Of a stretch of DNA of 62,481 nt, positions 1 to 62,481 are shown piece by piece. A program made the position numbers and the translations under genes. Origin of the DNA: Bacteroidaceae bacterium (GTDB lineage: Bacteria; Bacteroidota; Bacteroidia; Bacteroidales; Bacteroidaceae); the NCBI GenBank assembly GCA_017453465.1, contig JAFTEV010000038.1, positions 1 through 62,481 on the forward strand, written 5' to 3'. Under the pieces are notes generated by a model, which had not been told where the DNA came from, did no database searches, and worked only from the letters and a program-made list of their open reading frames with translations. How positions within the stretch are numbered: the first letter of the stretch is position 1; each line of letters starts with the position of its first letter.

Positions 1-18
1 AAAGAGATTCTCATCCAT
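1..18 (-). CDS. Start of an unidentified gene running off the left edge
   Basis: Six codons (MDENLF) read leftwards out of the window from an ATG at 18. A GGAG-type ribosome-binding sequence lies just upstream at 19-26, and a Bacteroidetes -7 motif lies at 69-76, giving a leader of about 45 bases. A second ATG at 14 in another frame (MRIS) cannot be excluded. The product cannot be identified. The call rests only on the promoter, Shine-Dalgarno and ATG arrangement. Confidence 0.35.
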
Positions 19-68
19 CGGTCTCCTATATACCGTCGTTTTCTTCATGATTACGTCGTTTGGTACTG

Positions 69-76
69 CAAAGATA
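69..76 (-). promoter_or_regulatory. Promoter -7 element for the gene leaving the left edge
   Basis: On the minus strand the sequence reads TATCTTTG, matching the Bacteroidetes -7 consensus TAnnTTTG. No perfect TTTG is seen 20 bases upstream, only an AT-rich stretch. Transcription would start near 62. This places RNA element A (184-338) upstream of this promoter rather than in this gene's leader. Confidence 0.5.
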
Positions 77-183
77 CAAAATTATATCAAATTATCGTCA
101 GAAACATCTGACTATCAGTTTGCTAATTTTTAGAACATCCCAATAATGATTTAAGATAAAGTTTGTTCATTTTGAATTGAAAA

Positions 184-338
184 TAAAAAGGCGGAACTGC
201 TCTTTTGCTTTTCCGTCTTGATGGGCAACCGCCAAGTAGCCTTTTTACATAGAAAAGTGCGAACAATTCACGCCTAACGACGTGAACTTTCATCACTTGT
301 TCTCATGTATAAAAAATTGGCGGTTTTTCATCAAGACG
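184..338 (-). ncRNA. Structured RNA element A, with terminator-like 3' hairpin
   Basis: Read on the minus strand, nested helices are plain: outer stem 329-338 with 214-223 (CGUCUUGAUG/CAUCAAGACG, 10 pairs), then 317-324 with 228-235 (ACCGCCAA/UUGGCGGU), then 305-309 with 246-250, then a hairpin 281-286 with 267-272. The 3' strand of the outer stem overlaps a second hairpin (about 191-217) followed by a U-rich run at 180-189, so the two are mutually exclusive, as in an attenuator or riboswitch. The same core recurs at 45671-45844 with compensatory changes in the outer stem. It lies between the CotH gene and the next promoter and could be a 3' UTR element, a free small RNA or a regulator. No known RNA family was recognised. 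Nothing else was identified in 1-534. Confidence 0.6.
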
Positions 339-534
339 AGAACAAGGACAAGAAGTCCAAGTTTTTATCAATAAGTTAAGTTAGCAGAAACGCCGAGTGA
401 ATAATTTTTGTTAGTTGTTCTCTCTGTGGGGCGTACTGGCTTTGCCATGTATCATCCCCGATACGTTTCTAAAGTTCTATTTCTGTTTCTTAATAAAAAG
501 GTTTTAAAGGGTTAAACATTATATTATAAGACAT

Positions 535-3500
535 TTATTTTACCATCACCTTCTTCGTCAGCACAGTGCCGTCGGTCAGGCGGTACTTGGCGATGTAAAC
601 GCCTGTGCGCAGGGCTGAACGGCTGTGGCCTGCCGTGCGGCCATCCAGCGTGTAGTAGGCTGCGTCGGCCAGGGCTGTGGCGTGCTTCACGGAAGTGATG
701 TCGGTGGCTGTGCCCAGTGTCAGCTGGACGGGAGCCTTTCGGCTGCCCTGCACACTGGCAGTGAAGAAGAAGTGCTCGTTCACTTCCGAGACGAGCCCCG
801 TCTGCGGATGCGCTGCACGCAGGACGATGTTCTCCAGCTGCTCGCCATAGACCGTGAGGTAGAGCCTGTCGCCCACATACCTGCCCACACCGCGACACTC
901 GCCGTCCTCGGTGAATGCGCCGATGCTGTAGTCTGTCGTCTCCATGCCGTCGGCTGACACCTTGGCGATGATGTTCATCACGTTGGGGTAAGCATTCATG
1001 TTCACCGTCCAGGGAGAACGAGGCTGCGTGAAGAAGCGTGCCTTGGCCTGCTGGCCAGAGCCAACCGTCTGTTCCGGGTAACGGAATGCCTTCGTCTCGG
1101 CAGACTTGTAGAGGTAGGCCGCACCGGGCTGAAGCATCTGGAGCGAACCTTCCCAGTGGCCGTCTTCGTAAGTGGCAATGCCCGACTGCCCCACCAGGAT
1201 GTCGCCCTCAGTGGCTTTCAGTCCGTCCAGGGCAGAGCCGACGGACTGGGTTGTCAGCAGCGGATAGCCAATCCAGTTCCAGCCAGCCTTCAGGTTGATG
1301 GGTGTCGTGGCTACGTCGCAGAAGGGTCCCGTATAAGTATAGTCCATGGCGGAACGCATCTTCACCTTATAGCCCACGGCGGGCACAAGGTTCTGAAGAC
1401 TGCCCACCCAGCCTATCTTGCCATCATAGAGCGTCTGCCCCGTCTGTCCGACGAAGCGTTCAGCATTCGCCGCAATTGCAGAAACAGCAAGACTGCCCTC
1501 CAGCGGATGTGAAACCCAGTTCCAGCCCTCAGCCAGTTCCAGTGTGAAGTGAGCCTCCGGCTTGCCTGTGTTGTATGGTTTTGTGCCGATGAGTTGGGCG
1601 TAAGAAGTGTAAGTATTCTGCTTGCCAATGGTGGGAGCATCCATCAGATACACCTGCTGGCTGCCGTCGGGATAAAGTCCCACCGACTGGCGACCGCCAT
1701 GCACCACGTACTGGAGCGTGTCGGCCCACAGCCCGTCTTCGCTCGTCAGCACAACACACTCGCCCTTGGCGTTGCTCAGCTTGAAGGGCGCATGGAGTTG
1801 GGCTGTGCTCTCCCGCTTGCTGGCCCACACGACGAGGTGTCCCTTAGGTTCAATGGTGGTGTTCAGCTCATCGCTCTCAGGAATCTGGAACTTCTGCGGC
1901 TCCGTGAGGTCATCGGAGAGGTACATGCCCGCGAGGTCAATGGCCTCATCCGTGGTGTTGTAGAGTTCCACCCAGTCGTCCTTCTTGAAGTATTCGCTCA
2001 CATAGACCGTATTGCCGGCACTCACCTCGTTCACCTTCACGGGAGTGGCTCCGGCCAGCAGCTGGTCTTCGGCGGGAACTTCTTCCCACACGGCACGCAG
2101 CGACACGGTGCCCGATGTAGGCAGGGTATATTCGGGTTCTGTAGAGACGTAGTCCACATTCGACCTGTCGTAGGTCACGGCACTGAGCGCAGCATCCCAG
2201 AAGATGTCTGTCGATGTGCCCGAATTGTTGTGCAGTTCAACGGCTATCAGGTTGGAACCCTGCTGGAAGAGCGAAGCATCCAGCTTCATGGTGCCACGGT
2301 CGGGATTGTCGTGTGCCCAGGTAGAGGCATACTGACTGTACCTCACTTCGCCCGCAGGCATGTTGTAGCGGCCAGCCTCTGTGCCGTTCACATAGACAAT
2401 GAAACCGTCGTCGGCCACCCAGTCGAGGACATACTCATCGTCGGCTGCCACGGAACTGAGCACGAAGTTCTTGCGATAGTAGTAAGTAGGCAGGTTGTCC
2501 TGCGTCTTGGTCACGATGTCGGGGTGCTGGTTGTTGTTGTCGTAGCCAATGGGCGTTTGACCCGAACCCCAGCCCGTCACAGAGTAGGAAGGCTGCTGCC
2601 AGCCTGTGCCGTCAAGACTGCCCTGGTCGTAGAACCGCCAGCTGGAGCCTTTGCTGAACACAGTCTTCGTGATGGTGGGCAGGTCGCCGTCGTTCATCCA
2701 CCCAGCAAACTTGTAGCCCGCAGGGGCCACGGCCTTCACCGTCACAGGCGAGAAGAGCGCGCCGCTGAACTTGCCCGTAGGCACCTCCTGGTTGTTGAGC
2801 AAGAGCTGTGCTTCGCCGATGTTGCTGCCGAGGGTTGCCGTCAGCCTGTTGTTGGACGAAAGACCCAGATAGCTTTGCATATTGCCAATCATCGTGTTCT
2901 GTCGGCTGGCAAAGCTACTGATCAGGCTGTTGGCTGTGCTGTACGGACTCACGTAGCCACCCGTGGAGAGCAGGGCTGCACGCTCACTGATGACCTTGTT
3001 GGTCAGTTCGGGCGTAAAGACAGAACCCGCCACCAGACAGAAGGCATCGGCAAACCGCTTCTTGAAGGTCTCATTCTTCAGCATGTTCAGGAAGATGGTG
3101 ACAAACTTAATCTCCAGTGTCAGGTGTTTGCCCTCGATGTTCTCGTCCTTCGAGTAGTCGTAGCCATGCAGGGTGTCGAAGTAATAAGTCTGCTTGCCGG
3201 CAAATTCATTGAACGAATTGGCTGTGTTGAACGAGTGGTCGAGGTCGAACAGCGTGAAGTGGAACTTGCCGTCCACCTTGCTGCGGAAGCCCTTCACGTT
3301 GTTCTTGGGCCAGTCGTTGTTGCCCAGGTAGAGTTCGATGGCCTTGTAGTTGATGTACTCGTCCACGTCCACCAGTTCGCAGATTTCCTGGTAAGCCTGG
3401 GGCGAGGCTGCGTCCTTGGCCAGTTCATACCAGCGCAGGAAACTCTCGTCCGTGCCCGTCATTTGCACATAGCCCGAATCGGGACAGATTTCAAACTGGT

Positions 3501-5703
3501 CCATTTCTTCGCTGTCGAGGCCGTAATTAGCTTTGGCGAAGTGTTTATTATTCGGCTCGCGCATATTGAGCACTGCGTAGGGCTGGCCATTGAAGTACAC
3601 GTGCACGGGCTTCCAGCTCTGGTAGTCCACGTAAATGCCGCTGGTCTCAATCACGCCCTGTATGGCTCCGTCCTTGATGCGGCAGCCCGTGTCGTTGCCA
3701 CCGTTGCGAATCTGCAAGGTCTTGTGTCGCAGGAAGGGCTTGTTCTCAAAGAACTGGAAGTCGAAGGAGTTCTGCAGGTCGTACTGCTTGTTGGACTTCA
3801 GTTTGAATGAATGAGGCTCCCAGGCGCGGCTCCATCCGCCACAGGCCGAGAAGTCGCACTCCTGGCTCACGGCACACTCGCCGTCCTCCGTGAAGTACTC
3901 GAAGTTCACGGGGCGGTCCCAGTCCATGTTCCAGTTGCACGCCGCCGTCTGGCCGTTGCCTGGGCGTCCGTTACTGCTACGCACAAAGACACCGTAGTCC
4001 GAGCCGAAGATGTGGGCCTCGTCCGTCACGATGGAAATGATGGGGAAGGGTTCGTTGCCGTTATTATATATATATGTACGTGTAACGACTGGACTGGGCA
4101 GCTTTCCGTCTTGGAACAGGCGGAAGCGGTAGCAAGTGGTTTCGGCCACACGGAAGATGCCCGTGACCGAAGTGCTGCCACGGGTCAGCGTGGGGGCTGA
4201 ACCGTCGGTCGTGAAACGCAGCGTTGCGCCGGCAGGGATGTCCACCTTGACATGGAAACTGCCCGTGAAGAGCTGGGCGGGCTGGTCAACCACGGGAGCC
4301 GCCAACTGCACGGTGGCGAAGCTGCTGCCCGCGTTGCTCGCGCCCGGTGTGGGTTCTGCCGTGAGACCCCATGCAGTGCCGCCGTCGGCTGTGCGGGCGT
4401 AGGCCAGGCGCGACTGGATGGCGGGATAGGTCTGCTGGGCAATGATGCTGGTGCCGTCCGACACGATGATGGTGCCGCCTTCGGGGTTCAGCTGGTCGGG
4501 AATCTGTCGGTAGCTGGACTCCTTGAAGGGTTCGTGGTGTTCAAAGTTGAGCAGGGCGTATCCGTGTGCAGGGATGGCTCCGTAAGCGTCAATCAGGCGG
4601 TTCTTCTTCAGGTTTGCGGGGTCATCGCTGACGTAGAGTCCACCCAGCGACACACCCTTGTCCGTCGGGTTGTAGAGTTCCACCCAGGAGCCGTAGTTCC
4701 ACGACGGGTCAAGATAAACGTCCACATTGGCCGACATGATTTCGTTGATGACGAGGTTTTCCTTTGTGGGCACATTGCGGGACACCACCACCCGACAGGT
4801 GGCCGACTTTCCGCTGCCGTCGATGGCCGCAGCCGTGACGACCGCAGTGCCCACGCCGCAGGCCACCACATGGCCCTGCGCATCCACCGTGGCCACATCC
4901 TCGTCGGAGGAAGACCAGTCCAGCCGCTGATAGGTAGCGTTCTCCGGCACGATGGTGCCCACAAGCTGCACCGCCTCGCCCAGCACCAGGCTGAGGCTCG
5001 TGGCCGAGAGCGTGACGGACGTGGCAGGAGTGAGGTGGCCCCAGTACTCCAGTTTCCAGTTGTCAATACAGGTCCAGTCCTCGCTGTTGTTGTATTCTTT
5101 CCGTATGCCAATGGTCAGCAGTCCGTCGTCGCCCACTTCGCACTCCACCGAGTTATCGTAGTAGCCGGCCTGGAACCAGTAGTAGGCAGCCTCCATGTTG
5201 TTGGGAATGTAGAGCCGCTGCCCTCCCCCATAGCCGCCGCCCACAGTGGCCGTGCCGCCGCCTAAGGATTGCCTCAGGGCAGCACTGCTGGCCGGAGCTA
5301 TCGGCACATAGTAGTCGTCCGTGGACGATGTGGCATAGAGCTGGGCATACTGGTAGCTGGCGTAGTCGCCGCCCGTATAGAGCGCGTAGTCATTGCTCGA
5401 ATTGCCCATGCGGTAGAAGGCATCGAGGCTCAGCCTGTATTTGCCCGGAGTCAGGCCCGACAACTGCTGATACGTGTTGTAGGTCTTATAGTAATGCTCC
5501 GCGTTCTCCTTCTGGCCCACCGCCCCCAGGCTTGTGCCTTCCCAGCCACCGAGGTAGTTGTTGTCGTAGCGAGGATTCGTCACGTAGCTGTCAGTCACAT
5601 CAATCCAGGTCTGAGCCGTGCCCGTCAGGGTGCTTGCCCCCAAGAGCAACAGCGGCAGAGCCTTCCGTGCCATGTCCACGAATGTGTGTGCACAAAGTTT
5701 CAT
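535..5703 (-). CDS. Giant secreted CotH-kinase/lamin-tail surface protein with C-terminal sorting domain
   Basis: A 1722-residue secreted protein. In order: signal peptide (to about residue 32, ending GTAQ); a beta-rich, probably carbohydrate-binding region to about 225; a BIG2-type Ig domain (about 228-310, ending DEDVATVD); a lamin-tail domain (about 320-440, LVINEIMSAN, WVELYNPTD); a chitobiase-like domain (about 480-540, TTDGSAPT); a CotH-kinase region (about 600-960) with FDLDHSF, resembling the family's DxD metal site; a second lamin-tail domain (about 1220-1330); and a C-terminal type IX secretion-like sorting domain (YYTLDGR, TGVYIAKY, KKVMVK). CotH proteins are atypical kinases; substrates in Bacteroidetes are unknown. 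The longer reading starts at TTG (5709); ATG at 5703 is preferred. It has its own promoter at 5743-5777. A role at the cell surface is inferred from domains only. Confidence 0.85.
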   Translation of the reverse strand: MKLCAHTFVDMARKALPLLLLGASTLTGTAQTWIDVTDSYVTNPRYDNNYLGGWEGTSLGAVGQKENAEHYYKTYNTYQQLSGLTPGKYRLSLDAFYRMGNSSNDYALYTGGDYASYQYAQLYATSSTDDYYVPIAPASSAALRQSLGGGTATVGGGYGGGQRLYIPNNMEAAYYWFQAGYYDNSVECEVGDDGLLTIGIRKEYNNSEDWTCIDNWKLEYWGHLTPATSVTLSATSLSLVLGEAVQLVGTIVPENATYQRLDWSSSDEDVATVDAQGHVVACGVGTAVVTAAAIDGSGKSATCRVVVSRNVPTKENLVINEIMSANVDVYLDPSWNYGSWVELYNPTDKGVSLGGLYVSDDPANLKKNRLIDAYGAIPAHGYALLNFEHHEPFKESSYRQIPDQLNPEGGTIIVSDGTSIIAQQTYPAIQSRLAYARTADGGTAWGLTAEPTPGASNAGSSFATVQLAAPVVDQPAQLFTGSFHVKVDIPAGATLRFTTDGSAPTLTRGSTSVTGIFRVAETTCYRFRLFQDGKLPSPVVTRTYIYNNGNEPFPIISIVTDEAHIFGSDYGVFVRSSNGRPGNGQTAACNWNMDWDRPVNFEYFTEDGECAVSQECDFSACGGWSRAWEPHSFKLKSNKQYDLQNSFDFQFFENKPFLRHKTLQIRNGGNDTGCRIKDGAIQGVIETSGIYVDYQSWKPVHVYFNGQPYAVLNMREPNNKHFAKANYGLDSEEMDQFEICPDSGYVQMTGTDESFLRWYELAKDAASPQAYQEICELVDVDEYINYKAIELYLGNNDWPKNNVKGFRSKVDGKFHFTLFDLDHSFNTANSFNEFAGKQTYYFDTLHGYDYSKDENIEGKHLTLEIKFVTIFLNMLKNETFKKRFADAFCLVAGSVFTPELTNKVISERAALLSTGGYVSPYSTANSLISSFASRQNTMIGNMQSYLGLSSNNRLTATLGSNIGEAQLLLNNQEVPTGKFSGALFSPVTVKAVAPAGYKFAGWMNDGDLPTITKTVFSKGSSWRFYDQGSLDGTGWQQPSYSVTGWGSGQTPIGYDNNNQHPDIVTKTQDNLPTYYYRKNFVLSSVAADDEYVLDWVADDGFIVYVNGTEAGRYNMPAGEVRYSQYASTWAHDNPDRGTMKLDASLFQQGSNLIAVELHNNSGTSTDIFWDAALSAVTYDRSNVDYVSTEPEYTLPTSGTVSLRAVWEEVPAEDQLLAGATPVKVNEVSAGNTVYVSEYFKKDDWVELYNTTDEAIDLAGMYLSDDLTEPQKFQIPESDELNTTIEPKGHLVVWASKRESTAQLHAPFKLSNAKGECVVLTSEDGLWADTLQYVVHGGRQSVGLYPDGSQQVYLMDAPTIGKQNTYTSYAQLIGTKPYNTGKPEAHFTLELAEGWNWVSHPLEGSLAVSAIAANAERFVGQTGQTLYDGKIGWVGSLQNLVPAVGYKVKMRSAMDYTYTGPFCDVATTPINLKAGWNWIGYPLLTTQSVGSALDGLKATEGDILVGQSGIATYEDGHWEGSLQMLQPGAAYLYKSAETKAFRYPEQTVGSGQQAKARFFTQPRSPWTVNMNAYPNVMNIIAKVSADGMETTDYSIGAFTEDGECRGVGRYVGDRLYLTVYGEQLENIVLRAAHPQTGLVSEVNEHFFFTASVQGSRKAPVQLTLGTATDITSVKHATALADAAYYTLDGRTAGHSRSALRTGVYIAKYRLTDGTVLTKKVMVK

Positions 5704-5742
5704 ATTCAATTCCGATTAGTTAAGAATAAGTGTAAATTGCTG

Positions 5743-5777
5743 CAAACTTACGATTTTTTCTTGAATCACAGGCAAAA
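5743..5777 (-). promoter_or_regulatory. Promoter of the CotH gene
   Basis: On the minus strand, TTTTG (5773-5777) is followed after 22 bases by TAAGTTTG (5743-5750). This fits the Bacteroidetes -33/-7 pattern and predicts a start near 5736, about 35 bases before the ATG at 5703. Confidence 0.65.
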
Positions 5778-5942
5778 AAGCCCGCAGAAAACCCACATTT
5801 TGCCCAGAAAACTAAATCTGCACCCGTTTTTTGCATCTTTTCTGCCACCAGCGCATTGCATCCCCACCCCATCTACACCCCTGCCCATTCTGTCCGCCAC
5901 TCCACAACAAACTTTCCCGCACTGCGAATCTTTCTCGCCCGC

Positions 5943-6056
5943 ATAGGCAACAAAACTAAGAATCATTGTTTGATTCTTGTAAATCATTGTTTGATTCTTA
6001 AGAATCATTGTGCGATTCTTAAGAATCAAACAATGATTTATAGTTTTATTGCCTAT
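5943..6056. repeat. 114-bp palindromic repeat with TAGGCAAT-type ends, copy 1
   Basis: Begins ATAGGCAA and ends TTGCCTAT. The inside is made of inverted and direct copies of an AATCATTGTTTGATTCTT module. It is the near-exact reverse complement of the copies at 19529-19642 and 39734-39847. It lies between the divergent promoters of the CotH and DUF362 genes. Open reading frames across it repeat NHCLIL and are artefacts of the repeat. Confidence 0.9.
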
Positions 6057-6227
6057 CTCGCAGCGTTCATATCGCAGTGCGGGCAAGTTTGGTGCGAAAG
6101 GTGAGCCAATTTGCTTCGGAGTGGCACCGTGTCGGCAATGCGCCCGGCGGTGAGGCGAAAAAGTTTGCCGGCGGAAGGAAAATTCAAAAATATCGAGCAA
6201 GAATGCAGTTATCACAGAAAAAATCAC

Positions 6228-6235
6228 TACATTTG
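6228..6235 (+). promoter_or_regulatory. Promoter -7 element of the DUF362 gene
   Basis: TACATTTG matches TAnnTTTG; the upstream TTTG is weak. The predicted leader is about 115 bases and contains a small ACACAGAG-type inverted repeat (about 6268-6309). Confidence 0.5.
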
Positions 6236-6355
6236 CACGATTTTTAGGTGTTTTCTATAAATGGAACACAGAGACACAGAGACACAGAGATTTATCTTTG
6301 TGTTCAAATTTTAATTGATAGAACACCCCTTTAACGAACTAAAACTACTGGAGCA

Positions 6356-7309
6356 ATGAAAACTTTTATTTTTTCCATCGCATTGCTGGCCAGCGCACTG
6401 ACGGCCAGCGCACAAAAACAGGCGAAGGTCTATTTCACCAAGGAAATAACGCCGGAGAGCCTTGTCAGAATCTACGAACAACTGGGCGTGAAGGCGCACG
6501 GGCGCGTGGGCGTGAAAATCAGCACAGGCGAAAGTGGCGGCCACAACTACCTGAAGCCTACACTCATCCGGGGGCTGGTGGAGCAGGTGAACGGCACCAT
6601 TATTGAGTGCTGCACGGCCTACGGTGGCAGCCGGCAGGACAAACAGAAGCACTGGGAGACCATCCATGAGCACGGCTTCGACAGCATCTTTGCCGTGGAC
6701 CTGATGGACGAGCACGGCGACATGCGCATCCCTGTGAAGGACCGGAAATGGATAAAGTATGACATCGTGGGAGAGCACCTGGCCAACTATGACTTCTGCA
6801 TCAACCTGGCCCACTTCAAGGGGCACCTGATGGGCGGATTTGGTGGTGTGCTGAAGAACCAGAGCATCGGCTTCGCCAGCACTGCGGGCAAGGCTTACAT
6901 ACACAGCCACGGCGTGACGACCGACTCGAAGGAGTGCTGGCAGCACACTGAGCCGCAGGATGCGTTTCTGGAGAGCATGGCGGCTGCGGCACAGGGCATA
7001 GCCAACTATTTCGGCGAGGGCAACATTATCTATATCAACGTGCTGAACAATATCTCGATTGACTGCGACTGCGACGCGCACCCACACGCACCCGAACTGG
7101 AGGACATTGGCATTGTGGCCTCGACCGACCCCGTGGCCTGCGACCGTGCGGCCTACGACTTAATATATAAGGTAAAGAAGGACAGCAAGAATAACCCCGA
7201 CCCGCTGAAGGCTCGCATCGAGAAGCAGCACGGCATACACATCGTGGAGTGGGGAGAGAAGATTGGCATGGGCACATCGAACTACAAGCTGGTGAGCATC
7301 GACAAGTAG
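6356..7309 (+). CDS. DUF362-domain exported protein
   Basis: A 317-residue protein with a signal peptide (MKTFIFSIALLASALTASA). The body fits the DUF362 family: a Gly/Asn-rich N-terminal part (STGESGGHNYLKP), a central LAHFKGHLMGGFGGVLKN stretch, and a DPVACDRAAYDLIY motif near the end. DUF362 domains often come with ferredoxin-like clusters; none is present here, and the Cys residues (ECC, CDCDAH) do not form a CxxCxxC pattern. The biochemical role is unknown. It stands alone, with a 114-bp palindrome upstream. Confidence 0.8.
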   Translation: MKTFIFSIALLASALTASAQKQAKVYFTKEITPESLVRIYEQLGVKAHGRVGVKISTGESGGHNYLKPTLIRGLVEQVNGTIIECCTAYGGSRQDKQKHWETIHEHGFDSIFAVDLMDEHGDMRIPVKDRKWIKYDIVGEHLANYDFCINLAHFKGHLMGGFGGVLKNQSIGFASTAGKAYIHSHGVTTDSKECWQHTEPQDAFLESMAAAAQGIANYFGEGNIIYINVLNNISIDCDCDAHPHAPELEDIGIVASTDPVACDRAAYDLIYKVKKDSKNNPDPLKARIEKQHGIHIVEWGEKIGMGTSNYKLVSIDK

Positions 7310-7393
7310 GCTTGGAATTTGTTAATTGCCCATGATTCAGTGTTAATAACTCTCTGCTTTTTACTAAATTTTGTTGTCAACAAACTACTTATT

Positions 7394-7464
7394 CGGGCAG
7401 AAACGACCTGCATTCGTCGGAAAAGCACTAACTTTGCAGCGACAAATCGGGTGGTTTCTGCCCG
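7394..7464 (+). promoter_or_regulatory. Inverted repeat enclosing a promoter -7 motif before the OmpA-like gene
   Basis: CGGGCAGAAACGACC (7394-7408) is repeated inverted at 7450-7464 with one mismatch. Between the arms is TAACTTTG (7429-7436), a good -7 element pointing at the gene at 7524; no clear TTTG lies upstream. The arms could be an operator or form a hairpin in the leader. Confidence 0.5.
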
Positions 7465-7523
7465 TAGTGTGACTGAACGGCCCGACCAGGGGCCAAGTAT
7501 TAACATCTAAAAAAGAAAAGAAC

Positions 7524-8387
7524 ATGAAGTATGGAAAACTGATAGCCATGTCGCTCATGGCTGCTGCACTGCTCACGACGAGCTGTGTCAGCAAGAAGGC
7601 ATTGCAGGAATGCCAGGACGACTTCAAGTCGCTGCAAGACAAATTCAGTGCACAGTCGCTGGAGCTGAAGGAGGCACAGACCAATGTGACCAACCTGAAC
7701 ACGCGCATCGCCGATGCACAGCAGGAACTGAAGGACCAGAAGCGGGCCAACACGGAACTGCAGAAGGCCCTGAGCGAGAGCATTAACCAGGGCGGAGCCA
7801 ACATATCGAAGCTGGTGGACGAAATCAATGCCAGCAACAAGTACATCAAACAGCTGGTGGAGGCTAAGTCGAAGAGCGACTCGCTGAACATGGCTCTGTC
7901 GAACAAGCTGACTAAGTCGCTGTCGAAGGAGGAACTCAAAGATGTGGACGTGCAGGTGCTGAAGGGCGTGGTCTATATCTCACTGAACGATAACATGCTC
8001 TATAAGTCTGGCTCCTACGAAATCAGTCCGAAGGCTGCCGAAACACTGAGCAAGATTGCCAAGATTATCACGGACTACAGTGACTATGAGGTGCTCGTGG
8101 AGGGCAACACGGACAATGTGCCTATCTCGAAGACGAACATCCGCAACAACTGGGACCTCTCGGCTCTGCGTGCATCTAGCGTGGTGCAGGAATTGCAGAA
8201 CAAGTATGGTGTCAACCCAAGCCGTCTGACGGCTGGTGGCCGTGGCGAATATAATCCCGTAGCCGACAACGCAACGCAGGAGGGCCGCAGCAAAAACCGC
8301 CGCACACAGATCATCATCACGCCGAAGCTCGACCAGTTCCTCGACCTGATTGACCAGGCTCCGGCTGAGGAAAAAGAGACCAAGTGA
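7524..8387 (+). CDS. OmpA-family lipoprotein with coiled-coil N-terminus
   Basis: A 287-residue protein with a lipoprotein signal (MKYGKLIAMSLMAAALLTTSC, lipobox LTTSC at about 18-21). A long heptad-rich helical segment (about 25-130) is followed by an OmpA C-terminal peptidoglycan-binding domain (about 150-275: VLVEGNTDNVP, LSALRASSVVQ, AGGRGEYNPVADN, RSKNRRTQI). Known members bind diaminopimelate-containing peptidoglycan through the conserved Asp and Arg of this domain; the equivalents DLSALRAS and NRRTQ are present. It likely tethers the outer membrane to the wall. Monocistronic: an inverted-repeat promoter lies upstream and a terminator downstream. Confidence 0.88.
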   Translation: MKYGKLIAMSLMAAALLTTSCVSKKALQECQDDFKSLQDKFSAQSLELKEAQTNVTNLNTRIADAQQELKDQKRANTELQKALSESINQGGANISKLVDEINASNKYIKQLVEAKSKSDSLNMALSNKLTKSLSKEELKDVDVQVLKGVVYISLNDNMLYKSGSYEISPKAAETLSKIAKIITDYSDYEVLVEGNTDNVPISKTNIRNNWDLSALRASSVVQELQNKYGVNPSRLTAGGRGEYNPVADNATQEGRSKNRRTQIIITPKLDQFLDLIDQAPAEEKETK

Positions 8388-8431
8388 CGGGACATCATTG
8401 CCCCCTCTCTTCCAGCCCAGTCTTCACAACA

Positions 8432-8474
8432 AAAGAAAGCAAGAAAACCTGCCGTTTTCTTGCTTTCTTTTTTA
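8432..8474. terminator. Bidirectional intrinsic terminator between convergent genes
   Basis: GAAAGCAAGAAAAC pairs perfectly with GTTTTCTTGCTTTC across a five-base loop. A T run follows on the plus strand, and a T-rich run (CTTTTGTT) follows on the minus strand. It separates the OmpA-like gene (+) and the five-module gene (-). Confidence 0.9.
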
Positions 8475-8487
8475 TGTCAAAGGGTTC

Positions 8488-11400
8488 TTACTGTTCCAGA
8501 TAGCGGTCGATGAGGTTGGTGATGTCCTCAATGGTGATGTCGCTGTCTGGCTCCAGATATTGGTCGATGAGGGCTGTGATGTCTTCCACCGAAATCACAG
8601 GTTCGGTATAAGCCGTGATGTCAACCGCCCCGGTGTAAACAGAGCCGTCAACGAGCAGGTTCCTGGCGTCGGGGTCGTAGATGCAGGATACGGGCGAAGT
8701 AATGGCGCAACCGTCGAGACCCACAAGTTCGAACTTTGAAATGGCCGACTGGCCTGAAGTGCCGCCTGTGAGGTGCAGGTCGGCGTGCTCCACCCAGAGG
8801 TAGCCACCATTGTTGCTGCCAACCAGCCTTCCTGCGTTCACCGTGCAGTCTTTAATCGTGATGTCTGCACCATTGTAGCTGCCGATGGACTTCGTGCCCA
8901 TGTTGAGCGTTCCATCTCCGTAGATATCAACGTCCTTGAAGATGGCCATGCCCATGCCGTCAATGTTGTTGAAGGTGTTTTCGCCTTTCAGGTTAATATG
9001 CACGGTGCCGGGCCGACTGGCTGTAATGTTGATGCCGTTGGAGTTGAGCTGCACGAGTTTGCCGTCAACGTAGCCGATGCGAGTGCACTGGGCTGTCACG
9101 CCGGAGAGCGTCAGCCAGTAGTACTGAGACGCATACTCGAAGCTGACCTCGCCTGAGGTGATGTCGTCGAAGTAGAAGTTTTTGGCGTTTACGTCGTTGA
9201 GCCTGTGCCCACTGATAATGATGCCGAAGTCGGTGGTGACGCGCTTGAACTCTACGTCGCCCAGATACTCTTCACACGCTCCATTTTCTCCCCAGAGGAA
9301 GAAGCCGCCATCGGGGAATTGGGCATTGGCTGGCTGAATGTACACTCGCTCCGAACTGATGCCGGTATTGTTCAGGTCGTAGAAGGAAATGCCGCGTGCA
9401 GTGTGGCTTGAAGCACCCACAATAGTCAGATTTGATTTCTCAACGTAGAGCCTGTAGCTGTTTTCGGGCTCGGCATCGAGGACAACGTTATCTCCTTCTA
9501 TTCTCAAATCATCGCAGTTATTAAACTTGATGTATTGGCCGCTGCCAGCCATTTTGATGACACAATCCCTAAGGTTGTAGATGTCAAAAGAAGATGCTTG
9601 GATTTCTATGCTCTTGGTCGTATAGATGGTGGGAGCATTACCGAGGTTCGTCATATCGCCACCCTCACACTTGATAATAAGGTTGTTTCCCGTGTTCTCA
9701 ATGCAGGGGGTGTCCTGCGAAGAAAGGCTTGTGTTTTTCATGTAGAGTGTATGGGTGGAAGGATTGTAGATCACACCATCCACAATGTTATCCTTGTTGA
9801 ATGAAGTTACCTCCACGCCAAGAACCTTCAGGCCATAGGTTTCCCCACCAATTTTGACTTCTTCTCTCCAATCTTTGCCGTCGCCACTCATCAGACAGAA
9901 GGTATAAGCACCAGTGTTGTAGGTGGCACCTTCGGGATAGTTGATGTTTGTGCCCGACATGGTGTGAATGTCGGCAAAGCCCCTGATGGTGTGGCTTGTT
10001 CCATTACCCGTAAGGTTCATCTCGCAGCGGTTGAACCAGACTTCGCCCTCACCGTCATTGAAAGAAAGCAGATTGAGGGCATTGATAGTAGGCACCTCAT
10101 CGGTTCCGTCGCCAAAGCTGATGTTGCAACCTTGGCATTCAATTTCATCTTCCATTGTGAGTGAACCATTGCCTCGGATGATGTAGTGTGGCTCTGAGTC
10201 ATCAGTGGCATCGCTTGGACGTTTGCAAAAGATGCCTGAGGATGAAACAAACATCTTCTTAACTACATTGTTCCCCCTCAGACAGATAGTGACTGGGGCA
10301 TGAGCAACACCATAGAAGCGGAAACCAGGAATACGTGGATGACTCTTCGTGTCGATGGTCACGTCTGTAAGCGTGAGCACATTGGCCTCCGGGTCGTAAG
10401 TGAGGGTGCCGCTCTCCATGAATGGTGGAACGATATTCGCACAGTTTCTATCGGTCACTTTCATGCCACAAACTTCTATGCCGTAGTAGGTTTTGACACG
10501 CACAAATTCAATTTCACCCTCATAAGCTGACGCTGTGCCTGCTTTGCAGAAATATTTGTTGTCAATATCGTAAAACACGCCTGGGGTTGCGATTTCTGTG
10601 GAATCTTTCGTGAAAGCACCCATGTTTTGGATGCCATCATTAAATTTCACATCAGAGGAAGCAAGGTTGAGCTTGCCGCCATTGAGATTAACTTTACCAT
10701 TAACTATGACATCGAGTCCGCTAAAAGAAAGCTGACTGGCAGACTGCCGCATTACGATGGCTTTGTCCGACACCTTTCTAACTCCCCCTATATATAGCTC
10801 ACCACTTCCTTTAAAATTGAGACTTCCTGAGGAATAAATGGCAGACGAATTAAGGTCGGCTATATCACATTCCCCTTTTGTGCGTATCGTCAGACCGTCA
10901 ATTTGATTGTTTATCACAGCGTGACCAAATTGCTCACTCGCCGTCATGTAATCTGCACCAAGAATGAGACGGGCATTGTTTACAGACAGCGTCTTGTTAT
11001 AGGGGTCATAGCTAAGGGTATTTTTATATATCCAAGACTGCACGATGATGTTTTCTCTGTTTTCCTTTGTTACTTCCTTGCCACAGATGTTCAGGCCATA
11101 CTTCTCATAGCCCACGTATGCATTGCCCGTAACTTTGTTGCCGCTGCTGGTGACAAGTGCCTGGCTGTCCTTGTCGTAAGTATAGGTAGGCTTGTCGTTG
11201 TTGTCGTATGCATTGATGAGAGCGTTCATATATACATAACGAAAGCCATAGAGTGTGCCCCCAGAAAAACCTGTAAGATGCAGGTTGGCTCTAAAAATGT
11301 CCAAGTTGCCGCCGCCCGACAGACTGTAGAAAGCATTGGCATAGATGTCGAGTGGGCATTTTTCTGAATTCACACTCTCTCCCAAAACCACATTGGCAGC

Positions 11401-11823
11401 ATCCACCGTAGCTATTGTGCCGCCACCTTCAAGAACCAAAACACCCTCTCCGCAGATATATACGTCGGGATTGGTACTGTCACTGTTAGCTGGTTTTCGG
11501 ATGACAAAGGAAACGCCGCTGCCTTTCTCAATTTTGTTGTAACCCTCCACCATCACCTTCACTTGCCGCTTGACATTCGACAAGATTTGAATCTGGTTGT
11601 AGTTGCTGGACTTAAGGTACACATTCTTCAACGTCAGCGTGTTGGTGGAATAATCGTAGCTGATTTTTCCGCCCGCGATGTATTCGTTGGTCACATTGTC
11701 AGCATTGTCCGACGTTACGCTTGTTCCGGCAATCTTGATGCCATAGTCCGTTGCAGCCATGCTTATATTGGGCATGGCACTCGCCACGATAAGGGCAAGG
11801 ATGAGTAAAAGTTGCTTTCTCAT
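8488..11823 (-). CDS. Secreted protein of five tandem beta-rich modules with a degenerate dockerin tail
   Basis: 1111 residues from the ATG at 11823, chosen because it starts a clean signal peptide (MRKQLLLILALIVASAMPNISMA); the longer reading begins 15 codons upstream inside the promoter. Five modules of 200-220 residues each open with a YGIxIxGxxVT-like line at about residues 23, 243, 444, 660 and 861, followed by NxxNI, an LTYDPxxxTLTLxxV line and beta-helix-like sequence. The C-terminus (from about 1065) carries two repeats, VEDITALIDQYL and IEDITNLIDRYL, also seen in the C10 protease and the polysaccharide lyase of this window. No catalytic motif was seen. The modules recall Bacteroidetes carbohydrate-binding or adhesin repeats. 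Function unknown; surface location inferred. Confidence 0.8.
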   Translation of the reverse strand: MRKQLLLILALIVASAMPNISMAATDYGIKIAGTSVTSDNADNVTNEYIAGGKISYDYSTNTLTLKNVYLKSSNYNQIQILSNVKRQVKVMVEGYNKIEKGSGVSFVIRKPANSDSTNPDVYICGEGVLVLEGGGTIATVDAANVVLGESVNSEKCPLDIYANAFYSLSGGGNLDIFRANLHLTGFSGGTLYGFRYVYMNALINAYDNNDKPTYTYDKDSQALVTSSGNKVTGNAYVGYEKYGLNICGKEVTKENRENIIVQSWIYKNTLSYDPYNKTLSVNNARLILGADYMTASEQFGHAVINNQIDGLTIRTKGECDIADLNSSAIYSSGSLNFKGSGELYIGGVRKVSDKAIVMRQSASQLSFSGLDVIVNGKVNLNGGKLNLASSDVKFNDGIQNMGAFTKDSTEIATPGVFYDIDNKYFCKAGTASAYEGEIEFVRVKTYYGIEVCGMKVTDRNCANIVPPFMESGTLTYDPEANVLTLTDVTIDTKSHPRIPGFRFYGVAHAPVTICLRGNNVVKKMFVSSSGIFCKRPSDATDDSEPHYIIRGNGSLTMEDEIECQGCNISFGDGTDEVPTINALNLLSFNDGEGEVWFNRCEMNLTGNGTSHTIRGFADIHTMSGTNINYPEGATYNTGAYTFCLMSGDGKDWREEVKIGGETYGLKVLGVEVTSFNKDNIVDGVIYNPSTHTLYMKNTSLSSQDTPCIENTGNNLIIKCEGGDMTNLGNAPTIYTTKSIEIQASSFDIYNLRDCVIKMAGSGQYIKFNNCDDLRIEGDNVVLDAEPENSYRLYVEKSNLTIVGASSHTARGISFYDLNNTGISSERVYIQPANAQFPDGGFFLWGENGACEEYLGDVEFKRVTTDFGIIISGHRLNDVNAKNFYFDDITSGEVSFEYASQYYWLTLSGVTAQCTRIGYVDGKLVQLNSNGINITASRPGTVHINLKGENTFNNIDGMGMAIFKDVDIYGDGTLNMGTKSIGSYNGADITIKDCTVNAGRLVGSNNGGYLWVEHADLHLTGGTSGQSAISKFELVGLDGCAITSPVSCIYDPDARNLLVDGSVYTGAVDITAYTEPVISVEDITALIDQYLEPDSDITIEDITNLIDRYLEQ

Positions 11824-11865
11824 AATGATAGTATTAGAAATTAAACATTTGATTGCTCTCGCGCT

Positions 11866-11873
11866 CAAATATA
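11866..11873 (-). promoter_or_regulatory. Promoter -7 element of the five-module gene
   Basis: The minus strand reads TATATTTG. CTTG-type sequence lies about 16-22 bases upstream. The predicted start is near 11859, 36 bases before the ATG at 11823, which supports that start over 11868. Confidence 0.55.
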
Positions 11874-12041
11874 GAACTTTTTTATCACAAGCAAGGCTTT
11901 TTTAACGGAGAAACACATTTTCCTTAACAACATTTCACAAACAAGGGGCGGTAAAGACTATTTTTCTTGACATTTCCGCGCCTTAGCGCAACAATGCCGG
12001 ACAATACGCTGATGAGGGAAGTACCGTGCTTTTGTTGCAAC

Positions 12042-12087
12042 AAAAAAAGTCCCACGACCGTGGCAATGGAATGCCACGACCGTGGGA
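12042..12087 (-). terminator. Intrinsic terminator of the MORN lipoprotein gene
   Basis: On the minus strand CCCACGGTCGTGG and CCACGGTCGTGGG form a long GC-rich hairpin with a two-base internal loop, followed by seven T. It sits 70 bases past the stop codon. The rest of the 11824-12157 gap holds only the five-module promoter. Confidence 0.85.
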
Positions 12088-12157
12088 ACAGTCGTTGTCT
12101 TTCTACTGAAAGTCTGCTGCTTTTGATTTGGAGCAGCGCAGATGTGGAAAGGATATT

Positions 12158-12661
12158 TTACTTGCTCACAGTCTGTGAACCGCCAGCAGCCTTCTTCCAT
12201 GTGGCTGTTGCTACTTCGCCGTTGGTGAAGACACCTTCTACAACGTCGCCCTTCTCTGCAACATAGTCCTTGCCTTCGATAATCTTGCGGCTCTTCTTGT
12301 AGGTGAGTGTGCCTTGTCCGTCGGGCAGACCATCCTTCAGACTGCCATGATAAGTGGCGTAGCCCAGGTCGAGGTCAAGTTCCTTGCCTGTGATTTTCTC
12401 CTGAAGAGCCTGCTCTGCAGTCTTAATCTCTACTCCATCAATGACAGGAGCAACGGTAACTGTGTCGTTCAGGACTGCTGAGTCCATTTCGATAGAAACG
12501 GCAATGATTGAGTCGCTGTCTGCCACAGCAATGCTGTCAGAGTCTGTTGCCACTCCTGCCTTGTTAGAACAACTTGTCAATGTTGTGGCCATAAAGATGT
12601 TGCCACAAGCCAATGCTACTGCTGCTATAGCAGCACAACGTGAACGTTTCATGAAATTCAT
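12158..12661 (-). CDS. Small lipoprotein with a MORN-type repeat
   Basis: 167 residues from MNFMKR (ATG 12661; ATG 12652 is equally possible). The reading frame extends further upstream but crosses the promoter, so that part is rejected. A lipoprotein signal ends at LTSC, followed by an acidic Ser/Asp-rich linker (DSDSIAVADSDS) and a C-terminal MORN-like repeat (YHGSLKDGLPDGQGTLTY) and a second weaker one ending at VEGVFTNGEV. MORN repeats in bacteria are mostly of unknown function, sometimes linked to surface or septum proteins. Own promoter and terminator, so a single-gene unit. Confidence 0.75.
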   Translation of the reverse strand: MNFMKRSRCAAIAAVALACGNIFMATTLTSCSNKAGVATDSDSIAVADSDSIIAVSIEMDSAVLNDTVTVAPVIDGVEIKTAEQALQEKITGKELDLDLGYATYHGSLKDGLPDGQGTLTYKKSRKIIEGKDYVAEKGDVVEGVFTNGEVATATWKKAAGGSQTVSK

Positions 12662-12756
12662 TTCAATTCTGTTTTTTATTAAGTGAATAATTAGATGAGT
12701 CGCCTTTAAGAAAGGCATTGCCTTTACTACTGCAACAAACAGCTTGAATTTGGCTG

Positions 12757-12788
12757 CAAAGGTAAGTCTTTTTCCTAACATCCACAAA
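12757..12788 (-). promoter_or_regulatory. Promoter of the MORN lipoprotein gene
   Basis: TTTG (12785-12788) and TACCTTTG (12757-12764) are separated by 20 bases on the minus strand, a full match to the Bacteroidetes consensus. The start is predicted near 12750, with a leader of about 90 bases. Confidence 0.75.
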
Positions 12789-12798
12789 CAATTACAAA

Positions 12799-12830
12799 TA
12801 AAAAAGCATCCAGCAAAGTGCTGGACGCCT
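12799..12830 (-). terminator. Intrinsic terminator of the outer-membrane barrel gene
   Basis: On the minus strand GCGTCCAGCA pairs with TGCTGGATGC (one mismatch) around a short loop, then TTTTTTATTTG follows. It lies 27 bases after the stop codon at 12857. Confidence 0.85.
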
Positions 12831-12856
12831 ATTTAATCTGTAAATGTTTCGATTGA

Positions 12857-13432
12857 TTAGAAGTTGTAAGAAACACCCAGTGAGAGAACTGACTCTTCGA
12901 TACCTACACCGAAAGCAGAACCCTTTGTTGACTTGTCGCCAAGGTACTTGTGCCAGCCGAGGTAACCCATCTTGGCTACAACGTCAACCTTCTCAGAAGC
13001 GGCGAACTTAACACCTGGCTGAATGCCTACACCAATTCTGCTACCACAGTCCTTGTAAGTAGTGAAACCTACACCACCATCAAAGAAGAAAGAAGCGATA
13101 CCAGTCTTAGCGAACACGTAACGAGCGAATACGTCGAAACCGAAAGTAGTCTTAGCGTAGTCAGCGGGATCAACAGAAAGACCGTTCAGAGCGTTTGTAG
13201 CTGCAATAGTAGCAGCAGCATCGTTGCGGAGACCGAGCTTCAAATCCAAGCCCAGACCGAACTTTTCGCTGAACATGTAACCTACCTGAGGAGCGAGAGT
13301 GAAAGTTGTGAGGTTGTCGCCACCGCTAACAAGCTTCTTTGTGCCGAATGCGATGTCACCACCTAACCATACCTGTGCATTTGCTGTGAGTGAAGCAACT
13401 GCTACGAGAGCAGTAAGAATAATCTTCTTCAT
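12857..13432 (-). CDS. Small outer-membrane beta-barrel protein
   Basis: 191 residues. Signal peptide MKKIILTALVAVASLTANA, then alternating hydrophobic/polar strands (VWLGGDIAFGT, FTLAPQVGYMFS, FGLGLDLKLGL, FGFDVFARYVF, FFFDGGVGFTTY, VGIQPGVKFA), ending in SLGVSYNF with the C-terminal Phe typical of BAM-folded barrels. It fits the 8-stranded OMP_b-brl class. Codons are strongly biased towards frequent ones and the promoter is canonical, so it may be abundant. Ligand and function are unknown. Confidence 0.85.
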   Translation of the reverse strand: MKKIILTALVAVASLTANAQVWLGGDIAFGTKKLVSGGDNLTTFTLAPQVGYMFSEKFGLGLDLKLGLRNDAAATIAATNALNGLSVDPADYAKTTFGFDVFARYVFAKTGIASFFFDGGVGFTTYKDCGSRIGVGIQPGVKFAASEKVDVVAKMGYLGWHKYLGDKSTKGSAFGVGIEESVLSLGVSYNF

Positions 13433-13562
13433 AATCTAAAATAGTTTTTTAAAAGTTAATATTATAAGAAAACTGTTTTGTCCTACTCTATTGCCGGGAC
13501 ACTGTTACGTGTTTTTTACCCCGGAACAAGGTTTTCGGAACCCCTTGTTTTTATTTTCGCTG

Positions 13563-13595
13563 CAAAGTTAATGCGTTTTTGACATTCCAGCCAAA
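13563..13595 (-). promoter_or_regulatory. Promoter of the outer-membrane barrel gene
   Basis: TTTG (13592-13595) and TAACTTTG (13563-13570) on the minus strand are spaced by 21 bases. The predicted start is near 13556, leaving a leader of about 120 bases. Confidence 0.75.
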
Positions 13596-14054
13596 TATTT
13601 TAACAAGAAATTTCGCTGTGCGCGCACAAAATAGCACTTTTGCAGAGATTTTGAACAGTTTTGCTGAAAATGCAAGCTAAAACGAGTGGCGAAAATCCAG
13701 CAAAATAGTCGTCCTGCTAAAAAAATGTGGCAGCGGAAAATCGGTGTCAATGCTTTCAAAGAGGCAGAAAACTTGCGAAATGAATGCTCACAGGCTTCAT
13801 CATCGGCTTATTTTCGCTCCAAAATTACGTTTTTCCCTTATTCATGCCAAATTTATTTAAAGAAAAATGACAAAAAAACACACAAAAACACGTCTGCAAG
13901 AAGAATTTATGTTCTACAGCATGTTTTTGCGGTTAAAAGAATTGAAATAAATCAAACATTATCAAAGTGCGGCGGAAAGGCATCTGTGTCGCAAGAAAGG
14001 TATGAAATCGCACACACGCCTTTATATATATAATAATGTATAGGCGGAAAGCAG
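13596..14054. other. Gene-free interval, nothing recognised
   Basis: AT-rich sequence between the barrel gene's promoter and the 3' end of the ion-channel gene. Short open frames on both strands have no signal peptide, no credible start context and no recognisable motif. No strong hairpin was seen. A TATATATAATAATGTATAGG stretch just past the channel stop codon recurs near 62133-62152, past another minus-strand stop codon. Confidence 0.5.
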
Positions 14055-14876
14055 TTACAGACGCTCGCCACAATGCTTGCAGTAATTGGCATTCAAGTCC
14101 GTCTTCTGGTTGCAACGCGGACAGCGGCCATTGACACCCTTCTTCTTGGTCTCATTAATCATTGTGGCACTGACAATGCCCGTGGGCACTGCGATGATAG
14201 TATAGCCCAGAATCATCACGACAGCCGAAAGTAAACGCCCGGCAACCGTAATCGGCGTAATGTCGCCATAACCCACGGTGGTCATGGTGACTATAGCCCA
14301 GTAGATGCTGGTGGGGATGTCGGTAAACTGCGTACCAGGCTGCTGTCCCTCAATCATGTACATCAGTGTGCCAATGATGGTGACCAGCACAATGACAAAC
14401 AGGAAATAAACCAGTATCTTATTCATGCTGCGCTTGATGCTCTCCAAGAGCAGATAGCCCTCGTTGATGAAAGCAAAGAGTTTCAACACACGGAAGATGC
14501 GAATCAGTCGAAACGCCCGCAGAATGAACATATACTTTGTGGAGGGTAACAAGAACGACAAGTACAGGGGCAGTGTGGCCAGCAAGTCGATGATGCCGAA
14601 GAAACTCAGCACATATTCACGCTTCACGGGCGAGCAATAGATGCGAAGGATGTACTCCACGGTGAAGAAAAACGTCAGGACATACTCCATGACCGTCAGG
14701 ATATCCTTGTACAGCCCCGCCACACTGGGCATACTCTCCACGAAAGCCACAACCAAGCTGAGGACGATTGCCACCATCACGGCCAAGTCGAAGGCTTTCG
14801 ATTCGCGGTCGTCCGATTCAAAGATGATATGCCACAAACGCGGCTTGTTTTTCAGCAAAGCCCATAGTTTCTTCAT
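14055..14876 (-). CDS. Voltage-gated potassium-channel-like protein with C-terminal zinc ribbon
   Basis: About 273 residues from MKKLWAL. The ATG at 14885 is only about 5 bases from the predicted transcript start, so 14876 is preferred. Six hydrophobic segments follow, including an S4-like helix with spaced arginines (RAFRLIRIFRVLKLF), a pore loop with the K+ selectivity filter TMTTVGYGD, and a final transmembrane helix. The C-terminus is a small zinc ribbon (CPRC ... YCKHCGE). Known relatives pass K+ across the inner membrane; the zinc ribbon may be a cytosolic regulatory element. Monocistronic with its own promoter. Confidence 0.88.
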   Translation of the reverse strand: MKKLWALLKNKPRLWHIIFESDDRESKAFDLAVMVAIVLSLVVAFVESMPSVAGLYKDILTVMEYVLTFFFTVEYILRIYCSPVKREYVLSFFGIIDLLATLPLYLSFLLPSTKYMFILRAFRLIRIFRVLKLFAFINEGYLLLESIKRSMNKILVYFLFVIVLVTIIGTLMYMIEGQQPGTQFTDIPTSIYWAIVTMTTVGYGDITPITVAGRLLSAVVMILGYTIIAVPTGIVSATMINETKKKGVNGRCPRCNQKTDLNANYCKHCGERL

Positions 14877-14896
14877 AAAGCACATAGTATTTGCTG

Positions 14897-14904
14897 CAAA
14901 GGTA
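14897..14904 (-). promoter_or_regulatory. Promoter -7 element of the ion-channel gene
   Basis: TACCTTTG on the minus strand. The upstream region is AT-rich without a perfect TTTG at 20 bases. The predicted start near 14890 gives a very short leader. Confidence 0.5.
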
Positions 14905-14969
14905 GGTCTTTTTTAACAAAAAATGAAAAATATTTCTGCTTTTATCATTCCCATTTCACAATTATTTAT

Positions 14970-14977
14970 TACCTTTG
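14970..14977 (+). promoter_or_regulatory. Promoter -7 element of tRNA-Leu
   Basis: TACCTTTG on the plus strand, 28 bases before the first base of the tRNA, in an AT-rich setting. Confidence 0.5.
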
Positions 14978-15005
14978 CACCCGCAAAACTACCAACAAGG
15001 CTTTT

Positions 15006-15087
15006 GCCCCGATGGCGGAATTGGTAGACGCGTTGGTCTCAAACACCAATATCGCAAGATGTGCCGGTTCGAGCCCGGCTCGGGGTA
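15006..15087 (+). tRNA. tRNA-Leu (anticodon CAA)
   Basis: Acceptor stem GCCCCGA/TCGGGGT with a first G-T pair, a D arm, an anticodon stem TTGGT/ACCAA around loop CTCAAAC (anticodon CAA, reads UUG), a class II variable arm and a T arm GTTCGAGCC. Discriminator base A, as required for leucine. CCA is not encoded. An intrinsic terminator follows, so it is not fused to the downstream GH105 gene. Confidence 0.95.
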
Positions 15088-15101
15088 CAAGAAACAATCC
15101 A

Positions 15102-15143
15102 TCCGCAAGCATCCTCAAAGGGGTACTTGCGGACTTTTTCTTT
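15102..15143 (+). terminator. Intrinsic terminator after tRNA-Leu
   Basis: TCCGCAAG pairs with CTTGCGGA, followed by CTTTTTCTTT. It begins 14 bases past the tRNA. Confidence 0.8.
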
Positions 15144-15166
15144 ATTAACCTAAACATTTAACTAAA

Positions 15167-16339
15167 ATGAAAACGCAGAAACTGCTTTTTGCCCTTTGCT
15201 TGTTTGCCTTCACAGGAATGCAGGCACAACCTTCCAGACAGGAAATCATGGCTGCCATGGAACTGGCCAACGACTATTTCATCCAGAAATACCCCGATGC
15301 CGGCGCGCCCACATTCGTGAAACGGGAACGCCCGTCCAACCTGTGGACCCGTGGCGTGTATTTCGAGGGCCTCTACGCATTGGCCGACCTGGAGCGGCAG
15401 CTGGGCGGAGAACGCACCGATGCCTATTTCAAATACATCACAGACTGGGGCACGGCCCATCATTGGACACCCCGCAACGGCGTGAAGACACGCGATGCCG
15501 ACGACTACTGCTGCTGCCAGACCTATCTCGACATGGGCCATGCCGCACCCACCATTCAGTGCATGGACAACCTGATTGCCTGCCGCAACGTGCCCCAAAA
15601 GCAGGGCAACGGCTCCTCCACAGGCTCGTTTGGCGACTGGACATGGATTGATGCCATCCAGATGGGGCTGCCCGTCATGACAAAACTCAGCCAGATGAAG
15701 CGGCTGCAGGGCGATGCCGACTGGCTGCGCTATGCCGAACAGGGCTGGCAGATGTACCGCACGAGCCGCGACTCCATTGCCGGCGGATTCTTCAACAAGA
15801 AGGAAGGACTCTGGTGGCGTGACAAAGACTTCGTCGCCCCCTTCACCACCCCAGGCGGCAAGAACTGCTACTGGAGCCGAGGCAATGGCTGGGTCTATGC
15901 CGCCCTGGTGCGCGCCATGGAGTCACTGCCGCAAGACCCGCACTACAACGACTACAAGAAAGACTACTGCTTGATGACCAAGGCCCTGCTGCGCTGTCAG
16001 CAGCCCGACGGCTACTGGTACGCCTCGCTTGCCGACCCTGCCGACTTTGGCGGCAAGGAACTCTCAGGCACTGCCCTCTTCATCTACGGCATGGCATGGG
16101 GTGTACGCCACGGCATTCTGCCAGCCAAGAAGTTCTCCCCTATTATATATAATGTATGGCAACGGATGGTGAAAGACTGCCTCCACCCCAATGGCTTCCT
16201 GGGCTACGTGCAGGGCACGGGCAAGGAGCCAAAGGACTCTCAGCCCGTCACCTACGACAAGCAACCCGACTTCGATGACTACGGCCTGGGCTGCTTCCTG
16301 CTGTGCGGCACAGAGATTGTTAAAATGATGAACCGATGA
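15167..16339 (+). CDS. GH105 family unsaturated rhamnogalacturonyl hydrolase (YteR-like)
   Basis: 390 residues with a signal peptide (ending GMQAQ). The (alpha/alpha)6-barrel family GH105/GH88 removes the 4,5-unsaturated uronate left by pectin lyases by hydrating the double bond. Family landmarks seen: NLWTRGVYFEGLYAL (about 59-73), the Asp-containing DADDYCCCQ (about 110-118), and GDWTWIDAIQMGLP (about 157-169), whose Asp matches the general acid of YteR; SGTALFIYGMAWG lies near the end. It overlaps the DUF4837 gene by four bases (ATGA). The pectin operon at 19.8-31.5 kb is not contiguous but is functionally consistent. Periplasmic location inferred. Confidence 0.85.
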   Translation: MKTQKLLFALCLFAFTGMQAQPSRQEIMAAMELANDYFIQKYPDAGAPTFVKRERPSNLWTRGVYFEGLYALADLERQLGGERTDAYFKYITDWGTAHHWTPRNGVKTRDADDYCCCQTYLDMGHAAPTIQCMDNLIACRNVPQKQGNGSSTGSFGDWTWIDAIQMGLPVMTKLSQMKRLQGDADWLRYAEQGWQMYRTSRDSIAGGFFNKKEGLWWRDKDFVAPFTTPGGKNCYWSRGNGWVYAALVRAMESLPQDPHYNDYKKDYCLMTKALLRCQQPDGYWYASLADPADFGGKELSGTALFIYGMAWGVRHGILPAKKFSPIIYNVWQRMVKDCLHPNGFLGYVQGTGKEPKDSQPVTYDKQPDFDDYGLGCFLLCGTEIVKMMNR

Positions 16340-17331
16340 AAAGCATCCTCCGCCTCCTCACCCTCTTGCTCCTGCTCTCCGCCTGTTCTTCGGGAAAGCA
16401 GGAGAAGAAAAAAGGCGTGACCGCCCCCGTGCAGAGCGCGCCCTACGAAATGCTCATCGTGGCCAACAAGGAATGGCTACAGACCACAGCCGGACAGTCG
16501 CTGATGAGTGTCGCAGAGAGCGACGTGGAGGGTCTGGCCATGCACGAGCCCTGTTTTCGCTGTACCAAAATCAATCCTGTCAACTTCGACGGCACCTTCA
16601 AGATGTACGGCAACATCATCGTGGCAGAAATCAGCAGCAAATACCGACAAGCCGAAATGCGCGTGAGCCGCAACCTCTACTGCCGTCCCCAACTCATCGT
16701 CTTTCTTGCAGCCCCCAACGACAAAGCCTTCATCGAACTGATCGACAGCCGTCGCGACCAGCTGCTCGACATGTTCAACGAACAGGAGTTCAACCGCGAA
16801 AGCCTTGTCTTGCAGAAAAAACACAGCGGCGTGGTTGCACAACAGGCACAGAAGCAATTCGGCGTAAGCCTCTTCGCACCAGCCGACATCGACCAGGTGA
16901 AGACGGGCAAGGACTTCTTTTGGGCCTCGGCCAGCAAGCAGGAGTTCCGGCTCAACATCTGCCTCTACACACTGCCCCTGCGCAACCTGACCTTGGAAGA
17001 CTTTGTAGCCGCCCGCGACTCAGTGATGCAAATCAACATCCCCGGCGGACACGAAGGCCAATGGATGGAGACCGACAGCCGCACCGTCAGCAGCAAGGTG
17101 CGCCAACAGACCCAGGGACACGACATCATGGTGGTGCGCGGACTCTGGGACATGCGCGGCGATGCCATGGGCGGCCCCTTCGTCAGCTACATCCAGACAG
17201 ACGAGCGGCAGCAGCGCATCCTGGTCTGCGAGGGCTTTGTTTTTGCCCCCAACGAGAAGAAACGCCCGCTCATCCGAGAGCTCGAAGCTGCCCTGCAAAC
17301 CCTAAAGTTTACCGACGATACTCACTTTTGA
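16336..17331 (+). CDS. DUF4837 family lipoprotein
   Basis: 331 residues with a lipoprotein signal (MKSILRLLTLLLLLSAC, lipobox LSAC). The rest matches the Bacteroidetes-specific DUF4837 family in length and in the lines ANKEWLQTTAG, VNFDGTFKMYGNIIVAEI and WDMRGDAMGGPFVSY. No function is established for the family; its conservation suggests a housekeeping envelope role. It is translationally coupled to the GH105 gene by an ATGA overlap, probably by position rather than function. Confidence 0.85.
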   Translation: MKSILRLLTLLLLLSACSSGKQEKKKGVTAPVQSAPYEMLIVANKEWLQTTAGQSLMSVAESDVEGLAMHEPCFRCTKINPVNFDGTFKMYGNIIVAEISSKYRQAEMRVSRNLYCRPQLIVFLAAPNDKAFIELIDSRRDQLLDMFNEQEFNRESLVLQKKHSGVVAQQAQKQFGVSLFAPADIDQVKTGKDFFWASASKQEFRLNICLYTLPLRNLTLEDFVAARDSVMQINIPGGHEGQWMETDSRTVSSKVRQQTQGHDIMVVRGLWDMRGDAMGGPFVSYIQTDERQQRILVCEGFVFAPNEKKRPLIRELEAALQTLKFTDDTHF

Positions 17332-17372
17332 GTATTAAAAAACTCTTCACAGAGAATTTTTTCTACCTAAAA

Positions 17373-17405
17373 TTTGGTATATATCATAAAGTTTTTTTAC
17401 ATTTG
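17373..17405 (+). promoter_or_regulatory. Promoter of the ferredoxin gene
   Basis: TTTG (17373-17376) and TACATTTG (17398-17405) separated by 21 bases. The start is predicted near 17412. The leader carries AAAACCCTTTAAAAC. Confidence 0.75.
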
Positions 17406-17454
17406 CAGCGAAGAAATAAAAACGATTTTAAAACCCTTTAAAACGAATAAACTT

Positions 17455-17628
17455 ATGGCTTACGTAATTAGTGACGATTGTGTAATGTGCGGAACTTGCG
17501 CAGGTGAGTGTCCCGCAGGTGCCATCTCTGAAGGCGATGGCAAGTATGTAATTGACCCAGACACGTGCGTTGACTGCGGAACATGTGCAGATGCTTGTCC
17601 CGCCGGCGCAATTGCTCCAGGAGAATAA
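17455..17628 (+). CDS. 2[4Fe-4S] bacterial-type ferredoxin
   Basis: 57 residues from the ATG at 17455; the longer reading frame begins upstream of the promoter and is rejected. Two classic motifs, CVMCGTCAGECP and CVDCGTCADACP, each supply four cysteines for two [4Fe-4S] clusters. Clostridial-type ferredoxins carry low-potential electrons, for example for pyruvate:ferredoxin oxidoreductase, which would feed the Pta-AckA route encoded elsewhere in this window (inference). Single-gene unit with a strong promoter and terminator. Confidence 0.95.
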   Translation: MAYVISDDCVMCGTCAGECPAGAISEGDGKYVIDPDTCVDCGTCADACPAGAIAPGE

Positions 17629-17670
17629 CAATAGCGAAAAGAAACTTTTTCATTGCACATTTGTTTAACC

Positions 17671-17706
17671 GGGTGTCTTCCCTGTGAAGGGGAGGCACCT
17701 TTTTTG
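17671..17706 (+). terminator. Intrinsic terminator of the ferredoxin gene
   Basis: GGTGTCTTCCC pairs with GGGGAGGCACC around a short loop, followed by six T. Confidence 0.85.
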
Positions 17707-17779
17707 TTGTGCTTGCTTTCGTATCAGCAAAGCACACGTAGCCTGTACAACATAAATTTAAATACGCTATGGTAGCGAT

Positions 17780-19351
17780 TTAGAGAATTGGGGCTTTTGT
17801 CGAAAGCACAGTCTTTATCTTCCAATCGTCTATGCGGCGAGTGGCAGTAGAAAAGTTGATGCCAATCTTGAAAAGTTGGCGGCTGTCGTCAGAAAAGGGT
17901 GTGGCATAGCCTTTTTCCTCTATTTGTGCCAAAGCCTCTTCTGCACTCTTGTCCAGTTTCAGTTCCAAGATGTAGATGTACTGTGGTGTCTGCATCAAGA
18001 TGTCCATGCGCCCATCGGTGGTATGGCGTTCCACCTCTACGTAGAAGCCCATCAGACGGAAGAAAACGTAGAGTGTGTTCTGGAAATACAGTTCCAAGTT
18101 GCCCATTACCTGATAATCGCCATTGGCAAAGAAGTTTTCAAGGCGGCGCATGAAGTCTTCGGCTTTGCCCCCCTCGATGTCCTTCACAAAGCGGACAATG
18201 GAGAATGTGCCCTTGTCCTGAACTTTAGGGGTGTAAAAGGGATAAAGGTATTTGATGAAACCCTGCTCCACTTCTCGGTTGGGAAAACCTAACTGGTATT
18301 CGTCAAAGCGGCTGTCGTAACTCTTCAGCGTGAGATATCCACTCTGATAGAGTAACGGCAGGGGATTCTCGTCCATGATGTCGATGCTGTTGAGCGTGTC
18401 GGTGGAGAGTTCCTCTGTGGTCATGCTCTCCAGCGGATAGCCCGTCTTCTTCAGTTGATAGACAAGGAAGGAAGGAGTGCCCGTCTCGAACCAGTAGTCG
18501 CGGAACACTTGGTTCTTTAATGTGTTGAGCAGACTAAATGGGTTGTACATGCCGGGGCTATTCATGGTAAAATGATAGCCGTCGAAGTCCTGCTTCAGTC
18601 GCTCGTAGCACTCTTCTTTGGTCATGTCGTTAGCCTCGGCCAACGCTTGTACGCCGTTGTCGAAATAGTGGTGCAGTTCATTCTCGCTGATGCCGCAGAG
18701 GGTGCAATATTGAGGCAGGGGTGAGATGTCTTCCAGGCTGTTCAGGTCGCTGAACACGCTCACCTTACCAAATTTGGTCACGCCCGTTAGAAAAGCAAAA
18801 CGGATGTAGCGGTCGCACGACTTGAGCACACCGTAGAATGCCTTCAGCGTGTTGCGGTATTCAGTTTGCAGAGCATCGTTGCCGATGGACTGGAGCATGG
18901 GCTTGTCATACTCGTCCACAAGGATGACCACACGGAGTCCTGTTTTCTCGTATGCACGGCGAATCATTCCCTCAAAGCGTTGTCCTAAGGTCTGCTCGTT
19001 CTCGTCCTTTCCATACTCCTTTTCAAGGTTTTTCAAGAAAAGATTCAACCGAGAAGACAAATTGTCCTCAGTGTCATAGCGATCCGTGTTCAAATCGAGA
19101 TGCAGGATGGGATGCTTCACCCAGTCCTTCTCCAACTTGCTCACAGCCAATCCCTCAAAAAGTTCACGCTGTCCATCGAAATACGCTTCCAGCGTGGAAA
19201 GGAACAAAGATTTGCCAAAACGTCGAGGACGGGAAAGAAAGTAATACTTCCCTTCCGACACCAGCTTATACATCAGTGCCGTCTTATCCACGTATGCGTA
19301 ACCGTCCCTACGCACTTCGCCAAAATTTTGTATTCCAATGGGGTATTTCAT
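17780..19351 (-). CDS. AAA-ATPase-like protein fused to a PD-(D/E)XK nuclease domain
   Basis: 523 residues. The N-terminal half matches the AAA-ATPase_like family (GIQNFGEVRRDGYAYVDKT; a P-loop-like RPRRFGKSLFL at about 41-51; VVILVDEYDKPM as Walker B). The C-terminal part matches the PD-(D/E)XK family that travels with it (GRMDILMQTPQYIYILELK, with the catalytic Asp and ExK). These genes occur in many lineage-specific copies in Bacteroidetes genomes and are suspected to be selfish or defence-related; no function is proven. It stands alone in the opposite orientation to its neighbours, next to a palindromic repeat. Confidence 0.9.
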   Translation of the reverse strand: MKYPIGIQNFGEVRRDGYAYVDKTALMYKLVSEGKYYFLSRPRRFGKSLFLSTLEAYFDGQRELFEGLAVSKLEKDWVKHPILHLDLNTDRYDTEDNLSSRLNLFLKNLEKEYGKDENEQTLGQRFEGMIRRAYEKTGLRVVILVDEYDKPMLQSIGNDALQTEYRNTLKAFYGVLKSCDRYIRFAFLTGVTKFGKVSVFSDLNSLEDISPLPQYCTLCGISENELHHYFDNGVQALAEANDMTKEECYERLKQDFDGYHFTMNSPGMYNPFSLLNTLKNQVFRDYWFETGTPSFLVYQLKKTGYPLESMTTEELSTDTLNSIDIMDENPLPLLYQSGYLTLKSYDSRFDEYQLGFPNREVEQGFIKYLYPFYTPKVQDKGTFSIVRFVKDIEGGKAEDFMRRLENFFANGDYQVMGNLELYFQNTLYVFFRLMGFYVEVERHTTDGRMDILMQTPQYIYILELKLDKSAEEALAQIEEKGYATPFSDDSRQLFKIGINFSTATRRIDDWKIKTVLSTKAPIL

Positions 19352-19528
19352 GGACTTTTACCTTTATTCACTTGCAAAGATACGCCATCATTTATTAACA
19401 CACAAGAAAATCAGGAGTTTTTTTAACATACAAGCCTATATTCCCTATGCCATTTGCCCCGCAGTTCGATATAAAATCAGACACAGAGGCAACCTTTTTT
19501 GCTGCCACCGAAGATCATTCGGAGCGAG

Positions 19529-19642
19529 ATAGGCAATTATTCTATAAATCATTGTTTGATTCTTAAGAATCGCACAATGATTCTTAAGAATCAAACAATG
19601 ATTTACAAGAATCAAACAATGATTCTTAGAATTATTGCCTAT
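19529..19642. repeat. 114-bp palindromic repeat with TAGGCAAT-type ends, copy 2
   Basis: Begins ATAGGCAATTAT and ends AATTATTGCCTAT. Same internal AATCATTGTTTGATTCTT modules as copies 1 and 3; same orientation as copy 3, opposite to copy 1. It sits in the 566-base gap (19352-19917) before the pectin operon. Confidence 0.9.
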
Positions 19643-19798
19643 GCGAGCGGGAAGGAAAGGAAGTGCGGGCAAGAAAGAAGGACCGTGAGGGTGAAAAAGA
19701 AAGACTGTGCGGGAGAGGCGGCAGTGAGGGCTGACGGGGGTGGAGCGTACATTTTATGGGGGCGGGAATGTGTTTCTGCTTGTTTTTTAGCGGAAAAG

Positions 19799-19830
19799 TT
19801 TGTAGGAATGGAGAAAGAACGCTATCTTTG
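19799..19830 (+). promoter_or_regulatory. Promoter of the rhamnogalacturonan operon
   Basis: TTTG (19799-19802) and TATCTTTG (19823-19830) spaced by 20 bases. Transcription would start near 19837, about 80 bases before the first gene. No later gene of the operon has a comparable upstream promoter. Confidence 0.75.
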
Positions 19831-19917
19831 CAGTGATTTTGCTAAGGAACAGGGCCTTTGTTGCAGGAGAAGGACAAGGCAGAGAGACGAACCTAATACA
19901 TTATTATATTAACCTAT

Positions 19918-22900
19918 ATGAAAAGACATTTCCTACTTTTGCTGTGCCTGCTGTCGACTGTGCTGATGGGGGCGCAGGATGTCATTGACCTGTCGGGCGA
20001 ATGGCAATTCCAGGTGGACCGCGAGAACAAGGGCGAGGCCGAGGGCTGGTACCTGCCAGACCACAAGCTGAACGACCGCATCACGCTGCCGGCCAGTATG
20101 CCGGAGAAGCTGAAGGGCGATGACATCAGCATCAACACCCGATGGGTGGGGTCGCTGTACGACTCCAGCTATTTCTTCAATCCATACATGGCGAAGTATC
20201 GCAAGCCTGGGAAGGATATGAAGCTGCAGTTCTTCCTCACGCCCGATAAGCATTACGTGGGCCGCGCATGGTATAAGCGGACGGTAGTGATAGACAAGAA
20301 GACCATTGCATCGCCCTACTCCGTGCTGGAACTGATACTGGAACGTCCCCACATCGTGAGTCAGGTGTGGATCAACGAAAAGAAGATTCAGGAGAAGCGC
20401 AATTCGCTCTCCGTGCCCCACGTGTATAGCATCTACGGACTGTTCTTCAAGCCCGGCGTGAACACCATCACGGTGTGCATCGACAACAATCCCGCGCTGG
20501 TGCCCGTGGGCCAGGACTCCCATTCCATTACAGACCAGACGCAGGGCGACTGGAACGGCATTGTGGGCCGCATGGTGCTACGCCCCGCCAGCCTGCTGAA
20601 GCACGTGCAGGTCTATCCCGATGTGGACGGACGGAAAGCCGTGGCGCACCTGACCTTCGGCAACATCACGGAGAAGGAGCAGGCCACCATCACGGTGTCG
20701 GCATCGGCCTTCAACACCGACAAAAGCCACGAACTGAAGGCTAAGAGCCTGACAAAGACCATCGACCCCGTGTCGGCCAACACGCTGGATGTGACGCTCG
20801 ACATGGGCAACGAAATGCTGCTGTGGGACGAGTTCAATCCGCAGCTCTACCGACTGACCGTCAGCGTGAAGACAAAGACGCGCAGTTGCACGGAGGAAAC
20901 GGTGTTCGGCATGAGGAAGGTGGAGATACGCGACAAGATGTTCTATGTGAACGGGCGCGAGGTGCTGTTGCGCGGCACGGTGGAGAACTGCGACTTCCCC
21001 AACACAGGCTATCCGCCCATGGACGTAGAGACGTGGGTGAAGCTGTTCAAGACCTGCAAGAGCTACGGACTGAACCACATGCGTTTCCACACCTATTGTC
21101 CGCCCGAAGCCGCCTTCCTTGCCGCCGACATGGTGGGCTTCTACCTGCAACCCGAAGGCCCGTCGTGGCCCAACCACGGTGTGAAGCTGGGGCGCGGCGA
21201 GTTCATCGACGACTACCTCTACGCCGAGGGCGAGCGCATTGTGGATACTTACGGCAACCACCCCTCCTTCACCTTCTTTGCCTTTGGCAACGAACCAGCC
21301 GGCAACTGGGTGAAGTGGTCCACGGAGGCCGTAGCCAAGATTAAGAAGTACGACCCGCGCCACCTGTACTGCGGATTCAGTGTGGGCGGCGGCTGGGCCT
21401 GGCAGCCCGGCAGCGAGTTTGCGGTGAAGGCCGGCGCACGCGGGCTGAACGAGTGGGCACGACGTGCTCCCGAATCGACCGTGAACTTTGCCAAGAACAT
21501 CGAGACCTACAATGGCAAGGACTCGCCCAACACGCCCATCACGATGCCCTTCGTTTCGCACGAGACGGGACAGTGGTGCGCCTTCCCCAACTTTGAGGAA
21601 ATCAGCAAATACACAGGTGTGAACAAGGCGAAGAACTTTGAAATCTTTCGCGACCTGCTGCGCGACAACGGCATGGCCAGCCGTGCCCACGACTTCCTCA
21701 TGGCTTCGGGCAAGCTGCAGGCCCTCTGCTACAAGGCCGAGATAGAGCGCACGCTGCGCACGCCCAACTATGCGGGCTTCCAGCTGCTCTCCCTCAACGA
21801 CTATTCGGGACAGGGCACTGCGCTGGTGGGCGTGACTGATGTGTTCTTCGACAACAAGGGCTACATCAGCGAGCGTGAGTTCCGCGAGTTCTGCTCGCCC
21901 ATCGTGCCGCTGGCCAAGATTAAGAAGTTTACCTACAAGACCTCGGAGACCTTCGAGGCCGACATGGAGCTGTCGCAGTTCAGCGACCAGCCACTGAAGA
22001 ACACGGCTGCACTGTGGACCGTGACGCAGAACGGACAGGAGTTTGCCGCCGGCCATCTGCCCGCCCGCGACCTGCCCATCGGCTGCAACATTGAGTTGGG
22101 TCAAATCCGTGTGCCACTGGGCAGCATCCAGCGTGCGGGCAAATACACGCTGACCGTCAGCATACCCGGCACGGAGGCGAAGAACCACTGGGACTTCTGG
22201 GTCTATCCAGAAGCTGACGGCACGCGAGCCTTGGCCGACGAGAAGACACAGAAGAGGAACAGCAAGGCCAGCGACTTTTTGGTGATGCACGAGCTGTTCA
22301 ACGATGTCTATATCACCGATTCGCTCGACAAGAAAGCACAGAAGCTGCTGAAGAAAGGCGGCAAGGTGCTCATCTGCGCAGCGGGCAAAGTGAGCTACGG
22401 CAAGGAAGTGGTGCAGCAGTTTACGCCTGTGTTCTGGAACACCAGCTGGTTCAAGATGCGTCCGCCACACACCACGGGCATCTTTGTGGAGAACAGCCAC
22501 AGCATCTTCGACCTCTTCCCGACAGACTACCACAGCGACATGCAGTGGTGGGAGCTGGTCAACCGCGCCCAGGTAATGCAGTTCACCGACTTCCCCCGCG
22601 ACTTCCAGCCACTGGTGCAGAGCATCGACACGTGGTTTGTGAGCCGCAAAATCGGTATGCTCTTCGAGGCCAACGTGGGTCAGGGAAAGCTGGTGATGAC
22701 AACGATGGACATCAACCGCGACCTGGACAAGCGCATTGTGGCCCGCCAGATGCGCACCTCCATCCTGAACTACATGCTGTCCGACAAGTTCCGCCCGCAG
22801 TGGACCATCGAGCAGGAGCGCATTGCCGACCTATTCACCAAAGTGGCCGGCGCAGTCAATATGTACACCAAGGACTCGCCCGACGAGTTGAAACCAGCAC

Positions 22901-22929
22901 TTGACAATTCCATTAAACCTAAAAAATAA
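19918..22929 (+). CDS. Glycoside hydrolase family 2-like enzyme, first gene of the pectin operon
   Basis: 1003 residues with a signal peptide (ending LMGAQ). An N-terminal sugar-binding jelly roll (about 25-220, LSGEWQFQVDRE), an Ig-like beta-sandwich and a TIM barrel follow. Likely catalytic residues are the acid/base Glu of FFAFGNEPAG (about 457) and the nucleophile Glu of SHETGQW (about 547). A further beta-domain and a C-terminal alpha/beta region lie beyond 750; total length exceeds a basic GH2 enzyme. Specificity cannot be read from sequence; GH2 members of rhamnogalacturonan loci are often beta-galactosidases or beta-glucuronidases. Sixteen bases separate it from the CE12 gene. Confidence 0.8.
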   Translation: MKRHFLLLLCLLSTVLMGAQDVIDLSGEWQFQVDRENKGEAEGWYLPDHKLNDRITLPASMPEKLKGDDISINTRWVGSLYDSSYFFNPYMAKYRKPGKDMKLQFFLTPDKHYVGRAWYKRTVVIDKKTIASPYSVLELILERPHIVSQVWINEKKIQEKRNSLSVPHVYSIYGLFFKPGVNTITVCIDNNPALVPVGQDSHSITDQTQGDWNGIVGRMVLRPASLLKHVQVYPDVDGRKAVAHLTFGNITEKEQATITVSASAFNTDKSHELKAKSLTKTIDPVSANTLDVTLDMGNEMLLWDEFNPQLYRLTVSVKTKTRSCTEETVFGMRKVEIRDKMFYVNGREVLLRGTVENCDFPNTGYPPMDVETWVKLFKTCKSYGLNHMRFHTYCPPEAAFLAADMVGFYLQPEGPSWPNHGVKLGRGEFIDDYLYAEGERIVDTYGNHPSFTFFAFGNEPAGNWVKWSTEAVAKIKKYDPRHLYCGFSVGGGWAWQPGSEFAVKAGARGLNEWARRAPESTVNFAKNIETYNGKDSPNTPITMPFVSHETGQWCAFPNFEEISKYTGVNKAKNFEIFRDLLRDNGMASRAHDFLMASGKLQALCYKAEIERTLRTPNYAGFQLLSLNDYSGQGTALVGVTDVFFDNKGYISEREFREFCSPIVPLAKIKKFTYKTSETFEADMELSQFSDQPLKNTAALWTVTQNGQEFAAGHLPARDLPIGCNIELGQIRVPLGSIQRAGKYTLTVSIPGTEAKNHWDFWVYPEADGTRALADEKTQKRNSKASDFLVMHELFNDVYITDSLDKKAQKLLKKGGKVLICAAGKVSYGKEVVQQFTPVFWNTSWFKMRPPHTTGIFVENSHSIFDLFPTDYHSDMQWWELVNRAQVMQFTDFPRDFQPLVQSIDTWFVSRKIGMLFEANVGQGKLVMTTMDINRDLDKRIVARQMRTSILNYMLSDKFRPQWTIEQERIADLFTKVAGAVNMYTKDSPDELKPALDNSIKPKK

Positions 22930-22944
22930 AAAGAACCTAACACG

Positions 22945-24246
22945 ATGAACAAATTCTCGATAACCCTGCTGAGCACCGTCATGGCATTGACGGCTCAGGC
23001 ACAGACCTTCAACTTCACATTCGACGGTCGTGACAAGACGGCTACGAAGGTGACAGCAGCCGATGTTTTCACCCCGGAAAAGGGCTACGGCTACGACTTC
23101 CAAGACATCATTGCCGAGGCTCGCAAGCAGCAGACGGAGACGTACAAGCTGGCGGACGGCCTGTTCTATTTCTCTGTGGCTGTGCCCGATGGGAACTACC
23201 GCGTGACCGTCACCGTGGGCAGCAAAAAGCAAAAGGGCAGCACCACGGTGAGGGCTGAATCGCGCCGTCTGTATGTGTATGATGCCGAGACGAAGAAGGG
23301 CGAGTTCAAGACCTTCTCTTTCGTAGTGAACAAGCGCAACACCACAATCACACTACCCGACGGCAAGACGGACGTGGTGAAAATCAAACCTCGCGAGCGG
23401 ACGGCCCTGCTGTGGGACGACAAGCTCACACTGGAAATCAACGGCGATGCTCCTGTCTGCTCGCAAATCAAGATTGAACCTGCCGATGTGCCGACCGTCT
23501 TTCTCTGCGGCAACTCCACGGTGGTGGACCAGGACAAAGAACCCTGGGCCAGCTGGGGACAGATGTTCACCTACTGGCTGACGGACCAGGTGGCTGTGGC
23601 CAACTATGCGGAGAGCGGACTGACGGCCAGCAGCTTCTATGCACAGAACCGCCTGAAGAAGATTCTCTCGCTGGCCAAGGCGGGCGACTTCGTCTTCATC
23701 GAGTTTGGCCACAATGACCAGAAGGAGAAGGCCGCAGGTTCGGGTGCCTACTACAACTTTGCCCACATGCTGAAGACCTATGTTGACCAAATCCGCGAGA
23801 AGGGTGCCGTGCCCATCTTCGTCACGCCCACCCAGCGTCGCCGTTTCGAGGGCAACAAGATTGTGGAGACCCACGGACAGTACCCCGATGCCATGCGCTT
23901 CGTGGCCAAGGACCTGGGTGTGGAACTGATTGAACTGCACGATATGACCCGCACGTTCTTCGAGGCTCTGGGCGTAGAGGACAGCAAGCGTTCACTGGTG
24001 CACTACCCTGCCGGCACATTCCCCAACCAGGGCAAGGCTTTCGAGGACAACACGCACTGGAATCCCTACGGAGCCTACGAAATCAGCCGAATGATTGTCA
24101 AAGGCATCAAGGAGCTGAACCTGCCTTTGACAAAGTACATCAAGCCCGACTACCAGGACTACGACCCCGCTCAGCCCGACGACTGGAAGGCTTTCCACTG
24201 GAGTTGCGGCCCATTCATCGACATCGTGAAGCCTGACGGAAACTAA
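22945..24246 (+). CDS. Rhamnogalacturonan acetylesterase, CE12/SGNH family
   Basis: 433 residues with a signal peptide (ending LTAQAQ). An N-terminal beta-sandwich (about 20-175, FNFTFDGRD) precedes an SGNH-hydrolase domain. Block I is CGNSTVVD (catalytic Ser, about 190), block III is FIEFGHNDQK (about 252), and block V is DNTHWNPYGAYE (catalytic Asp/His, about 367). CE12 enzymes remove acetyl esters from the galacturonate backbone of rhamnogalacturonan-I so that hydrolases can reach it. Second gene of the operon. Confidence 0.88.
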   Translation: MNKFSITLLSTVMALTAQAQTFNFTFDGRDKTATKVTAADVFTPEKGYGYDFQDIIAEARKQQTETYKLADGLFYFSVAVPDGNYRVTVTVGSKKQKGSTTVRAESRRLYVYDAETKKGEFKTFSFVVNKRNTTITLPDGKTDVVKIKPRERTALLWDDKLTLEINGDAPVCSQIKIEPADVPTVFLCGNSTVVDQDKEPWASWGQMFTYWLTDQVAVANYAESGLTASSFYAQNRLKKILSLAKAGDFVFIEFGHNDQKEKAAGSGAYYNFAHMLKTYVDQIREKGAVPIFVTPTQRRRFEGNKIVETHGQYPDAMRFVAKDLGVELIELHDMTRTFFEALGVEDSKRSLVHYPAGTFPNQGKAFEDNTHWNPYGAYEISRMIVKGIKELNLPLTKYIKPDYQDYDPAQPDDWKAFHWSCGPFIDIVKPDGN

Positions 24247-24259
24247 AAGACACGGACTG

Positions 24260-26329
24260 ATGAAACAAAGACTTTTATTTGGCTTGATAGCCATAAGCCT
24301 TTGCTTTGCATCCATGGCCAAAGGTGAAGAGGGGCAGCCCTTCTGCAGTGTAGCTGGTTCTGTTGACACTGGGCGAAATGATATACTGCTCGACACAGGA
24401 TGGGCCTATCGCCCCATCAGCGACCCTAACCCTACAGTGAAAGACATCAAGGTGACCCTGCCTCACACGTGGAATGCACAGTATGACAGGAAAACGGAGT
24501 ACAACCGAGAGACGATGGTCTATACCCATCAGCTCACGGTAAGCGAAGCACAGCTGAAGAACCATCGCCTGTTTCTCTACTTCGAGGGTGTAAACTCCGT
24601 GGCCGATGTGTTTGTAAACCGTACCACTGTGGGGCAACATAAAGGCGGCTACACGGCTTTCTGCATGGAGATTACAGACCGTCTGACGGTGGGCGAAAAC
24701 ACACTGGAAGTATGGACCAGCAATGCTTTCCGCACCGATGTGCTGCCCATTTCGGGCGACTTCAATGTCTATGGCGGTATTCATCGCCCCGTGCATCTGA
24801 TTGTTACAGGGCGTGACTGCATTTCGCCTTTGTTCTATGGCTCACCAGGCGTGCTGGTTCATCAAGAAACAGTAACGAAGGAACAGGCTGAACTGACTGT
24901 TGAGACACTGCTTTCGCTTAAAAGCGGCAAACAAGGTTTACGGCTAAAAACATCCGTCATGGATGCAGCGGGAAAGATTGTGGCGGAGAAAGAGATGCCG
25001 GCTGTTGGTGAGCGCGTGGAACAGCCGTTCACCATTGCAGAGCCCACACTTTGGAATGGGCGTAAGAATCCTTACTTATATACTGTTCAAGTGGAACTGC
25101 TGGACGGCACAAGCGTCATTGACGTGCAGACCGTGCAGACGGGTTTGCGCTATTTCTCTGTTGACAAGGACAAAGGTTTTTTCCTCAATGGCGACCAGTA
25201 TGAATTGCGTGGCTTCAATCGCCATGAGGATGTGGAAGGCAAAGGCAGCGCACTCTCGCAGGAAGACCATGAACGTGATATGCAACTCATCACAGAGACG
25301 GGTGCCACGATGATTCGTCTCTCACACTACCCACAGAGCCGTTCCTTCTATCAGTTGGCCGATGAGCAGGGCATGGTGCTCTGGAGCGAGATTCCGCTGT
25401 GCGGCCCTGGTGGTTATAACTTTACAGGCTATGTGGCCAATGCCCAGGATAATGCCCGTCAAGTAGCCCAAGAAATGGTCTATCAGAACATGAACCATCC
25501 CTCCGTTTGCTTTTGGGGCATCTTCAATGAGCTACTTGTCAACGATGGGCGCTGGAAGGCATGGGACGACCCCGTGCCGTTTGTAAAGGAACTCCATGCC
25601 CTCTATAAAAGAATTGACCCTTCACGTCTGACCACTTTTGCCACCTGTGTTCCGCAGAACCACTATTTGGGCTGCTCCGACCTCATTGCCTGGAACAAAT
25701 ACTACCGTCGCCCAGGCAATGAAGCCAGTGTGCGCAAATTCTACGATGAGGTGCACCAGACTTCAGGCGGTCAACCTGTAGGCATCTCGGAATATGGTGA
25801 TGCTGGCAGTCCCAACCAGCATTACAATCCACGCCACGACAAGGTGCGCACCCATTCAGAAACCTATCAGTGCATAACCCATGAGGGCTATTGGCGTGCC
25901 ATCAAGGATTCAGAATGGCTGTGGTGCAAAACTATCTGGCAGCTCTCTGATGTCCAAAGCAGCATCCGCCATGAGGGTGACCACGATGGGCGTAACGATA
26001 AAGGCGTGGTAACTTATGACCGCAGCGTGAAGAAGGACATCTATTACTTCTACAAGACACAATGGAATCCAGAGCCGATGCTCTACATCACCGACCGCCG
26101 CTTCACCGACCGCCGCCATGCCGTGACCGACATAAAGGTTTACACCAATCAAAAAGAAGCCACACTCTACATGAACGGCAAGAAGGTAGCCAGGCAGAAA
26201 GCGGACGACATCCACCGTGTTGTATTTAAAGACATTCAGCTCTGCGAGGGCAATAATCTTATCCAAGTGAAATCTGGCAAACTCTCTGACGAGTGCACAT
26301 GGGTCCTTTACAAAGATAAACCACAATGA
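24260..26329 (+). CDS. GH2 family beta-galactosidase-like enzyme
   Basis: 689 residues with a signal peptide (ending SMAKG). GH2 architecture: sugar-binding domain (about 35-190), Ig-like domain and TIM barrel with ELRGFNRHEDVEGKG, acid/base Glu in GIFNEL (about 424), nucleophile Glu in ISEYGD (about 511), and a C-terminal beta-domain (VTDIKVYTNQKEATLY). This is the usual domain set of Bacteroidetes pectin-associated beta-galactosidases, which would trim galactan side chains. It overlaps the GH43 gene by four bases. Confidence 0.85.
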   Translation: MKQRLLFGLIAISLCFASMAKGEEGQPFCSVAGSVDTGRNDILLDTGWAYRPISDPNPTVKDIKVTLPHTWNAQYDRKTEYNRETMVYTHQLTVSEAQLKNHRLFLYFEGVNSVADVFVNRTTVGQHKGGYTAFCMEITDRLTVGENTLEVWTSNAFRTDVLPISGDFNVYGGIHRPVHLIVTGRDCISPLFYGSPGVLVHQETVTKEQAELTVETLLSLKSGKQGLRLKTSVMDAAGKIVAEKEMPAVGERVEQPFTIAEPTLWNGRKNPYLYTVQVELLDGTSVIDVQTVQTGLRYFSVDKDKGFFLNGDQYELRGFNRHEDVEGKGSALSQEDHERDMQLITETGATMIRLSHYPQSRSFYQLADEQGMVLWSEIPLCGPGGYNFTGYVANAQDNARQVAQEMVYQNMNHPSVCFWGIFNELLVNDGRWKAWDDPVPFVKELHALYKRIDPSRLTTFATCVPQNHYLGCSDLIAWNKYYRRPGNEASVRKFYDEVHQTSGGQPVGISEYGDAGSPNQHYNPRHDKVRTHSETYQCITHEGYWRAIKDSEWLWCKTIWQLSDVQSSIRHEGDHDGRNDKGVVTYDRSVKKDIYYFYKTQWNPEPMLYITDRRFTDRRHAVTDIKVYTNQKEATLYMNGKKVARQKADDIHRVVFKDIQLCEGNNLIQVKSGKLSDECTWVLYKDKPQ

Positions 26330-27315
26330 AAAATCTGTTTCTCACCATTCTTTTTTCACTGATATTTTGCAGAGTGGCAACAGCCGCCAACGGCGAAAAG
26401 ATGACCCACTATCTTTTTGCCTATTTCACGAACAACACCACTGAGGGGCAACAAGTGTGTTATGCCGTGAGCGATGATGGAGTAAACTTCACGCCTCTGA
26501 ACGAGGGGCGGCCAGTTATTGCCTCCGATACAATTGCCGCCTCGGGCGGCGTACGCGATCCTCATCTGCTTCGGGGCAACGATGGTTGGTTCTATCAGGT
26601 GCTTACCGATATGGACATGTCCTTGGGCAAATGGACGAATCGAGGCATTATCCTGCTACGCTCGCGTGACCTTGTCAGTTGGGAACATCACGCAATCCAC
26701 TTCCCTGCGCGTTATCCCGGTAAACCATACGCCCGTGCTAATGCCGTATGGGCACCGCAGACCATTTACGACCCTGCGGTCGGCAAACTAATGATTTATT
26801 TTTCCCTACATTCCGAGAAGAATGGACCTTACCCTCAAGATGCCGTTTACTATGCATACGCAACCCGCGATTTTTCTGACCTTGAGGGTGACCCGCAACC
26901 ACTGTTCACCTATCCTCATCCAACCATCGATACTGACATCGTGCAGGATGAGACCGGGCTTTACCATCTCTTCTTCAACACATGGGGCGGTCCTGATGGT
27001 CTGCAACGCCGCCAATACACCTTTCGCGACCTGCACAACCAGCAGTCATGGACGCTCCTGCCAGGCCACATGCAACCCAACAGCCTGTCGAGCGAAGGTT
27101 CTACGGCCTATCAGCTCTTCGATGGCAGATGGATGCTTAGCTATGACTGTTTCAAGGATGGTGTCTATCAGTTTTGTACGACCAGCGACTGGCAACACTT
27201 CACCCTCGTGCACGAAACCAAGACCGAGGGAGTCTTCACGCCCCGGCATGGCTCCATCATTCAGATTACAAACTGCGAGTACCAAGTCTTGCTGAATGTG
27301 TTCGGGAAAAAGTAA
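26326..27315 (+). CDS. GH43-like five-bladed propeller glycosidase
   Basis: 329 residues, signal peptide at about 1-22. Features of the GH43/GH117-type beta-propeller: SDDGVNFTPLNEGRP, GVRDPHLLRGNDGWFYQV (catalytic base Asp in RDPH, about 80), LVSWEHH, and VWAPQTIYDPAVGKLMIYFS. The acid Glu is probably in LSSEGSTAYQ (about 253). In pectin loci such enzymes act as arabinofuranosidases or beta-galactosidases on rhamnogalacturonan-I side chains; the subfamily cannot be set here. Its start codon overlaps the previous gene's stop (ATGA). Confidence 0.82.
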   Translation: MKNLFLTILFSLIFCRVATAANGEKMTHYLFAYFTNNTTEGQQVCYAVSDDGVNFTPLNEGRPVIASDTIAASGGVRDPHLLRGNDGWFYQVLTDMDMSLGKWTNRGIILLRSRDLVSWEHHAIHFPARYPGKPYARANAVWAPQTIYDPAVGKLMIYFSLHSEKNGPYPQDAVYYAYATRDFSDLEGDPQPLFTYPHPTIDTDIVQDETGLYHLFFNTWGGPDGLQRRQYTFRDLHNQQSWTLLPGHMQPNSLSSEGSTAYQLFDGRWMLSYDCFKDGVYQFCTTSDWQHFTLVHETKTEGVFTPRHGSIIQITNCEYQVLLNVFGKK

Positions 27316-27350
27316 TCCATATTTTTCACACAAATCCTTTTTGCACAACG

Positions 27351-28841
27351 ATGAAAAAACTATTGATAGCATTATCGCTTATGGTGGCGCTTAGTGCCGG
27401 AGCCATGAAAATTCCCCAAGCCGGGCCACAGTATATGCCGGAAGTGATGGAACCCATTACAGCTCTTTTCGACGTGAGCGGCATCCGTATGCCCGTGTTT
27501 ACCAGTCGCTCGGCTACGGTGAAGATGAACAGGAGGGGACTTTCAACCAAGGCTGTCCAGGCGGCCATCGACCGTATGAGTGCAAAGGGGGGTGGCACCG
27601 TGGTCATCCCTAATGGGGAGTGGCAGACAGGACGCATCGAACTGAAGTCAGGTGTGCGACTACATCTCAGCGATGGGGCTGTGCTGACCTTCAGTGGTAA
27701 CATCAAGGACTATCAGCCAGCCGTGCTGACACGCAACGAGGGTTACGATGTGATGTCGCTCGGTGCCATGATTTATGCCAACGGCGCAGAGAACATAGGC
27801 GTGACGGGGCGTGGCCATATCGTCGGCCCCTCAACCGATTGTGAAATGTACGTGGAAAACCGCAAATACTTGGTGGTGGAAGAATGTGTGGACATCAGAA
27901 AGCCCATCGCTGAACGCATCTGCGACGGACAGGACGGTCGCCCCGTCTTGCTGCCCATGATGCTGGCCCCAGTTAACTGCAAGAACGTCCTCGTCGAAGG
28001 AATTACCATTGACCAGGGCCTTTTCTGGAACATCGTGCCGCAATATTGCGACAATGTCATCATCCGTGGCGTGACGGTGAACAGTGCCGGCCATGGTCGG
28101 ACGGACGGTATCGACATCGAGTCAACCACCAATTCCCTGATAGAATACTGCTCATTGGACTGCGGCGACGACTGCTACACCATCAAGTCCGGTCGCGGTG
28201 AAGACGGCGTGAAGATAGCCCGCCCCTCCATTAACGTGGTCATTCGCCACTGCATTGCTTTGCGCGGTGCTGGTGGACTGGTGCTTGGTTCGGAGACCGC
28301 CGCCAATATGTGGAACATCTATATGCACGACTGTGTCATGGACGGCACTCAACAGGCTTTCCGCTTCAAGAGTCGCCGGCCTCGTGGTGGTGGCGGTCAC
28401 GAAGTGTGGGTAGAGCGTGTCTATGCAAAAAACATCACCTACAATGCTTTCACGGTCGATATGCTCGGTTCGAAGAAATGGGTGGGCGACCTTGCAAACC
28501 GCTACCCTGCACGTGAGATTAACGAGCTGACCCCAGAATTCAAGAACATCCACATCAAGGACATAACCATCGAGGGGTGTTCCCGTTTCATCGATGTGAA
28601 AGCCCTTCCTGAGCGTCCGTTGACCAACGTGCTGATAGAGAACGCAGAAGTCCGCTGCAAGGATTTTCTCCGTATGCAGGATGCCCAGGGCTTTGTCCTC
28701 AAGAACGCCATCGTCCACACCTCCACGCCTTCGGCAGTCCTCGACGGTTGCCACAGTGTCATGCTGCTCGATGTGGATTTTGACGGCAAGCAACTGAGGC
28801 AGAACACAAAGAACGCCACGCTTTTTGTGTCAGGCAAGTAG
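27351..28841 (+). CDS. GH28 family polygalacturonase or rhamnogalacturonan hydrolase
   Basis: 496 residues from the ATG at 27351, which begins a signal peptide (MKKLLIALSLMVALSAGA); the longer reading frame overlaps the GH43 gene and is rejected. Right-handed beta-helix with the GH28 signatures RTDGIDIEST (about 249), CGDDCYTIKSG (about 269, paired catalytic Asp), GGLVLGSE (about 307) and RFKSR (about 337). GH28 enzymes hydrolyse galacturonic acid linkages in homogalacturonan or rhamnogalacturonan. The GH106 and CE12 neighbours favour a rhamnogalacturonan substrate. Confidence 0.9.
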   Translation: MKKLLIALSLMVALSAGAMKIPQAGPQYMPEVMEPITALFDVSGIRMPVFTSRSATVKMNRRGLSTKAVQAAIDRMSAKGGGTVVIPNGEWQTGRIELKSGVRLHLSDGAVLTFSGNIKDYQPAVLTRNEGYDVMSLGAMIYANGAENIGVTGRGHIVGPSTDCEMYVENRKYLVVEECVDIRKPIAERICDGQDGRPVLLPMMLAPVNCKNVLVEGITIDQGLFWNIVPQYCDNVIIRGVTVNSAGHGRTDGIDIESTTNSLIEYCSLDCGDDCYTIKSGRGEDGVKIARPSINVVIRHCIALRGAGGLVLGSETAANMWNIYMHDCVMDGTQQAFRFKSRRPRGGGGHEVWVERVYAKNITYNAFTVDMLGSKKWVGDLANRYPAREINELTPEFKNIHIKDITIEGCSRFIDVKALPERPLTNVLIENAEVRCKDFLRMQDAQGFVLKNAIVHTSTPSAVLDGCHSVMLLDVDFDGKQLRQNTKNATLFVSGK

Positions 28842-28875
28842 AAACAAATTATCATACATATATAATTCCATAGTT

Positions 28876-31482
28876 ATGAAACATAGATTCTTCACTTTTC
28901 ATTTTTCTTTCTCACGAAAGCGTTGGCTATGCCAAACTGTTACACTTTTCGCCCTGTGCCTAACGGCGGCAGCTCAAGCCACATGGAATGGCCCCCAGGC
29001 CCTGCACATCCCCATCACGCAGGAGAGCAAACCCTACACACGCTGGTGGTGGCTGGGTTCTGCCGTGGACAAAGAGGGACTTACCTACAACCTGGAAGAA
29101 ATGGCCAAGGCCGGGATAGGCGGTGTGGAAATCACGCCCATCTATGGCGTGCAGGGCAATGATGCTAACGAAATCAGCTATCTCTCGCCCCGCTGGATGG
29201 AAATGCTCAGACACACCGAGGCGGAAGGCCAGCGGCTGGGCATCGAGACCAACATGGCCACTGGCACAGGCTGGCCCTTCGGCGGTCCGCTCGTCAGCGA
29301 AGCCGAGGCTGCAACCAAGGCAACCTTCAAGGTGGCAGACGGGAAAACCACCGTGGAAGTGGGCAAGACGAAGCAGAAGGTGAAGCGTGCTGCTCCGGGC
29401 GGTGAAGGCTTTGTGATTGACCACTTCAACAAGGACGCTGTGGCACACTATCTGGAGCGGTTCGATACGGCTTTCGTAAACCAGCACGTGGCCTTCCCCA
29501 AGAACTTCTTCAACGACAGCTACGAGGTCTATGGTGCAGACTGGACACCCCTACTGCGGGAGGATTTTCAGGCACGCCGAGGCTACGACCTCTACCAGCA
29601 CCTTTCGCCCTTCACCACACCCGACTCGCTCCGCACGGACGAAGACAAGCGCATCTTGTCCGACTACCGCGAGACCCTGGCCGAACTGCTCTACGAGAAC
29701 TTCACCACACAGTGGACCGACTGGGCACACCGGCATGGTTCGCTCACCCGCAATCAGGCTCACGGCTCGCCCGCCAATCTGCTCGACCTCTATGCCGCTG
29801 TGGATATTCCCGAATGTGAGGGCTTCGGCCTAAGCGACTTCGGCATACGCGGTCTGCGCACCGACCCTGGCTTCACGAAGAAGAACTTCTCCGACATCTC
29901 CATGCTGAAGTACGCCTCCAGCGGTGCCCACCTGAGCGGACACCCGCTGACTTCCAGCGAGACTTTCACTTGGCTGACAGAGCACTTCCGCACCTCGCTT
30001 TCGCAGTGCAAACCCGACCTCGACCTCTTCTTCATTTCGGGCATCAACCACGTCTATTTCCATGGCGCGTGCTATTCACCGAAGGACGAGGCATGGCCAG
30101 GCTGGCGATTCTATGCCAGCGTAGATATGTCGCCCAACAACAACTGGTGGTCCACCATGCCCGCATTCTCGGCCTACATCCAGCGGTGCCAATCCATGTT
30201 GCAGTGGGGTCAGCCCGACAACGACATCTTGGTGTACCTACCCTTCTACGACATGATATACGACCAGCCCGGCACTGTGGCCCTTTTCGACATCCACTCC
30301 ATGGAGAAACGTGCGCCGAAGTTCATCAACACCGTGCAGACCATCATCCGTGGCGGCTACGATGTCGATTACATCAGTGACCGCTACATCCAGAAAGACG
30401 ACGTAACCCGCCGCTATGCCGCCATCATCATCCCCGACGTGCAGTTCATGCCACTCGCCACTGCCCAGAAGCTGTGCTGGCTGGCCGAGCAGGGCTATAA
30501 AGTCATCTTTGTCAAGAACTACCCCACCTCCGTGCCAGGCTACGGCAAGAAGGCCGAGCAGAAAGCCTTCCTGAAGATACTGAAGTCGCTACAAAAGAAC
30601 ACCACACTCGCCAGCGACTACGAGACAGCCCTTCAAGGCACCAATGCCCGCCCAGAAACCATGCGTTCCCAACAGGGACTCAGCTGCATACGCCGCAGCA
30701 ATCCCGACGGCTACCACTACTTCATCAGCAACCTGCAAGGCCGCGATGTTGACAGCTATGTCGAACTGGGTGTGAAAGCCGCCGAAGCCCTCTTCTACAA
30801 CCCCATGAACGGCAACATCACCCAAGCCAAGATGGACGAACAAGGTCGCGTGCACATCCAGCTCCGCAGCGGAGAAAGCATCCTGCTCCGCACATTCTCC
30901 ACCGCCGCCGTGTCCCGTGAGGCGACAATCCATGCCGCCGCGCCGCACCCCTACTACAACAGCCTCGACTACCGTGCCACAAAACTGACAAACTGGACGC
31001 TCTCCTTCAAAGAAGCCGCCCCCACACCCATCACCAAGACCTGGACGATGGAGACTCCCCGCTCCTGGACAGAACTGGACGACTCGCTCACGAGTACCAC
31101 GATGGCCACAGGCGTTTACAAGACCACCTTCCGCATTGGCACACTGCAACCTGGTGCAGCCTTCATCCTCGACCTCGGCGACGTGCGCGAAACCGCACAC
31201 ATCCTTGTCAACGGCAAGGACTGCGGCACACTCTTCTCCGTGCCCTACCGCACCGACATCACCCCCTACCTGCACGAAGGCCAGAACACACTGGAGGTGC
31301 AGGTCTGCAACCTGCCCGCCAACCGCATCAGCGAGCTTGACCGCCAAGGCGTAAAGTGGAGAAAGTTCAAGGAAATCAACGTCGTTGACCTCAATTACAA
31401 AAAGAACCTCTACGACACATGGGCACCCGTCCCCTCCGGCCTGTGCTCTGAAGTAAAAATTATTCCTGCAACTGTAGAATAA
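28876..31482 (+). CDS. GH106 family alpha-L-rhamnosidase
   Basis: 868 residues from the ATG at 28876 (MKHRFFTF); the upstream in-frame ATG lies inside the previous gene. A signal peptide runs to about residue 35. The opening line YTRWWWLGSAVDKEGL and AGIGGVEITPIYGVQG are characteristic of GH106 (BT0986-like), as are TNMATGTGWPFGGP and the C-terminal jelly roll (TYKTTFRIG-like, DLGDVRETAHILVNG). GH106 enzymes remove terminal or backbone rhamnose from rhamnogalacturonan. Last gene of the operon; the next gene (31545) converges on it and no clear terminator lies in the 62-base gap. Confidence 0.85.
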   Translation: MKHRFFTFHFSFSRKRWLCQTVTLFALCLTAAAQATWNGPQALHIPITQESKPYTRWWWLGSAVDKEGLTYNLEEMAKAGIGGVEITPIYGVQGNDANEISYLSPRWMEMLRHTEAEGQRLGIETNMATGTGWPFGGPLVSEAEAATKATFKVADGKTTVEVGKTKQKVKRAAPGGEGFVIDHFNKDAVAHYLERFDTAFVNQHVAFPKNFFNDSYEVYGADWTPLLREDFQARRGYDLYQHLSPFTTPDSLRTDEDKRILSDYRETLAELLYENFTTQWTDWAHRHGSLTRNQAHGSPANLLDLYAAVDIPECEGFGLSDFGIRGLRTDPGFTKKNFSDISMLKYASSGAHLSGHPLTSSETFTWLTEHFRTSLSQCKPDLDLFFISGINHVYFHGACYSPKDEAWPGWRFYASVDMSPNNNWWSTMPAFSAYIQRCQSMLQWGQPDNDILVYLPFYDMIYDQPGTVALFDIHSMEKRAPKFINTVQTIIRGGYDVDYISDRYIQKDDVTRRYAAIIIPDVQFMPLATAQKLCWLAEQGYKVIFVKNYPTSVPGYGKKAEQKAFLKILKSLQKNTTLASDYETALQGTNARPETMRSQQGLSCIRRSNPDGYHYFISNLQGRDVDSYVELGVKAAEALFYNPMNGNITQAKMDEQGRVHIQLRSGESILLRTFSTAAVSREATIHAAAPHPYYNSLDYRATKLTNWTLSFKEAAPTPITKTWTMETPRSWTELDDSLTSTTMATGVYKTTFRIGTLQPGAAFILDLGDVRETAHILVNGKDCGTLFSVPYRTDITPYLHEGQNTLEVQVCNLPANRISELDRQGVKWRKFKEINVVDLNYKKNLYDTWAPVPSGLCSEVKIIPATVE

Positions 31483-31544
31483 CCGAATTTTACGTGCAGA
31501 AAACTCAGAAGACATCAGAGAGCAAAAGATGTATGGTTCTAAAA

Positions 31545-32213
31545 TCATCTATCTCCTTCATACGCCTGAAAAACTGACACTATACTTTTACCCCACATCC
31601 CCAAAAAAACTATCTCACCAGAATAGATTTGAGAAGACATATTTGCATCTGTGGTTGTAATTGTAACATCCATATTCCCCTGCCCAAGAGTTGGTGAAAC
31701 TGTTAACCAGTTTGGCACTGATGTTATCATCCACTCGGTGTTTGATGTCACCCTTAAAGTCTGAGCCATTCCTGCTGCAGAAGAGAAATATAGTGACAGA
31801 GGCGAGACGGAAAACCTGGGGATTGGTCTTTCTTGCGTGACTGTTACATACACAGACTTACTACCTGAATAATCTGACTCACCGCATATGACTATCATAT
31901 CTGTTCGCGATGTCGTTGAGTGATTAGGTAAGGCCCGAACTTGGACTGAAGCACTACCCTTTCCTGAAGTTGAGGACACAGAAACAAATGAAGGGATTTG
32001 CGTAATGCTCCAACGTCCTTCTGTCATAATTTGAAAAGTCTTTGCTTCCTCCCCATCTGCAAGGAAATCTAAATGTCCAGGGAACACGTCCAGTTCAAAG
32101 TCCCTTGGTGGCGGCCCATAACAGGCCGCCAGCACAAAGGTTGAACTGAATCCCAACATCTTCAAGACAAAAGATATTACTTTGTTGTAATATTGAGAAA
32201 GTTTTGATTTCAT
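31545..32213 (-). CDS. Lipoprotein with two BACON domains
   Basis: 222 residues. An N-terminal hydrophobic stretch ends at lipobox LAAC, then CYGPPPRDFEL; this start resembles putative lipoproteins listed as radical-SAM-associated in Bacteroidetes, but no radical SAM gene is here, so I treat that as a resemblance only. Two BACON (all-beta, Ig-like) domains follow (about 36-125 and 130-220), with W-I-x-P-W-L-x-V-S-P-x-x-G-type lines (EWMITSVPNWLTVSPTLGQG). BACON domains bind mucin or carbohydrate in some enzymes. It is the last gene after the C10 protease (70-base gap) and may interact with it. Confidence 0.8.
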   Translation of the reverse strand: MKSKLSQYYNKVISFVLKMLGFSSTFVLAACYGPPPRDFELDVFPGHLDFLADGEEAKTFQIMTEGRWSITQIPSFVSVSSTSGKGSASVQVRALPNHSTTSRTDMIVICGESDYSGSKSVYVTVTQERPIPRFSVSPLSLYFSSAAGMAQTLRVTSNTEWMITSVPNWLTVSPTLGQGNMDVTITTTDANMSSQIYSGEIVFLGMWGKSIVSVFQAYEGDR

Positions 32214-32283
32214 TGGTCATATAAGATATTAGTTGCCACAAAGCAAAAATTACCCATTTGTCTTTTTCACTTTTTCCAGCACT

Positions 32284-34383
32284 CTATTCTTGTGAAAGAT
32301 ATTTATCAATTAGTTTTACAATGTCATCAAGTAGAACGGACTTATCACCAGAAAGGTATTTATCAATAAGTTCTGTAATAGCATTCAAATCTATTTTCCC
32401 TGATTGCAAATCATAGATGTGACCACCTATATATGCCTTCCCCTCAGATATTCGTACATCAAAATAGAGTTCTTCAGGCTCCATATAAGAAGTAGCCCAG
32501 TTTCTATATAAGACATAGGAATATTCTGTTGTTGTAATATCTCGTGCGGCAACATATAAACGATACAATCCGTCTGATAAAGATTTAGAAAATCTTCCAG
32601 ATAAACTATAAGTTTTAGCTGGTATATCTCCAAAACCCAATTCTTCTGGTTGAATAGAATCCCCAAATAAAAATAACAAATCGCCCTTATTAGTAGCCAA
32701 TGCCATTCTAAGATCGCCAATAAACGCTCGTTCTTTTAAATTTTGAAGTTCGTATATATTCATACATATAAGAGATTTGTCCTCAGAGTCTGTCATTTCC
32801 AATTCAGAGCATCCTAAAGATGCCAAATCTTCAATAACAGGTACAATGGTATCTACATTCGATACGGTTAACGTGGGAATATTAGGAGAATATACCCCAT
32901 ACCATTTATCTGAAAGATTCTGCCTTGCTTCTAATCCAACATAATATCGTCCACTTGGCAGATTTTCAGGAAGTTTAGAAGTGATAGAAAAGTTTCGCTT
33001 TTTGTCTAAATATGATAATTTATCGAAATCATGTGATTCTAATGGCCACTCCTTATCTTCAACATCCACCAGCACAACTCTTACTTCTCCTTGAAACCTT
33101 CTGTAAGACATGTTACAACAAACATCTGAATACAGCATCAAATTCTCGCCTTTGCCAATAACATTCCGAGAAACTTGCAACTTATTCGTTCCTAAACAAG
33201 AGCGATACTCGTTTGTTTCATCGTCTGGTTTTATCCCAACAGCCATTTCTTGTCCTTCTGTATATCCAATATCTGCTAACTGAAAATAACCATCTCCTGA
33301 GCCGCCCCATCCAAAATTTACGTGATAATAAGGATAAGCTGCATTTCCTAATTTATAGCCATCTAATACAAACGAATGTCCAGATTGTTCTGAAGGCCTT
33401 ACGCCTGCATAATTAACAGGCCGTCCTTCATTCAGTTCTGTAATAAGAACTTGATGCCAATCTTCTGTATTACAATATCCTCTTGAAAAGAAACACGCAT
33501 CTGAATCATAACCAAAATTTTCTATATAACCATATAACAAATTTTCTTGCCTTGTTCCACTTCCTCCATCAGCTGCTATGCCATAATCCATTTTAACAGA
33601 AACCCCACAACTATACATCAGTGTAGCCACAGCATTCGCTTGTTCTGTTGTATAACGCCCATTGTATTCATCTAACATCAAATTCCATTTAAAATAGTCC
33701 TCAGAAAAGTCATGGCTAATGTATAAATTATGTTCAGCAGAAAAATAAGACTTCTTACCATGACCTTGATTTGGGAATTGATGATATTTCATAACTTGCG
33801 CCATAGCCGTTGCAACACAGCCTGTATAGCATCGTTCACCTCCAACTATTGGACAATGATTCCAATATGGAGTAGTTTGATCCCATCGGACGTTTCTCAA
33901 TAATGGTTCAACACCTTCTGTACGAACATCTCTTAATCTTGCAAAAGACGAAATAGAGGATGTTTGCAAATTCGAGTATTCCTCAGCATAGCAATCCAAC
34001 AAATACTGTAATGCAGGAGGAATATTCATAACATCAAAAAAACTTGTATTTGAATAACCCAATACTTCGGGCATACGTTCATCGCCCGACACAATAACAA
34101 ACCCTTTGTTGTCCAATGAATCCGTATAGATATAATAAGCTTCTCCATTCCCTTTTTCTTTCTTTAATGCAGACAAAGAGAAGGAGGTTGCACATAGCCT
34201 GTATTTTGGGGAGTAGGGGGCAACAAGTGTATTACTCTTGAAAAAATTTTCAGCAATACACAATGCTTTTTCTTTATTTCTTTGTTGAGCAAAAGAAAAC
34301 AAAGGGAGCAAACCGCAAAGAAAAATCATTGCGGTTTGCTTAGTAAGAATTTGCACATTCATTGAAAACCCTATAATAAACAT
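32284..34383 (-). CDS. Secreted C10 family cysteine protease (streptopain-like)
   Basis: 699 residues from ATG 34383, directly abutting the upstream stop; ATG 34362 (MNVQILTK) is a good alternative. Signal peptide, then a SpeB-like propeptide (about 35-160, GFVIVSGDERMPEVLGYS). Catalytic domain: Cys189 in CYTGCVATAMAQVMKYHQ, His336 in SGHSFVLDGY, and NFGWGGSGDGYF (about 353-364), all hallmarks of peptidase family C10. Beta-rich region to about 645, then a tail with two LIDKYL repeats (degenerate dockerin). Members degrade host proteins and some Bacteroides homologues are linked to virulence. Flanked by BACON lipoproteins on both sides, apparently one operon. Confidence 0.92.
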   Translation of the reverse strand: MFIIGFSMNVQILTKQTAMIFLCGLLPLFSFAQQRNKEKALCIAENFFKSNTLVAPYSPKYRLCATSFSLSALKKEKGNGEAYYIYTDSLDNKGFVIVSGDERMPEVLGYSNTSFFDVMNIPPALQYLLDCYAEEYSNLQTSSISSFARLRDVRTEGVEPLLRNVRWDQTTPYWNHCPIVGGERCYTGCVATAMAQVMKYHQFPNQGHGKKSYFSAEHNLYISHDFSEDYFKWNLMLDEYNGRYTTEQANAVATLMYSCGVSVKMDYGIAADGGSGTRQENLLYGYIENFGYDSDACFFSRGYCNTEDWHQVLITELNEGRPVNYAGVRPSEQSGHSFVLDGYKLGNAAYPYYHVNFGWGGSGDGYFQLADIGYTEGQEMAVGIKPDDETNEYRSCLGTNKLQVSRNVIGKGENLMLYSDVCCNMSYRRFQGEVRVVLVDVEDKEWPLESHDFDKLSYLDKKRNFSITSKLPENLPSGRYYVGLEARQNLSDKWYGVYSPNIPTLTVSNVDTIVPVIEDLASLGCSELEMTDSEDKSLICMNIYELQNLKERAFIGDLRMALATNKGDLLFLFGDSIQPEELGFGDIPAKTYSLSGRFSKSLSDGLYRLYVAARDITTTEYSYVLYRNWATSYMEPEELYFDVRISEGKAYIGGHIYDLQSGKIDLNAITELIDKYLSGDKSVLLDDIVKLIDKYLSQE

Positions 34384-36123
34384 CTAACGGAAAGACTTTT
34401 TACAAAAAACAACCGACTTCATAATTTCTTCCATACGTTCTCTCTTTTCTTGCGGGTCTATGTTCTTCCAATAATTCAACATAGAATTATTACCATACAT
34501 AATATTCAAATCTGAAGATAAATCCTTATAATTGTATCTCAACTCAGCCGAGTAAGCATTAGTGTTTTTATTGATTCCCCAAGTTGTAACAAAGCATTTA
34601 TTTTCGCCAGAAGTTCGAGTAGCAGGATATTGTTGAGGTCCAGAGAATTTGACTAATTCACCAGCTTCTATCCAAGGCTTCAAATAACGATATACAAGCC
34701 ATGCACATGTGTTAAGGTGAACAATAGCAGCGCATGATTCAGCATCATCACCTGTAGTGAAGAACCAATAAAAATCGTTACACTCTTGTCCTATGCTACC
34801 TTGTTTTGAAAATGTAAATGTCCAATTCTGTGATGTGTTTGTCATAGACACAAGCATATCGGAACTCGGTGTTTGTGTTTTTGTCTTGATTCGCTGCATA
34901 GTCATTGCACCGTATTTATGAGTCCCATCTGTGTTATTGTCGTTTCCAAAAGAAGCGACACAATAAACAATGGTTGTTCCTGCCACAACTTTATTATGAT
35001 CATTGTTTTGATCAAAAGCATTACTTGTATAGGAATTTATACCCCCCCACTCTTTACATTCCATGAGTTTATTATAAATATCTTTTTCTGTCAACAAATC
35101 AATATCGGATTCCAAGAAGAAAGCTTCTTTATAACCCTTGGCCTTACTCCCAAATTTTAAATCACAAGCAAATCCATCCCACATTGTTACAATATTAGAC
35201 AAAGAAACATGCAAATCAGGATCAAATAAAGGATTTTGCTTTACAACCACAGATGCAGATGAGCCAGAAGTCGTTTTGACAGTAATTATTGCACTGCGTA
35301 CTTCATCAGACCAATTTTCATTTGTTACAGTAAGAGAAACGTTTACATTGCCACTACCAGATGTCGGAGAAACACGAACCCAATCAGGAACATCGCTAAT
35401 AGTCCAACTTGTATTAGATGTAATATTTACCGTTTGTGCTGGCTCGTTTCCGTTTGCATTACTGCCAAACATCAACTCTGTACTTGAGGCACCATTCACC
35501 TTAATTTCACCGGAAGCAGCACCTTGTGTGACTTTCACTGTTTGAGAACCCACGCTCGAACTGAACAACAAATCTCCAGAACGCGACTCTGTGGTTTCGT
35601 TCTTATCTACTGTCACCGTAATATTTTTTGTGCTGCTATTACCAGCTTGCGGATTGACATGCAACCAGCTTGCGTTGCTTGACACACTCCAGTCCACATT
35701 AGCGTTGATTGTAAGGGTCTTACTGCCCGCTTCCTTATCGAAAGAAAGGGATGCCGGCGAAATGCCTAAAACACCGGCAGCAGCTTTCTGTGTCACGGCA
35801 ATAGTTTTTGTCCCTGCCTTAGACGAAATTATCAATGTGCAGATACGGTCTGTAGTCGTTTCGTTTTTGCCTGCTGTCACAGTGACAGTCACATTCTCGC
35901 CATTACCGCTCGCAGGAGTAACTGTCAGCCAGCTGGACATGCCCGAAATACTCCAGTCGCAATCACTTGAAACCGAGAAGGTCTTTGATACGCCTTCAGC
36001 CGGGATTTCAATCTGAGTTACGCCAACCGTCATGAACGGATCTGGATCATCTGGCCCACATGACACAAAGCCAATCGCGCTACAAACAGCGACGAAAAGC
36101 ATCAAAAAATAATGTTTTTTCAT
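34384..36123 (-). CDS. Lipoprotein with three BACON domains and a novel C-terminal region
   Basis: 579 residues. Lipobox GFVSC, then three BACON-type domains (about 30-112, 115-205, 207-298), each with WSISGMSSWLTVTPASGNG-like lines. Residues 300-579 form a separate domain I do not recognise, containing two Trp-rich stretches (DFYWFFTTGDDAESC, CAWLVYRYLKPWIEAGE). The C10 protease starts at the base after its stop codon, so the two are very likely co-translated. In Bacteroides fragilis, C10 proteases are co-encoded with staphostatin-like inhibitors; this protein is too large for that class, but an inhibitory or anchoring role is possible (inference). Confidence 0.8.
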   Translation of the reverse strand: MKKHYFLMLFVAVCSAIGFVSCGPDDPDPFMTVGVTQIEIPAEGVSKTFSVSSDCDWSISGMSSWLTVTPASGNGENVTVTVTAGKNETTTDRICTLIISSKAGTKTIAVTQKAAAGVLGISPASLSFDKEAGSKTLTINANVDWSVSSNASWLHVNPQAGNSSTKNITVTVDKNETTESRSGDLLFSSSVGSQTVKVTQGAASGEIKVNGASSTELMFGSNANGNEPAQTVNITSNTSWTISDVPDWVRVSPTSGSGNVNVSLTVTNENWSDEVRSAIITVKTTSGSSASVVVKQNPLFDPDLHVSLSNIVTMWDGFACDLKFGSKAKGYKEAFFLESDIDLLTEKDIYNKLMECKEWGGINSYTSNAFDQNNDHNKVVAGTTIVYCVASFGNDNNTDGTHKYGAMTMQRIKTKTQTPSSDMLVSMTNTSQNWTFTFSKQGSIGQECNDFYWFFTTGDDAESCAAIVHLNTCAWLVYRYLKPWIEAGELVKFSGPQQYPATRTSGENKCFVTTWGINKNTNAYSAELRYNYKDLSSDLNIMYGNNSMLNYWKNIDPQEKRERMEEIMKSVVFCKKSFR

Positions 36124-36538
36124 TGTTTTACTAAATGCCTATAGTCCCCAAGTCGGCTTTAATAATTAGTAAAATTAGTGTTGAACCAGTATGCAGAAAA
36201 AGACGTGAGGACTGTACGTGTTACCCGTCCTACACCTGGAGGCCCTGAGATTGCCCATCTTGCCAGAACGAGCAACCGAAGACCCCACGCTGATATGAAT
36301 ATATAGGACAAAGCAGATTACACCAATAGGGGTCAGCATTGGATGCCAACCAAGCATAATTCATGCTAAGTATATAATCACATCTGTGAGCATCTACTGT
36401 TGCAATGTCCTTTGGCAAGTTGAAATTTCTCAGGTTTCCAGATGTCAAGAACAAAGCGCCATGTAAACGCCGTTTTATGTATATGGGTCTCCGCCTGTCA
36501 GTTGCCTGTAAAAAGGCTTCTGGCTGGAGAAGACGGCG
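36124..36538 (-). ncRNA. Structured leader of the BACON/C10 operon
   Basis: About 410 bases lie between the promoter at 36539-36546 and the ATG at 36123. On the minus strand the 5' end folds into nested helices: CGCCGT near 36533-36538 with ACGGCG near 36468, TCTCC with GGAGA inside it, and an inner GCCT/AGGC hairpin. The remainder has no credible gene: the only long frame starts at a TTG inside the promoter. The length and fold suggest a regulatory leader. It shares no obvious sequence with RNA elements A and B. Confidence 0.45.
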
Positions 36539-36546
36539 CAAAGGTA
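36539..36546 (-). promoter_or_regulatory. Promoter -7 element of the BACON/C10 operon
   Basis: TACCTTTG on the minus strand with an AT-rich upstream region; a TTTTG lies about 26 bases upstream, slightly far. Confidence 0.55.
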
Positions 36547-36614
36547 AAAATTATTTAGGGTTTTAGCATTAACAAAACTAAACTTTTTTTCAATAATTGT
36601 TGTTTTTAACATTG

Positions 36615-36712
36615 TAAGGGCACACAGAGAAGACAGAGGACACAGAGAATGTTGCTAACAATTGGCAAATCTCCGTGTCCTCTGTCTTCTCTGTGTGCTC
36701 TGTGCACCCTTA
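36615..36712. repeat. Large palindrome of ACACAGAG-type units at the ackA stop codon
   Basis: The left arm 36615-36648 is repeated inverted at 36670-36712, giving more than 25 almost continuous pairs (units such as ACACAGAGAAGACAGAGG). The ackA stop codon lies inside the right edge. It may end or stabilise the ackA transcript. No T run follows. Confidence 0.85.
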
Positions 36713-37906
36713 CTGGGTGAGTTCCAACGTGTCGAGGGCAATCATCAGTTCCTCGTCGGTGGGGATGCAGCAGACGGTGACGGGGGAGTCGTCGGTGCTG
36801 AGGATGGCTTCCTTGGCTCGGCAGGAGCGGTTCTTCTGCTGGTCCATCTTCACGCCCATGAATTCCAAGCCTTCGGTGGCTCCTTCGCGCACCTCCCACT
36901 GGTTTTCGCCGGCACCGCCTGTGAAGAGGATAATGTCAACACCTCCCATGGCTGCGGCATACTCTCCAATGTATTTCTTGATGCGGTAAGTGTACATCTC
37001 CTTGGCCAGACGTGCCTTGTCGTTGCCAGCCTCAATGCCAGCCAGGATGTCGCGGAAGTCGCTGCTCAGCTGGCTCACGCCGGCCAAGCCCGACTTCTTG
37101 TTCAGCAGGTTGCTGATGCCCTTGGTGTCGAGGCTCAGCTTGTCCATGAGGAAGGTGACAGCGCCTGCGTCAATATCGCCAGAGCGTGTGCCCATGATGA
37201 GACCCTCCAGTGGAGTCAGACCCATCGAGGTGTCAACACACTTGCCATCTTTTACGGCAGCAATAGAAGCGCCGTTGCCAATGTGACAGGTGATGATGCG
37301 CTTGCCTTCGGGCTTCACACCCAGAAACTCGCACACACGCTGGCTGACGTAGCGGTGGCTGGTGCCGTGGAAACCATAGCGACGCACGCCGTACTTGCTG
37401 TAGAGTTCGTAAGGCAGTGCGTACATGTAGGCATAGTCGGGCATGGTCTGGTGGAAAGCGGTGTCAAACACGCCCACCTGCGGAATCTGGGGCAGCAAGG
37501 CTGTCACTGCGTTCACACCCTTGATGTTGGCGGGATTGTGGAGCGGAGCCAAGTCATTGCAAGCAGCAAAAGCCTCCATCACTTCGGGCGTAAGCAGCAC
37601 CGACTTGTTGAACTTCTCGCCGCCGTGCACCATGCGGTGACCTACGGCATCCAGTTCGTCGAGGCTTTTCAGCACAGCGTATTCGCCCTGCGTGAGCACA
37701 TCGAAAATCCACTGCACACCAGCAGTGTGCTCCTGAACGGGTTTCTCCATCTTGTGCTTCTCGCCATTCAGTTTCACGGTGATAAACGAATCGGGCAGGC
37801 CAATCTTCTCAATGCCGCCCGAAGTAATGACAGACTGGTCCGTCATGTCATATAATGCATATTTAATAGAACTGCTGCCACAGTTAAGAACCAAAATTTT
37901 CTTCAT
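36710..37906 (-). CDS. ackA: Acetate kinase
   Basis: 398 residues, the usual length for AckA. Clear motifs: MKKILVLNCGSSSIKYALYD (phosphate-binding start), RMVHGGEKF, HCP-like FDTAFHQTMPDYAYMYALP, YGFHGTSHRYVS, HIGNGASIAAVKDGKCVDTSMGLTPLEG and FTGGAGENQ. It makes acetate and ATP from acetyl phosphate in the cytosol, the energy-yielding end of fermentation. Transcribed after pta, but a 517-base inverted-repeat cassette with a four-helix-bundle gene is wedged between the two, ending seven bases before the ackA ATG. Confidence 0.97.
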   Translation of the reverse strand: MKKILVLNCGSSSIKYALYDMTDQSVITSGGIEKIGLPDSFITVKLNGEKHKMEKPVQEHTAGVQWIFDVLTQGEYAVLKSLDELDAVGHRMVHGGEKFNKSVLLTPEVMEAFAACNDLAPLHNPANIKGVNAVTALLPQIPQVGVFDTAFHQTMPDYAYMYALPYELYSKYGVRRYGFHGTSHRYVSQRVCEFLGVKPEGKRIITCHIGNGASIAAVKDGKCVDTSMGLTPLEGLIMGTRSGDIDAGAVTFLMDKLSLDTKGISNLLNKKSGLAGVSQLSSDFRDILAGIEAGNDKARLAKEMYTYRIKKYIGEYAAAMGGVDIILFTGGAGENQWEVREGATEGLEFMGVKMDQQKNRSCRAKEAILSTDDSPVTVCCIPTDEELMIALDTLELTQ

Positions 37907-37912
37907 AAGAAA

Positions 37913-38429
37913 GTGAAAAGTGAAGAGTGAAAAGTGAAAAATCTAAGTTACAGGGAAGAAATTCGATTCACGCTTTTCACTATCCTCTTTTTTTATTTTA
38001 CCAGTATTTGTTGATTTCTTTTTGATGTATTTAACGAAGAAACAAGCATGGCTATAATTTCGCTTAAGTCAGCATTCATGCTTTCAAACTGAAAGGTTGT
38101 CAAACAATCAGCCTCTTTCAGCATTTTCAGCCATTTACGAGTTTCATTAGCTTCTTTTAGCGCAACATGGAGCTTCGTGATAAAGTCTGCAGGACTTTGT
38201 GCAAATTGTGACTCGCCGATGTTAGCAGAAATGGATGTTCCAGAACGTAGCACCTGATTATAGATAGAAATCAGACATTTGTCCTTCTTTTTATATAGAA
38301 ACCGGACCATCTTCACTACCCTTACAGAAAATGCTTCGCTCTTCACAGATAGCGGTGAGTCGCTATTGTTATATAAAGACATCTGTTCCGTAACTTAGAT
38401 TTTTCACTTTTCACTATTCACTTTTCACT
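37913..38429. mobile_element. Inverted-repeat cassette carrying a four-helix-bundle gene, between pta and ackA
   Basis: The ends are inverted repeats of about 42 bases: 37913-37955 (arms of GTGAAAAGTGAA units, then AATCTAAGTTAC) and 38386-38429 reversed, with only about two or three differences. The single gene inside is a 23S rRNA intervening-sequence-type four-helix-bundle protein. Transcribed, the ends would pair into a long stem, as in known 23S rRNA intervening sequences. No transposase is present. Treating it as mobile is inference from the symmetric ends and its exact placement in an operon gap. Confidence 0.6.
37993..38382 (-). CDS. Four-helix-bundle protein (23S rRNA intervening-sequence family)
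   Basis: 129 residues, all helical. The family pattern is clear: LIDQVLRSGTSI-like QVLRSGTSISANIGESQFAQS, then FITKLHVALKEANETRKWLKML, then a Glu/Asp-rich last helix ending in a Ser/Asn-rich tail. Family members are encoded inside intervening sequences of 23S rRNA genes and between genes in many Bacteroidetes; a structural relative (Avd) works in diversity-generating retroelements. The molecular role is not known. No rRNA or reverse transcriptase lies nearby. Enclosed by inverted repeats, it appears to be cargo of a small cassette. Confidence 0.88.
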   Translation of the reverse strand: MSLYNNSDSPLSVKSEAFSVRVVKMVRFLYKKKDKCLISIYNQVLRSGTSISANIGESQFAQSPADFITKLHVALKEANETRKWLKMLKEADCLTTFQFESMNADLSEIIAMLVSSLNTSKRNQQILVK

Positions 38430-38448
38430 CCATTCTCAGGCTCATAGC

Positions 38449-39459
38449 CTAAGAATGCGCGTCCATAGCCTGGCAAGCCGTAATAGCCACCATCTTGTAG
38501 ATGTCATCCACACTGCAACCACGGCTGAGGTCGTTCACGGGGCGGGCGATGCCCTGGAGGATGGGGCCAATGGCATCGGCACCTCCCAGTCGCTGCACAA
38601 GCTTGTAGCCGATGTTGCCCACTTCGAGGCACGGAGCCACCAGCACATTGGCATGGCCAGCAATCTCGCTGCCCGGAGCCTTCTTCTGACCTACGCTGGG
38701 CACAAGGGCTGCATCGGCCTGCAACTCGCCCTCAATCTTCAGCGAGGGGTCAAGCTCCTTGGCCAGACGAGTGGCCTCCACCACCTTGTCAACCACCTCA
38801 TGCTTTGCGCTGCCCTTCGTCGAGAACGAAAGCATGGCCACACGCGGGTCGCTGAATCCTGCTACAGACTTGGCCGTCTGAGCCGTACACACAGCAATCT
38901 GAGCCAGCTGCTGAGCATCGGGCATGGGGGTAACGGCCACGTCACCCATCACCAGCACGCCCTCCTCGCCATACTGCGGAGTCTGCGTAATAAGCAACAT
39001 TGCGCCACTCACACAGGTGATGCCCGGCGAACACTTGATGATTTGCAGGGCAGGACGCAACGTGTCGCCCGTCGTAGAGAGTGCTCCACTGATTTGCCCG
39101 TCGGCGTGGCCGCTCTTGATGATGAGACAACCGAAGTAGAGCGGGTCGAGCACCTGCTCGCGAGCCTTCTCGATGGTCATGCCCTTCTTCTGACGCAGCT
39201 GGAAGAGCAACTGAGCATACTCCTCCGTCTTCTCGCTCGTCTTCGGGTCGATAATCGTAGCCTCGCCGATGTGCTTCAGGCCCAGCTTCTCGGCCAAAGC
39301 CATGATTTCCTCGCGATTGCCAATCAAGATGATGTCGGCCAGCCCATCACGCAACGCCATGTCAGCAGCCGTGATGGTACGCTCCTCCAGCGATTCGGGG
39401 AGCACAATGCGCTGCTTGTTTGCCTTTGCACGCGCAATGATATTTTCCATTAAAGCCAT
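38449..39459 (-). CDS. pta: Phosphate acetyltransferase
   Basis: 336 residues, the short single-domain form of Pta without the N-terminal DRTGG region. Motifs include RIVLPESLEERTITAAD, KSGHADGQISGALSTTGDTLRPALQII, GDVAVTPMPDAQQLAQIA, MLSFSTKGSAKHE and NVLVAPCLEVGNIGYKL, with GAADAIGPILQG-like GGADAIGPILQG near the end. It converts acetyl-CoA and phosphate to acetyl phosphate. First gene of the pta-ackA unit. Its promoter lies directly against two tandem AGTTAAA palindromes. A downstream ATG (39450) is also possible. Confidence 0.96.
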   Translation of the reverse strand: MALMENIIARAKANKQRIVLPESLEERTITAADMALRDGLADIILIGNREEIMALAEKLGLKHIGEATIIDPKTSEKTEEYAQLLFQLRQKKGMTIEKAREQVLDPLYFGCLIIKSGHADGQISGALSTTGDTLRPALQIIKCSPGITCVSGAMLLITQTPQYGEEGVLVMGDVAVTPMPDAQQLAQIAVCTAQTAKSVAGFSDPRVAMLSFSTKGSAKHEVVDKVVEATRLAKELDPSLKIEGELQADAALVPSVGQKKAPGSEIAGHANVLVAPCLEVGNIGYKLVQRLGGADAIGPILQGIARPVNDLSRGCSVDDIYKMVAITACQAMDAHS

Positions 39460-39514
39460 AAACTATAAGAAACAGTTAATAGGGTTAAAAAAAATATGAT
39501 ACAAAATGTGGGCG

Positions 39515-39522
39515 CAAAGATA
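39515..39522 (-). promoter_or_regulatory. Promoter -7 element of pta, continuous with an AGTTAAA palindrome
   Basis: TATCTTTG on the minus strand, ten bases from the arm of the palindrome at 39533. The stretch matches, with two substitutions and one missing base, the promoter-palindrome junctions before the glycyl radical enzyme and dsbD. Confidence 0.7.
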
Positions 39523-39532
39523 CGATTTTTTT

Positions 39533-39596
39533 AGTTAAAAGTTAAAAGTTAAAAGTTAAAATGCCATGCGGAGTGTTCGCTGCAAGCCATTTTAAC
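39533..39596 (-). repeat. AGTTAAA-armed palindromic element next to the pta promoter
   Basis: Four tandem AGTTAAA units, then the 30-base core that starts ATGCCATGCGG, then a short inverted arm. Same core orientation relative to the promoter as at 49281 and 50930. Confidence 0.85.
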
Positions 39597-39675
39597 AGTT
39601 AAAAGTTAAAAGTTAAAAGTTAAAATGCCATGCGGAGTGTTCGCTGCAAGCCATTTTAACATTTAACTTTTAACT
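39597..39675 (-). repeat. Second tandem copy of the AGTTAAA palindromic element
   Basis: Repeats the preceding element almost exactly, with a full left arm, the same 30-base core and a longer right arm (TTTAACTTTTAACT). No promoter motif lies on its far side. Confidence 0.85.
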
Positions 39676-39733
39676 AAAAAACCGCCCCATCAGCAAAGGA
39701 AAAACGCGGAGACTGAAGAGCCAACGCTGCGAG

Positions 39734-39847
39734 ATAGGCATATATTCTATAAATCATTGTTTGATTCTTAAAAATCACACAATGATTCTTAAGAATCAAA
39801 CAATGATTTACAAGAATCAAACAATGATTCTTAGAATTATTGCCTAT
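39734..39847. repeat. 114-bp palindromic repeat with TAGGCAAT-type ends, copy 3
   Basis: Begins ATAGGCATAT and ends ATTGCCTAT; nearly the same sequence and orientation as copy 2. It lies in the 39460-40055 gap between pta and the surface-protein operon. Confidence 0.9.
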
Positions 39848-39990
39848 GTCGCTCCGTTCAAAGCAAAGTCAGGGAAAGTTTAGTAGCTTTCCTGACCGGT
39901 TTTTTGAAATAATCAGAGATTTATGCGACAGGTTCTATGATTGGTACATTCAGGTTCGTTGGCATTGAACTTGCCCAGAGGGGTGTCCAC

Positions 39991-40026
39991 CAAACAAGAG
40001 GGTGCGTCTCTTAAAGACACACCCTC
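39991..40026 (-). terminator. Intrinsic terminator of the surface-protein operon
   Basis: On the minus strand GAGGGTGTGTCT pairs with AGACGCACCCTC around a short loop, followed by TTGTTTGG. It is 30 bases past the stop codon of the small peptide gene. Confidence 0.8.
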
Positions 40027-40055
40027 AAACAACTATTCAATTCTGGAACTGAAAA

Positions 40056-40268
40056 CTATTGATTCCAGAGAGAACCGTAGCCTGCGAATCCCTGCACAGG
40101 CTCACACGGTTCCTCCTCGGCGGAAGGCTCCGTCTGTCGGCTGCCACGCATACGCACTTCGGCAGCTTCGCCCTCCGTGCCATCTGTCTGCACAAGGCTG
40201 GTAGTCAGCAGACTGGGAATCTGCACTTCTGTCACACCGGTCCGCGGGGTTACATATTTCTTTTTCAT
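40056..40268 (-). CDS. Small peptide of the KKxYxxP type, end of the surface-protein operon
   Basis: 70 residues: MKKKYVTPRTGVTEVQIPSL, then LLTTSLVQTDG and an acidic, Arg/Glu-rich and finally Gly-rich end. No signal peptide or transmembrane segment. The gene is 12 bases downstream of a sorted cohesin-like protein and before a terminator, so it is transcribed with it. The N-terminal pattern KKx(Y/C)xxP-x4-V-x-I-x4-L is shared with the small gene at 62162-62311, which also follows a sorted protein. Such small ORFs are common in Prevotella and Bacteroides; the function is unknown. Confidence 0.7.
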   Translation of the reverse strand: MKKKYVTPRTGVTEVQIPSLLTTSLVQTDGTEGEAAEVRMRGSRQTEPSAEEEPCEPVQGFAGYGSLWNQ

Positions 40269-40280
40269 CTGTATAACGGT

Positions 40281-41564
40281 TTATTTAACACACTTCTTTT
40301 GTCCATTCACAATGTACATTCCACGCACAGGGGCTGCACTCAGGCGGCGTCCCGTCAGGTCATAGACAGGGCCATCATCGTCCACCGTTTGGTGTGAGAC
40401 GGCTTCAATGCCCGTAGCCTCCTCGCCGCTCCCGACAATGCGGAAAGCCTTGACCTCGCTCGCCGTGGCCGACTGGAAGTAAGCACGGAAGGGTGCCACC
40501 GTGAAGTAGCCCGTTCCCTTCTTAAACTGGTTTGTGGCAATGTAGTACGACGGTGCAGCCTCATCCACAGTCACCGTGGTCTGGGCATACACTCCTTTCA
40601 GGGTGAACACGCTCTGCACATCAGTCAGCCCTGTGGCCAAAGCCGCGTTCTCCGCAGTCAGGGTCACGCCGTCACCGCCAGCCCAGCGGAACACGGCTGG
40701 ACAGCCTGCCTCCACGCGGTCTATCTCGTCGAAGTAAAGTACATTGCCCTGCTGGCTGCTAAGCTGATAGAGTTGCATCGTAGCATCAGACTGCACGGCG
40801 AAGGGCAGGCAGACCGTGCCCCACTCATTCGTCATCTGGCGCGAATAAGTGACCTGCGGCACTGTCACCTCCCCAGCAGGAGGCACCAGGCCACGACCAT
40901 CCACCAGCGTCAGCGTACCGCCCATGCCCGTCACCGCTGTTAAATCCAGTGTACCGATGCTTGTCTCGGTGGCCAAAGCCTCGTTCACAAAAGAGGGAAC
41001 ATAGCCCGAAAGGGGAAGCGTAGCATCAGTGGGAGCACCGACTTTCACGTAAGAAGTGGAGGTAGGAATCGTCACCCCCGTATGGCTATCTACACCCAGC
41101 ACCGTGCCCGTGATGGTTATCGGATAGATGCCAGCGGGCATATCGGCAGCCGTCTCATAATAGAAAATCAGCAGTTCGCCCTCTGTGCCGCTGATGGTTT
41201 CGAGGTCCGTATTATATATAGTAATGTAGTAGTGCCCGTCGGACTGCTGAGTCACGTCGCTGTCATGGTTCGGGATGAAGACCCCCTTCCTGGTCTTGCC
41301 AGGAAAACGCTCAGAACTCAGTTCCATCGGGTCGTAGTCGTCACTGTTCATAATCAGTGTCATGCCCTCTGGCAGATAGAGGTTAAACTCCAGTGCCGTG
41401 TAGCTCTGGGTATTCGTCATCTCAATCGAGAAAGTCTCGTCGCTACCTTCTGCATCGCCAGCAACGGTTGTAAAGGGCGTTACTTGCAATACGTCCTCTG
41501 CTCTGGCCACAGTCAGGGGCAAGAGCAAAAGGAGGGGAAAAATGGTTTTCGCAAATTTATTCAT
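40281..41564 (-). CDS. Secreted cohesin-like protein with C-terminal sorting domain
   Basis: 427 residues with a signal peptide (ending TVARAE). The first half (about 25-175) has a cohesin-type beta-sandwich pattern: VTPFTTVAGDAEGSDETFSI, YTALEFNLYLPEGMTLI, GTEGELLIFYYETAADMPAG, YPITITGTVLGVDS. A second beta-region (about 230-385) resembles the wall-facing domain found before sorting signals in Prevotella. The C-terminus (GPVYDLTGRRLS, GMYIVNGQKK) is a type IX secretion-like sorting motif. It overlaps the upstream dockerin protein gene by eight bases, so the two are probably produced together. Confidence 0.78.
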   Translation of the reverse strand: MNKFAKTIFPLLLLLPLTVARAEDVLQVTPFTTVAGDAEGSDETFSIEMTNTQSYTALEFNLYLPEGMTLIMNSDDYDPMELSSERFPGKTRKGVFIPNHDSDVTQQSDGHYYITIYNTDLETISGTEGELLIFYYETAADMPAGIYPITITGTVLGVDSHTGVTIPTSTSYVKVGAPTDATLPLSGYVPSFVNEALATETSIGTLDLTAVTGMGGTLTLVDGRGLVPPAGEVTVPQVTYSRQMTNEWGTVCLPFAVQSDATMQLYQLSSQQGNVLYFDEIDRVEAGCPAVFRWAGGDGVTLTAENAALATGLTDVQSVFTLKGVYAQTTVTVDEAAPSYYIATNQFKKGTGYFTVAPFRAYFQSATASEVKAFRIVGSGEEATGIEAVSHQTVDDDGPVYDLTGRRLSAAPVRGMYIVNGQKKCVK

Positions 41565-43050
41565 TGTTCTCTTCGTTATTTGATTTCATTATTTCAAGAA
41601 TACCTATCACGTCCAGGATGTTCGTGTCCGCATCCTCGTTGGTGTTGGCAGCCTCCTTAATCAGTGTCTCATCCTCAACGCCTTTCATCAAGGTCAGAGT
41701 AGATACCACATCCAGAATGTTCACGGCATCATCGCCGTTGGCATCGCCACGCTTATATACGCCCATCCTGCCGTTGCGGGTACGGGTGGTCACCGTGGTG
41801 CCATCGGGCTGAGTGACCGAAATCTGGTTAATCTTCACCTGATACGAAACACCCGTCTGTGCTGTGTCGGCCACGTTGACATGGAACGTCAGCAGGGGCA
41901 CTGTGCTGGCTGGAGTAGTTCCACCCACCAGAGAAATGACACAGACAGAGTCGTTGAGCGAAGTGAGCGAGGTTTCATATCCGCTGGCCACCTCGTCAAG
42001 CACGATGTCAGTGAGGTCGGGCATCAGGGCCGTGGGGAAAGTCAACTGGAATGTCATGTCAAGCAGTCCGTCGGTACTGGCCAAGTAGAGCGGATAGTCG
42101 ATGGTGCGACCAGGCACGCTGTTCACTGTCATCAGGTAGAACGAATACTTGTCCAGTGCAGGCATGTTGGGTTCACTGGGCGACGCGGGATTGAAGTAGA
42201 AACGAGCCTGAAAGTCCACGTCCTCTGTGCCCAAGGTGTAGGAGAAGTTGGGCAGCGAGGTGTAGAGCTGGCCGTTCAGGAACCAGCCCGCAAAGGAGTA
42301 GCCATCGTTCACGTTGGCCGTCAGTGTGAAGGAGTTGCCCTCGTAGATGAGTCCGCTGGTGCCATACCAGTAACCACCCTCCGTGGCATCGACGCTAACA
42401 TGATGGCGCGGAGTCGGCTGTACGGGTTCGGTGGGCGAAGCGGGCGCAAAGACATAGTTGGCATAGAGCGTGTCCTTCTTGGTCTGCGTGGTGTAGGTGA
42501 AAGAAGGGCTGGTGGAGAGCACGGTGCCGTCCTTGTCAGTCCAGTTCAAGAAGGCGTAGCCGCTTTCCGTACTGGCACTGATGCCCACACTGCATCCTGC
42601 CTGATAGCTGCCGCCACCCGATACGCCATTGCTGCCCGTGCGTCCCAGAACGGTGAGCTTATAGTAAAGAATCGTAGAGGGTTCAACGGGTTCGCTCGGC
42701 GCGCCGGGCGTGAACTCATAGTTAGCAATCAGGGTGTCGCTGGCCTCCGTGTTCGTGAAGTAGAACGACGTGGCCGTGGACAGGACATTCCCCTGCGTGT
42801 CCGTCCACCCACGGAATGTGTAGCCACTGTTGGCCGTGGCATACACGCGCACAGGTGTATTGACAAGGTGTTTTCCACCTCCCGACACGCTCCCGCCGTC
42901 GCTGCCCACATTTGTCAGCAGCACCAGTGCAGAATAGACATCGGGAGCCGCTGGCTCTGACGGGGAGGCGGGGTTGAAGTCGTCCTGCCCATGGGCAGCG
43001 AGGCCCATCAGGGCCATCACTGCCATAGACAAATAACGTATCTTGTTCAT
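41557..43050 (-). CDS. Secreted protein with InlB-type repeats, a cohesin-like domain and a dockerin
   Basis: 497 residues, signal peptide ending LAAHGQ. Three divergent InlB-type beta-repeats (about 45-295), each reading GYTFRGWTDTQGNVLST-like with YANYxFxPxxPSEP linkers between them. Then a cohesin-like domain (about 305-425: VNSVPGRTIDYPLYLAS, MTFQLTFPTALMP, PLLTFHVNVADTAQTG). The C-terminus is a type I dockerin with two calcium-loop repeats, GDANGDDAVNILDVVSTLTL and ANTNEDADTNILDVIGILEI. Cohesin and dockerin sit side by side in one chain. It lacks the usual sorting domain. Lies between the leucine-rich-repeat gene (9-base gap) and the cohesin-like gene. Confidence 0.82.
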   Translation of the reverse strand: MNKIRYLSMAVMALMGLAAHGQDDFNPASPSEPAAPDVYSALVLLTNVGSDGGSVSGGGKHLVNTPVRVYATANSGYTFRGWTDTQGNVLSTATSFYFTNTEASDTLIANYEFTPGAPSEPVEPSTILYYKLTVLGRTGSNGVSGGGSYQAGCSVGISASTESGYAFLNWTDKDGTVLSTSPSFTYTTQTKKDTLYANYVFAPASPTEPVQPTPRHHVSVDATEGGYWYGTSGLIYEGNSFTLTANVNDGYSFAGWFLNGQLYTSLPNFSYTLGTEDVDFQARFYFNPASPSEPNMPALDKYSFYLMTVNSVPGRTIDYPLYLASTDGLLDMTFQLTFPTALMPDLTDIVLDEVASGYETSLTSLNDSVCVISLVGGTTPASTVPLLTFHVNVADTAQTGVSYQVKINQISVTQPDGTTVTTRTRNGRMGVYKRGDANGDDAVNILDVVSTLTLMKGVEDETLIKEAANTNEDADTNILDVIGILEIMKSNNEENNE

Positions 43051-43059
43051 AGAGATTCT

Positions 43060-45639
43060 TTATTTTACAATTACTTTCACAGCCTTGCCGTTGGCACGAA
43101 CCACGTAGGTGCCCTGCGGCATTTCCACGATTTCGCCTTCAGCCTGAACAGCCTTGGTCTGCAGCAGACGACCGTCGAGCGCATAGACCTGAACCGTGCC
43201 GCTCCAGCCAGCGAGGTTGATGCCGCCATCGGTGCCAAAGATGCGGACAGGCTGCTGTGCGATGTCGGCAATGGCAGAAGCGACACCTGCAAACTGCAGT
43301 GTGAAGCGGCCTTCGTCAATGCCAGCCTGTGTGGTGAAGGCATAGTCTTGCTGCGCAAGGTCCACTGTCTGGTTGGCATAGTTGTCGGTCAGGATAACGG
43401 CTCCGGCATCGCAGCGCGGCATGGTCAGCGTGTATTGTCCGGCTTTCGTGGCATAAAGTCCCAGCTGAACAGTGCCGTCGGCAGCTGGACGCTCGTTGAT
43501 AGCGTACTCCGTGCCGTCAGTACCCAGGGTGTAGATTTGTGCGCTCTCGGCATCGGCACTGAGGAACTTGCTGGCATCGCAGTCCAGTTCGTAGTCGCAC
43601 TTGGCCTGTTCGTTCAGCACGATGCGTGTTTGGTCGCTAAATTGTGCATCGTAAATTTGGATGTCGATGAGCTGGCGAGTCTGTTCTGTGACAGTACGAG
43701 CCTTGGCCGCGTTCTGGCTCTCGATGGTGGCCGTAAGCTGACGACCCTGCAAGGGGAACGAAATGGTGTTCAACTCCGCACTGGGGCACTGCACAAAGAA
43801 AGCCTCGTTAGGACGGATGGCATAGTCATCATCGACCAGTGAATAAGCGGTATAGGTTCGGCTCTGTGCATTCCACACCGTGATGGGGCCTGTGAAGTTC
43901 AGCGCATGGTTATTGTAGTAACACTGGTATGGATTGCCCACCAAGTTCCAACCCTTGTTGGCAGTGTTCTCGGTGGCATTGACCTCCAGTGTCTTCGTAA
44001 ACTCCGTGTTGGCTACAATGTTTTGCTTGCTGGCACCAGCAAGGGCGTAGAAACCATTCCATGTATCCTTGTTGGTTTGGAAGATAAAGCCCGTGCCAGC
44101 GGGAATCACATCATCTTGGCTGTAGTTCTTCCACGAACCTGTAGCACCATTGGCAGCACGATTTGCACCATCGTAATAGCGGATAGCAAACTGCGTATTA
44201 TCAGCACCATGAATGATGTCTGAAATTTTGATGTCATAGGGAAGAGAGAAGAAGTACCAGTATTTAGCCGCAGTTTCAAGGTCAACACGTACATCGCCAC
44301 TAACCTGCACATGGTCGCAATTGCTCAGAATCTGACCAGGGTAGTTAACGAAACTATTTGAATTGCCACCAAGAATCAGGTTGTTGATGTTCTGTGTGGC
44401 ATCGCCATTGATTTTCAATGAAGGAAGGCGGTCTTTGGAACCAACAACTGTAATATTCGGACTTCCATTGAGACGGTCATGGTTCAGCACCAGTGGATTA
44501 TTGATGAACCAATCTTGAATTTCAGATGTGCTGAATGGTTCTATTGCTTTGCAATTATACCAATAACTATCCAACTTGTAGCTATTGACAAGAAAATCTG
44601 GAACAATGAGCGTAAGTTCCGGCACTTTCCAATCACGTATAGGTGGATATTGGCTATTAGCTGTTACTACGGTCGGCGAATTCAAACGCAATGTCTCCAA
44701 GCTATTGCAACCCTCAAAAATCCATTGATTCAATGCGTATTGCTGAGTGCCCAATTCTGCATATTTCAACTTGTCACAGTCAACAAAAGCATATTGCCCT
44801 AACCAAGACACATTCTGAGGCACTACGATGGATTCATAATCGCAAGACTGGAATGCGTATGAACCAATAGAAGTCAAGCTATTGGGCAACGAGGCATGAA
44901 TGCTTGTATACGAAAAAGCATTATCACCTATACCCTCCAAGCCTTCAGGGAATGAAATGTCAGACAGAGAACTACAGCGAGAAAACGCAGATGCCGAAAT
45001 CCATTTTAGATTTTCAGGAAGGACAACTGTTGTTAGGTTTTCACACCAACGAAATGAAGCTTCTGGAACAACCTCCAAATTTTTAGGAAGAACCACGGTT
45101 GTTAAATCTGACATGGATGAAAAAGTCAAAGATCCAAAATCAGTCATATTATCAGGCATATAAAGTTCCTTGATGTGGCTATATTCAAAAGCACAACTCC
45201 CCACAGACGTAACAGTTGAAGGAAGAAGCAAAGACTCAACATTGGAATAATAAAAGGCATATTCCCCGATGCTAAGTAAGCCTTCTGGTAATTTTACTGA
45301 TTGTAAATGCTGCATTACAGTGTCACTACTTGTTACTTGGAATTGTCTTGCTGGGATAGAAGTAAAAAGAGCTTCGCTCATATCAAGCTCCAATAAGTTT
45401 GACATCATCTTAATTTTTGCCCAGTCATCATCATTCATTGCGCCCCTTACTTTCAAACGACGGACATTTTTGACATGATCGGTTTGATACAGGACCTCTG
45501 TACCAAGGCTTCCTGGTTCTAATAAATCAACCGTGATGAGAGGTATCGAATTAGCCTCATCTTCTGCCCATACACCCTGTATGGAACAAAGGCTCACAAC
45601 AATTGCTGCAAGCGTAATTTTAAAGTCTACCTTTTTCAT
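43060..45639 (-). CDS. BspA-type leucine-rich-repeat surface protein with sorting domain
   Basis: 859 residues. Signal peptide MKKVDFKITLAAIVVSLC... ending VWAED. BspA/TpLRR-type leucine-rich repeats (about 65-345) of 22-24 residues with lines such as LPEGLLSIGEYAFYYSNVES and LPSTVTSVGSCAFEYS. A beta-domain follows (about 390-640), then Ig-like modules, and a type IX sorting domain at the end (VQVYALDGRLLQTK, GTYVVRANGKAVKVIVK). BspA proteins bind fibronectin, fibrinogen and other bacteria. First gene of a four-gene operon; the promoter at 45989 gives a 340-base leader that includes RNA element B. Confidence 0.9.
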   Translation of the reverse strand: MKKVDFKITLAAIVVSLCSIQGVWAEDEANSIPLITVDLLEPGSLGTEVLYQTDHVKNVRRLKVRGAMNDDDWAKIKMMSNLLELDMSEALFTSIPARQFQVTSSDTVMQHLQSVKLPEGLLSIGEYAFYYSNVESLLLPSTVTSVGSCAFEYSHIKELYMPDNMTDFGSLTFSSMSDLTTVVLPKNLEVVPEASFRWCENLTTVVLPENLKWISASAFSRCSSLSDISFPEGLEGIGDNAFSYTSIHASLPNSLTSIGSYAFQSCDYESIVVPQNVSWLGQYAFVDCDKLKYAELGTQQYALNQWIFEGCNSLETLRLNSPTVVTANSQYPPIRDWKVPELTLIVPDFLVNSYKLDSYWYNCKAIEPFSTSEIQDWFINNPLVLNHDRLNGSPNITVVGSKDRLPSLKINGDATQNINNLILGGNSNSFVNYPGQILSNCDHVQVSGDVRVDLETAAKYWYFFSLPYDIKISDIIHGADNTQFAIRYYDGANRAANGATGSWKNYSQDDVIPAGTGFIFQTNKDTWNGFYALAGASKQNIVANTEFTKTLEVNATENTANKGWNLVGNPYQCYYNNHALNFTGPITVWNAQSRTYTAYSLVDDDYAIRPNEAFFVQCPSAELNTISFPLQGRQLTATIESQNAAKARTVTEQTRQLIDIQIYDAQFSDQTRIVLNEQAKCDYELDCDASKFLSADAESAQIYTLGTDGTEYAINERPAADGTVQLGLYATKAGQYTLTMPRCDAGAVILTDNYANQTVDLAQQDYAFTTQAGIDEGRFTLQFAGVASAIADIAQQPVRIFGTDGGINLAGWSGTVQVYALDGRLLQTKAVQAEGEIVEMPQGTYVVRANGKAVKVIVK

Positions 45640-45670
45640 TTTGATAAAAATTTGTTTGGTGTTAATAAAT

Positions 45671-45844
45671 AAAAGTTTGGCGGTTCGTGATTGAATACAA
45701 AGAGGACGAAAACTTCATTGCTTATCCAATCACGGGCACCGCCAAGCGCCTTACACCAATAAACAAAAGAGAGTCCTCGTCCACACAGACGGAACTTCTG
45801 TCTTGCTTATCCTCGGTGTTGAAATTGGCGGTTTCTGTGACTGG
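45671..45844 (-). ncRNA. Structured RNA element B in the leader of the leucine-rich-repeat operon
   Basis: Same fold as element A on the minus strand: outer stem 45837-45844 with 45726-45733 (CCAGUCAC/GUGAUUGG), then 45825-45832 with 45738-45745 (ACCGCCAA/UUGGCGGU), then 45815-45819 with 45753-45757. The 3' strands of both inner helices can instead pair with a second ACCGCCAA and CAAUCAC at 45677-45693, forming a strong hairpin followed by ACUUUUAUUUAUU. That is a classical choice between an anti-terminator and a terminator, 35 bases before the ATG at 45639. The outer stem differs in sequence from A but keeps pairing. Confidence 0.65.
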
Positions 45845-45988
45845 AGAATAAGAAGCAAAAGCCTCGTTATATCAAAATGTCATTTAGTCTTGTTACGTTT
45901 AATTATTCCATTGGCGTAAATGTTTTAAGGGGTTAATAAATCACGTTTATTCTTATTGTAGGTTACTTTTTCGCTAATGTTTCGGCGG

Positions 45989-46020
45989 CAAAAATACAAA
46001 GTTCTCCTTTATTGTGCAAG
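45989..46020 (-). promoter_or_regulatory. Promoter of the leucine-rich-repeat operon
   Basis: CTTG (46017-46020) and TATTTTTG (45989-45996) on the minus strand with 20 bases between. Transcription would start near 45982 and cross RNA element B. Confidence 0.6.
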
Positions 46021-46078
46021 TTTTCAGGGAAAAAAGTTTTAGAATCAGTAATCAAGGGAAAAGCTGCAACCGCTTTTT

Positions 46079-46441
46079 TCATGCTTCTTCAGTCCAATTT
46101 GTTTCTGCAAGATAACGAGTAACCTGCTCACGGAGCGTGGTAAGTTCGTCTGTTATTACTTCCCATACTACGGCACTGTCTATCTGGAAGTATTCATGAA
46201 CGATGTAATTACGCATTCCTTTGACCATCTTCCAGGGCGTTTCGGGATGGTTGGCTTGAAATTCTGCCGTAAGCATATTGGCGGCTTCGCCTATTATCTC
46301 TATGTTTTTTACGACGGCATAGTACATCATGTCGTCAGCCAGCAAATCGCTGTAGGTTTTGCCGTCCACATACCGAGTAATACGGTCGATGGCAGCTACA
46401 ATATGTTCCAACCTTTCACGGTCTCTACGCTTTTCTCTCAT
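46079..46441 (-). CDS. hepT: HepT-like HEPN toxin (DUF86)
   Basis: 120 residues, all helical. Carries the HEPN RNase motif R77-N-Y-I-V-H82-E-Y84 (Rx4HxY) in MRNYIVHEYF. HepT proteins cut RNA; in the characterised Shewanella pair the partner MntA silences HepT by adding AMP to the motif tyrosine, which is present here. Overlaps the mntA reading frame by 17 bases. Last gene of the unit mntA-hepT. Confidence 0.92.
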   Translation of the reverse strand: MREKRRDRERLEHIVAAIDRITRYVDGKTYSDLLADDMMYYAVVKNIEIIGEAANMLTAEFQANHPETPWKMVKGMRNYIVHEYFQIDSAVVWEVITDELTTLREQVTRYLAETNWTEEA

Positions 46442-46724
46442 AAATCAGTTGTCTGTCATGTTCTACGCTTTCACGGGCAAAGGGAGCCAGGGATGATTCT
46501 GTAACCAAATCGACATTGCGCCCCAGCAATTCTTTCAAGTCTTCGTACATGCCAAAGAATTTCAGACCTACAGGTTGCGAGTGGTCAAGAAGGACGAGTA
46601 TGTCAACATCGCTTTGCGGCGTTTCTTCACCACGGGCGTAGGAGCCAAAGAGCCAGGCTTTCAGGACGGGCTGTGTCTTGAAGTAGTTGGCAATCTTTTG
46701 GTGCATTGCGGCGGTGGTCTTCAT
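46425..46724 (-). CDS. mntA: MntA-like minimal nucleotidyltransferase antitoxin
   Basis: 99 residues. Pol-beta-type nucleotidyltransferase signature G-S-Y-A-R-G-E at 27-33 and SDVDILV at 38-44, with the two metal-binding Asp of the minimal NT fold. This is the typical antitoxin partner of HepT and would modify its tyrosine. The start lies only 13 bases after the stop codon of the glycyl radical enzyme, so it is probably transcribed with it. Confidence 0.92.
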   Translation of the reverse strand: MKTTAAMHQKIANYFKTQPVLKAWLFGSYARGEETPQSDVDILVLLDHSQPVGLKFFGMYEDLKELLGRNVDLVTESSLAPFARESVEHDRQLIYERKA

Positions 46725-46737
46725 GCGGGGTTCTTTT

Positions 46738-49227
46738 TTAGATTTCGTCGTTTTCGGTGCGGGCGATGATTTCGTTCTGGAGTTGCTCGGTCATGTCGTT
46801 GAAGTAGTCGGAGTAGCCGGCCACGCGGACGAGGAGGTCTTTGTAGTCTTCGGGGACGCGCTGGGCATCGAGCAGGGTCTGGGTGTCAACGATGTTGAAC
46901 TGGATGTGGTGGCCACCCATGCTGAAGTAGGTGCGGATGAGGGAGACGAGCTTCTGGAGGTCTTCTTCACGCTTGAGCAGTGTGGGCACGAAGCGGACGT
47001 TGAGCAGGGTGCCGCCCGACTTGGTCTGGTCGAGCTTGCCGAGCGACTTCACCACGCTGGTGGGGCCGTTGGTGTCGGCTCCGTGGGCAGGCGATGTGCC
47101 GTCGCTGATGGCAAAGTGGGCCAGTCTGCCGTTGCAGCTGGCTCCACAGACGGAGCCGAAGTAGTTGTGGCAGGTGGTGGAGAGCATGTTGAGCTGGGTG
47201 GTGCCGCCACGGGTGTTGGGGTGGCCCTCGATGGCTTCTACCAAGTCGTCATAGACACGCACGGCGATGCTGTCGGCGTAGTCGTCGTCGTTGCCGAAGA
47301 AGGGGGTGCGGTTCATAATGGTGTAGCGCATCTTGGTGTAGAAGGCGCGGTCCTTCAGGAAGTGGTTGTCGTCGGCGGGCAGGTCTTCGCCCCAGTTGCA
47401 GCCAACGGCGGTGAGCACTTCGTCCATGGTGTAACGCTTGTCTTCGAAGACGTGGGTCTTCAGCGCGGAGAGGCAGTCGGTGATGGTGCCCAGACCTGTG
47501 CATTGTATATAAGTAGTGTTGTAGCGTGCACCGCCGCTGTAGTAGTCGCGTCCACAGGCCACGCAGTCGTCAATGAAGAGTGAGAGGAAGGTGGCTGGGG
47601 CATAGAGCGAGAACATGCGCTCGATGTAGTTGTTGACGGCCAGCTTCATGTTGACGAAGTAAAGCATCTGCTTGTGATAGGCAGCGTAGAGTTCTTCGTA
47701 GGAGTTGAACGTGCGCGGGTCGCCAGTTTCCAAGCCAAGACGTTTGCCCGTCATAGGGTCGATGCCATTGTTCAGCGTAATCTCCAGAATCTTGGGTGTG
47801 TTGAGGTAACCCGTCAAGATGTAGGCTTCCTTGCCGAAGGCTCCCACTTCGATGCAGCCAGAGCAGCCGCCCTCGTTGGCATCGACCTGTGTCTTGCCCT
47901 GACGCACCAGTTCCTGCGTGTAGGTGTCGGGGTTGAAGACGGAGGGATAGCCGTGGCCTTGACGGATGACGCGGGCACCAGCCATGACAAACTCGTCGGG
48001 GGTGACCCGGCTCACGTGGATGCTGAGTCCGGGCTGGAGTTCGTGGAGTTCTTCCTGTACTTCCAGGATGATGTAGGAGATTTCGTTGACGGCGTTATTG
48101 CCGTCGCGGTCGATGCCGCCAATGTTGATGTTGGTGAAGTCGTTGTAGGTGCCGCTCTCCAGCGCGGTGATGCCCACCTTGGGCGGTGCGGGCTGGTTGT
48201 TGAACTTAATCCAGAAGCAAGAGATGAGTTCCTTGGCCTTTTCGCGTGTGAGTGTGCCGTCGGCCAAGCCTTTCTGGTAGAAGGGATAGAGGTGCTGGTC
48301 GATGTGGCCAGGGTTCATGCAGTCCCAGCCGTTCAGTTCTGTCACAGTGCCGAGGTGCACAAACCAGTACATCTGAATGGCTTCCTGCATATCGCGTGGT
48401 GCATGGGCTGGCACCCAGCGGCAGACATCTGCAATCTTCAGCAATTCGGCACGGCGCACGGGGTTCTTCTCTTCGGCTGCCATCTTTTCGGCCAATTCTG
48501 CATGACGCTCGGCAAAGAGAATGGCGGCATCGCAGGAGATGTCCATGGCTTGTAGTTCCTGCTGCTTGTCAGTAGCTTCGGGGTCGTTGATGAAGTCGAG
48601 CGAAGCCATGACCTGCTTGATTTGTTCCTTCACGTCGAGCAGTCCACGGTGGTACATCTTGCCGTCCATGGCTGTGTGGCCACCGGCACGCTGTTCCATG
48701 AACTCGGTGAACACGCCAGCATGGTAGGCTTCTTCCCATTCACGGCTGACGTGGCTGAAGATGCGCTCGCGCTGGGTGCGACCCTGCCAGTAGGGGATGA
48801 CTTCGCGCTCGTAGGTGTCGATGTCTTCCTGCGAAATGAGGTAGGGTTGCAGTTCGCGGTCGTTCAGCGTGTGGAGGTCTTCCACCGAGTGGCAGGTGAG
48901 TTCGGGGAACGTAGGCACAGCCTTGGGCACAGGGCCACGCTCGCCCACAATAAGTTCGTCGTCACCGATGTAGATGGTCTTCTTCTTGCAAATCTCGTAG
49001 AAGTTGCGGGCACGCAGAATGCAGTTGGGCATCTTGCCGTACCACTCTTTATAGAAAGCCGTTTCGATGAGGGCACGCTCAATGGTCAGCGTGGTGGGTG
49101 TGTCGATGCTCTGCTGGTGCAGACGGCGCACACGGTCGTTCATGCCGCCCTCATTTTCGGGATATTTCAGCTGGTAGTTCATTTTGCTGTGTGGCGCACG
49201 ATAGGCCACTTTCAATGCTTCGCTCAT
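46738..49227 (-). CDS. hypD: Glycyl radical enzyme, probably trans-4-hydroxy-L-proline dehydratase
   Basis: 829 residues. The C-terminal glycyl radical loop is RVAGYSDYF (Gly near 804), about 25 residues from the end. The active-site Cys lies in GGCSGCIEVGAFGKEAY (near 455), a Cys-x-Glu arrangement as in dehydratase-type members and unlike the adjacent Cys-Cys of pyruvate formate-lyase. The wording of this loop and of YILTGYLNTPKILEITLNNG is closest, in my recollection, to 4-hydroxyproline dehydratase, which makes pyrroline-5-carboxylate from collagen-derived hydroxyproline. Propanediol dehydratase is the main alternative. Works only after activation by a radical SAM enzyme, which is not encoded in this window. 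The promoter is adjacent to an AGTTAAA palindrome. Confidence 0.7.
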   Translation of the reverse strand: MSEALKVAYRAPHSKMNYQLKYPENEGGMNDRVRRLHQQSIDTPTTLTIERALIETAFYKEWYGKMPNCILRARNFYEICKKKTIYIGDDELIVGERGPVPKAVPTFPELTCHSVEDLHTLNDRELQPYLISQEDIDTYEREVIPYWQGRTQRERIFSHVSREWEEAYHAGVFTEFMEQRAGGHTAMDGKMYHRGLLDVKEQIKQVMASLDFINDPEATDKQQELQAMDISCDAAILFAERHAELAEKMAAEEKNPVRRAELLKIADVCRWVPAHAPRDMQEAIQMYWFVHLGTVTELNGWDCMNPGHIDQHLYPFYQKGLADGTLTREKAKELISCFWIKFNNQPAPPKVGITALESGTYNDFTNINIGGIDRDGNNAVNEISYIILEVQEELHELQPGLSIHVSRVTPDEFVMAGARVIRQGHGYPSVFNPDTYTQELVRQGKTQVDANEGGCSGCIEVGAFGKEAYILTGYLNTPKILEITLNNGIDPMTGKRLGLETGDPRTFNSYEELYAAYHKQMLYFVNMKLAVNNYIERMFSLYAPATFLSLFIDDCVACGRDYYSGGARYNTTYIQCTGLGTITDCLSALKTHVFEDKRYTMDEVLTAVGCNWGEDLPADDNHFLKDRAFYTKMRYTIMNRTPFFGNDDDYADSIAVRVYDDLVEAIEGHPNTRGGTTQLNMLSTTCHNYFGSVCGASCNGRLAHFAISDGTSPAHGADTNGPTSVVKSLGKLDQTKSGGTLLNVRFVPTLLKREEDLQKLVSLIRTYFSMGGHHIQFNIVDTQTLLDAQRVPEDYKDLLVRVAGYSDYFNDMTEQLQNEIIARTENDEI

Positions 49228-49261
49228 AGTTGTTTCGCTTTATTATTATATAATGTGGGCG

Positions 49262-49269
49262 CAAAGGTA
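49262..49269 (-). promoter_or_regulatory. Promoter -7 element of the glycyl radical enzyme, continuous with an AGTTAAA palindrome
   Basis: TACCTTTG on the minus strand. The 34 bases 49262-49295 (minus) are identical to 51001-51034 (plus) before dsbD. Confidence 0.8.
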
Positions 49270-49280
49270 CGACTTTTTTC

Positions 49281-49366
49281 AGTTAAAAGTTAAAAGTTAA
49301 AAGTTAAAATGCCATGCGGAGTGTTCGCCGTAAGCCATTTTAACTTTTAACTATTAACTTTTAACT
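49281..49366 (-). repeat. AGTTAAA-armed palindromic element next to the glycyl radical enzyme promoter
   Basis: Tandem AGTTAAA units, the ATGCCATGCGG core of 30 bases with two substitutions (CGCCGTAAG), and an inverted arm. Core, arm and promoter lie in the same order and orientation as at pta and dsbD. Confidence 0.85.
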
Positions 49367-49412
49367 AAAAAGGGGGCGCATTTCTGCTGAGCCAGATAGA
49401 CATTGTTTCGTT

Positions 49413-49499
49413 CTCGCATAGGCAATCCGTCGCTGTCGCGTAGGCAATCAAACGCAAATGATTGCCTACGCGAGCGGGACCAATTGCCTATGCGAGAGC
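49413..49499. repeat. Short palindrome cluster built from TAGGCAAT/ATTGCCTA
   Basis: Four boundaries of the TAGGCAAT type (GCATAGGCAAT, GCGTAGGCAAT, ATTGCCTACGC, ATTGCCTATGC) within 87 bases, flanked by GCGAGAG/CTCTCGC-like ends. It looks like a relic or a minimal form of the 114-bp palindrome, without the AATCATTG inner modules. Confidence 0.75.
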
Positions 49500-49606
49500 G
49501 GCACATTGCAGTCCTGCAAGTGCCGAAACCCCTCTGGGAATGGGCTTCTGAGCATAGAAAATGAATTTTGTCATGGATTTTTAGTCTGCATATTAAGAAA
49601 ATCATG

Positions 49607-49614
49607 TAAATTTG
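49607..49614 (+). promoter_or_regulatory. Promoter -7 element of the cysteine desulfidase family gene
   Basis: TAAATTTG on the plus strand, 20 bases before the ATG at 49635; the upstream TTTG is not perfect. Confidence 0.5.
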
Positions 49615-49634
49615 CACGCTGAAACACAAAAAAG

Positions 49635-50942
49635 ATGGAGAAATCGCAGAGAGAACAGATTATAAATTTAGTGAAAAGCGAAGTGGTGCCAGCCGTCGGG
49701 TGTACCGAACCCATCGCTGTCGCCTTGTGTGTGGCGAAAGCAACGGAGACGCTGGGCAGGGTGCCCGAAAGCATCAGTGTGTTGCTGTCGGCCAACATCC
49801 TGAAAAACGCCATGGGCGTAGGCATTCCTGGCACCGACATGATTGGGCTGCCCATCGCCATTGCACTGGGCGCACTGATTGGCAAGTCGGAATACGAATT
49901 GGAGGTGCTGAAAGACGTTGACGACGAAGCCGTCCGACAGGCCAAGGCTTTCCTCCGGGAAGACCGCATCAGCATCCAGCTGAAAAAGGGCATCACCGAG
50001 AAGCTCTACATAGAAACCTGCGCAAGCTGTGGCAACGAAAACGCTCAAGCCGTCATCAGTGGCGGCCACTGCAACTTTACGCACATCATGAAGAACGGCC
50101 AGACCACGTACGCGAAGGAGACGGCCACAGAGGGACACCCGGAAGAAGATGACAGCTGGCTGACACTGAGCAAGGTGTATGAATTTGCCACCACTGCTCC
50201 GCTCGAAGAGATTGACTTCATCCACGAAGCCAGGGTGCTGAACGAGAAAGCCGCCGAAGAGTCGCTGAAAGGCAACTATGGCCACACGCTGGGCAAGACA
50301 CTGACCCGTCCGCTGGGTCGAGGCATCTTTGGCGACACTATCTTTGCCCACATCATTTCCTCCACAGCCTGTGCCTGTGATGCTCGCATGGCTGGAGCCT
50401 GCATCCCCGTGATGTCCAATTCGGGCAGCGGCAATCAGGGCATTTGCGCCACACTGCCCGTGGTGAAATTTGCCGAAGAAAACCACAACACCGAGGAGGA
50501 ACTCATCCGTGCCCTGATGCTCAGCCACCTGACGGCCATCTACATCAAGCAGTCGCTGGGCAAACTCTCTGCCCTGTGCGGCTGTGTGGTAGCCTCCACG
50601 GGGTCTGCCTGTGGCATTACCTACCTGATGGGCGGTGACTACCAGAAGATTACCTTCGCCGTAAAAAATATGATTGCCAACCTGACGGGCATGATTTGTG
50701 ACGGAGCCAAACCCTCGTGCGCACTGAAGCTGGCTTCGGGCGTGAGCACCGCCGTGCTGTCGGCCATGCTCGCCGTGCAGAGCAACTGCGTGTCGTCGGT
50801 CGAGGGCATCATCGAGGACGACGTGGACCGCTCCATCCACAACCTCACAAAAATCGGGAAGGACGCCATGGACGAAACCGACCACTGCGTGCTCGAAATT
50901 ATGACCTCGAAAAGCCAAAGCCAAACAAAAGTTAAAAGTTAA
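49635..50942 (+). CDS. L-cysteine desulfidase / L-serine dehydratase alpha family protein (UPF0597, YhaM/CyuA-like)
   Basis: 435 residues. Strong family lines: VVPAVGCTEPIAVALC, GVGIPGTD, CASCGNENAQAVISGGHCNF, CACDARMAGACIPVMSNSGSGNQGI, VVASTGSACGITYLMGG and ICDGAKPSCALKL. The conserved cysteines suit an oxygen-sensitive Fe-S enzyme of the type that degrades L-cysteine to pyruvate, ammonia and sulfide. The last residues (KVKS) are encoded by the first units of an AGTTAAA palindrome, so the repeat reaches into the reading frame. Divergent from the glycyl radical enzyme; both could serve amino-acid fermentation. Confidence 0.88.
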   Translation: MEKSQREQIINLVKSEVVPAVGCTEPIAVALCVAKATETLGRVPESISVLLSANILKNAMGVGIPGTDMIGLPIAIALGALIGKSEYELEVLKDVDDEAVRQAKAFLREDRISIQLKKGITEKLYIETCASCGNENAQAVISGGHCNFTHIMKNGQTTYAKETATEGHPEEDDSWLTLSKVYEFATTAPLEEIDFIHEARVLNEKAAEESLKGNYGHTLGKTLTRPLGRGIFGDTIFAHIISSTACACDARMAGACIPVMSNSGSGNQGICATLPVVKFAEENHNTEEELIRALMLSHLTAIYIKQSLGKLSALCGCVVASTGSACGITYLMGGDYQKITFAVKNMIANLTGMICDGAKPSCALKLASGVSTAVLSAMLAVQSNCVSSVEGIIEDDVDRSIHNLTKIGKDAMDETDHCVLEIMTSKSQSQTKVKS

Positions 50943-51015
50943 AAGTTAAAAGTTAAAATGGCTTGTAGCGAACACTCCGCATGGCATTTTAACTTTTAAC
51001 TTTTAACTTTTAACT
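50930..51015 (+). repeat. AGTTAAA-armed palindromic element next to the dsbD promoter
   Basis: Tandem AGTTAAA arm (which overlaps the 3' end of the preceding gene), 30-base core and a longer inverted arm ending 11 bases before TACCTTTG. Same element order as at 49281 and 39533, opposite strand. Confidence 0.88.
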
Positions 51016-51026
51016 GAAAAAAGTCG

Positions 51027-51034
51027 TACCTTTG
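51027..51034 (+). promoter_or_regulatory. Promoter -7 element of dsbD
   Basis: TACCTTTG, with the -33 region inside the palindrome arm. The start is predicted near 51041, 30 bases before the ATG at 51071. Confidence 0.75.
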
Positions 51035-51070
51035 CAGCCCCAAACCCACAAACCAGAAAGAGTAAAAAAA

Positions 51071-53200
51071 ATGAAACGTATTCTTTTTTTCCTACTTACC
51101 CTTTGTTGCATCGGAGTAGCGTCAGCACAGATGCCGCAACCTGTCAAAATGACAGCAAGCATCAAGGAAGTAAGTGCCACAGAAGCCATCATCACATTCA
51201 ACGCAACCATTGATGCAGGATGGCACATGTACAGCACAGAAGTGGTGCCCGACGGACCCAACCCCGCCACACTCCACATCGACAAAATCTCTGGCGCAAA
51301 GCTCAACGGCGCACTGAAACCACAGGGCAATGTCATCAAGCACTACGACGACATGTTTGGTGCAGAAGTCTATTACTTTGAAAACAAAGGGCAGTTCACA
51401 CAGAAAGTCACACTGACAGGCGGCAAATACCTCATCGAAGGCTACTTGCAGCACAGTGCCTGCAACGACCAGAACTGCACGCCACCCACCAACCTGGACT
51501 TCAAGTTTGAAGGAGTCGCAGAAAGCACAGAGAAGAAAGAGGACACAGAGAAACCGACAGAGAAGGCTACTGAGAAGGCCGCAGAAAACACTGATTCCGC
51601 CCAAAGTACAGAGAAGACCGACTCAGTAGTGACCACAGAAACGTTAGAGGCCGACACCCCAGCCAACGGACTCTGGACACCCGTCATCGACCAGCTGAAA
51701 GCCTTCGAGGACGGCGGCAACGCCAACGCCGCCGACTCCCCGCTCTGGTACATCTTCTTCCTCGGATTCATCGGCGGACTCGTCGCACTGGTCACACCCT
51801 GCGTCTGGCCCATCATCCCCATGACCGTCTCCTTCTTCATTAAAAAAGGAACCACCAAGAAGTCATCGCCTGAAGAACTGGCAGCAGCCAAGCGGCGCGG
51901 CATACGCGATGCCATCATCTACGGCCTCTCCATCGTAGTCATCTACGTGTCGCTCGGCCTCATCGTCACCGCACTCTTCGGAGCCAGCGCACTCAACAGC
52001 CTGGCCACCAACGCCGTCTTCAACATCATCTTCTTCCTGATGCTGCTCGTCTTCGGAGCCAGCTTCCTCGGAGCATTCGAGCTGACACTCCCCGCCCGCT
52101 GGACAAACGCCGTCGACAGCAAAGCAGGCAGCACCAGCGGACTGCTGGCCATCTTCCTCATGGCCTTCACCCTCACGCTCGTCAGCTTCTCCTGCACAGG
52201 CCCCATCATCGGCTTCCTCCTCGTCGAAGTAGCCACCGACGGCGGCAGCATGTTGGCCCCCACCATCGGCATGTTGGGCTTCGCCCTCGCCCTCGCCCTG
52301 CCCTTCACCCTCTTCGCCATGTTCCCCAGCATGTTGAAGTCTGCCCCCAAGAGCGGCAACTGGATGAACGTGGTAAAAGTCACCCTCGGCTTCATCGAGA
52401 TAGCCTTCTCCCTCAAGTTCCTCAGCGTGGCCGACCTCACCAACGGCTGGGGACTGCTCGACCGCGAAACCTTCCTCGCCCTCTGGATTGTGCTCTTCGC
52501 CCTGCTCGGAGCCTACCTCATCGGCTGGATACGCTTTCCCCACGACGAAGACGAATACGACCAGATGGGCAACGTCATCGTTAATCACCGCACCAGCGTC
52601 ACCCGCTTCTTCATGGCACTCATCTCATTCTCCTTCGCCATCTACATGGTGCCCGGACTCTGGGGCGCACCCTGCAAAGCCGTCAGTGCCTTCGCCCCGC
52701 CCATGAGCACACAAGACTTCAACATCGCCCCCGAAGCAGAAGTACGCCCCATGTTCACCGACTACGAAGCTGGCATGAAGTTTGCAGCAGAACACAATAT
52801 GCCCGTCATGATCGACTTCACCGGCTACGGCTGCGTCAACTGCCGCAAGATGGAAGCCGCCGTCTTCACCGACCCCACCGTGGCCCAGCTGATGACCAAG
52901 CAATACGTCCTCATCCAGCTCTTCGTTGACGAAAAAACCAGCCTGCCCCAACCCATCGAAGTGACCATAGCAGGCCAGCAGCGCAAACTCCGCACCGTCG
53001 GCGACCGCTGGAGCTACCTCCAGGCCAGCAAATTCGGAGCCAACGCCCAGCCCTTCTACGTCCTGCTCGACAACCAAGGCAACCCCCTCACCCGCTCCTA
53101 CTCCTACGACGAAGACATCCCAGCCTACACCAGCTGGCTGCGGGAAGGACTAAAACAATACAGAAATGGAGTTAAGGAGTTAAAGGAGTTAAGTAGTTAA
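51071..53200 (+). CDS. dsbD: Thiol:disulfide interchange protein DsbD
   Basis: 709 residues from the ATG at 51071, which begins the signal peptide (MKRILFFLLTLCCIGVASAQ). The N-terminal periplasmic beta-domain has a Cys pair in HSACNDQNCTPP. A Thr/Glu/Lys-rich linker (about 160-205) follows, then eight hydrophobic segments with the redox cysteines VTPCVWPIIPM and SFSCTGPIIG, and a C-terminal thioredoxin domain with GYGCVNCRKME. DsbD moves electrons from cytosolic thioredoxin to the periplasm. Preceded by an AGTTAAA palindrome and its promoter; followed by an inverted repeat array. Confidence 0.93.
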   Translation: MKRILFFLLTLCCIGVASAQMPQPVKMTASIKEVSATEAIITFNATIDAGWHMYSTEVVPDGPNPATLHIDKISGAKLNGALKPQGNVIKHYDDMFGAEVYYFENKGQFTQKVTLTGGKYLIEGYLQHSACNDQNCTPPTNLDFKFEGVAESTEKKEDTEKPTEKATEKAAENTDSAQSTEKTDSVVTTETLEADTPANGLWTPVIDQLKAFEDGGNANAADSPLWYIFFLGFIGGLVALVTPCVWPIIPMTVSFFIKKGTTKKSSPEELAAAKRRGIRDAIIYGLSIVVIYVSLGLIVTALFGASALNSLATNAVFNIIFFLMLLVFGASFLGAFELTLPARWTNAVDSKAGSTSGLLAIFLMAFTLTLVSFSCTGPIIGFLLVEVATDGGSMLAPTIGMLGFALALALPFTLFAMFPSMLKSAPKSGNWMNVVKVTLGFIEIAFSLKFLSVADLTNGWGLLDRETFLALWIVLFALLGAYLIGWIRFPHDEDEYDQMGNVIVNHRTSVTRFFMALISFSFAIYMVPGLWGAPCKAVSAFAPPMSTQDFNIAPEAEVRPMFTDYEAGMKFAAEHNMPVMIDFTGYGCVNCRKMEAAVFTDPTVAQLMTKQYVLIQLFVDEKTSLPQPIEVTIAGQQRKLRTVGDRWSYLQASKFGANAQPFYVLLDNQGNPLTRSYSYDEDIPAYTSWLREGLKQYRNGVKELKELSS

Positions 53201-53335
53201 GCCAATACAGAACGTCAGTAATGGCTTAACTTCTGTCCGAAGGACGAGCGAAGCGATAACTCCTTAACTCCTAAAAAAATACAGAAGTCAGCATCGGCTT
53301 AACTCCTTAACTCCTCTAACTCCTTAACTCCCCCA
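53165..53335. repeat. Array of GGAGTTAA units in both orientations after dsbD
   Basis: GGAGTTAA-type 8-mers (including the end of dsbD) are followed by inverted TTAACTCC units, with two interspersed ATACAGAA stretches. The pattern is palindromic overall, like the other tandem-armed families here. An AGTTAAA-type arm (TTTTAACTTTTAA) then leads to the DUF3467 ATG. No gene was recognised. Confidence 0.75.
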
Positions 53336-53372
53336 TTTTAACTTTTAATATTTAACTTTTAACTCAAAAAAA

Positions 53373-53696
53373 ATGGCAGAAGAAAAACAACCCCAGCTTC
53401 AGATAGAACTGAAGCCCGAACTGGCAGGAGGCACCTACAGCAACCTCGCCGTCATCACCCACTCAAACTGTGAATTTGTCATGGACTTCGTCCAGATGCT
53501 CCCCGCCATGCCCAAGGCACAAGTAGCCTCACGCATCATCATGGCCCCAGAGCACGCCAAGCGACTCCTCTTCGCCCTGCAAGACAACGTGCAGAAATAC
53601 GAACAGGCATTTGGCCAGATTCAGCTACAGCAACCCCAGCAAAACAAAGAAGGCCGCACCATCGCCCCCTTCAACATCAAGAAAGGTGAAGCCTAA
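53373..53696 (+). CDS. DUF3467 family protein
   Basis: 107 residues. Matches the small Bacteroidetes DUF3467 family: IELKPELAGGTYSNLAVITHSNCEFVMDF, LPAMPKAQVASRIIMAPEHAKRLL, then a Gln-rich tail. No signal peptide, so cytosolic. The function is unknown. It overlaps the next gene by 11 bases if that gene starts at the GTG at 53686, suggesting translational coupling. Confidence 0.85.
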   Translation: MAEEKQPQLQIELKPELAGGTYSNLAVITHSNCEFVMDFVQMLPAMPKAQVASRIIMAPEHAKRLLFALQDNVQKYEQAFGQIQLQQPQQNKEGRTIAPFNIKKGEA

Positions 53697-54291
53697 CCAA
53701 ATCACAGACTGGGACGCCGAAACCCTACGGCGCACACACATTGCCACCGACTACTTCCGAGCAGGCTACAACTGCTCGCAGTCAGTGGCAATGACTTTTG
53801 CCGACCTCTACGACATCCCCGTCCCCCTCATGGCCCGCCTCTCCGCCTCCTACGGCGGAGGCATAGGCCGAATGCGCGAAACCTGCGGCTCCGCCCTCGG
53901 CATCTTCATGCTGGCAGGACTCGAAGTCACCAATGTGGACGACACCCCCGAAGAACCTTCAGCTCGACGAAGTCAATTCTCTCTTACGAAAGCGACTAAA
54001 GTCGATAAGTCCAATTGTCCAATTCTCTATCCCAGCCAGCAGCTCAAAAAGAAAAACTACGAAGTCGTGCAACGCCTCGCCGCCCACTTCCGAGCCCAGA
54101 CAGGCAGCATCCTCTGCAAAGAACTCCTCGGCCTCAACAAGCAACGAGCCGACGGCACCATCCCAGAGATACAGATTTGCGCCACGCCCGAAGCCCGCAC
54201 CGACGAATACTACCGCAAACGCCCCTGCATCCGCATGGTGGAAACCGCCACCCGCATCTACATGAACTACCTGCGGGAAAAGTACGGCTAA
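53686..54291 (+). CDS. C_GCAxxG_C_C family protein with an in-frame repeat insertion
   Basis: 201 residues from a GTG at 53686; no ATG lies in a suitable place and the longer frame shadows DUF3467. Family motifs: GYNCSQSVAMTF, SYGGGIGRMRETCGSALG and CKELLG. The cysteines may bind a metal or cluster; no function is proven. Between NVDDTPEEP and LKKKNYEVVQ lies an unusual Ser/Thr/Lys-rich stretch of about 28 residues (from 53961) whose DNA contains AGCTCGACGAAGTC, found inverted in intergenic DNA at 60671-60684, so a repeat seems to have inserted in frame. Confidence 0.75.
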   Translation: MKPNQITDWDAETLRRTHIATDYFRAGYNCSQSVAMTFADLYDIPVPLMARLSASYGGGIGRMRETCGSALGIFMLAGLEVTNVDDTPEEPSARRSQFSLTKATKVDKSNCPILYPSQQLKKKNYEVVQRLAAHFRAQTGSILCKELLGLNKQRADGTIPEIQICATPEARTDEYYRKRPCIRMVETATRIYMNYLREKYG

Positions 54292-54335
54292 GACGGGAGA
54301 ACTTTCCCGCCGGACTTTTATTCATATAATAAATG

Positions 54336-54343
54336 TATCTTTG
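54336..54343 (+). promoter_or_regulatory. Promoter -7 element of the polysaccharide lyase gene
   Basis: TATCTTTG immediately before the gene. The predicted start near 54350 makes the ATG at 54333 impossible and suggests an almost leaderless transcript starting at ATG 54348 or 54354. Confidence 0.55.
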
Positions 54344-54347
54344 CAAC

Positions 54348-57300
54348 ATGAAAATGAAAAGAATCAGTGCATTGCTGCTGATGGCAGTATTCTTTAGCAG
54401 TACAACCATGAGGGCACAAGACGAAAACCTGGTGCTTCATTTCGACTTTTCTTCTGTTAGCGGAACAAGCGTGAAAGATGTGTCAGCATCGGGCGTAACG
54501 GCCAAACTCGTCGGCTCAGCCAAGGTGGAGCAGATGGGCAAGTACAGCGTGATGAGCCTCGGCACAGCGAGCGGCTATCTTGACATGACCGCCAGTGCAG
54601 GCAAAGCCATTCAGGGGCTGACAGACTACACTGTGTCCGTCTATTATCGCATCGACCCGACAGTCAGCATTGCGGGCAACGGCTATTTCCTCTGGTGCTT
54701 CTCGAACAGTGCTGCCAACACTGCCACAGAAAGCCCCTACAGTGGCTACCGTGTAAATGCACAGCGTTTTGCCACTTCGACAGGAGGCTACCAGAACGAA
54801 ACGGGCATTCAGACGGGAAGTGCGTCGGCCACAGGGAAATGGATTAATGTGGTCTATCGGCAAAAAAGCAAAAAGGGGCAGCTGTACATCAACGGCTCGC
54901 TGATTGGTACGACTACGAATGTCCCCGAATACGCCACCATCTTCACCACGGCTCCAGCCCATAACTGGATTGGGCGGCCACCATTTTCCGGCGATATTTA
55001 TCTTACACAAACCCTGGTGGCAGACTTCCGTGTCTATAATGTCAGCATATCGGACAGCGAACTGAAAGCCTTGGCAAATGTGGCGGAAGACCTGGACAAC
55101 GCCTACAACTTCGGCACACCTGGCGACAACAGTGCCCTGCAGTTGCAGGTGGAAGACGTGGAGCGCGGACTGGCAGACCTTGGCAGCGGCTATCCACAAG
55201 GAGCCATCGACAACGTGAAAGATGCACTCAGCGTGGCCAAGACCCTGATAGAAAACGGCGTGGCCACACAGCCACTGCTCGACGACGCTTTGGTTTCTTT
55301 GCAGAAGACATACGCCAATCTGTTGGCAAAGAAGGGTTTCAACATGTGGGCTGTCAGTCATTACGATGTGAACGAAGACCACGGTTTCATTCACCCTGGT
55401 GCACTCCACACACAAGCCGACTTTGACCGCGTGAAACAACAAATTGCCGACGGCAACCCACAGGTGCTGGCAGGTCTGGCTGTGCTGAAAGTCAACGAAT
55501 ACAGCACTTCGGGTATTGCCACATGGCCTGTAGAGACCATCATTCGCGGGGGCGGCAGCGGGCAGAACTACATCAATGCGGCCCGTGGTGCTGCTATGGC
55601 CTACCAGAACGCCCTGCGCTGGAAGATTGAGGGCACAGAGGCCAACGCCAAGGCTGCGGTTCGCATCCTGATGGCATGGGCAAACGGCTGCAAGTATGTG
55701 AGTGGCGACACCAACTTGTCTTTGGCAGCAGGCATCTACGGATACGAATTTGCCAATGCCGCAGAACTGGTACGCGACTATGAGGGCTGGAGCCGTGAGG
55801 ACTTCCAAAAGTTCAAGAAGTGGATGTTGCGCGTGTGGTATCCAGCCAGCATTGACTTCCAACGTCGCCGCCACGACACTTGGGCGAATAGCGGAGGTCA
55901 GGGTGGCATTCGCCCAGGCCACTACTGGTCAAACTGGGGACTGTGCAACACACTGTTCCTGATGAGTCTGGGCGTGCTCTGTGACGACGTACACATCTAT
56001 AATCAAGGTCTTTCTTTCTACAAGCACGACCAAGTGGGTGACGATGGTTGGTCGTTCATCAAAGGACGATACGCACACATCTGGGACGCATACCAGAGTG
56101 ACCAAATCCGTGTGAACACGGGACTGAATGAATACATTGACAACCTGGTGCCCATTGTGCACGATGACGAGCGTGGCCCCTACGGGAAGCTGGGACAGAT
56201 GCAGGAGTCGGGCCGCGACCAAGGGCACGCTTGCATGGCTTTGGGTTTGGCTGTTGACATTGCACAGGTGGGCTGGAACCAGGGCGATGACCTCTGGGCC
56301 TACCACGACAACCGTCTGGCTGCAGGCATTGAGTTTGTAGCCGCCTATAACTTTGGCGGTCAGACAGATTTGCCATGGACTGAATATCGCTACGCAGACC
56401 GCGCTACTGCCTGGCACGCCACGTGGAACCAGACTGGCATTGCTGGTGGCAGCGGCGAGGCTCGTCCCTACTGGGACCGCATCGTGGGCCACTACGAGGG
56501 AGAAAAGGGCGTGACCATGCAGTATTCCGAAATGGCAGCCAAAGTGCTGCGTGGCACGGCTGGCAGCGATGGCGGCGGTCACAATTACGGAGAGAACTCT
56601 GGCGGCTACGACCACCTTGGCTTTACCACACTGATGTGCACACGCGACAAGCTCGACCCGTCAATGGCTCCCTATACGCTTGTGCCCCAGATTGAATACA
56701 ACGGACAGGTGCTGAATCAAGCCGAACTGGGCGGACTGCGAAACCGCTGGTGGGCAGAGGACATCACCGACATCCCTGCTGGCAGCATGGTCACACTGCG
56801 TCCGCAGTTGCCAGCGGGTGCTGACGAAAGCGGTACATGGGAGTGGAACACAGGCGAGACTACGAAAGACATTACGGTGGCAGCGAGCAAGAGTTTTCTC
56901 TACCGAGTGACCTACACGGACAGCCGTGGCGTGAAGTCGCGTCAGGTCTTTAGCATCTCGGTGACTGGCGACTGCAATCCTGCTACGGATATCTACAACG
57001 AGACGACCTACAACGGGGTCGTCAAGAGTGACACGACGGTAACGGCCATGTTTGGCGAATCGGTACTGCTCTACATCAATGGTTCGGGTGGCTATGGCTA
57101 CTACCGTTGGGACACGGGCGAAACGGGACAGAGCGTTATTGCGGTGGGCAATCTGGCCAAAGACCGTGTGGTTACAGGCCAGTACATGAACCAGGGCGGG
57201 TATGTGGAGGAACGCCGGTTCCACATCCACGTGGTCAGCGGCAAGTCGCTCTACGCCGTAAACGGAGGCACGGAGCAGGAGGGAAACACCGTGGTGGTGG

Positions 57301-57995
57301 CAGAAGGCAGCAACGTGAGGCTTACGCTGCGTGTTCCGACCACACTGGGCGGCGGCAGGTATGTATGGACGAATGCGGTGGGCGATACGCTCGATGTCTC
57401 GTCGGCTTCTCTCGCCATCGACAGCATCAGGACATCGCAGTCTTTCAGCGTTTCCTACGGACAGGGCAGCCCTGTCACATTCTGCATCTATGTGAAGGAG
57501 GCGACCGACCGCCTGGTTGACATTGGTAACTACCGCATCCGACATCGTGCCACAGACACATATCTGACCAACAGGGGCGATTCCGTAAGTTTTGAGAAGG
57601 CCAACGGAGCGCTCAGTCAGGTTTGGTACATAGACCGCAACAAGCTGGCCCGCTATAATCTCTGTTCGCTGGCAGACTCCATGCTGATGAAGGTGGACGG
57701 GGCGATGTACAGGCTGAAGACTCGCCCTCACCGCATTGCGTTTGCGGCTGGCTCGGACTGCTGCACATTCTACAACGCAAACGGACAGTATTGGTATCTG
57801 GACGAGGGGGGCAGCCTTGTGCTGGGCGAAAAGACGGTGCTCGACGACTATCCCTTTGAACTGGTTCCGCACGAGGTGGTCACGCTGGAGGACATCACAC
57901 GGCTTATTGACAAGTATCTGGACAGCGACGGGGAGATTTCCTTAGCGGACATTACACTGCTTATTGACCGTTATTTGATGCAAATTGAAAATTGA
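54348..57995 (+). CDS. Modular secreted polysaccharide lyase (alginate-lyase superfamily) with degenerate dockerin tail
   Basis: About 1215 residues. Signal peptide ending TMRAQ; a LamG/concanavalin-type domain (about 25-225, YTVSVYYRID, NWIGRPPFSGD); a helical FIVAR-like segment (about 240-320); an (alpha/alpha) toroid lyase domain (about 335-780) with NSGGQGGIRPGHYWSNWGLC, QMQESGRDQGHACMALGLA and DGGGHNYGENSGGYDHLGF, as in alginate lyase superfamily and PL38-type enzymes; three Ig-like modules (about 790-1060); a ricin- or fascin-like beta-trefoil region; and the tail LEDITRLIDKYL and LADITLLIDRYL. It would cleave a uronic-acid-rich polysaccharide by beta-elimination; the substrate is unknown. 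A broken relative follows it. Confidence 0.82.
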   Translation: MKMKRISALLLMAVFFSSTTMRAQDENLVLHFDFSSVSGTSVKDVSASGVTAKLVGSAKVEQMGKYSVMSLGTASGYLDMTASAGKAIQGLTDYTVSVYYRIDPTVSIAGNGYFLWCFSNSAANTATESPYSGYRVNAQRFATSTGGYQNETGIQTGSASATGKWINVVYRQKSKKGQLYINGSLIGTTTNVPEYATIFTTAPAHNWIGRPPFSGDIYLTQTLVADFRVYNVSISDSELKALANVAEDLDNAYNFGTPGDNSALQLQVEDVERGLADLGSGYPQGAIDNVKDALSVAKTLIENGVATQPLLDDALVSLQKTYANLLAKKGFNMWAVSHYDVNEDHGFIHPGALHTQADFDRVKQQIADGNPQVLAGLAVLKVNEYSTSGIATWPVETIIRGGGSGQNYINAARGAAMAYQNALRWKIEGTEANAKAAVRILMAWANGCKYVSGDTNLSLAAGIYGYEFANAAELVRDYEGWSREDFQKFKKWMLRVWYPASIDFQRRRHDTWANSGGQGGIRPGHYWSNWGLCNTLFLMSLGVLCDDVHIYNQGLSFYKHDQVGDDGWSFIKGRYAHIWDAYQSDQIRVNTGLNEYIDNLVPIVHDDERGPYGKLGQMQESGRDQGHACMALGLAVDIAQVGWNQGDDLWAYHDNRLAAGIEFVAAYNFGGQTDLPWTEYRYADRATAWHATWNQTGIAGGSGEARPYWDRIVGHYEGEKGVTMQYSEMAAKVLRGTAGSDGGGHNYGENSGGYDHLGFTTLMCTRDKLDPSMAPYTLVPQIEYNGQVLNQAELGGLRNRWWAEDITDIPAGSMVTLRPQLPAGADESGTWEWNTGETTKDITVAASKSFLYRVTYTDSRGVKSRQVFSISVTGDCNPATDIYNETTYNGVVKSDTTVTAMFGESVLLYINGSGGYGYYRWDTGETGQSVIAVGNLAKDRVVTGQYMNQGGYVEERRFHIHVVSGKSLYAVNGGTEQEGNTVVVAEGSNVRLTLRVPTTLGGGRYVWTNAVGDTLDVSSASLAIDSIRTSQSFSVSYGQGSPVTFCIYVKEATDRLVDIGNYRIRHRATDTYLTNRGDSVSFEKANGALSQVWYIDRNKLARYNLCSLADSMLMKVDGAMYRLKTRPHRIAFAAGSDCCTFYNANGQYWYLDEGGSLVLGEKTVLDDYPFELVPHEVVTLEDITRLIDKYLDSDGEISLADITLLIDRYLMQIEN

Positions 57996-58016
57996 AAATG
58001 GTAGATGGAAGGAGTT

Positions 58017-58116
58017 TGAAGAAGATAAAAGGAGATAAAAGGAGATAAAGGACGTTACAAAATTTAGTATCGTCTTCTATCTCCTTTTATCTTCCTCTAT
58101 CTCCCTTTAACTTCCC
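58017..58116. repeat. GGAGATAAA-armed palindrome, copy 1
   Basis: Arms of GGAGATAAA-type units around the core GACGTTACAAAATTTAGTATCGTC, here between the lyase gene and its broken relative. The same core recurs inverted at 59789 and 60583. Confidence 0.85.
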
Positions 58117-58136
58117 CCAAAATTGTCAGATTGAAG

Positions 58137-58545
58137 ATGGAAGTGAGAAAAATTCTGTTTATTCTGTTTGCGGGTTGCTGTGCGTGTGCAGTGGCTCAGC
58201 CTGACTACCAGATGGCGGGGCCCTACGAGGTAGTGGCGCGTGACGGGGTGTTCCGTGCATCGAAGGCTGGCAGTGAACGCGATATGCAGGCTGCTTACGA
58301 CCTGGCTACCCAAGGCTACGACGAGAAGGCGCTGGAGATTATCAATGCATATGCCACCACGTTGCAACGGCTGGATGGGCACGATGCGCCGCTGTGTGCC
58401 ATTCAGGGTTTCAAGCTGGTGCAGGCCATGACGCTGAAGCGAGAACGGCAGCAGCCAGCGAGTGGTGTTCTGGCTTTTGGCCTGGCATTCTGTGGTATGA
58501 CTATGCCTTGACTGGAGACACCACCGTAATGCAGGCTGCAGGGGG
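58137..58545 (+). pseudogene. Truncated and frameshifted alginate-lyase-superfamily gene
   Basis: The intact start encodes a signal peptide (MEVRKILFILFAGCCACAVAQ) and about 80 residues typical of the first helices of a toroid lyase: RDMQAAYDLATQGYDEKALE, then ATTLQRLDGHDAPLCAIQGFKLVQ. After about 58430 the frame changes; a WYDYALTGDTTVMQAA line, probably from a later part of the original protein, reads in another frame to about 58545. The argG stop codon (58558) follows directly. A deletion plus frameshift best explains this. Its neighbour is an intact lyase of the same superfamily, but this is not a recent copy of it. Confidence 0.7.
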
Positions 58546-58557
58546 ATGGGTGGATTT

Positions 58558-59763
58558 TCAGCGCACTTCGTCGGGGTGTGCCAGATAGTAGGCACGCAGG
58601 GCGGTGCTGGTCACCTTGATGAAGCCCTTGGCATCTTCCGACGACCATGCCTTGGCGGTCTCGCCATATTCTCCCAACTTATTCTTTACAAGGTCATTCG
58701 GCGAATCTACACCGACCGTCTGGAAGCAGAGCGGACGCAACTCCAGCGTCACTTCGCCCGTCACGTTGCGCTGGCTGCTGGTCAGCATGGCCTCGATGTC
58801 GGGCATCACGGGCTCCAGGTACTGGCTTTCGTGCAGGAACATGCCGTACCAGTTGCTTACCTGGTCTTTCCAGTACTGCTGCCACTTCGAGAGCGTGTAT
58901 TTCTCCAGGAAACGGTGTGCGCCGATAATCAGCATGGGTGCAGCGGCTTCAAAACCAACACGTCCCTTTATGCCGATGATGGTGTCACCCACGTGGCAGT
59001 CGCGGCCAATGCCGTATGCCGCGCCGATTTCTTCCACTGCCTGAATCGCCTTAATCTTGTCGGCATATTTCACGCCGTTCACGCTGCAAAGTTCGCCCTT
59101 CTCGAAGCCCAGCTTCAGGGTTTCGGGTCCCTCCTTCACGGGGTGCTTCAGGTAGGCCGATTCGGGCAGCCCCTGTGTGGAGTCGAGAATCTCGCCGCCG
59201 CAGATGCTGGTGCCCCAAATGCCCACATTGTAGGAATACTTCAGTTTGGCGAAGTCGGCAGCAAAGCCGTTCTTGTTCAGGTAGTCGATTTCTTCCTGGC
59301 GGCTCAGGTTGCCGTCGCGAGTCAGCGTGATAATCTCCACGCCGGGGGCCATCACGAGGAAAGTCATGTCGAAGCGAATCTGGTCATTGCCTGCACCCGT
59401 ACTGCCGTGGGCAATGGCACTGGCTCCGATTTCCTTGGCATAGCGCGCAATGGCCAGTGCCTGGAAGATGCGCTCCGAGCTGACCGAAATGGGGTAGCAG
59501 TTGTTGCGCAGCACATTGCCGAACACCATGTATTTGAGCGACTTTTCGTAATACTCCTGTGTCACGTCGAGTGTCACGTACTTTGTGGCACCCAGCTTGT
59601 AGGCATTCTCTTCATTCGTCTTCAGCTGTTCTGCCGAAAAACCACCCGTGTTGGCACAAGCTGCGTGCACCTCATAACCTTTTTCCTTTGCCAGATACAT
59701 CACTGTATAGGATGTGTCCAGTCCGCCGCTGAAAGCAACGACCACTTTCTTTTTTTCTTCCAT
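58558..59763 (-). CDS. argG: Argininosuccinate synthase
   Basis: 401 residues from the ATG at 59763 (the longer version starts at a TTG). Motifs: VVVAFSGGLDTSYTVMYL (PP-loop), AHGSTGAGNDQIRFD, KLKYSYNVGIWGTSICGGE and GRVGFEAAAPMLIIGAHRFLE. Joins citrulline and aspartate using ATP in arginine synthesis. Third gene of the argR-GNAT-argG cluster; no arg gene follows it, and a broken lyase converges on it instead. Confidence 0.96.
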   Translation of the reverse strand: MEEKKKVVVAFSGGLDTSYTVMYLAKEKGYEVHAACANTGGFSAEQLKTNEENAYKLGATKYVTLDVTQEYYEKSLKYMVFGNVLRNNCYPISVSSERIFQALAIARYAKEIGASAIAHGSTGAGNDQIRFDMTFLVMAPGVEIITLTRDGNLSRQEEIDYLNKNGFAADFAKLKYSYNVGIWGTSICGGEILDSTQGLPESAYLKHPVKEGPETLKLGFEKGELCSVNGVKYADKIKAIQAVEEIGAAYGIGRDCHVGDTIIGIKGRVGFEAAAPMLIIGAHRFLEKYTLSKWQQYWKDQVSNWYGMFLHESQYLEPVMPDIEAMLTSSQRNVTGEVTLELRPLCFQTVGVDSPNDLVKNKLGEYGETAKAWSSEDAKGFIKVTSTALRAYYLAHPDEVR

Positions 59764-59788
59764 ATTACTATTTGACAATTTTTTTTGT

Positions 59789-59893
59789 AGAAGTTAAAGG
59801 GAGATAGAGGGAGATAAAGGGAGATAGAAGACGATACTAAATTTTGTAACGTCCTTTATCTCCTTTTATCTTCTTCTAACTTCTTCTATCTAC
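59789..59893. repeat. GGAGATAAA-armed palindrome, copy 2
   Basis: AAAGGGAGATAGAGGGAGAT-type arm, core GACGATACTAAATTTTGTAACGTC, inverted arm with TTATCTCC units. Between argG and the GNAT gene. Confidence 0.88.
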
Positions 59894-59915
59894 CATTTTA
59901 ACTTTTAACTTCCTC

Positions 59916-60551
59916 CTACACCAAGTCTCGCTTCACCATTTCCCGCATCACTTCCTGGAACACCTCCACGGGTGTAGGTTCGCCTTGATGCTTGTCGGGG
60001 TCGTAGAGCATACCCGTACAGATGCAGAACTTACGCTGCTTCATCTCCAGAATTTCGTGGTTCACACAGCCCTGACAACCACGCCAGAAGGCATCATCGT
60101 CCGTCAGCTGCTGAAAACTCACAGGCACATAGCCCAGTGCCGTGTTCATCTTCATCACCGCATCGCCGCTGGTCAGCGAGAAAATCTTGGCATGAGGCCA
60201 ACGTACACGAGCCAACGTAAAGGTGTGGTCCTTAATGCGCTTGGCAATGTTTCGTCCCTGATAGTCGGGATGCACAATGAGACCCGAAGTCGTCACATAC
60301 GACTTGTTGCCCCATGTCTCAATATAGCTGAAACCCACGAACTTGTCGCCCAGTTCGGTCTGAACCGAAGGGTCGAGAGCCAGAACAGCCTTGCCCTCCC
60401 TCATCTTCGTGGCCACATACTCATGCGTGCGCTCCGCAATACCCGTGCCACGCTTCTTTGCCGCTTCACGGATGGTGTCGAGCACCAGGTCCACATACTT
60501 CTCGTGGCTGCTGTCAGCTACGATTACCTTGATTCCGTCTTCGTATATCAT
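59916..60551 (-). CDS. GNAT family N-acyltransferase of the arginine cluster
   Basis: 211 residues. GNAT fold: FVGFSYIETWGNKSYVTTSGLIVHPDYQGRNIAKRI, with the acyl-CoA-binding Q/R-x-x-G-x-A line (YQGRNIAKR, about 119-127). The C-terminal region has cysteines CQGC ... CIC, possibly metal-binding. Between argR and argG in Bacteroidetes this gene is recurrent. Bacteroides fragilis makes arginine through N-succinyl rather than N-acetyl intermediates (its transcarbamylase uses N-succinylornithine), so this enzyme could be the first step, glutamate N-succinyl- or N-acetyltransferase. That role is inference. Confidence 0.8.
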   Translation of the reverse strand: MIYEDGIKVIVADSSHEKYVDLVLDTIREAAKKRGTGIAERTHEYVATKMREGKAVLALDPSVQTELGDKFVGFSYIETWGNKSYVTTSGLIVHPDYQGRNIAKRIKDHTFTLARVRWPHAKIFSLTSGDAVMKMNTALGYVPVSFQQLTDDDAFWRGCQGCVNHEILEMKQRKFCICTGMLYDPDKHQGEPTPVEVFQEVMREMVKRDLV

Positions 60552-60582
60552 TTGACAATTTACAATTTGACAATTTTTTTGT

Positions 60583-60645
60583 GGAAGTTAAAGGGAGATA
60601 GAGGGAGATAAAGGGAGATAGAAGACGATACTAAATTTTGTAACT
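60583..60645. repeat. GGAGATAAA-armed palindrome, copy 3 (one arm)
   Basis: The arm and core GACGATACTAAATTTTGTAAC repeat copy 2 exactly, but the inverted arm is missing; TTCATTTCAC follows. It is preceded by direct TTGACAATTT repeats and followed by direct CCTCATTCCTAATT repeats up to the argR stop codon. Confidence 0.8.
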
Positions 60646-60727
60646 TCATTTCACATTTGGAGTATCAATCGACTTCGTCGAGCTAAAGGTTCCTCATTCC
60701 TAATTCCTCATTCCTAATTCCTCATTC

Positions 60728-61195
60728 TCAACTTTTTGTTACCGTCTTCAGTTTCGACTCCAGGGCTTCCCTGTCAGCACCTTCCTGCAAAGCCAGAAAC
60801 ACCGTGTCGTCGCCAGCCACCGTGCCAATGACCTCTGGGAAACCCGCCGCATCAATGTCGCTGGCCAGCGCACTGGCATAACCAGGACGGCACTTCACCA
60901 CTGCCAGCTGGGTGGAAAAGTGTACGGATTGCACCTCGGTCCGCGTGGCATTCACCAGTTCCCGATGCTCGCGCACACGACGATAATAAGGATTGTCGGG
61001 TAGCATATAGATGGACTTTCCGCTCTGCGAAACGCCCTTCACCACCTTCAGCTGCTTCAAGTCGCGTGACAACATGGGCTGGGTCAACTTGTAGCCCTCC
61101 TTGGCCAGCAACTGAGCCAGTTCCTGCTGACTGCCCACCTCCTGTGTCAGGATGATGGCCCTGATTCGTTCCAGTCTAATCTGTCTTACATTCAT
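60728..61195 (-). CDS. argR: Arginine repressor
   Basis: 155 residues from MNVRQ (ATG 61195); the longer version would start inside the operator. The N-terminal winged helix is RLERIRAIILTQEVGSQQEL and LAKEGYKLTQPMLSRDLKQL. The C-terminal arginine-binding hexamerisation domain ends with AAGFPEVIGTVAGDDTVFLAL, close to the family's GTIAGDDTI line. It senses arginine and controls arginine genes; a likely operator lies just upstream of its own start. Confidence 0.95.
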   Translation of the reverse strand: MNVRQIRLERIRAIILTQEVGSQQELAQLLAKEGYKLTQPMLSRDLKQLKVVKGVSQSGKSIYMLPDNPYYRRVREHRELVNATRTEVQSVHFSTQLAVVKCRPGYASALASDIDAAGFPEVIGTVAGDDTVFLALQEGADREALESKLKTVTKS

Positions 61196-61201
61196 ACAGT
61201 C

Positions 61202-61215
61202 TGCATAAATATGCA
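61202..61215. promoter_or_regulatory. Likely ArgR operator (ARG box)
   Basis: TGCATAAATATGCA, a perfect 14-base palindrome of the ARG-box type, downstream of the argR -7 element (61228-61235) and seven bases before the start codon. A second half-site-like CTGCATACT lies at about 61255. Autoregulation is inferred. Confidence 0.6.
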
Positions 61216-61227
61216 CAAAAACGGCTG

Positions 61228-61235
61228 CAAAGATA
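61228..61235 (-). promoter_or_regulatory. Promoter -7 element of argR
   Basis: TATCTTTG on the minus strand; the predicted start is near 61221, so the ARG box would lie in the first 20 transcribed bases. Confidence 0.6.
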
Positions 61236-61288
61236 CAAAATATCTACCACATACTGCATACTTTTTCCCCTTTTTTATCCTCTATTTA

Positions 61289-61495
61289 TCATTTTTGCGG
61301 GAAAAACATTATTTCGGCATAAGCCACTTCCAACTTGGGGAAATACTGCTGGATGAACGTCTTGACGGCTGCGGGCAGCTGCTGGGCTGCAATAGGCTTG
61401 TCATCATCCGGAATGGGCAGGACATCGGCAAAACATGCTACCGACTGCATCATCAGGCACACCAGTGCCAGCATGAACATTTTCGTCTTTTTCAT
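61289..61495 (-). CDS. Short secreted protein, probably a truncated PepSY-like domain
   Basis: 68 residues with a signal peptide (MKKTKMFMLALVCLMMQSVACFA). The rest, LPAAVKTFIQQYFPKLEVAYAEI, matches the first unit of the PepSY-like repeats seen in small Bacteroidetes periplasmic proteins (normally two or more units of about 60 residues). Here the chain stops after MFFPQK, so the gene is probably truncated. It follows the 61511 gene by 15 bases. Confidence 0.55.
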   Translation of the reverse strand: MKKTKMFMLALVCLMMQSVACFADVLPIPDDDKPIAAQQLPAAVKTFIQQYFPKLEVAYAEIMFFPQK

Positions 61496-61510
61496 TTTCT
61501 TGCTTGTTTT

Positions 61511-61777
61511 TTATGGGTTAATAAAATAGGGGTAGTCGCACCTTCTTCCGAGAGGGCATAAGCGTAGAATGCGAAAGCCCGTGCCTTCAGCAGCCGTAAA
61601 CACCACCTGTGTGCCGGCTGCCACCTCTGTCCCCGATGTCACCACGGCACCATCGGCTTTGACCACCATCTCAGCCCACTGCTGAGGCAAGTTCGCTACC
61701 GAATAAGTTAGGGTCGCAGCCTGTGCAGTCAGCACCATGTAGCATACGCTTATAAACAAAAGTAAAAGTTTCTTCAT
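61511..61777 (-). CDS. Small secreted protein with an InlB-repeat-like region, possibly frameshifted
   Basis: 88 residues; signal peptide MKKLLLLFISVCYMVLTAQA. The middle (VVKADGAVVTSGTEVAAGTQVVFTAA) resembles the start of an InlB-type beta-repeat. The end (FRILRLCPLGRRCDYPYFINP) has unusual composition and no domain-like pattern, as expected after a frameshift. Upstream partner of the truncated PepSY-like gene. The function is unknown. Confidence 0.5.
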   Translation of the reverse strand: MKKLLLLFISVCYMVLTAQAATLTYSVANLPQQWAEMVVKADGAVVTSGTEVAAGTQVVFTAAEGTGFRILRLCPLGRRCDYPYFINP

Positions 61778-62050
61778 ACATTCTCTGCTTTTTAATGTTT
61801 TCTAATGTTTGTCGTTTCTATTTTGTATAAAAATTGTGCAAAGCAAAGCAAAAAAACGACAACTGCAAAAAAAAACGCTAAAAAACGCACTCTTTTTGAG
61901 AGAAAAAGCCCTCGCCGTCCACCTTAACAAGCCCTCACAGCCAACACAAAAGCAGCAGAACCTCCATATAAAAATGAATACGAAGCGAGAAAGATTCAGA
62001 TGTGCAGTGATGAATCGATTTGTGTGAAGTGAGAAAACAAGTCGTGTGAA
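61778..62050. other. Gene-free interval, nothing recognised
   Basis: AT-rich; the long frame on the minus strand is rich in Phe and Cys, crosses the terminator at 62051-62085 and has no start signal. No promoter of the TAnnTTTG type was seen. Confidence 0.5.
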
Positions 62051-62085
62051 ACACAAAAAGCCATCCCCCGCTGCGGAGGATGGCT
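62051..62085 (-). terminator. Intrinsic terminator after the small peptide gene
   Basis: On the minus strand AGCCATCCTCCGC pairs with GGGGGATGGCT, followed by TTTTTGTGTTT. Confidence 0.88.
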
Positions 62086-62161
62086 TCATGGCTATGCAAT
62101 GCGCTTGGGAGGGCGACATTACGTCGGTCTATATATAATAATGTATAGGGGCAGGACGGGT

Positions 62162-62311
62162 TTACCAGCCTTGTTCCCAGGCGTTGCCGCTCTTCTTGTC
62201 GCCATCGCCGTAGCCGAATGACTCATCGTCATCGTTGCCAAGACCTTTGCTCTGTACGCCGGTCAGCGAGGCGCAGAGCATCTGCGTATGCTCAATCTTC
62301 ACCGCTTTCAT
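62162..62311 (-). CDS. Small peptide of the KKx(Y/C)xxP type after a sorted protein
   Basis: 49 residues from the ATG at 62311 (MKAVKIEHTQMLCASLTGVQ, then an Asp/Gly-rich end with FGYGDGDKKSGNAWEQGW). A strong AGGAGG (about 62350) fits better with an in-frame ATT at 62338, which would add IKKACEKPA and restore the KKx(Y/C)xxP start of the 40056-40268 peptide. So the original start may have mutated from ATG to ATT, or ATT is used. No signal peptide. It lies 21 bases after the sorted protein and before a terminator. Confidence 0.65.
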   Translation of the reverse strand: MKAVKIEHTQMLCASLTGVQSKGLGNDDDESFGYGDGDKKSGNAWEQGW

Positions 62312-62359
62312 GGCGGGCTTTTCGCATGCTTTCTTAATCTTAGTCGTGTCCTCCTTTCT

Positions 62360-62481
62360 TTATTTGATGACTGTTTTCTTTCCGTTCACGATATAGATGC
62401 CCTTCTGCGTGGGCTGACCCACAATCTTGCGGCCCTGCAGGTCATAGATGCCTTCTCGGACAGCTGCTGACGGGTCGGCTG
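62360..62481 (-). CDS. C-terminal end of a secreted protein with a type IX-like sorting domain
   Basis: The last 39 residues are visible, including GIYDLQGRKIVGQPT and KGIYIVNGKKTVIK, the typical Prevotella sorting motif also seen at 535 and 40281. The rest lies beyond the right edge. Transcribed with the small peptide. Confidence 0.8.
   Translation of the reverse strand, partial: ADPSAAVREGIYDLQGRKIVGQPTQKGIYIVNGKKTVIK

Follow-up and report, generated by a model that had tools for sequence, protein, structure and literature searches.

A family of RNA leaders with two mutually exclusive predicted folds, probably transcription attenuators, ahead of secreted-protein genes in Bacteroidota

The window analysed here is the whole stretch of 62,481 nucleotides of contig JAFTEV010000038.1 from a Bacteroidaceae bacterium (assembly GCA_017453465.1). 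On its minus strand, the gene for a BspA-type leucine-rich-repeat protein of 859 amino acids (43060-45639; LRR_5, 1.1e-55; DUF6383, 8.8e-06) is preceded by a leader with two opposing predicted folds. This gene is the first of three closely spaced minus-strand ORFs (43060-45639, 41557-43050, and 40281-41564). The leader is probably a transcription attenuator that uses trp-like strand exchange, and its relatives stand before many genes for secreted proteins. Its antiterminator and terminator share strands and are mutually exclusive, which is well supported by sequence comparison. The RNA family to which it belongs is new to Rfam.

The sequence ACCGCCAA occurs twice in the leader, upstream at 45832-45825 and downstream at 45684-45677 (minus strand, as for all leader positions below). 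The single copy of UUGGCGGU between them (45745-45738) is complementary to either one. This is the arrangement, with the same coordinates, that the original prediction described. It had expected CAAUCAC and GUGAUUG to behave in the same way; the downstream CAAUCAC is exact (45693-45687), but the upstream partner is CAGUCAC (45843-45837) and pairs with one G-U. The calculated duplex energies of the two alternatives are nearly equal in the window leader, −28.4 kcal/mol for the upstream and middle strands and −28.8 kcal/mol for the middle and downstream strands. When the middle strand takes its downstream partner, a hairpin results that is followed by a U-rich tail, ACUUUUAUUUAUU (45676-45664). 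The hairpin had been placed just before the ATG, and it is present, but its tail stops 24 nt short of the ATG at 45639. The fold of the 245-nt leader is unusually stable when compared with shuffled sequences (z = −6.00; 0 of 200 shuffles as good). The whole window contains eight copies of ACCGCCAA against a mean of 2.51 in 100 shuffles, none of which reached eight.

The element is larger than the 45671-45844 first assigned to it. It takes in a promoter-like site (46019-45989), a hairpin (45865-45852), the conserved core (45852-45717), and a terminator strand (45716-45702). The order of strands is b1, a1, P2, b2, c1, c2, b3, P2', a2, b4, and c3, with an additional strand a3 in a subgroup termed B-like. 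In the antiterminator, a long rod, the pairs are b1:b4, a1:a2, P2, b2:b3, and c1:c2. In the terminator, c2-b3 pairs with b4-c3, and a T-rich run follows. A U tract lies behind the terminator and ahead of the first gene, as expected of an attenuator.

In the window copy (element B), the core at 45717-45852 scores 129.3 bits with our first covariance model, R1, which was trained on it among others, and 106.4 bits with a second model, R2. Directly ahead of the core is the hairpin P-alpha (GAGGC-UUUU-GCUUC, 45852-45865). Strand b1 (CUUAUUCUC, 45844-45852) has b2 as its partner in a predicted early hairpin and b4 in the rod. Strand a1 (45825-45843) is composed of CAGUCAC and the upstream copy of ACCGCCAA, and it is followed at 45805-45819 by the 5′ strand of P2 (ACACC, 45819-45815) and b2 (GAGGAUAAGC, 45814-45805). 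The apical hairpin (45769-45798) consists of c1 (45798-45788) and c2 (45782-45769); the latter doubles as the 5′ strand of the first terminator. The 3′ side of the rod (45720-45757) is made up of the P2 3′ strand GGUGU (45757-45753), a2 with its UUGGCGGU, GUGAUUG (45733-45727), and b4 (GAUAAGC, 45726-45720). Strand c3 (GAAGUUUUCGUCCUC, 45702-45716) serves as the 3′ strand of the first, general terminator. In the window copy it is followed by CUCUUUGUAUU, a weak tail and a poor U tract. These assignments come from sequence and covariation, for a1 and a2 also from the duplex energies, and for b1 from a series of predicted folds.

Strand a3 (45664-45693) contains CAAUCAC, the downstream copy of ACCGCCAA, and the U-rich tail. 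It is present in six B-like leaders, that of the window and those of five other genomes. In these six, a2 pairs with its own a1 at a mean of −26.7 kcal/mol, compared with −18.8 kcal/mol for the a1 of other members. With its own a3 the mean is −25.3 kcal/mol, compared with −19.5 kcal/mol when a3 is swapped. This preference for the own partner agrees with the original proposal of mutually exclusive pairings with a terminator-like outcome. Strand a3 looks like a second terminator that is peculiar to the B-like subgroup and is added to the general one. The a1/a2/a3 arrangement is the pattern that was reported at the outset.

The window copy is matched by R1 on the opposite strand as well, but more weakly (33.3 vs 129.3 bits). 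A real RNA on that strand was rejected given the weaker match and the location of c3, the T-rich run, and the ORF, all on the sense side. The inverted repeats do not flank a promoter-like site, as they would in an invertible promoter or phase switch; the site at 46019-45989 lies outside the repeats.

R1 was built from seven sequences, including the window copy but not the copy at the start of the window (element A, 204-346, minus strand). It finds A with 52.8 bits and an E value of 1.7e-14, which supports the original supposition that the two are the same element. Behind A there is only a 15-codon ORF and then a new promoter-like site. A seems to be an orphan leader (204-346 and 100-180, minus strand) whose gene may have been lost. 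Six other genomes of the genus gave relatives in a DNA search (E up to 1.2e-6), and these stand before differing secreted-type proteins wherever an ORF is readable. Within the genus, R1 has matches in 29 of 45 genomes (E up to 0.01). The matches in the genus were cut by hand to one strand each and give 78 places, a count that includes a duplicate on contig C84 and one leader (L140) taken on the wrong strand (R2 places it on the plus strand). We rejected C84 as an independent second copy because the 4636 nt compared are identical to the window, and it was treated as an assembly duplicate. Such identity could reflect a duplicated assembly or mixed strains.

R2 was built from 57 matches from 55 chosen sources and applied with a cut-off of E up to 1e-6. 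It finds the element in 182 of 301 genomes (22 of 30 genera) at the level of the family, 64 of 198 (52 of 151) at that of the order, and 15 of 247 (12 of 122) at that of the phylum, the own genome being included each time. Wherever more than 40 genomes were searched, the filters were strict and only a few candidates in each genome were scored, so that the counts are lower bounds. The 232 genomes of the phylum set with no R2 match serve as a rough check of specificity. The own genome has 22 R2 matches, that is, 15 places and seven opposite-strand matches; without the C84 duplicate, 14 distinct places are left. These copies diverge in sequence yet keep their pairing. At four of them (C21, C40, the second copy on C47, and C94) the helix of ACCGCCAA and UUGGCGGU is exchanged for other complementary pairs.

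A strict pattern scan of named genomes returned at least 118 stretches. The named isolates among the 80 stretches listed are Leyella stercorea, Paraprevotella clara, Xylanibacter caecicola, Palleniella intestinalis, and P. muris, with six to nine matches each (opposite-strand ones included); the remaining matches listed are metagenome assemblies. Typical class-1 elements also precede secreted-type ORFs in a record that bears the title Bacillota (JAMPFD01) and is perhaps misnamed. No Rfam 15 family reaches its gathering cut-off on the element in the window or in 20 loci. With permissive E values, positions 45400-46200 and 30 loci gave only chance-level matches on the element. A TPP riboswitch match slightly below its cut-off (53.8 of 54.3 bits) was seen in locus L289 at 3209-3298, away from the element.

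Covariation was assessed in a MAFFT alignment of 42 of the 78 leaders, which is independent of our models. The six B-like leaders, the C84 duplicate, two leaders with inserts (L126 and L134), identical rows, rows that lack the CTT[AG]T start, and rows with short flanks were left out. In this alignment, 88.4% of the cells are paired for the rod and likewise 88.4% for the terminator. Cells in which both sides have changed number 203 for the rod (85 when shuffled) and 50 for the terminator (25 when shuffled; 300 shuffles). Two of the four measures exceed the shuffles only moderately for the terminator, for which the double-change pairs were reached by 10 of 300 shuffles and the further pair types by 15 of 300; the further pair types of the rod were reached by 5 of 300. 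A model-fitted alignment of 57 sequences, which leans towards the structure, has changes on both sides in 40 of 47 rod pairs and 587 double-change cells (178 when shuffled).

Swap tests were carried out on the same 42 leaders, and since these sequences are related, the resulting permutation counts should not be taken as probabilities. P-alpha, P1a and P1b (the helices formed by a1), P2, c1:c2, b3:b4, and c2:c3 each favour their own partner (0 of 2000 permutations), as does b2:b3 (1 of 2000). The pairings b1:b4 (1813 of 2000) and b1:b2 (304 of 2000) have no covariation support because b1 hardly varies. Rod and terminator thus both covary in 42 leaders other than that of the window, and the predicted alternative pairings are kept in homologous leaders, as the original prediction required. 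A chance palindrome was rejected on this covariation.

The c2:c3 pairing was examined in 35 distant loci, which belong to other families of the order or lie beyond it and were hand-picked, mostly among the high scorers, from longer lists. These loci were found with the model, so that rod pairing is selected there; c3 lies outside the model and is unselected. Strand c3 pairs with its own c2 at −17.5 kcal/mol, compared with −12.1 kcal/mol for other partners (0 of 5000 permutations). A control strand showed no preference for its own partner (1409 of 5000). A T-rich run follows 69 of the 78 copies (nine lack it) and 34 of the 35 distant loci.

Genes downstream of the element were counted at 77 places (C84 omitted), with 60 codons as the minimum length of an ORF. 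At 65 of 77 places a sense ORF begins no more than 200 nt away, compared with 16 of 75 on the opposite side; 12 of the 77 copies have no ORF within this distance. From the first T4 run, the ATG lies at a median distance of 20.5 nt (58 cases). A crude script called a signal peptide, lipobox, or membrane start in 54 of the 65 downstream proteins; among the other ORFs at the same loci that reach 150 amino acids, the share was 35 of 121. Pfam domains were assigned to 62 of the 65 (L079, L094, and L129 were dropped as spurious or near-duplicate). LRR_5, the BspA repeat, is the commonest domain (14 proteins), a T9SS sorting tail is present in six, and the rest are diverse. We found no single metabolic theme, as would be expected of genes under a riboswitch; the genes are diverse and mostly encode secreted proteins. 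Control of a BspA adhesin operon had been proposed. The element does head a BspA gene in the window, but this description is too narrow. A search before other BspA genes, as had been suggested, finds the element at four of the ten LRR_5 loci of the own genome (a manual grouping of 23 matches), namely on C11, on C71, and twice on C47, where one of the two loci has a stop in frame. A device for BspA genes only was rejected on these two counts.

A promoter-like site of the Bacteroidetes TAnnTTTG type was located by a pattern scan at 45989-46019 (TTG at 46019-46017 and TATTTTTG at 45996-45989); the consensus is quoted in the available text of PMC9723704. Over the 260 nt scanned ahead of each core, TTG..TAnnTTTG starts at 221 to 244 nt in 18 of the 78 places and nearer in others, and in many none was found. 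Between this site and the core, the window holds GCCAAUGGAAUAA at 45915-45903, which contains a putative minimal upstream ORF, AUG GAA UAA, in the context GCCAAUG (45903-45911). The motif GCC[AT]ATG is present in 23 of the 78 places, and a stop follows within two codons for 21 of its 24 occurrences. ATG-codon-stop is over-represented between promoter and core: it accounts for 35 of 206 ATGs in the genus set and for 14 of 82 among the distant loci, and a further 12 ATGs of the latter are followed directly by a stop. The excess of minimal ORFs with zero or one codon between AUG and stop was noted upstream of the core in leaders L065-L140 and L279-L313. In a survey that was systematic for such very short ORFs, only these stand out among leader ORFs. 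The minimal ORF may serve as an input from translation, or it may be no more than a motif in the sequence.

Minimum free energy folds of the growing transcript, calculated for the window leader, show the b1:b2 hairpin first and the rod once b3 and a2 have emerged. The rod then remains the best fold to the end of the transcript. With c3 kept single, its computed energy is below that of the forced terminator in 37 of the 42 leaders, by a mean of 11.0 kcal/mol, so termination would need kinetics or a factor. The computed default would be read-through, and termination would occur if the 5′ strand is held or if the exchange is slow. We envisage that the early 5′ hairpin b1:b2 forms while the leader is transcribed. 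As b3, a2, and b4 emerge, the strands would exchange into the long rod. The rod would sequester c2, b3, a2, and b4, the terminator would be blocked, and the gene would be read. If the 5′ strand were held or the exchange slowed, the terminator of c2-b3 with b4-c3 would form at the U tract and transcription would stop just before the gene. In the B-like subgroup, a2 with a3 would act in addition.

The trp-type transcription attenuators follow a pairing logic of 1:2, 2:3, and 3:4. The element resembles them in that its predicted early hairpin, antiterminator, and intrinsic terminator share strands before the first gene. It differs in its leader ORFs, since the survey of short ORFs gave no leader peptide that carries regulatory codons and part of the copies have just the minimal AUG-codon-stop ORF. 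Its genes have no common biosynthetic pathway, and it has no Rfam match. We conclude that the element would work like a trp-type attenuator, yet it is filed neither as a leader-peptide attenuator nor as a riboswitch.

Several RNAs of the phylum are comparable in part. Bacteroid-trp (RF01692) appears among the Bacteroidetes motifs named in PMC2864571. HMP2_4205 is described in the accessible text of Fremin and Bhatt 2021 (PMC8040213) as a 132 bp palindromic element with a predicted terminator, mostly in Bacteroidetes. It resembles our element in palindrome, terminator, and taxa and, compared by description only, could be a piece of the family, although that text places it near tetratricopeptide-repeat genes and describes no switch. 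The available sections of PMC9723704 report 64 structured 5′ regions in Flavobacterium psychrophilum together with matches to Flavo-1 RNA (RF01705), a structured Bacteroidetes motif among such regions. Like Flavo-1, the element is a structured Bacteroidetes RNA, but the Flavo-1 model, at E up to 2 to 5, has no match in 30 element-bearing loci at order level, at phylum level, or more remote. The sRNAs FopS and GibS of Bacteroides thetaiotaomicron (approximately 65-70 nt, acting in trans by a 5′ seed; PMC11697453) are likewise a many-copy RNA family of the phylum tied to surface proteins. They differ, in the text at hand, in a simple terminator end with no antiterminator rod. The map of B. thetaiotaomicron attributes 5′ UTRs of more than 100 nt to 13.5% of mRNAs, some with short ORFs, in the accessible part of PMC7366714. 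The available text of PMC2864571, PMC6414381, and PMC11697453 concerns RNAs other than this element. In the main text of the open-licence papers searched, we found no description of this switch.

Other explanations of the element can be weighed against attenuation. A metabolite riboswitch, with the conserved internal-loop and loop segments as aptamer and the rod or terminator as expression platform, appears doubtful. Segments around the internal loops read alike by eye across phylum-level loci, and one group has a long 5′ region ahead of the core; however, the downstream genes have no pathway in common, the core helices vary almost freely, and the 5′ region is short in many copies. The original prediction allowed that the hairpin might end a stand-alone small RNA of about 315 bases. 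Such an RNA (approximately 320 nt here) would act in trans and end at the terminator, and the gene would be expressed by read-through or from its own start. We consider this unlikely. The promoter-like site, the terminator-like end, and copy A with no gene behind it would suit it, but the closeness of sense ORFs to the element (65 of 77 vs 16 of 75) and the short distance from T4 run to ATG would not, and a strand-exchange design would be unnecessary.

That the leader is constitutive, and protects or insulates the mRNA with a terminator that seldom or never forms, is quite unlikely. The greater stability of the rod in 37 of 42 leaders would accord with it, but covariation keeps c3 and b4 pairing to c2-b3, for which an insulator has no need. 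It is highly improbable that the element is a palindromic DNA repeat, dispersed or mobile, that plays no part in regulation. Many copies per genome, palindromes strong enough for matches on both strands, and the position of copies near contig ends in some distant genomes of the order (G340, G451, and G496), where assembly-breaking repeats would lie, point that way. Near-identical copies with no fixed relation to genes would be expected of such a repeat and were not seen in the copies compared. Copies within one genome diverge but still pair, their orientation to genes is fixed, and c3 and the T-rich run are kept. The strict class-1 pattern, which other classes would escape, has no match in viral contigs; a phage-borne element was rejected on the same result.

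If attenuation is the correct reading, the element would provide a level of regulation that acts once transcription has begun and that governs what these bacteria present to host and community. To our knowledge, few regulatory RNA classes native to Bacteroidota, a dominant gut phylum, are known. One genome has the leader at 14 distinct places; it is found in much of the order and sporadically elsewhere in the phylum, and adhesin-like, T9SS-tailed, and lipoprotein genes are among those that it precedes. More tentatively, it is possible that the four repeated segments, which would swap partners between b1:b2 with b3:b4 and b1:b4 with b2:b3, and the complementary loops a1 and a2 form a Bacteroidota-wide device. 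A single cellular signal common to the copies, perhaps the start and stop of translation at the minimal AUG-codon-stop ORF, might then set transcription separately for each gene in a whole set that encodes surface and secreted proteins. The covariation yields exact predictions, and isolates that bear copies are named above.

Two neighbouring features of the window were also noted. Just upstream of the leader is a gene for a HepT-like ribonuclease (PF01934; 46079-46740, minus strand), preceded by a short ORF that, by motif, we take to be nucleotidyltransferase-like. The two look like a HepT-MNT toxin-antitoxin pair. Long palindromic repeats of three other families also lie between genes in the window; their copies are up to 92-96% alike, and by eye they are unrelated to the element. 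They are located at 5912-6067, 19507-19673, and 39712-39858 (family 1), at 39526-39680, 49254-49371, and 50923-51042 (family 2), and at 58000-58125, 59779-59904, and 60574-60651 (family 3).
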